Origin: a virus
Strand: one strand, 5' to 3'
Virus record (IMG/VR): IMGVR_UViG_3300035184_001642
Coordinates: 1 to 23,008 of that record
DNA length: 23,008 nucleotides
In this document: in pieces, positions 1 to 23,008 of the stretch
How positions within the stretch are numbered: the stretch's first letter is position 1
How the letters are laid out: each line of letters starts with the position of its first letter
Position numbers and translations under genes: made by a program
The notes under the pieces: model-generated
Database searches by the model: none
Seen by the model: the letters and a program-made list of their open reading frames with translations, nothing else
Told to the model about the DNA's origin: nothing

Positions 1-191
1 CATTTAAAGAAACTTTATTAGCAACTATTGAAGATAATCGACTAGAAATGTTGATGCCTTCCCGAGAATACTCCGATGAAGAACGTGTATACATGCGTGG
101 TTATAATCAAGCGCTGGAGGATATGCTCGATGATTATGATGGAGAATTATACACGATAAATCACGGTAAACACACATTTTCACTTAATTAA
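1..191 (+). CDS. Hypothetical protein, C-terminal part only
   Basis: An open frame enters from the left edge (first full codon at position 3) and stops at TAA 189-191, giving 62 visible residues. The upstream part lies outside the window; an internal ATG at 48 exists but the frame is open well before it. The visible part is acidic and rich in Asp, Glu, Tyr and Met, with a stretch reading SREYSDEERVYMRGYNQAL and the ending KHTFSLN. It looks like a soluble helical protein. I do not recognise a family. It is followed after 7 nt by the next small gene, so the two are probably cotranscribed. Confidence 0.6.
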   Translation, partial: FKETLLATIEDNRLEMLMPSREYSDEERVYMRGYNQALEDMLDDYDGELYTINHGKHTFSLN

Positions 192-198
192 TAAATAT

Positions 199-396
199 AT
201 GAATCCAGTAAAGGAACATTTTTTAGAAAAAGCAAAAAGCACAGAGATGCTTGATATTGTAGAATGCATAACACGAGCTGAAGATCACGGGTTGTTAGTA
301 GAAGTTATTTATACAGCATTGAAAGAAATAAAAGAATACTCAAGAATTTCACCCTTACTTGCTTTGCAGATAGCATTGGAAGATTGGGATATTTAA
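199..396 (+). CDS. Small hypothetical protein (65 aa)
   Basis: This small acidic protein is predicted to be mostly helical, with the alternating hydrophobic pattern of a two- or three-helix bundle (for example LLALQIALEDWDI at the end). It has no Cys pair, signal peptide or membrane segment. The ATG at 199 follows an AT-only leader (AATTAATAAATAT) with no Shine-Dalgarno, as for most genes here. It starts 7 nt after the preceding stop and ends just before the TTCGTATATT motif at 404, so it probably closes the first transcription unit. The family and function are unknown. It is supported as a gene by compact packing and codon use like its neighbours. Confidence 0.6.
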   Translation: MNPVKEHFLEKAKSTEMLDIVECITRAEDHGLLVEVIYTALKEIKEYSRISPLLALQIALEDWDI

Positions 397-403
397 AAAT
401 AGT

Positions 404-413
404 TTCGTATATT
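404..413 (+). promoter_or_regulatory. Putative phage promoter motif TTCGTATATT (copy 1)
   Basis: This exact 10-mer recurs at 1740-1749 and 21866-21875, each time in a gap just upstream of a start codon. Here 22 nt separate it from the ATG at 436, exactly as in copy 2. Both leaders also carry AAATAAATA between motif and ATG. The role as promoter is inferred from recurrence, placement and spacing; the sigma factor that would read it is unknown. Confidence 0.55.
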
Positions 414-435
414 ACACACAAATAAATAATAAGTT

Positions 436-618
436 ATGGCTAAAAATAGAGAATTAAAAGTAGAATTAATTAATGAGTTATCATTTTTAATGGGGTTACA
501 AGAAAAGGTATGGAAGTACCATCCGAATAACCCAAATGCCCATAGTATAGTTGATGAATTTGCTCAACTCCAAATGGATATTGATGATATTGAAAAACAA
601 CTTTCTAAAATCGATTAA
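436..618 (+). CDS. Small hypothetical protein (60 aa), coiled-coil-like
   Basis: This short charged protein has a heptad-like C-terminal helix (IVDEFAQLQMDIDDIEKQL, about residues 38-56) and a central PNNPN turn near residues 30-34. That suggests a helical hairpin or a dimerising coiled coil. The leader contains the TTCGTATATT motif 22 nt upstream and AAATAAATAA, with no Shine-Dalgarno. It is followed by the structured intergenic segment and the strong terminator at 755-786, so it may be a one-gene transcription unit. The family is not recognised. Confidence rests on the promoter-like motif, the clean start and codon use like neighbouring phage genes. Confidence 0.6.
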   Translation: MAKNRELKVELINELSFLMGLQEKVWKYHPNNPNAHSIVDEFAQLQMDIDDIEKQLSKID

Positions 619-754
619 CTCTAATAGGGGGAGTAAAACATAATTCCAAAGAACACAATCGACGGATTGCTTTGGTTGGGACCTGATGCTGCAAGCGCGC
701 TAAAAGGTGAAGCCCCCTTAAAATACTATATAGAATTAACTCTAAATTAAAATC
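619..754 (+). ncRNA. Candidate structured RNA or leader upstream of a terminator
   Basis: This gap is richer in G+C than its surroundings and contains nested complementarity. AGGGGG (626-631) pairs with CCCCCT (713-718), closing a domain. Inside it, CCAAAG (646-651) pairs with CTTTGG (670-675), and stacked within that CAATC (656-660) pairs with GATTG (665-669) around a GACG loop. ACCT (681-684) can pair with AGGT (705-708). The block runs into the terminator at 755-786. The 11-mer ATTAACTCTAA occurs at 614-624 and again at 735-745. A 36-codon frame without ATG (640-750) also reads through it. It resembles no RNA family I can name; a folded RNA is an inference from these pairings. Confidence 0.4.
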
Positions 755-786
755 GGGGGGATAGCGAAAGTTATCCCCCCCTTTTT
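755..786 (+). terminator. Strong intrinsic terminator with GNRA tetraloop
   Basis: An 11-bp stem (GGGGGGATAGC with GTTATCCCCCC, one G-U pair) is closed by a GAAA tetraloop and followed by C and TTTTT (782-786). This is a textbook Rho-independent terminator for + strand transcription. It separates the unit containing the gene at 436 from the genes starting at 988. Its G-run can alternatively pair with CCCCC at 713-717. Confidence 0.9.
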
Positions 787-987
787 GTCTAATCACACGA
801 CATTATGCGTTTATTGCGCGATTACATGCGTTTTAAACACGTAATACCCCAAAATCATATACATCATCGATGGTTTACCTTATGCCGTTACAAACGCAAT
901 AGATCTAGGTTTATTTAGAATAAAATAGTTTGGATTACTAGCATTTATATTATATATTTAACATTAGAACTAAATAATATTTTATAA
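787..987 (+). other. Gene-poor gap with repeated ATGCGTTT and a doubtful 37-codon ORF
   Basis: About 200 nt lie between the terminator and the gene at 988. ATGCGTTT occurs at 805-812 and 826-833, and its partial inverse AAACGCA at 892-898; ATTGCG (813-818) is also inverted as CGCAAT (895-900). An ATG at 805 opens a 37-codon frame to TAG 916-918. The product would be very basic (many Arg and His) and uses CGT/CGC codons, unlike the AGA-preferring neighbours, so I do not call it a gene. The last 40 nt are AT-rich and contain TATATT and TATAAATG just before the next start, possibly a promoter. No tRNA shape was seen. Confidence 0.4.
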
Positions 988-1176
988 ATGAGTTATTCTG
1001 AAGATAGACTTTACGAGATATTTGATGAAGTTAATAATCTGGGTGTTAAAAATCAATTTAATGCTCAGTTAGAAAAAATGAAACTTCAAAAAAAACATCT
1101 CCACAAACCCATGCATGATAAATGGGAATATGCCCTTTATAGAATTAAAGGAGGCCCACCCCAGGATGAATATTAA
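988..1176 (+). CDS. Small hypothetical protein (62 aa)
   Basis: This is a small basic protein with a predicted N-terminal helix (residues 4-17), a Lys-rich middle (KMKLQKKHLHK) and a conserved-looking WEYALYRIKGG segment near residues 46-56. It has no membrane segment, Cys cluster or known motif. It starts at an ATG preceded by AATATTTTATAA, without Shine-Dalgarno. It ends 2 nt before the next ATG, so translation of the two is probably coupled. It is the first gene after the terminator and the unusual gap. The function is unknown. Confidence 0.6.
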   Translation: MSYSEDRLYEIFDEVNNLGVKNQFNAQLEKMKLQKKHLHKPMHDKWEYALYRIKGGPPQDEY

Positions 1177-1178
1177 AT

Positions 1179-1619
1179 ATGTATAATAAAATGATTGATG
1201 TAGATAATTTATTTAATTTATTCCCTGAAGATAGTGCCAAAGAAGTGGATAGTAAATCTACTTATATTGATTTTAAAAATTCCCCAATATATTGGTTAGG
1301 GATGTATAAAAAATTAATTCTCAACCACATAAATTTCAATAAAAAAGTTATTAAATTCTTTAAAGAAGCAAATTCAGATTTAGATATTGATGATATGAAG
1401 GAGGCTGGGGAGTTTGTTGTCTATAATAGGGCATGGTTTTACGTTAATAAAGTCAATGTTGAAGATAAATGGCATGTTGAAGCTATAGAACAATACTCAG
1501 ATGAATTTTTAGATACTTCTTTAGAATTAGGGATTTCATATTTTCAGGAGTTAGAAGAATATGAAAAATGTGCCCATTTATTTAAACTTTTAAAAAAATC
1601 TAAAGAATTTTTAATCTAA
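1179..1619 (+). CDS. Conserved-looking hypothetical phage protein (146 aa)
   Basis: This acidic, mostly helical soluble protein has an aromatic central part (AGEFVVYNRAWFYVNKV, about residues 77-93), a KWHVEAI segment, and an amphipathic C-terminal helix pair containing LEEYEKCAHLFKLLKK. From memory, this Y-R-A-W plus E-E-Y-E-K-C-A pattern resembles hypothetical proteins common in marine T4-like phages, but I cannot name a function. The ATG at 1179 is 2 nt after the previous stop; a second ATG four codons later (1191) is an alternative start. A 150-nt gap with unusual composition follows. It is probably a real early or middle gene of unknown role. Confidence 0.65.
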   Translation: MYNKMIDVDNLFNLFPEDSAKEVDSKSTYIDFKNSPIYWLGMYKKLILNHINFNKKVIKFFKEANSDLDIDDMKEAGEFVVYNRAWFYVNKVNVEDKWHVEAIEQYSDEFLDTSLELGISYFQELEEYEKCAHLFKLLKKSKEFLI

Positions 1620-1621
1620 AC

Positions 1622-1758
1622 TTGGATACCAGAAATTTTTCGGGTACCTTGGAAATACAGGAATTTTAAGGAAGGGAAATGGGGATGAGAGATAGGGGTT
1701 AATGGGTGTTGAATAATAGGTTGGATGGTGGGGAGATAGTTCGTATATTGGTATCCAA
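1622..1758 (+). repeat. 10-bp perfect inverted repeat bracketing a C-free G-rich gap
   Basis: TTGGATACCA (1622-1631) is the exact reverse complement of TGGTATCCAA (1749-1758). The left arm lies 2 nt after the stop of the preceding gene. The right arm overlaps the last base of the TTCGTATATT motif (1740-1749). From 1659 to 1741 the + strand has no C at all and carries five runs of three or four G (1674, 1681, 1695, 1704, 1730). No gene fits in this gap. The arms could be a DNA operator, or the base of a long RNA stem if the upstream transcript reads through. Confidence 0.6.
1740..1749 (+). promoter_or_regulatory. Putative phage promoter motif TTCGTATATT (copy 2)
   Basis: This exact copy of the 10-mer lies 22 nt before the ATG at 1772, the same spacing as copy 1. 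AAATAAATA (1757-1765) lies between motif and ATG. It is directly followed by one arm of the 10-bp inverted repeat, a plausible place for a regulator to bind. Promoter function is inferred. Confidence 0.55.
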
Positions 1759-1771
1759 ATAAATATAAATT

Positions 1772-1960
1772 ATGAGAAATAAAGAACTAATTGACAAGAG
1801 ATTTATGCAAATCGATGGGAAATTAAAAACCCTAAAATTTCTAATGTCGAGGTCATCTACAAAAGAACAATTTATGGATGAAATTAAGGGATTGACAGAA
1901 GTTGTTGATGATCTAAAATCTATTATTGAAAGACAATCTACCCCACTTAGAAACGGTTAA
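1772..1960 (+). CDS. Small helical/coiled-coil hypothetical protein (62 aa)
   Basis: The protein is almost entirely charged, amphipathic helix, with heptad-like spacing of Leu and Ile (KLKTLKFLM near residues 17-25 and IKGLTEVVDDLKSIIE near 38-53). This suggests a short coiled coil or helical hairpin. It is the first gene behind the second TTCGTATATT motif and leads into the HD-hydrolase and sigma-factor cluster, starting 16 nt before it. No family was recognised. The start is well placed relative to AAATAAATA, with no Shine-Dalgarno. Confidence 0.6.
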   Translation: MRNKELIDKRFMQIDGKLKTLKFLMSRSSTKEQFMDEIKGLTEVVDDLKSIIERQSTPLRNG

Positions 1961-1976
1961 AATTAAAATAAAAGTT

Positions 1977-2756
1977 ATGAAATTAACAGCAGAACAAATC
2001 CAATTAAATTGGACCGAATTTATGGGTAATATTGATACCCATATTTCATCACCTCGTAAAGAACAATTAACTAAATTTTATGAAAAATATGCGGAGCGTA
2101 TTATGCTTATGCCTGCTGCTCATAAAAAAGAATATCATTCTGCCTTTCCTGGTGGTTATGTAGATCATGTTAATAGAGTAGTTAAAGCTGCTTTATCAAT
2201 GTCTGCTGTTTGGGAAGGTTTTGGTTGTGATATGACTACATTTACCACTGAAGAATTAGTATTTTCAGCTATAAATCATGATTTAGGTAAGATGGGTGAT
2301 GATAATTATGAAGCATATATACCTCAGACCGATAAGTGGAGAAGAGATAAGTTAGGTGAAGATTATATGTTTAATAAACAATTGGCATTCTCAGCTGTTC
2401 CAGATAGAGGATTATTTTTACTCCAAGATAATGATATAAAATATACCTTTAATGAAATGATAGCAATCCAAACACATGATGGTTTGTATGACTCAGCAAA
2501 TGATAAATATTTAAAAGGTTATATGCCCGAACAAAAACCTCGCACATCATTACCATTTATCCTACACCAGGCTGATATGATGGCTGCTAGAATTGAGTTT
2601 GAAATTGAATGGTTACCTAAATTTAAAAATAACGTGGATACTAGCAAGAATAATTTTACATTAGGGGATAATAAAAAATCAACCCCTACAATAAAAAATA
2701 AAGCCTTAGGTTCTATTAAAAGTGAGGGTTTAAAAAATATGTTAGATAATTTATGA
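1977..2756 (+). CDS. HD-domain phosphohydrolase
   Basis: This 259-residue protein has the metal-binding pattern of the HD superfamily. Visible residues are H64 in GGYVDHVNRV, the H101-D102 pair in INHDLGKMGD, H168-D169 in IQTHDGL, and H197 with D200 in ILHQADMMAAR. Such enzymes hydrolyse phosphoester bonds, often of nucleotides, using divalent metals. The substrate cannot be read from sequence; a (d)NTP-related role in phage nucleotide metabolism is plausible. An in-frame ATG at 1926 would overlap the previous gene by 35 nt, so I prefer 1977, which follows the usual A-rich leader (AAAATAAAAGTT). The tail is Lys/Asn-rich, and its end overlaps the next ATG by 4 nt (ATGA). Confidence 0.8.
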   Translation: MKLTAEQIQLNWTEFMGNIDTHISSPRKEQLTKFYEKYAERIMLMPAAHKKEYHSAFPGGYVDHVNRVVKAALSMSAVWEGFGCDMTTFTTEELVFSAINHDLGKMGDDNYEAYIPQTDKWRRDKLGEDYMFNKQLAFSAVPDRGLFLLQDNDIKYTFNEMIAIQTHDGLYDSANDKYLKGYMPEQKPRTSLPFILHQADMMAARIEFEIEWLPKFKNNVDTSKNNFTLGDNKKSTPTIKNKALGSIKSEGLKNMLDNL

Positions 2757-3028
2757 TAACAACTATTATAATACTTTCGATTATGGTCGTAATTTTAGGA
2801 TTTACGACCTTTAATCTTTTAAAGAAAACCGAAACCGCCGAAGATATTGTACTTAATTATCTTTTATATTTAGATAAAATTTCTAAAGTAATTGATATCT
2901 CCGATAAAAGACTTAAAAAAATTGATGCTAAGGGCACGTTTAAAAGTGATGATGAGGTAGGTTTCTTTTTTGAAGAAATTAAACAAATCCAAGATATTTT
3001 AAATGATTTCAATATGAAAAAACTTTAA
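2753..3028 (+). CDS. Small membrane-anchored hypothetical protein (91 aa)
   Basis: Residues 2-21 form a strongly hydrophobic segment (ITTIIILSIMVVILGFTTF) followed by Lys residues, so a single N-terminal transmembrane anchor with a cytoplasmic tail is likely. The remainder is charged and helical and contains the striking stretch TFKSDDEVGFFFEEIKQIQ (about residues 62-80). I have the impression that this stretch recurs in small proteins beside the late sigma gene in marine T4-like phages, but I cannot check that here. It overlaps the HD gene by 4 nt and is followed 7 nt later by the sigma gene, so it belongs to the same operon. The function is unknown. Confidence 0.65.
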   Translation: MITTIIILSIMVVILGFTTFNLLKKTETAEDIVLNYLLYLDKISKVIDISDKRLKKIDAKGTFKSDDEVGFFFEEIKQIQDILNDFNMKKL

Positions 3029-3035
3029 AATTACT

Positions 3036-3848
3036 ATGGATTCTATAATCAGAAAACACAAAAGTCAAAAACAAAAAAGAGTTTATTTTTCAAAAATAAC
3101 AGAGGAAGCGATTGTTAGATATAATCGCTCTTCTGATTCTGATGAACGGAGTGAAATTTATGCCGAATTTATTCACTGGCCATTTTATAAACTTACTGAA
3201 AATATAATTCATACCTTTAAGTTTTATTATACAGATGGTGTTGAAAATTTAGAAGATTTACAACATGAAATTATAACATTTCTATTATCAAAAATACATT
3301 TATTTAATCCTGAAAATGGGGCCAAAGCTTATTCTTATTTTGGTACTATTGTAAAACGTTGGTTAATAGTTTATAATCAAAAAAACTATGGAAATAAAAT
3401 TAAAAATATTTCTATTGCAGATTTAAATCATTACTCACAATTAGACACAACAGATCCAGCATTTATTACCTCTAAAAATATAGAAAGTGCAATTGAGACA
3501 ACCTTAGAAGAAGAAGAATTTAGTAATGATGATAAATACTCCCCCAAAGGATACAAACATGAGGACCGTTTATCTTTATTTATAGACCAGTATACTAAAT
3601 ACTGCACTGACCGTATTTATGAATTCTTCCCAAAAGGTAACGATGCTGCCATTGCAGATGCTATTTTAGAACTATTTAGAAAAAGAGACCATATAGATGT
3701 ATTTAATAAAAAAGCACTTTATATTTACATTCGTGAAATGGTTGATGTAAAAACCCCTAAAATCACCAAAATTGCTAATAAATTGTATGCTATTTTTAAA
3801 GAAAAGTATTTATTTTATTTAGAACACGGTTATTTTCCCTCTAAATAA
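3036..3848 (+). CDS. gp55: Late-transcription sigma factor, T4 gp55-like
   Basis: The N-terminal half has the arrangement of T4-like gp55/sigma-70 region 2. A helix with NLEDLQHEIITFLLSKI (about residues 71-87) is followed by FNPENGAKAYSYFGTIVKR (90-108), an N-P-x-x-G-x-x-A-Y-S-Y-F pattern recurrent in phage late sigma factors. The protein is 270 residues, longer than T4 gp55 (185). The extra C-terminal part contains an acidic stretch (LEEEEFSNDD) and several helices. T4 gp55 redirects host RNA polymerase to late promoters with the box TATAAATA. A matching box occurs at 18708 and weaker ones precede 3880 and 6823. The gene sits just before the virion block. The assignment is from motif recognition; core-polymerase binding is inferred. 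Confidence 0.75.
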   Translation: MDSIIRKHKSQKQKRVYFSKITEEAIVRYNRSSDSDERSEIYAEFIHWPFYKLTENIIHTFKFYYTDGVENLEDLQHEIITFLLSKIHLFNPENGAKAYSYFGTIVKRWLIVYNQKNYGNKIKNISIADLNHYSQLDTTDPAFITSKNIESAIETTLEEEEFSNDDKYSPKGYKHEDRLSLFIDQYTKYCTDRIYEFFPKGNDAAIADAILELFRKRDHIDVFNKKALYIYIREMVDVKTPKITKIANKLYAIFKEKYLFYLEHGYFPSK

Positions 3849-3860
3849 TTCTCCCTATAT

Positions 3861-3875
3861 ATATTTATAACTAAA
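3861..3875 (+). promoter_or_regulatory. Putative late promoter, ATATTTATAACTA
   Basis: ATATTTATAA (3861-3870) is shared with the gaps before 6823 and 18729. TATAACTA differs by one base from the T4 late box TATAAATA. It lies 9 nt before the ATG at 3880, the first gene of the virion block. The short distance would give an extremely short leader, so the call is tentative. Confidence 0.4.
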
Positions 3876-3879
3876 AGAT

Positions 3880-4218
3880 ATGGGACAGTTAGATTCAACA
3901 ATTTTTGGTGGTAAAACGTTTTCTGATATATTAGAAGAAATTTACAACAATCAAAAAAGAAGAGACGTACAAGTTGTAGCCCTCATTTCAGAGCTAAAAC
4001 CTTTGGTTCAAGAAATAGGAGATGCTACTCTTATTGTACCCCTCATTAAAGAATATATGGAGATTGGAGTTAAAAATGATGAACAACTCATTAAAATGGC
4101 AACTATAGTCCAAAGAGCATTATCACGTGTTGATGAGGAAGGTGGATTTGGTATAACAGATGACGAAAAAAATCAACTTTTAGCTGAAATGGATAAACTC
4201 CAAATAAATAAGGAGTAA
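3880..4218 (+). CDS. Hypothetical protein ahead of the baseplate hub gene (112 aa)
   Basis: This is a helical acidic protein. It opens with a Gly-rich segment (STIFGGKTFSDILEEIY) and continues with the well-defined helices ALISELKPLVQEIGDATL and MEIGVKNDEQLIKMATIVQR. The last third contains DEEGGFGITDDEKNQLLAEM, resembling a hinge followed by a terminal helix. It has no membrane segment or enzyme motif. It immediately precedes the gp5-like hub gene (2 nt gap), so a role in baseplate or hub assembly, for instance as a chaperone or minor virion protein, is plausible by position only. From memory it looks conserved in marine T4-like phages, but I cannot name it. Confidence 0.65.
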   Translation: MGQLDSTIFGGKTFSDILEEIYNNQKRRDVQVVALISELKPLVQEIGDATLIVPLIKEYMEIGVKNDEQLIKMATIVQRALSRVDEEGGFGITDDEKNQLLAEMDKLQINKE

Positions 4219-4220
4219 AA

Positions 4221-5453
4221 ATGGTAAAAACACCTACAGGGTTAGCCTCACTTAACCCCACAACACCAGCATCATCTCAAAGAGCAAATATCTTCTCAGC
4301 AAGAGTTAGATTTGCTATGGTTGATGATAAAGAACAACCCCAAGCATTTAAAGATTTTGGGGAATGGAGTTCTATTGGGTGTGTTTTCTTTGATAGGTTA
4401 AATCAACCCAACCCAAACCCCCAATTCGTATCAGATAATTTTGCCCGTCCTCTATTCCCTAATAACTCTAATATTCCTTTAAAAAACGAATTAGTTTATA
4501 TTATGGCTATGCCTAACAGCAATGTCCAATCTGATGTTAATGCTATTGTATATTATTATTTCCAAGCTATTAATATTTGGAATAGCACCCACCACAATGC
4601 AATACCCGACCCGATCAATGGATCTTCAACTCCAGAATCCCAAACACAAGACTATGAACAAACCTCTGCAGGTTCTGTAAGAAGAGTTACAGATGGGGGT
4701 ACTGAAATTGATTTAGGTAAAGATTTTCAAGAAAAATTAAGCATAAGAAACTTACAACCATACTCCGGAGATTTAATATATCAGGGTAGATGGGGTCAAT
4801 CTCTTAGATTTAGCTCAACTTTAAATCAAGCCCAAATTCCAAATCCCTGGTCTGAATCAGGAGAAGATGGGGATCCTATTACTATTTTAAAAAATGGTCA
4901 ACATGAGGAAAGTACAGATCCATGGATTCCCCAAGTAGAAGATATTAATACAGATGCCTCTAGCATTTATTTAACATCAACACAAAAAATCCCAATTACA
5001 GTATCAAGTAAAGATTATAAATCATACTCATCTGCCCCGGATTCTCCAAATACATTTATAGGAGAACAAATTATTTTAAATTCTGGGCGTTTATTATTTA
5101 ATTCAAAAACAGATTCTATTTTATTATCATCCGCTGATACTATTAATTTAAATGCTGTAAATAGTTTGAATGTAGATGCACCTAAATCAATATTTAATTC
5201 AAAGGAAATATATTTAGGAGATAAAAATGCAACTGAGCCTGTAATATTAGGGAATAAATTTTTAGGAGATTTACAGAAACTTTTATTATCTTTAATAAAA
5301 TTATCTTCTGCTTTAGCTACTCCTATTGGTACACCTATTCCCTTTGTACCAAATGCAGCAATACCAGGACCAGCTACAGACACCCAGATAAAAGCACAAA
5401 ATATGCTTAATAAGATTCAACAGTATAAATCTAAAGTAAGTAAAACTAAATAA
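4221..5453 (+). CDS. gp5-like: Baseplate hub / tail-spike protein, gp5-like OB-fold, no lysozyme domain
   Basis: The N-terminal part (about residues 25-130) has the beta-rich pattern of the gp5/VgrG OB-fold region, including FGEWSSIGCVFFDRL and LKNELVYIMAMPN, then FQAINIWNSTHHNAIPDP. A middle part carries GRWGQSLRFSSTL (about 189-201), GDPITILKNGQ and INTDASSIYLTSTQKIPI. The C-terminal third has short alternating strands (GRLLFNSKTDSILLSSADTI), consistent with the triple beta-helix needle of gp5/VgrG trimers, then a helical tail. At 410 residues it is shorter than T4 gp5 (575), and no lysozyme-like segment separates OB-fold and needle. It should form the central membrane-piercing spike. GGAG lies 7 nt before the ATG, but it falls inside the previous gene's last codons. 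Confidence 0.7.
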   Translation: MVKTPTGLASLNPTTPASSQRANIFSARVRFAMVDDKEQPQAFKDFGEWSSIGCVFFDRLNQPNPNPQFVSDNFARPLFPNNSNIPLKNELVYIMAMPNSNVQSDVNAIVYYYFQAINIWNSTHHNAIPDPINGSSTPESQTQDYEQTSAGSVRRVTDGGTEIDLGKDFQEKLSIRNLQPYSGDLIYQGRWGQSLRFSSTLNQAQIPNPWSESGEDGDPITILKNGQHEESTDPWIPQVEDINTDASSIYLTSTQKIPITVSSKDYKSYSSAPDSPNTFIGEQIILNSGRLLFNSKTDSILLSSADTINLNAVNSLNVDAPKSIFNSKEIYLGDKNATEPVILGNKFLGDLQKLLLSLIKLSSALATPIGTPIPFVPNAAIPGPATDTQIKAQNMLNKIQQYKSKVSKTK

Positions 5454-6769
5454 TGGGGGGCTTTTTATCTAAAATAGTAATAAAAACAATAACTAAAGTA
5501 GTAAAAAATACTTCTAGGTTTGATATTGTTATAGATGATCTTATTGACAAATTTAAAGATTCCTGCCCCCCCAAACCTGAACTTTTACGTTTAGTAAAAC
5601 AAAAAAACCAAATACAATCAGCATTAACTAATTTAACTGATACTATAAATACATTACAAACAACGGGAGAAGTAACAAATGATTTAATAGGTGCTGTTAG
5701 TACTGCTGTTAAAGTTATTAAATCAATCCCAGTCCCAACAGCAATTATTCCCCCATCAGGAGGAGTAGGTATACCTGTAAATGTATTAACAATATTATCA
5801 GATTCTTTAGATCAATTAGGTAAATTATTAGATGGGGCTAGAGGAAGTGTTAAAGTAATTCCTGTAGCTGCTAAAGTAATACAAACATCTATTCAGAATA
5901 TTTTAACTAAACTGGGTCAGTTAGATTTAGTAATTAATAAATGTATTGAAGAATTAGCCACAGGTTTAAATCAGCAAGAAAAAAATGAATTAATTAATGA
6001 AATTGGAAATGCTGCAGCATCATCTGGAGACTTTTCAAATTTAGAATTAAATAATGAAGAGGAAGAGTTACTAATAAGACGTTTAGCCCCTAATGCCGAT
6101 TATAAATTTATTTATAAAAGATTTATATTTCAAATACAATATAATAGTGATAATAGTTTTTCATTCCCTCAAAGAAGAATATTAGGTGAACGTCCCCAAT
6201 CTGTAGAAATAAGACCAGCAACTTCAGCTGAAATAACAAGATATAATTTACCTGATACACCACCCCCAACTATAAGAATTGAATATCCCCAAAGATTTCT
6301 CTCTAATATTGAAGGTGGAGCTTATTCATATAGTACTTCTGTAAAGGTATTAATTAATGAGTTAAAGTTTAGAATTGATCAAGGGGAAAGATGGTTAAGG
6401 CCTGATATTACTCCCGTATTACAAACTCTTGAAGCTGCTTTAGGGGGTATAGGCCCAGTAACACCTATAATCCCACCACCATCAGGTTCAACCGGAAGTG
6501 GCAGTAGTGGTGGGGGTAATTCAAATCCTTATATCCCATTCACATCTCCAGGTTCTATTAATAATGAAATTAGATTTTTCGAATCCTCCCCTTACAAATA
6601 TAACCAAGGTACAGATAGGTGGTTGTTTACTACTATCCAACAAAATCTTCAACCTTTTGGAATAACGGGAGCATATAATGGTGAAGTTAGAAGGCTACCA
6701 ATTCAGGGGCAGGGTCAAGATGAGTTTTATACTTGGAGTCAGTTATTATATTTGTGGTCCGAGCAATAA
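5453..6769 (+). CDS. Probable tail/baseplate structural protein (438 aa)
   Basis: The first 200 residues look helical and hydrophobic with a heptad tendency (LVKQKNQIQSALTNLTDTIN, IQTSIQNILTKLGQLDLVIN). They are broken by a Pro/Gly-rich bend (PVPTAIIPPSGGVGIPVNV). The middle (about 200-330) is mixed alpha/beta with many charged residues. A low-complexity linker rich in Gly, Ser and Pro (about 335-358) leads to a C-terminal domain containing WLFTTIQQNLQPFGITGAYN and ending in YTWSQLLYLWSEQ. The ATG overlaps the hub stop codon by 1 nt (TAATG), which implies coupled translation and a role in the same substructure. I recognise no family; virion function is inferred from position between gp5-like and gp25 genes. 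Confidence 0.65.
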   Translation: MGGFLSKIVIKTITKVVKNTSRFDIVIDDLIDKFKDSCPPKPELLRLVKQKNQIQSALTNLTDTINTLQTTGEVTNDLIGAVSTAVKVIKSIPVPTAIIPPSGGVGIPVNVLTILSDSLDQLGKLLDGARGSVKVIPVAAKVIQTSIQNILTKLGQLDLVINKCIEELATGLNQQEKNELINEIGNAAASSGDFSNLELNNEEEELLIRRLAPNADYKFIYKRFIFQIQYNSDNSFSFPQRRILGERPQSVEIRPATSAEITRYNLPDTPPPTIRIEYPQRFLSNIEGGAYSYSTSVKVLINELKFRIDQGERWLRPDITPVLQTLEAALGGIGPVTPIIPPPSGSTGSGSSGGGNSNPYIPFTSPGSINNEIRFFESSPYKYNQGTDRWLFTTIQQNLQPFGITGAYNGEVRRLPIQGQGQDEFYTWSQLLYLWSEQ

Positions 6770-6806
6770 CCTTCTATAATCTTTAATGAAAAAATTGTTT
6801 AATTTA

Positions 6807-6818
6807 ATATTTATAATA
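6807..6818 (+). promoter_or_regulatory. Putative late promoter, ATATTTATAATA
   Basis: ATATTTATAA (6807-6816) lies in the 53-nt gap before the ATG at 6823, one of the few real gaps in the virion block. The box TATAATAA is two bases from T4 late TATAAATA. It ends only a few bases from the start codon, so any transcript would be nearly leaderless. The call is weak and rests on recurrence at 3861 and 18703. Confidence 0.35.
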
Positions 6819-6822
6819 AAAA

Positions 6823-7161
6823 ATGAAGTCAACAGAACTAAAAAAACTAATTAAGGAAGCTGTAAAAGAAGCAATTCAAGAAGAAATAAAAGAAATTCTT
6901 CTAGAAGCTGTTCGTGCTCCTAAAGTTGGTGGTCTAGCTGCTCCTTCACCTGTTATGGAAGCAACCCAAACCCAACAACCAACTATGACCTCTGCTCAAC
7001 AAAGAGAAGAATATCAAAATATTTTAGGTGGTATGAGTAATAGTTTTACAACAAACCAAGTCCCACAAAAATTTAACCCACAAGGAGGGGTACCTGGAGG
7101 TGACTTACCATCAGGAGAAGTTGATATGAGTCAAATAATGAATATAATGGGTAAAAAGTAA
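6823..7161 (+). CDS. Hypothetical virion-cluster protein with amphipathic N-terminal helix (112 aa)
   Basis: Residues 1-30 are a highly charged amphipathic helix (STELKKLIKEAVKEAIQEEI), an arrangement often seen at the start of phage assembly or core proteins. The rest is Gln-, Gly- and Pro-rich and probably disordered (TQTQQPTMTSAQQREEYQ, then a Gly/Pro stretch near 88-96), ending in VDMSQIMNIMGKK. It has no enzyme motif. It is followed 3 nt later by gp25 and belongs to the baseplate block. Possible roles include scaffold, linker or minor baseplate protein. The family is unknown. Confidence 0.6.
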   Translation: MKSTELKKLIKEAVKEAIQEEIKEILLEAVRAPKVGGLAAPSPVMEATQTQQPTMTSAQQREEYQNILGGMSNSFTTNQVPQKFNPQGGVPGGDLPSGEVDMSQIMNIMGKK

Positions 7162-7164
7162 AAA

Positions 7165-7572
7165 ATGGCTAGAATATTAGAAAATAGATCACCAATAGAT
7201 TCAGTTGCGAGAAAGGCAGTTGGGTTTGGTTTTCCCTTAAATGGGCCTGCTGTTTTCGTGCCTACATACACTACAAGGGAACAAACAAAAGCTAATTTAA
7301 TTAACTATTTATTAACGAATAGGGGAGAGAGAGTATTCAATCCCACATTTGGTGCGGATTTAAGAAATTTGGTATTTGAAAATATTATAGATGTAACAAC
7401 AGAGGAATTACAAGAACGAATTCAAAATGATATTAAAAATTACTTCCCCCAAGTTATTGTAGAAGAAATTAGGTTTGATAATACCCCCGATAGTAATACT
7501 ATTAATTTTACATTAACATACAACATACTTAACTTCGGGATAACTGATGATATACAAATATTACTACAATAA
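7165..7572 (+). CDS. gp25: Baseplate wedge subunit gp25 (GPW/gp25 family)
   Basis: At 135 residues it is almost the length of T4 gp25 (132). The family core is plain: NLINYLLTNRGERVFNPTFG (residues 44-63), then ADLRNLVFENI and ELQERIQNDIKNYFPQVIV. This is the N-x-x-G-E-R-x-x-x-P-x-F-G signature of gp25 and phage P2 gpW-type wedge proteins. In contractile tails gp25 binds gp6 and gp7 at the inner wedge and connects the baseplate to the sheath initiation site. The next gene, gp6, overlaps by 1 nt, matching the usual gp25-gp6 partnership. The assignment is one of the firmest in the window. Confidence 0.95.
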   Translation: MARILENRSPIDSVARKAVGFGFPLNGPAVFVPTYTTREQTKANLINYLLTNRGERVFNPTFGADLRNLVFENIIDVTTEELQERIQNDIKNYFPQVIVEEIRFDNTPDSNTINFTLTYNILNFGITDDIQILLQ

Positions 7573-9434
7573 TGGCTGATTTAAAAAGAGACATAAGATA
7601 TATTGATAAGGATTTTAATAGTTTTAGAAATTCTCTAGTAAACTATTCTAAAACATACTTCCCAGATACTTATAATGATTTTACAGATACCTCTACAGGT
7701 ATGCTGTTTATGGAGATGGCATCTTATGTTGGAGATGTTTTATCCTTTTACTTGGATAATCAAATCCAAGAAACCTTTATTCAAAAAGCGAGACAACAGG
7801 AAAATCTATACCAAATGGCTTACCTTTTAGGTTATAAACCTAAAGTAACAACAGCCGCAACTGTAGAAATTGACTTTTATCAACAATTACCTGCAAAATT
7901 AGAAGGGGGAGAATATATTCCGGATTTTGATTATGCAATGATAATCCCAGAAAATACTACTATTACTTCAAATTTAGATGCTTCTCAAAACTTTATTATT
8001 GAAGATGTAATTGACTTTTCAGCTTCAGGCTCATTAGATCCTACTACAGTATCTGTATACCAAATATCAGGTATTAACCCCACATATTATCTTTTAAAGA
8101 AAACAAGAAGAGCAATTTCAGCTACTATAAAATCCCAACAATTTACATTTACAGCATCAAAAAGATTTGATACGAGAACATTAACTGCTACTAACATTAT
8201 AGGCGTATTAGACGCAGTAGATACTGATGGTAATACCTGGTATGAAGTCCCAAATATGGCGCAAGAAAACGTATATGATACCATTAGAAACACAAATGCT
8301 AGTGACCCAACGTATAATTTAGAAGAAGATGCTCCATATTTACTCCAATTAAAACAAGTTCAAAGAAGATTTGTAACTAGATTTATCAACTCGGGATCGT
8401 TAGAATTTCAATTTGGAGCAGGTGCAACAACTAGTAATGATGAGATGATAGTTCCTAACCCAGACAATGTAGGTTTAGGTTTACCATTTGAAAGGGACCA
8501 ATTAACAACAGCATTCTCCCCTCTTAACTTTATATTTACAAATACTTATGGTATAGCACCTTACAACACAACATTAACTGTTAGGTATTTAATAGGTGGG
8601 GGTGTATCATCAAATGTAGAAGCTGGTACTTTAACAGTATTAGATGATACTAGTTTTAAATTTATTAATCCTAATTTAGCTAATACAACTTTAGCAAACC
8701 AAATATTTGCCTCTGTTTCATCAAACAACCCACTAGCAGCTGATGGTGGTCAAGATGGTGACACTGTAGAAGAATTAAGATTAAATGCTGTTGGTAACTT
8801 CCAAAACCAACTACGTACTGTAACTAAAGAAGATTATTTAATTAGATCTTTATCAATGCCTTCTAATTTAGGAGTAATAGCAAAGGCGTATGCAATGCCT
8901 GCTCAAATTGGTGAATATCAACCTGGTGAACTCCCTACTATTTTAGATTTATTCGTTTTAACTTATAACGCAGATAAACAATTAAAAACAGCATCATCAC
9001 TAATAAAACGAAATTTACAAACATATCTAGCGGAGTATAGAATGATTAATGATTCTGTTAAAATAAAGGATGCATTTATAATCAATATTGAAGTAATATT
9101 TGATATAATTGTATTACCAAACTATAACAATAATGAAACTATAACTAAATGTATTACCTCATTAACTAATTTATTTGATATAGATAATTGGCAAATAAAT
9201 GAACCCATTTTAATGAGGGATTTATATATTCTTTTAGATAAAGTAGAGGGGGTTCAAACTGTTAAGAATATTACTATAAATAATCTTTCAGGAGAAAGTT
9301 TAGGATATAGTGAATATGCTTATGATGTACTTGGAGCTACTATTGATGGTGTAGTTTACCCATCTATAGATCCAATGATTTTTGAAGTAAAATACCCAAA
9401 TACAGATATTAAAGGTAGAGTAGTACCATTATAA
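7572..9434 (+). CDS. gp6: Baseplate wedge subunit gp6 (gpJ-like)
   Basis: This 620-residue protein is close to T4 gp6 (660). The N-terminus has the typical pattern DIRYIDKDFNSFRNSLVNYS, then FTDTSTGMLFMEMASYVGDV and SFYLDNQIQETF (to about residue 70), seen in gp6/gpJ-type wedge proteins. A second recognisable segment, TVEELRLNAVGNFQNQLRTV followed by TKEDYLI (about 396-422), matches the gpJ core region, where R-T-V-T-x-x-D-Y is characteristic. In T4, gp6 dimers form the inner ring of the baseplate together with gp25 and gp7. It directly follows gp25 with a TAATG overlap. The C-terminal third is an alpha/beta region probably mediating ring contacts. Confidence 0.92.
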   Translation: MADLKRDIRYIDKDFNSFRNSLVNYSKTYFPDTYNDFTDTSTGMLFMEMASYVGDVLSFYLDNQIQETFIQKARQQENLYQMAYLLGYKPKVTTAATVEIDFYQQLPAKLEGGEYIPDFDYAMIIPENTTITSNLDASQNFIIEDVIDFSASGSLDPTTVSVYQISGINPTYYLLKKTRRAISATIKSQQFTFTASKRFDTRTLTATNIIGVLDAVDTDGNTWYEVPNMAQENVYDTIRNTNASDPTYNLEEDAPYLLQLKQVQRRFVTRFINSGSLEFQFGAGATTSNDEMIVPNPDNVGLGLPFERDQLTTAFSPLNFIFTNTYGIAPYNTTLTVRYLIGGGVSSNVEAGTLTVLDDTSFKFINPNLANTTLANQIFASVSSNNPLAADGGQDGDTVEELRLNAVGNFQNQLRTVTKEDYLIRSLSMPSNLGVIAKAYAMPAQIGEYQPGELPTILDLFVLTYNADKQLKTASSLIKRNLQTYLAEYRMINDSVKIKDAFIINIEVIFDIIVLPNYNNNETITKCITSLTNLFDIDNWQINEPILMRDLYILLDKVEGVQTVKNITINNLSGESLGYSEYAYDVLGATIDGVVYPSIDPMIFEVKYPNTDIKGRVVPL

Positions 9435-9445
9435 TAATTTAAGAT

Positions 9446-10585
9446 ATGGCAATTTATAAAATCTTCCCAACAAAAGACACTACCTTATATTCAGAATTCC
9501 CAAATACAAATACGGGATTAGATGAAATTTTAGAAGCTTCTACCTATGTAAAAGATAGTAAGGGTCAAGTTAGTAGATACTTAATTCAATTTTCTACAAG
9601 TGAAATATCTGATATCATTTCTACAAAAACTTCAAATGGGGAGTGGACAGCGTATTTAAGAAACTTTAATGCTGTTGTAACAGGGTTAAATCTAGACACA
9701 CAGTTACTTTTTTACCCCGCAGCTGGGGTTTGGGGGATGGGTACCGGAAGATATGGAGATTCTCCAATAGTTACAAATGGTTCAAGTTGGAATTGGTTAG
9801 ATTACTCAGGATCAGCTTTATGGCCTACTTCAGGTTTTCCAACATATATAACAGCTTCATGGTCAGGTAGCGTAGAAGGTGGTGGTAATTGGTATACGGG
9901 TTCAAATCTTGGATTAAATGTAACTCAATCCCAAACCTTCACATATGCTAATAATAAAGACATAAATGTAGAGGTTAAATCTACGGTTGAAACTTGGTAT
10001 AGTTATTCATTAAATCCATCAGATGGGTTTGACAATAATGGGTTTATTATAAAACAAACAGATTCAAATGAATTTATAAATAATCCTAATAACCAAAAAA
10101 CATTTAGGTATTTTTCTATAGATACTCATACAATATACCCCCCTCAATTAGAATTTAGATGGAATGATTTTACATTTAATACCGGGTCATCTACTAATGT
10201 AGTATTACCTCAAGTAGAAAGTTTTATTTCTATATACAACAACGCTGGTACTTATTACTCACAAAGCATTCCTAGATTAAGGTTTGCAGCTATGCCGAAA
10301 TACCCAGATAGAGTATTTCAAACAGCATCATTGTATTCTACAAATTATTATTTACCAGAATCACAATCCTTATATGCTGTAAAAGATACAGAAACTAATG
10401 AGTTTGTAATTGATTTTGATGGTGATTATACTAGAATTAGTGCAGATACAACATCAAGTTATTTTGATTTATACTGCAGTGGTTTAGAACCTGAAAGATA
10501 CTATACAGTCTTAGTCAAAACTACTATTGGAGGTACAACTAAAGTATTTGATAACAATATTATGTTTAAAATAGCGAACGGATAA
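9446..10585 (+). CDS. Tail/baseplate beta-sandwich protein, DNRLRE-like
   Basis: The N-terminus (IYKIFPTKDTTLYSEFPNTN, then TGLDEILEASTYV, residues 3-36) has the pattern of DNRLRE/carbohydrate-binding-type beta-sandwich domains, in which a destabilising-residue strand precedes N-x-G-x-D. Repeated aromatic-rich stretches follow (SSWNWLDYSGSALWP, GGGNWYTGSNLGLN). The conserved-looking DINVEVKSTVETWYS near 170-190 also fits that fold. The C-terminal part is Ser/Tyr-rich and beta-predicted. At 379 residues it lies between gp6 and the gp7-like gene. It is probably an exposed virion protein, perhaps glycan- or surface-contacting; that role is inferred from fold type only. Confidence 0.55.
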   Translation: MAIYKIFPTKDTTLYSEFPNTNTGLDEILEASTYVKDSKGQVSRYLIQFSTSEISDIISTKTSNGEWTAYLRNFNAVVTGLNLDTQLLFYPAAGVWGMGTGRYGDSPIVTNGSSWNWLDYSGSALWPTSGFPTYITASWSGSVEGGGNWYTGSNLGLNVTQSQTFTYANNKDINVEVKSTVETWYSYSLNPSDGFDNNGFIIKQTDSNEFINNPNNQKTFRYFSIDTHTIYPPQLEFRWNDFTFNTGSSTNVVLPQVESFISIYNNAGTYYSQSIPRLRFAAMPKYPDRVFQTASLYSTNYYLPESQSLYAVKDTETNEFVIDFDGDYTRISADTTSSYFDLYCSGLEPERYYTVLVKTTIGGTTKVFDNNIMFKIANG

Positions 10586-10587
10586 AT

Positions 10588-10938
10588 ATGGAAAATATAC
10601 AACTATCAAGACAAGTTTTCAATAAGGCAAAATTTAATGAAACTGTAAATACAGAGTTTACTCAACTTGTATCCCCCCCGGATCCATCTTTCTTTGATGT
10701 TAACTTGGCTACTGAAGAAGATTTTTGGATATTATACGATAAATTCTTTTATTTAATTCCTAAAGAAGGTGAAGTAAATTCTCACTTATATTTAGTTGAA
10801 ACTAGTGGTGAGTATATTGATTATCAAGCAAATAATGAAGAAATTCAAGCCTTGTTAGAAGAAATAGCAGAATTAAGGGAAGAAAATTTAGAAGTAAGAC
10901 AAGAGATAGCGGATGTTATAGCGGATATTAATCCTTAA
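10588..10938 (+). CDS. Hypothetical virion-cluster protein with C-terminal coiled coil (116 aa)
   Basis: The first 75 residues are mixed and aromatic (EEDFWILYDKFFYLIPKEGE, then SHLYLVETSGEYIDY). The last 35 form a long acidic heptad helix (EIQALLEEIAELREENLEV then RQEIADVIADI), a likely coiled coil. The length and the position right before the giant gp7-like gene suggest a small baseplate or assembly partner. The ATG follows the previous stop by 2 nt. No family name can be given. Confidence 0.65.
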   Translation: MENIQLSRQVFNKAKFNETVNTEFTQLVSPPDPSFFDVNLATEEDFWILYDKFFYLIPKEGEVNSHLYLVETSGEYIDYQANNEEIQALLEEIAELREENLEVRQEIADVIADINP

Positions 10939-10950
10939 CTCTTTAGTTAA
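10935..10950 (+). other. Small perfect RNA hairpin at a gene junction
   Basis: TTAACT (10935-10940) and AGTTAA (10945-10950) pair perfectly around CTTT. The hairpin includes the stop codon of the 116-aa gene and lies 11 nt before the ATG of the giant gene. There is no T-run, so it is not a terminator; an RNA processing or stability element is possible. Confidence 0.35.
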
Positions 10951-10961
10951 AAGTAAAATAA

Positions 10962-13900
10962 ATGGAAATAACAAATACTACATCAAGTTTAAATGCTAGA
11001 TCTTCAGTTAACCCATCAAACTTAAGTGCTAAGTCTTCGGTTAACCAATCAGGTTTAACTGCTGCCGACTTATCATTTACAACCAAACCATCTGTTACCC
11101 CAACACCAGTTGTACCTAAAAATATAGATTTTACTATACCAGTAAGTGCCTCTATTACATATGTTGATCCTAGTACTTTATCTAGTGATGGTTTTGAATT
11201 ACAAGACCAAGCTATTATTCCAAATACATTCTTAACCTCATCATTTACCCCAGGAGATAATTTTGTTGAGCTTTATGTTTACGATGCTCAAAAGAATTTA
11301 TTAACTTCTAATTATAATTGGGAAGATTGGACAATAGTAGAAAATTCAAATACCGAAATACCATCGGGGTCTTACGTTGATATAACTACAGGTTTAAATG
11401 TTGCTGAAGTAGCTCCAACTACTTTACCAACTAATGAATTAGTCTTAGACCCATCATCTAATGTTTATAATCAAGGATTTGAAAATGGTGTTTTATATGC
11501 ATCTTATAATTTTGTAAAATATGAGTTAGGTTCATCCCCTCAGGATACTTTTTACTTATCAGAAATTTCTTCAGACAGAACTGAAATTGCTATTAAATCT
11601 AATACTATTGATAAAAATGATATTAAAAGAGGATATATATCTTTAACAAATTCCCTTAGAGGATTTGCTTATTTTGATGAGTTTTATGTAAGTTTCTTTA
11701 ATAATGAGTATGCTATTAGTATTAATGTTCTGACAACGGGTTCAATAAAATCCCCTACAGATACTATTTTAATTAAACTATATGAACCTTTACCTACTCA
11801 ATATAATGTAAAGGATGAATTATATGTAGCTTCAAAGGTAGGAGAAAGTAAAGCCTATAAGGTTGAATTTATTGAAGATCTTAGTTCATTTATTGAACAG
11901 GCCAATTTTATTAAAGGTCCAAACATTAATATATCTTTAAAAGATTTAGTAAATAATTCAACAACGTTAAAATCCTATGAGGATTTAACTACAACTCCAT
12001 CATCAGAATCTTTAAATAATTTATTAAACACACTTAATAAAACCGGTGTAACTATTACACCTAACTATTCATATAATACCTTTAATGAGTTTATAAATTT
12101 CTCTTCTGCAAAGGAAAGAATAAATAATTTTTATGAAAAGGTATCTCAAATACAATCTTACGAGGCGGATATTGAAACTATAACTAAGATTACAGGTTCT
12201 AATCCTAACGTTGTACCTATTTCATCCAGTTTAGCTAGTTTACAAACTAATATTAGTAATCTAATTACAAATTTTGATGGGTATGAAAGCTATTTATATA
12301 ATAATTCATCATCATTTGCTTATCCTAAATCAGGCTCAGTTTACCCTTACCCCTTACTATCAACGGGTAGTGTTGAAGTATTAGAGTGGTTAGGTAGTGA
12401 TGTTGAAAACTCACAATATTATGGAGGTTATGTGTTATCTGCTTCTGTACATGATCAAAATAACCAAAATTGGTTATATTACACGATTCCATCATTTATA
12501 ACTGAAAATTCGAACAATGATGAATATGTTGAATTTTCTAATATGGTGGGTCAATCTTTTGATGAGATTTGGCTTTATACAAGAGCTTTAAGTGAAAGGT
12601 ATAATACAACAAATGATCCAGATAGGGGTTTACCTCTAGGCTTAGCTGCAGAAGCAATTAAAGGTTTAGGATTTGAAACATTTGGTAACAACTATAATAA
12701 TCAGAATAACTTTATAGGTTTAACGGGTGAAAATAATGGTAGCTATGTCCCCCCTACAGGAAGTGAATTAATAACTCAATATATAGCGATAAATGGTGGA
12801 AGCGTATATAATTACTGGAGTGATAATTATGCTTGGATTGATTATGTTGAACAAGTAAATGACCCAGGCTTCCCGTATGCTATTGATAAAGTAAGTAAAG
12901 AAATATTTAAACGTCTCTACCACAACATGGCTTACCTTACTAAAAAGAAGGGTACAATTAGTGGCTTAAGACAACTTATTAATATTTGGGGTATACCAAA
13001 TACTATCCTTCGTATAAATGAATTTGGGGGTAAGAATAGAGATAATAGTAATGATTATGATTTATGGTACAATAGATTTAGTTATGCTTATACTCCTATA
13101 GCAAACACATATGCAGCAAGTTCATCTGTTAGAATCCCTTGGATGCCTTTAGAGCGTAACAGGATTGCAGATAGTGAATATATAGTTCCTGATGGTTTAG
13201 CCTTTAGGTTTAAAACAACAGGTTTCCCATCATCTAGTTTTGGTGGTTCTTATTATACACAATCCTTAGTAGCTAAAAAATCTAACGGAGTAGCTGACTC
13301 AGAAATGGATTTTGGTATTAGTTTATTCTATGAAGACCAGCCATCAGGATCGTACTCAGGTTCAAGTAATAGTGATTACTATGAATATGGGAAAATGAGA
13401 TTTTATATTTCAGCATCATCCGCTCAAGGGGGTGTTTTAGAATCTGATGATATTTTCTTACCATTCTTTAATAAAGGGTGGTGGAGTGTTTCATTTCAAA
13501 GAGATACTCATGTTTCAGCCTCAATTAATATAAAAGATACAAAATACACATTACAAGTAGCTAATAACCTATATAATGGAGCAGATGGTAATATTATAGG
13601 TTGGACAGGATCTGTTGATAGTGATGTAACAAGTGCTCAATCATCAGTTAATGAAGCTTGGAATAGTTTTGGTGTATCTGAAATAGATGGTATATATCTT
13701 GGGGGTTATGTTTCTGGTTCTAATGTGGTAGCCGAGGTATTAAATGAAAATGGTAAAATATTTTCAGGTTCACTTCAAGAATTTAGATATTATTCTAATG
13801 ATATCCCTACAGAGGTATTCCATGATTTTGTAATGAACCCTGAATCTATTGAAGGTAATAACATTACAGGATCAGAAAGCTCATTTGACATAGTAAACTT

Positions 13901-16900
13901 TAGAGCACCTTTAGGAAATGAATTAGAATACCTATACACAGCTTCACAGTATGGAGATTATATAGAACCTATTTTATCATCACACCCTGCAATTACAGGA
14001 TCAGCCAATTTAGTAATTACAGCCTCATTTGTTAATCCAGCAAATAACGAAGTTACTTCCAGTTATGACTTTATTCATTACTCAAGTTCAGTATTAAGAA
14101 CATATAGCAAACCAAACACAGAAGTATATCAATTAGATCAACCTGCAGTTGGGATTAGAAACAGAGTTTCAAATAAAATCCAAGTTGAAGATGGTGATGC
14201 TTATGGTAATGTTTTATCGAGACAAGTTAGTATAGATCAAAATTACTTAATAAGTCAAAGCTATACAGAAGATGTTACAAATTTAGAAGTAGCATTTTCA
14301 CCTCAAGATGAAGTAAATGATGATATTATTGCTTCTTTTGGGTATGGTGTCATTTCTGATACAATAGCAGATCCAAGATATGCATACGATTCAAAATTAA
14401 ATTACTACCCTAGATTAAGAAATGTAGCAATTGACTACTTTAAAAAATATACAGAAGGTAATGTTTACGATTATTTAAGATTAATTAAATATTTCGACAA
14501 TTCATTATTTAAAGCAATTAAATCGTATGTACCTGCGCGTACAAGCGTGACTACAGGCGTTTTAATTAAACAAAATCTATTAGAGCGTAACCGTCGCCCA
14601 TCTGTAACAGTTAATCCAAATACAACGGTAGCTCGTACTCCGGAAACCGGGTCTTATGATGGTATTCCTACAGGACAGGAAGGTTTAAACAGTGCAATTC
14701 AACTTAGAGACTTAGAACTTACAGGAAGTTTTGATGTAGCTTCCATAGATGGGGGTGCAGGGGGTGTTCCAAACCCTTTTAATGAATACACACAAAGCCT
14801 TTTATATTCAGAAGTAACCCAATCTTGGATTGTAGAAAATAATACAGTCTCAGGTAGTGTTTTTGAAGTACACAATTCTCAAGATGAATTTTACAATGGG
14901 GAATATAGTGGAAGTAATTTAACAGTAACAACACAATCCCTATTAGATAACCCATACACATCCTTACAGTTAAGAGATACACAGTATTATATTTCAGCAT
15001 CTTCAGGTATTGTATACCCAATTGCATCCGCCCCCTTCTTCGGTTATCCACAAAAACTTACAGAAATTGGTGATTTTTCAGCCTTAACAACCCCAAACAT
15101 GATTGTAAAGGTATTTACAGATGTAGATGTTGCATGGAGTTGGATTAATAGTTTTTTTCTCCAATCTTACGCAGATTACATTGGGAAGAATTTTCTAGTT
15201 TTATTCGAAAGTGTATCTATTCCTGATAAGTATTTTATTCTAGCGGCGTTTATTAACAGATTTGACGAAGATGAAAATGATTATATAAGTACAGTACTTC
15301 CCGGAGTTGGTGTTAATGACAATATTAAATTTTCAGGTGGCGCAGCAGTAAAAGAACAGCAAAGATTAACTCTTAATGATCCTTTTGATGCCCCTTATTT
15401 TAATGATTATATTGATAATAGTTTTACCTCATCTTTAAATGACATCGGGGTTAACACTTTATCACCTATCTTCCAATTTGCAATAACCGGAAGTTCAGAT
15501 GGTTCTACCTTAGATCCAGGAAATGAAACAATATTTAAAACATATTTTGGAACCGGTGGTTCAGCAATAAAATCAAATCATATCCATTCTACATTATTCC
15601 CTGCAGATGCTTCAAATATAGGTTATTATGTAGTGGGGGGTAATGTAGACGGTACTCTTTTTAGACCTAGAGGATTATTAATAGCACCCCCTGATGCTAA
15701 TTCATCAATGGGTAAATATAATGTCCCTGGAATTAGCTCTTCACCTTTCTATTTAACTATAGAAACGCAAAACGGTGGTACTATATTGGATAGTGAAAAT
15801 TTGAATGTAACCCAAAGTGCCCGAACTTATGTAAGTAATTACCACGTTTCACTTTCACAAGCAATTTCTATAGTTGCTGGTAAAAATGCAACATCGTTTT
15901 TATTTGGTCCTTCATCTGGAAGTTTCTTCCAATACCGTCAAGTCTTTTTAGGATCAACAGATGGGACAAGATGTATACCTGATTCGTATACTTATACTCC
16001 ATTAGCATTAGCATTAAATAAGTTTAGTATAGATCCTACTACAGACCAAATATACGATAATACAGCAACTTTCTTAGCTAATCCTACTTTTCAATTTAAA
16101 TTAGACGCTTCACTTCAAGTTGGATCAACACCAATTATAAATAGCCTTTCAGGATCAGAATTCTATCAAGGATTAACGGATAAAATAGGTCCTTTACTAA
16201 CAGTAGACTCCCCAAATTCAAATAATCTTTATTGGTATTATAATACTGGTAGTAGAACAATAAGAGGGAATGATTATAATGGTTCATCCACTAACACTTG
16301 GATTCCAGTTAAGTCCCAACCAGCTCAGTTATTTAACTTTAACCCTAGTCTTGTTGGTAACCCATTAATTTTTGATAACTCACCTTTTAATACACTATTT
16401 AATAATGCTACTGGGAGTGAAAAAAATACATATGTTCAAGAATTAGATTATGGGAATGGTATTGAAACCCCTGTAAATCTTCAAGCTATAATAGATAATA
16501 CAGCTGCAAAAGCACAAGTGAATGATAGTTTTTACACATCACTATCAAATATTATCCCAAGATATTTAGGAACAAAAATAACATCAGCTGATTACAATTT
16601 CCCAACACCAGTACCTTCAGGGAGTTTTCCACAAGGTATTACAAGTGTTGCTTTAGAGCGTGATTTATTTAGAGAAAATAAAATCAGATTTAAAACGGGG
16701 GAAACTGGCAGTTGGGCAGGAGATAATTCTTATGGTCAAACAGCAGTTATAGAGTCTAATCCAATTTACTTTGCTCACTTTAAATCATCCCGTGAAAGTC
16801 GAGAAGTATTTAACACAACTACTTTTGACATAGACCAACTTATTCAAGTACCTATGAATGCTATTAAGGGTTCATCTAATTTAAGAATCTCATCATCAAG

Positions 16901-18665
16901 GGTAAATGGAAATAATGATAATTTAATTCCAGTATCTTCAACATTCACCCCAGGGAGAAATGCTTCGGTTATTTACAATAACGCCTATAGAAATTTCTCA
17001 TCTGTATCATCATCATTAAAATTAGAATATACTTCTTTAACTGTAGGTTCTGTAAAAATATTAGCGGGTGGTCAAGAATTTTCAGCATATTTTTCAAATC
17101 AATTATTACCCCAATTAAATTCAGTAACTCAATCCTTCAACAAACCTGATTTCTTATTTACTGGTGGGGGTGGGAATAATGCATTGGTAGTTGGAAAAGG
17201 TCTTTTAGGAGGTACTGTAGGAGGTAGCCCACAATATTTAAATTTACCTTCTAGTTTATCACAAAGTACGGCATTCACACAACTGTTTGTAACCCAATCA
17301 GCAGTAGCGATGGCTTTTACAGCAAGTTCAAATTATTCTACTAATAGAGGTTTTGGTCTTTTACAATTACAAGGACCACCAGCAGAAATTGAATTCCCAC
17401 TTCTACTTTCATCATATCAACCAGCAGCAAGTAATCTCTTTAAAATAGTAGGCCCTACCATAAGCACATTAAATAGTATCAATACTATACTCAGTATGGG
17501 TGTTTTAAATTCATCTAGTGTTTATGATGGTCCTAACCCAACATCCACTATAACTTTAGTAACCCAAAACTATAATTCTAGTAATGATATTGGTTCTTAT
17601 TGGGGCTGTTCATCAGTATTCTCAAGTCTTTTAGCTAATATAAACATAGCGGGTAGTACAACAGGGGCTGGGAGGTATGCATTTCCTATAATAAGTGATA
17701 TTAATGATCCTAATAATTATTATACTTATAATTTTAGCGAGTCAAGACTTGGAGTGTATCCACAACCAGTAGATACAAAACTTTTAATTGAAAAGGGAGA
17801 TGAAATCAGAATATCTTATATTTCCCCTACGGTACTTGCTACATCAACAGATGACCCCCCAGTAGCAACACAAGACTTTACGGTTATAGATTACGAATTA
17901 CCACCACCACTATTAATAAGTGATGCAGTTGAATTTTCTGGAGGTGGAGTTAATCTAACATTCTCTGGATTAGCTACATCACCTTCTTTCCAAGGACAAG
18001 GATCCACAATAAATCCTTACAGTGTAGATGAAGTTTTTAGAAGATTTCAACAAGCACAGGAAAATGGAACAATATTCTTTGCAGCTAATAGTAATAATAG
18101 AGATGATACAACTATAGGTTATGGACCAGTTGCCTCCATTTCTAAAACATCAACTTCAGTAACTGTAGCGTGTTTAGGTAGTAGTTGGTCTTATCCAACA
18201 ACTCCAGCTTCTTCTAAGTGGTTGTTTGGAACTAACAGCGAAATTATTAGAACAGGAATTATTCCGAATACTTTTGAAGGTATATGGAGATATGGTCCTA
18301 TTCTATCAAATACCGCGGCCTCTAACCCATATAGCAATCCTTTTGATCCTGCATTTGTATATGATAGAATTATAGTAAATCCAGACCCAGCAACATTAGC
18401 TCTTCAAATACCTAAAGGTAGCATTTATAATATGACTATAAGAAAAAGAGTAAGTACAGATGATAGAGTAGTATTAAATCAAATATCTCCATCAGGATCT
18501 AAAGGTTCAATAACTCCATCAGGAGATGGTTACATTATCCCTAATGATTTATCAGCAGTACAAAGAAGAAATGTAAATGAATTAATCATTAAATTAAAAT
18601 CTAATAATGCCTTTAACCAGGACACTACATCTGAAGTATCAAATTGGGATGAATTAGATGATTAA
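10962..18665 (+). CDS. gp7-like: Giant gp7-like baseplate wedge / tail protein with lectin-like domain (2567 aa)
   Basis: This gene fills a third of the window. Its order is: an 11-residue repeat (10-31); a beta-rich region with YLSEISSDRTEIAIKSN and DTILIKLYEPLP (about 180-280); helices; then a hallmark segment, IFKRLYHNMAYLTKKKGTIS, followed by GLRQLINIWGIPNTILRI (about 645-690), which is typical of wedge and P2 gpI-like tail proteins. A concanavalin/LamG-like sandwich interrupts it (about 745-945). Next comes FDNSLFKAIKSYVPARTSV with GVLIKQNLLERNRRP (about 1180-1215), also typical of these wedge proteins. The last 1300 residues are Ser/Asn/Gly-rich, beta-predicted and unrecognised. T4 gp7 has 1032 residues, so this is far larger and may combine wedge and fibre or receptor-contact functions. 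It has no frameshift. Confidence 0.7.
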   Translation: MEITNTTSSLNARSSVNPSNLSAKSSVNQSGLTAADLSFTTKPSVTPTPVVPKNIDFTIPVSASITYVDPSTLSSDGFELQDQAIIPNTFLTSSFTPGDNFVELYVYDAQKNLLTSNYNWEDWTIVENSNTEIPSGSYVDITTGLNVAEVAPTTLPTNELVLDPSSNVYNQGFENGVLYASYNFVKYELGSSPQDTFYLSEISSDRTEIAIKSNTIDKNDIKRGYISLTNSLRGFAYFDEFYVSFFNNEYAISINVLTTGSIKSPTDTILIKLYEPLPTQYNVKDELYVASKVGESKAYKVEFIEDLSSFIEQANFIKGPNINISLKDLVNNSTTLKSYEDLTTTPSSESLNNLLNTLNKTGVTITPNYSYNTFNEFINFSSAKERINNFYEKVSQIQSYEADIETITKITGSNPNVVPISSSLASLQTNISNLITNFDGYESYLYNNSSSFAYPKSGSVYPYPLLSTGSVEVLEWLGSDVENSQYYGGYVLSASVHDQNNQNWLYYTIPSFITENSNNDEYVEFSNMVGQSFDEIWLYTRALSERYNTTNDPDRGLPLGLAAEAIKGLGFETFGNNYNNQNNFIGLTGENNGSYVPPTGSELITQYIAINGGSVYNYWSDNYAWIDYVEQVNDPGFPYAIDKVSKEIFKRLYHNMAYLTKKKGTISGLRQLINIWGIPNTILRINEFGGKNRDNSNDYDLWYNRFSYAYTPIANTYAASSSVRIPWMPLERNRIADSEYIVPDGLAFRFKTTGFPSSSFGGSYYTQSLVAKKSNGVADSEMDFGISLFYEDQPSGSYSGSSNSDYYEYGKMRFYISASSAQGGVLESDDIFLPFFNKGWWSVSFQRDTHVSASINIKDTKYTLQVANNLYNGADGNIIGWTGSVDSDVTSAQSSVNEAWNSFGVSEIDGIYLGGYVSGSNVVAEVLNENGKIFSGSLQEFRYYSNDIPTEVFHDFVMNPESIEGNNITGSESSFDIVNFRAPLGNELEYLYTASQYGDYIEPILSSHPAITGSANLVITASFVNPANNEVTSSYDFIHYSSSVLRTYSKPNTEVYQLDQPAVGIRNRVSNKIQVEDGDAYGNVLSRQVSIDQNYLISQSYTEDVTNLEVAFSPQDEVNDDIIASFGYGVISDTIADPRYAYDSKLNYYPRLRNVAIDYFKKYTEGNVYDYLRLIKYFDNSLFKAIKSYVPARTSVTTGVLIKQNLLERNRRPSVTVNPNTTVARTPETGSYDGIPTGQEGLNSAIQLRDLELTGSFDVASIDGGAGGVPNPFNEYTQSLLYSEVTQSWIVENNTVSGSVFEVHNSQDEFYNGEYSGSNLTVTTQSLLDNPYTSLQLRDTQYYISASSGIVYPIASAPFFGYPQKLTEIGDFSALTTPNMIVKVFTDVDVAWSWINSFFLQSYADYIGKNFLVLFESVSIPDKYFILAAFINRFDEDENDYISTVLPGVGVNDNIKFSGGAAVKEQQRLTLNDPFDAPYFNDYIDNSFTSSLNDIGVNTLSPIFQFAITGSSDGSTLDPGNETIFKTYFGTGGSAIKSNHIHSTLFPADASNIGYYVVGGNVDGTLFRPRGLLIAPPDANSSMGKYNVPGISSSPFYLTIETQNGGTILDSENLNVTQSARTYVSNYHVSLSQAISIVAGKNATSFLFGPSSGSFFQYRQVFLGSTDGTRCIPDSYTYTPLALALNKFSIDPTTDQIYDNTATFLANPTFQFKLDASLQVGSTPIINSLSGSEFYQGLTDKIGPLLTVDSPNSNNLYWYYNTGSRTIRGNDYNGSSTNTWIPVKSQPAQLFNFNPSLVGNPLIFDNSPFNTLFNNATGSEKNTYVQELDYGNGIETPVNLQAIIDNTAAKAQVNDSFYTSLSNIIPRYLGTKITSADYNFPTPVPSGSFPQGITSVALERDLFRENKIRFKTGETGSWAGDNSYGQTAVIESNPIYFAHFKSSRESREVFNTTTFDIDQLIQVPMNAIKGSSNLRISSSRVNGNNDNLIPVSSTFTPGRNASVIYNNAYRNFSSVSSSLKLEYTSLTVGSVKILAGGQEFSAYFSNQLLPQLNSVTQSFNKPDFLFTGGGGNNALVVGKGLLGGTVGGSPQYLNLPSSLSQSTAFTQLFVTQSAVAMAFTASSNYSTNRGFGLLQLQGPPAEIEFPLLLSSYQPAASNLFKIVGPTISTLNSINTILSMGVLNSSSVYDGPNPTSTITLVTQNYNSSNDIGSYWGCSSVFSSLLANINIAGSTTGAGRYAFPIISDINDPNNYYTYNFSESRLGVYPQPVDTKLLIEKGDEIRISYISPTVLATSTDDPPVATQDFTVIDYELPPPLLISDAVEFSGGGVNLTFSGLATSPSFQGQGSTINPYSVDEVFRRFQQAQENGTIFFAANSNNRDDTTIGYGPVASISKTSTSVTVACLGSSWSYPTTPASSKWLFGTNSEIIRTGIIPNTFEGIWRYGPILSNTAASNPYSNPFDPAFVYDRIIVNPDPATLALQIPKGSIYNMTIRKRVSTDDRVVLNQISPSGSKGSITPSGDGYIIPNDLSAVQRRNVNELIIKLKSNNAFNQDTTSEVSNWDELDD
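10989..11054 (+). repeat. Two tandem 33-bp units at the start of the giant gene
   Basis: Units 10989-11021 and 11022-11054 match at 25 of 33 positions by my reading and encode the related 11-residue segments LNARSSVNPSN and LSAKSSVNQSG. A third partial copy (LTA) follows. The protein extends in frame from this repeat. It is probably a flexible N-terminal tether produced by duplication. Confidence 0.7.
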
Positions 18666-18699
18666 TGATATTTAAAACTTGGAATAAGAACAAAAAAAA

Positions 18700-18715
18700 C
18701 GTATATTTATAAATA
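18700..18715 (+). promoter_or_regulatory. Putative late promoter with perfect T4 box TATAAATA
   Basis: The 63-nt gap after the giant gene contains CGTATATT (18700-18707), the last eight bases of the TTCGTATATT motif. It runs directly into TATAAATA (18708-18715), identical to the T4 late-promoter consensus. The ATG is at 18729. CGTATATT sits 21 nt from that start, almost the spacing of copies 1 and 2. T4 late promoters are read by gp55, and a gp55-like gene is at 3036. A second exact TATAAATA occurs inside a coding region (10075-10082), so the box alone is not decisive. Confidence 0.55.
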
Positions 18716-18728
18716 AAATAATTAAACA

Positions 18729-19388
18729 ATGGGATATTTAAATAATCAAGTAATAACGGTAGATGCTATTCTAACCACTAAAGGTAGAGAACTCCTAGCT
18801 AAAGGGGATGGTTCTTTCAATATCACTCAGTTTGCTTTAGCAGATGATGAAATTGACTATACTCTTTACAACCCTACAAACCCATCAGGTTCTGCATATT
18901 ACGGGGAAGCAATTGAAAACATGCCTCTATTAGAAGCATTTCCAGATGAAATGCAAATGATGAAGTATAAGTTAGTAACGTTACCTAGAGATACGGCAAA
19001 AATGCCTACTCTTGCTATTGGTAATGCTAACCCAGTTATTGCTCAAACAGAACCTTATGTTGTTAAAGTAAACACATTAAATTATTTAGGTGGAAATTCA
19101 GTAGTAGAATCATCAGGATATGTATTTACAGTAAGTGACGTTAGAATGTTTAGTTCAGTAATAGCTACAGGTATTGACAATAAAGCATCATTACAACTAA
19201 ATGCTACTCAAACAAACGGTACAAATGTATCTAAAACAGTAATAGGAACTTCAGTAACATTAACAGCAACTGGTATTAATACTTTATTTGGAACTGCAAG
19301 AAATGCCCTATATGGTACTCTAACAATTACTGGAAGAGATTCAGGAGCAAGATTACAGGTACCGATTACAATAAGAAGAACATCATAA
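18729..19388 (+). CDS. Conserved phage structural protein with Ig-like tail (219 aa)
   Basis: The N-terminal 50 residues carry a pattern I associate with a widespread T4-like virion protein: ILTTKGRELLAKGDGSFNIT then QFALADDEIDYTLYN (residues 14-48). A middle part (SGSAYYGEAIENMPLLEAF) and a beta-rich C-terminus with many Thr and Ser (about 120-219, for example TSVTLTATGIN and GTLTITGRDSGARLQVPITI) suggest an immunoglobulin-like or invasin-like sandwich. It stands behind the best late-promoter candidate and heads a three-gene structural group (18729, 19403, 20468). A baseplate or tail-fibre-attachment location is plausible; the exact T4 counterpart is unclear. Confidence 0.65.
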   Translation: MGYLNNQVITVDAILTTKGRELLAKGDGSFNITQFALADDEIDYTLYNPTNPSGSAYYGEAIENMPLLEAFPDEMQMMKYKLVTLPRDTAKMPTLAIGNANPVIAQTEPYVVKVNTLNYLGGNSVVESSGYVFTVSDVRMFSSVIATGIDNKASLQLNATQTNGTNVSKTVIGTSVTLTATGINTLFGTARNALYGTLTITGRDSGARLQVPITIRRTS

Positions 19389-19402
19389 AAATATAAAAAA
19401 AC

Positions 19403-20464
19403 ATGGCACTACAAACAACAGCGGGTGGAGCATTTCAAATATTAGACCCTAGAGATTTAGTAATCAGCACAGATAATGTTGCTGATACTGTATGGGAGAA
19501 CCATCAACCAACCCTTACAAGTTATTTTACATCTTCCGTTCAAGTAGCAAGTACTACTGGGCAGTTTTATTACAACATATATGGTTCAGAAGAAGCAACC
19601 GGCTCCGTACAATTTGCAATAGCATATTGTGATTCTCAAGGTAGTGGTAGTTTACTATATAATCCAAATGTTAATCAACTATCCCCAACAAGAACAAATT
19701 ATGGTCAGTATAGATCATTAATTTTAGGAGATGAAGAGAATTCATTTGTATTTGGTAACCAATCATCTTCCTTCTTTTATGCTTTACCAGTTGAAAGATC
19801 AGGATTTAAACAAGAACTACTTCCAGGTACTATGACATTAACTTTGAGTGGATCGGCAAATAACGAACCACTTTATTTAACAGATGACAGTCAATTAGGA
19901 GGTGCTGCTGTATTTACTGAAGCTGGTAGAGTATATAACATGGTTTCAGGCTCAGCAGGTGCTGTCTTCACTGGTGTTAATACTAGTGGGTGGAGTGAAA
20001 GTTCAGGTTCATATGGTTGGTTCTTACCGGATGTAGGTTTAGTCTTACTAAACGGCGAAGCCCTTTCAAGTTCATATGCTGGTGGAGGGATTGATATGGT
20101 ATCTGATAGAACAACAAACTCCATTCAAAACAACCCCGGATTATTATTTAATAGGTTAAATAAAGGAGGATTAGCAACTACATCTCCAGGGTGGACATTA
20201 AACTCAAACGAATCCTTATCTTCCGATTTTATATTTGCTAGAGCAAGAAATGATGAATTTAATTATTCAACAAACCCATCATTTATTTCAGGTTCAACAG
20301 GTGCTGTATTATACGATACCTTTATTAATGATCCTCAAGTATATATTACATCAGTAGGTTTATATAATGATAATCAGGAATTGGTAGCTGTAGCAAAACT
20401 ATCAAGACCATTACTTAAGGACTTTACTAAGGAATTGTTAGTAAGGATTAAGTTAGACTTCTAA
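19403..20464 (+). CDS. Tail/baseplate structural protein, paralogue A (353 aa)
   Basis: The protein is rich in Ser, Gly, Tyr and Asn and is mostly beta-predicted. It begins with FQILDPRDLVISTDNVADTV (12-31), then a SYFTSSVQVASTTGQFYYNI segment. Its last 45 residues (309-353), including VYITSVGLYNDNQELVAVAK, match the end of the next protein, indicating a shared C-terminal module. The central region (GSYGWFLPDVGLVLLNGEAL) reads like a buried beta-sheet core. No enzymatic motif was seen. It lies 14 nt after the preceding stop. It is a probable virion component of the baseplate or fibre attachment; assignment to a T4 gene number is not supported. Confidence 0.65.
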   Translation: MALQTTAGGAFQILDPRDLVISTDNVADTVWENHQPTLTSYFTSSVQVASTTGQFYYNIYGSEEATGSVQFAIAYCDSQGSGSLLYNPNVNQLSPTRTNYGQYRSLILGDEENSFVFGNQSSSFFYALPVERSGFKQELLPGTMTLTLSGSANNEPLYLTDDSQLGGAAVFTEAGRVYNMVSGSAGAVFTGVNTSGWSESSGSYGWFLPDVGLVLLNGEALSSSYAGGGIDMVSDRTTNSIQNNPGLLFNRLNKGGLATTSPGWTLNSNESLSSDFIFARARNDEFNYSTNPSFISGSTGAVLYDTFINDPQVYITSVGLYNDNQELVAVAKLSRPLLKDFTKELLVRIKLDF

Positions 20465-20467
20465 TGA

Positions 20468-21409
20468 ATGAGCGCATTCAAACAATTTACAACTAAGGAG
20501 GTTACCATAACCCCATTTATAGCTGATAAAGGATTTACTTTTATTGGTAATGAAATTACAGGCTCTACAGTCGGTATTAACATATATAAAGGGTTAAATG
20601 TTAAATATACCTCATCTAATAATGAACAAACTGGGTATGAATATTCATCCTCAAATAGTTCAATTTATAATAGTGTAAAACAATTATATTACACTAATTA
20701 TATATCCTCAAGTACAGGAGATATGATGGTAACGGCTAGTGTACTCCCAGGAGCTACAAGGGCAGATGACTATTACTATGGTCCTATAGAAGCACCTTTA
20801 TATGAAAACTACCTCCAATCAAGTTTAGAACAGCAAAGATATTGGCCTACTGGAAGTGGGGAACAGATCACAGTATTTGCAATACCTACCCAACTTTTTG
20901 GTGAAAAAATTGTTCCAACAACTTTTGAATATTCATACACCGGTTCTGTTTTTCCTAATGGTTTATTTTTAACTGATGATGGGGATGGTAATGTTATAAG
21001 TGGCTCTGAAGTTGTAGGTCAGATATTTTATTCTCATGGTATATCAGTTTTAACAACTCATAGTTGTCAATTAATCGCAAGAGATTTATTATCAATCCCA
21101 TCACAATTTAATACTCAAAAATTCCAATTTTCATCATCTCTTACTATATTTGAAAATCAATTTAAATGTACTATATTAGAAAATGAATTTGGTTCATCTC
21201 TTAACCCAACACTATTAACCCAATCTATTTCTGGGGGTTTAAATACAGCATATTATCCCTATACCACAGGATCATTTTTTACACCTTATGTAACCCAAGT
21301 AGGATTATATAATGAACAAACACAATTAATAGCAGTAGGGAAATTATCATTCCCTGTACCTATCTCACAATACACGGATACAACTATCCTAGTAAATTTC
21401 GATATATAA
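20468..21409 (+). CDS. Tail/baseplate structural protein, paralogue B (313 aa)
   Basis: The protein is Ser/Tyr/Thr-rich and beta-predicted. It contains SSSLTIFENQFKCTILENEF (about 223-242), a segment I associate with widespread structural proteins of environmental T4-like phages. The C-terminal 43 residues (271-313, starting FTPYVTQVGLYNEQTQLIAV) align with the end of the 353-residue neighbour, sharing V-G-L-Y-N, Q-x-L-x-A-V and K-L-S-x-P at matching positions. The next gene overlaps by 1 nt (TAATG). Only 3 nt separate it from the previous stop, so the pair is cotranslated and probably assembles together. Confidence 0.65.
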   Translation: MSAFKQFTTKEVTITPFIADKGFTFIGNEITGSTVGINIYKGLNVKYTSSNNEQTGYEYSSSNSSIYNSVKQLYYTNYISSSTGDMMVTASVLPGATRADDYYYGPIEAPLYENYLQSSLEQQRYWPTGSGEQITVFAIPTQLFGEKIVPTTFEYSYTGSVFPNGLFLTDDGDGNVISGSEVVGQIFYSHGISVLTTHSCQLIARDLLSIPSQFNTQKFQFSSSLTIFENQFKCTILENEFGSSLNPTLLTQSISGGLNTAYYPYTTGSFFTPYVTQVGLYNEQTQLIAVGKLSFPVPISQYTDTTILVNFDI

Positions 21410-21855
21410 TGAAATGGACATACAAAACAGAGGAAATATCAGAAATGTCTGAATTTCCAGACAATACCTTCGGATTTGTTTATATGGTAACACACATACC
21501 ATCAGGTAAAGCTTACATAGGTAAAAAAGTATTATTCCACAACCGCAAAGTAAAATTAGGCAAAAAAGAATTAGCAGAATATGCTGGGGTTGTTGGTCGT
21601 AGACCTTCATATAAACTAATGATAAAAGAATCAGATTGGAAAACCTATTGGGGTTCTAACAAACCCCTTTTATCTTTAATAAAGGAAGAACCTATAGAAA
21701 ATTTTGAACGTCATATTATTTGTTGTTGTTCATCAAAAAAACAACTTACATATTTTGAAATAAAATATCAAATGATATACCAAGTTTTAGAAAAACCCGA
21801 AGAATTCTTTAATGATAACATTCTCGGTAAGTTTTTCACCCGTGACTTGGAATAA
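21409..21855 (+). CDS. SegE-type GIY-YIG nuclease
   Basis: This 148-residue protein has a variant GIY-YIG core: FVY at 23-25 and YIG at 36-38, separated by ten residues as in the family, with basic residues after (KKVLFHNRKVK). A WKTYWGSN block (77-84) is typical of the phage SegE-like branch. E117 in YFEIKYQ and N135 or N137 in FFNDNI are placed like the catalytic Glu and the structural Asn. Family members nick or cut DNA using a divalent metal. It could be a homing endonuclease or a conserved phage repair/recombination nuclease; no intron is visible. A CCC run (105-107) is unusual. It starts inside the previous stop codon. Confidence 0.75.
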   Translation: MKWTYKTEEISEMSEFPDNTFGFVYMVTHIPSGKAYIGKKVLFHNRKVKLGKKELAEYAGVVGRRPSYKLMIKESDWKTYWGSNKPLLSLIKEEPIENFERHIICCCSSKKQLTYFEIKYQMIYQVLEKPEEFFNDNILGKFFTRDLE

Positions 21856-21865
21856 CCAAACTCCA

Positions 21866-21875
21866 TTCGTATATT
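21866..21875 (+). promoter_or_regulatory. Putative phage promoter motif TTCGTATATT (copy 3)
   Basis: This exact copy lies in the 27-nt gap between the nuclease and the primase. It precedes the first replication gene after the virion block, as expected if this motif marks non-late transcription. The distance to the ATG at 21883 is only 7 nt, shorter than the 22 nt of copies 1 and 2, so the transcript would be nearly leaderless if this is a -10 element. Confidence 0.5.
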
Positions 21876-21882
21876 ATGGTTT

Positions 21883-22815
21883 ATGATAAATGAACTATTA
21901 GTAAATCTAGTAAATTCTGTACTTGGGGCGGGGAAAAGGACTGCAAGGGGCAATCAAGCTCATACTTGTCCTTACTGCAACCACCACAAGCCAAAACTAG
22001 AAATTAATTTTTCAGAAAATAAAAAAGGTTATAACCCATGGCATTGTTGGGTTTGTAATAAAAAAGGTACTAGAATTACATCATTATTTAAACAACGCAA
22101 GGTCTCACCTGAAAAATTTGAAGAGTTATTTAAATTAATTGGTAATGAGAAAGAACATAAAACTGTTGTAACTTATAATGAATTAAAACTTCCTGAGGAA
22201 TATAAAAAATTTAAAGATATTACCTCCTCAGATATAGAAGGCAGGCAAGCCTTAGCTTACATTAAGAGTAGAGGAATTACTCAAGATGATATAGAAAAAT
22301 ATAATATAGGATATTGTACTACAGGCCGATATGCTAAAATGGTTATTATTCCTTCCTACGATGCTGTTGGGGGTATGAATTATTTTACCGGTAGATCATT
22401 CGAGAAAGATGCTTACACCAAGTACCGCAACCCAGAAACGTCTCGCGATATAATACCGTTTGAGATGTTTATAAACTGGGATTTACCATTAGTGTTATGT
22501 GAGGGTCCGTTTGATGCTATTGCTATTAAACGCAATGCAATTCCATTATTAGGAAATAACCTACAATCAACCCTCATGAAAAAGATAGTAACTTCCACAG
22601 TAAAAAAAATATACATTGCTTTAGACTCAGATGCCCGAAAACAGGCTTTATACTTTGCTGAGCAGTTTATAAATGAAGGTAAAGAAGTTTATTTAGTAGA
22701 ATTAGAGGGGAAAGACCCTAGTGAAATGGGGTTTTCCCAATTTACTAATCTTATTCAAAGAACGTTTCCATTAACACAATATGACTTAATGGAAAAGAAA
22801 TTAGAATTAGTATGA
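21883..22815 (+). CDS. gp61: DNA primase, T4 gp61-like (zinc finger plus TOPRIM)
   Basis: The N-terminal zinc-binding module has C29 and C32 in TCPYCNHHK, and C55 and C58 in HCWVCNKKG, with H54 adjacent. The TOPRIM catalytic domain follows: E207 in VLCEGPFDAIAI, the D-x-D pair D248/D250 in YIALDSD, and a KDPSE segment near 277-281. A GRSF-type strand (170-173) precedes it. At 310 residues it is similar in size to T4 gp61 (342). It would synthesise RNA primers for lagging-strand replication, working with a helicase encoded elsewhere. It follows a TTCGTATATT motif and overlaps the next gene by 4 nt (ATGA), which suggests a replication/recombination operon. Confidence 0.88.
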   Translation: MINELLVNLVNSVLGAGKRTARGNQAHTCPYCNHHKPKLEINFSENKKGYNPWHCWVCNKKGTRITSLFKQRKVSPEKFEELFKLIGNEKEHKTVVTYNELKLPEEYKKFKDITSSDIEGRQALAYIKSRGITQDDIEKYNIGYCTTGRYAKMVIIPSYDAVGGMNYFTGRSFEKDAYTKYRNPETSRDIIPFEMFINWDLPLVLCEGPFDAIAIKRNAIPLLGNNLQSTLMKKIVTSTVKKIYIALDSDARKQALYFAEQFINEGKEVYLVELEGKDPSEMGFSQFTNLIQRTFPLTQYDLMEKKLELV

Positions 22816-23008
22816 GTAAAAAAATTGTATTAAAGAATTCGTATAAACGTATTCTAGAAGTATCGGATGATGCTAAACAAATAACAATGCCCGATTCTCG
22901 TTATTACCAACGTAATGGAGAATATTATCCATCAATTACTTATGTTTTAGGTTCTTACCCAAAAGGTAAGTTCTTTGAAGATTGGCTTAAAAAAGTAGGA
23001 TATGCCTC
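22812..23008 (+). CDS. Probable PD-(D/E)XK nuclease, N-terminal part only
   Basis: The frame opens at an ATG overlapping the primase stop and runs off the window end, giving 65 residues. The visible part ends in RNGEYYPSITYVLGSYPKGK followed by FFEDWLKKVGYA. The combination Y-x-P-S-I-T-x-V-L, then K-x-x-F-x-x-W-L-K-x-x-G, is typical of the N-terminus of phage RecB/Cas4-like exonucleases of the PD-(D/E)XK superfamily. The catalytic residues would lie beyond the window, so the call is by N-terminal resemblance and by position next to the primase. Confidence 0.55.
   Translation, partial: MSKKIVLKNSYKRILEVSDDAKQITMPDSRYYQRNGEYYPSITYVLGSYPKGKFFEDWLKKVGYA

Follow-up and report, generated by a model that had tools for sequence, protein, structure and literature searches.

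A family of small structured RNAs in phage tRNA arrays, supported by covariation and bearing a candidate kissing loop

Why phages keep non-coding RNAs among their tRNA genes, as with RNA C and RNA D of T4, GOLLD and ROOL, is a long-standing open question. Loop-loop contacts are known from other viral RNAs: in the HIV-1 DIS, a 9-nt loop exposes the hexamer GCGCGC between flanking purines, and the pRNA of phage phi29, a small RNA built on a multi-way junction, joins its copies by loop-loop pairing. GOLLD and ROOL are phage-borne, lie in or near tRNA arrays, have no coding capacity and are of unknown function, all of which also applies to the element described here. They reach several hundred nt, with an ornate structure and many contacts, whereas our element measures about 95–110 nt and has one possible self-contact. 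Palindromic loops have been interpreted as symmetric homodimeric kissing loops in OLE (L9.3) and GOLLD (L21a), and the central dinucleotide of L21a swaps from GC to CG (PMC12286853). In T4, the small stable RNAs C and D (species 1 and 2; 139 and 119 nt) are encoded within the tRNA cluster, a few bases from a tRNA-Arg gene (AF158101), a position similar to that of our element. The GOLLD and ROOL models, which are contained in Rfam, matched the element neither in sequence nor in structure. Covariance model (CM) R2, run with filters off on the T4 tRNA region, gave scattered matches of at most 8.1 bits, and no member was found with the covariance model in the whole T4 record, in phage immuto or in one large uncultured phage record. 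As the tested features match none of T4 RNA C/D, GOLLD and ROOL, we class the element as a new family; it works like these tRNA-island RNAs by position and possibly, as regards GOLLD and ROOL, by oligomerisation.

The element was found in a 23-kb viral record (hereafter the window), in the gap that follows a gene encoding a 60-aa protein (436–618, + strand; supported by tblastn and neighbourhoods). An initial annotation had seen there a small structured phage RNA. It had correctly described the gap as richer in G+C than its flanks, the values being 46% in 623–722 and 27–29% in the flanking genes, and all four pairings that it listed are present. The conserved unit runs from P1 to P1, at about 623–722 on the + strand like all its parts, and scored 106.7 bits with model R1 and 105.1 bits with R2. 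Its core is a three-way junction of P1 (6 bp), P2 and P3, where P2 consists of two stacked stretches, P2a (6 bp) and beyond it P2b (5 bp, GAYG loop). In the window, P1 is formed by AGGGGG (626–631) and CCCCCT (713–718), and P2a by CCAAAG (646–651) and CTTTGG (670–675), with an AU pair where most members show UA. P2b is the hairpin CAATC-GACG-GATTG (656–669, pairing 656–660 with 665–669), whose GAYG loop is almost invariant across members. P3 (681–708) is closed by ACCT (681–684) and AGGT (705–708) and carries in its loop the self-complementary octamer AGCGCGCT (694–701, core hexamer 695–700), a candidate contact for a kissing-loop dimer.

The single-stranded joints are highly conserved in alignments A2–A3: J1/2 (632–645) has the form AGnnAAACRUAAnn, reading ACAUAA and one base shorter in the window, J2/3 (676–680) reads UNGGG and J3/1 (709–712) is an invariant GAAG. 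A pairing of ACG in the P2 loop with CGU of J1/2 was considered and rejected, as it is lost when J1/2 becomes CAU or GGU (A3). A compact multi-way junction with joints of this kind (AGnnAAACRUAA, UNGGG, GAAG) could belong to a novel class of self-cleaving ribozyme whose role would be to trim the array. We regard this as quite unlikely: no Rfam ribozyme matched even at permissive thresholds, the flanks vary among members and no fixed sequence outside P1 could serve as a cleavage site. In our preferred reading, that of a stable RNA acting in trans, AGnnAAACRUAA and GAAG together with the GAYG loop would form a candidate binding surface for a protein, the ribosome or a small molecule.

Folding energy was a poor guide to this structure. 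The fold of the whole 619–786 stretch is strongly stable (z −3.9) because of the terminator that ends it, which alone gave z −5.1. The energy check suggested by the initial annotation, in which the terminator is excluded, went against the RNA: z was −1.41 and 19 of 200 shuffles were equally stable. By energy alone, several members were no better than shuffles, and from the unremarkable value in the window we conclude that energy by itself is insufficient to establish the RNA.

Covariation in homologous gaps, another check suggested there, gave a clear result. In alignment A4 (50 distinct homologues), 97.6% of the cells were paired over 21 base pairs, and double compensatory changes were observed in 13 of these pairs, including five of the six in P1 and four of the five in P2b. 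The base stem of P3 occurs as ACCU/AGGU, ACUC/GAGU and ACCA/UGGU, and two of its pairs have 20 and 23 cells with double changes. The covariation score of A4 was 0.324, against 0.152 ± 0.008 for shuffled alignments, a test inflated by the kinship of the sequences; when the pairings were slid by 1–3 columns, which preserves relatedness, the score was still far lower (≤0.134). A4 was fitted to the structure of the covariance model. In A2, a 22-sequence MAFFT seed made without structure fitting, 98.5% of the cells were paired and 10 pairs were doubly changed, and RNAalifold recovered the same helices unprompted. These comparative data, and not the folding energy, argue that the gap holds a genuine and previously uncatalogued folded RNA family. 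The same stretch contains a frame running from 640 to 747–750 and reading IIPKNTIDGLLWLGPDAASALKGEAPLKYYIELTLN, with 36 open codons and a protein-like composition, as a short unannotated gene would have. This frame has no ATG, GTG or TTG start, indels and stops break it in the homologues, and the base changes in the helices are compensatory, so that we give a coding function virtually no credence.

Members were gathered by IMG/VR pattern scans, in three of which the palindrome was absent from the query, and with covariance models R1 and R2. They total 56, of which 50 are distinct, and fall into 18 clusters at 90% identity. When related phages were collected via a neighbouring gene, the gap after the 60-aa gene was conserved in 11 of the 80 loci, with 73–91% DNA identity. 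Strong matches came from 17 records, among them contigs of 168, 171 and 175 kb, and every one of these contains exactly one copy of the RNA. The initial annotation could assign the element to no known RNA class, and our searches agree with this. Rfam 15 gave no match to it at the gathering score; at E values up to 5, the three members searched returned tRNAs and sub-threshold matches over tRNA. Neither ARAGORN nor the Rfam tRNA model called the element as a tRNA or tmRNA in any member. BLASTN against 50,697 named phage records produced chance matches only and an exact 18-mer search found nothing. In GTDB genomes, none of nine pattern matches was confirmed by the covariance model, and none was found by this model in 295 sampled Bacteroidia genomes, a weak negative as this search had no positive control. 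A match in Microcystis phage Mel-JY01 (15.5 bits) was discarded as a G-run artefact with neither the conserved parts nor tRNAs, as were two weak matches that were AT-rich or marginal (L073 and L007) and the chance pattern matches L158–L161, which had no covariance-model support. By its baseplate wedge protein, the nearest named relative of the window is Flavobacterium phage immuto (44.5% identity), and the host phylum is therefore probably Bacteroidota.

Apart from the window's own copy, every member (55 of 55) has a tRNA gene as its immediate or near-immediate neighbour. It lies downstream in 53 members, as tRNA-Arg(UCU) in 29, tRNA-Leu(UAA) in 22, and tRNA-Gly and tRNA-Met in one each; in the remaining two, no downstream tRNA was detected and the RNA starts 3 nt after a tRNA-Met. 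Mostly 5–9 nt separate P1 from the next tRNA, and the gap between the previous tRNA and P1 is 2–5 nt in most members located within arrays. Where the RNA precedes tRNA-Leu, its immediate upstream neighbour is a homologue of the 60-aa gene. Around the element, Rfam recognises tRNAs only. Such tight and fairly regular distances to tRNA ends, and a unit neatly closed by P1, are what would be expected of a spacer acting in cis, which would aid or time the processing of tRNA-Leu or tRNA-Arg, or protect the precursor, and have no role once removed. Yet the neighbours vary (Leu, Arg, Gly, Met, and twice none detected downstream), many tRNAs of the same arrays have no such spacer, each record has a single copy, and the element persists in the window without any tRNA. 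The conserved joints and the loop palindrome are also more than a spacer needs. We thus judge a cis-acting spacer unlikely, if less so than a ribozyme. Since the neighbouring tRNA varies, the RNA behaves as an independent unit, in keeping with the trans-acting RNA that we favour.

Several of these arrays show further features. In L007, L011, L032 and L041, tRNA-Leu comes straight after the homologue of the 60-aa gene and the RNA is missing; these loci are natural empty sites for a comparison of gain and loss. A second small conserved element lies between the RNA and tRNA-Arg in L088 (1558–1620) and L098 (5218–5281): it has the form GCCGGG...CCCGGC with an inner GUUACC/GGUAAC stem, differs at several bases between the two loci and matched neither Rfam nor tRNA. 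In L113 (3467–3592, − strand) and L130 (about 4924–5060, + strand), the same place is occupied by a folded insert of 126 nt closed by GGAAGAGGC/GCCUCUUCC (z −2.9 for the L113 fold), possibly another uncatalogued tRNA-array RNA. In L096, where the RNA follows tRNA-Met, a further folded stretch without a tRNA call comes after it (1552–1630).

The window is the exception. No tRNA gene was found in it, and the RNA is followed, in their place, by an intrinsic terminator with 11 pairs, a 4-base loop and a T run (755–780, + strand). The initial annotation had located this strong terminator correctly and had taken it as the end of a unit of about 165 nt; this extent does not hold, as the conserved RNA measures about 95–100 nt and the homologues continue into tRNA genes, not into a terminator. 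The AT-rich spacer and terminator (723–786) lie outside the conserved unit, and the terminator-bounded unit of 165 nt is a peculiarity of the window, where the tRNA array is absent. The terminator also brought up the idea of a regulatory leader or riboswitch that would control the downstream gene through 755–780. However, homologues have tRNA genes after the RNA, with neither a terminator nor a reading frame, and the absence of anything coding there disfavours a leader. In addition, the RNA and the terminator form no alternative pairs in the predicted fold, and in L074 a similar terminator stands behind the same 60-aa gene, the RNA being absent. We therefore consider such a control very unlikely, more so than a ribozyme.

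The simplest account of the window would be that its lineage lost the tRNA array and kept the RNA. The copy retains all helices and the palindrome despite the absence of tRNAs; it shows small deletions relative to its relatives and could be eroding. The spacer at 723–754 holds GAATTAACTCTAAATT, a near copy of the GATTAACTCTAAT that closely follows the 60-aa gene, along with TACTATATAGAATT, which faintly resembles the start of tRNA-Leu; from its sequence, this spacer is a possible scar of the lost array.

P3 occurs in three types. In type 1, AGCGCGCU lies in a large loop; type 2 (L082, L083, L112, L119, L124 and L129) shows AGCCGGCU or AGCUGGCU; and in type 3, seen in eight members, P3 is reduced to the short hairpin ACCUUCA-GCGCGCA-UGAAGGU, with a stem of 6–7 bp and a loop [A]GCGCGCA[U] in which the palindrome is the main part to survive. 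A GCU:AGC hairpin within the P3 loop was rejected, being feasible in type 1 and impossible in types 2 and 3. A strictly self-complementary hexamer is found in 47 of the 50 distinct members (GCGCGC in 42, GCCGGC in 5), and GCUGGC and GCGCGU, in one member each (L129 and L141), self-pair with G.U. In L162 the palindrome is absent and the loop has UAAUUA, which is not significant in an AT-rich loop. No 4-nt complement of the palindrome was found elsewhere within the RNA, the sole report, in L113, being a misplaced motif match, and the palindrome thus has no partner in cis. From GCGCGC to GCCGGC, both central bases change together, in one lineage; as neighbouring bases of one strand are unable to pair with each other, this change is read as a sign of intermolecular pairing. 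For the two perfect octamers, the duplex energy is about −14 to −15 kcal/mol. The swap probably goes back to one evolutionary event, and for this reason we put dimerisation through the P3 loop, which is predicted from the sequences, at about an even chance. Type 3 members carry A-GCGCGC-AU on a short stem and resemble in this the HIV-1 DIS, an analogy of mechanism without shared descent. The resemblance to phi29 pRNA is more distant: the latter pairs through two distinct complementary loops and works in a phi29-type motor, whereas our element has a single self-complementary loop and occurs in large phages whose baseplate genes are T4-like.

The reading that we favour, and hold to be rather probable, is that of a new family of small stable phage non-coding RNAs, units inside tRNA arrays that are freed from tRNA precursors and act in trans as dimers joined via P3. 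The carriers are probably large tailed phages of Bacteroidota. The RNA would be co-transcribed with the neighbouring tRNAs and released when tRNA-processing enzymes cut the adjacent tRNA ends, judging from the spacing only; the released stable RNA would then act in trans during infection. Two copies may join via the palindromic loop (GCGCGC or GCCGGC), as in the HIV-1 dimer initiation loop and as envisaged for GOLLD and OLE. That the self-complementary kissing loop builds an RNA-only dimer or larger assembly, delivered by the tRNA-processing pathway and in principle a smaller counterpart of GOLLD and ROOL, is a more tentative proposal, to which we give somewhat less than an even chance. A small, covariation-supported family that predicts dimerisation via one hexamer would be much simpler to work with as a model than the large nanocage RNAs, and the family shows that the tRNA arrays of uncultured marine phages harbour uncatalogued structured RNAs.

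Two other features of the window were recorded. Upstream of the 60-aa gene, positions 402–416 read GTTTCGTATATTACA, with the related TTCGTATATTG at 1741; the long form of this motif, a possible phage promoter motif, is not over-represented within the window. In the baseplate and tail region, an open frame of 2567 aa extends from 10962 to 18665, and the corresponding place in immuto is occupied by a shorter gene of 3.8 kb.
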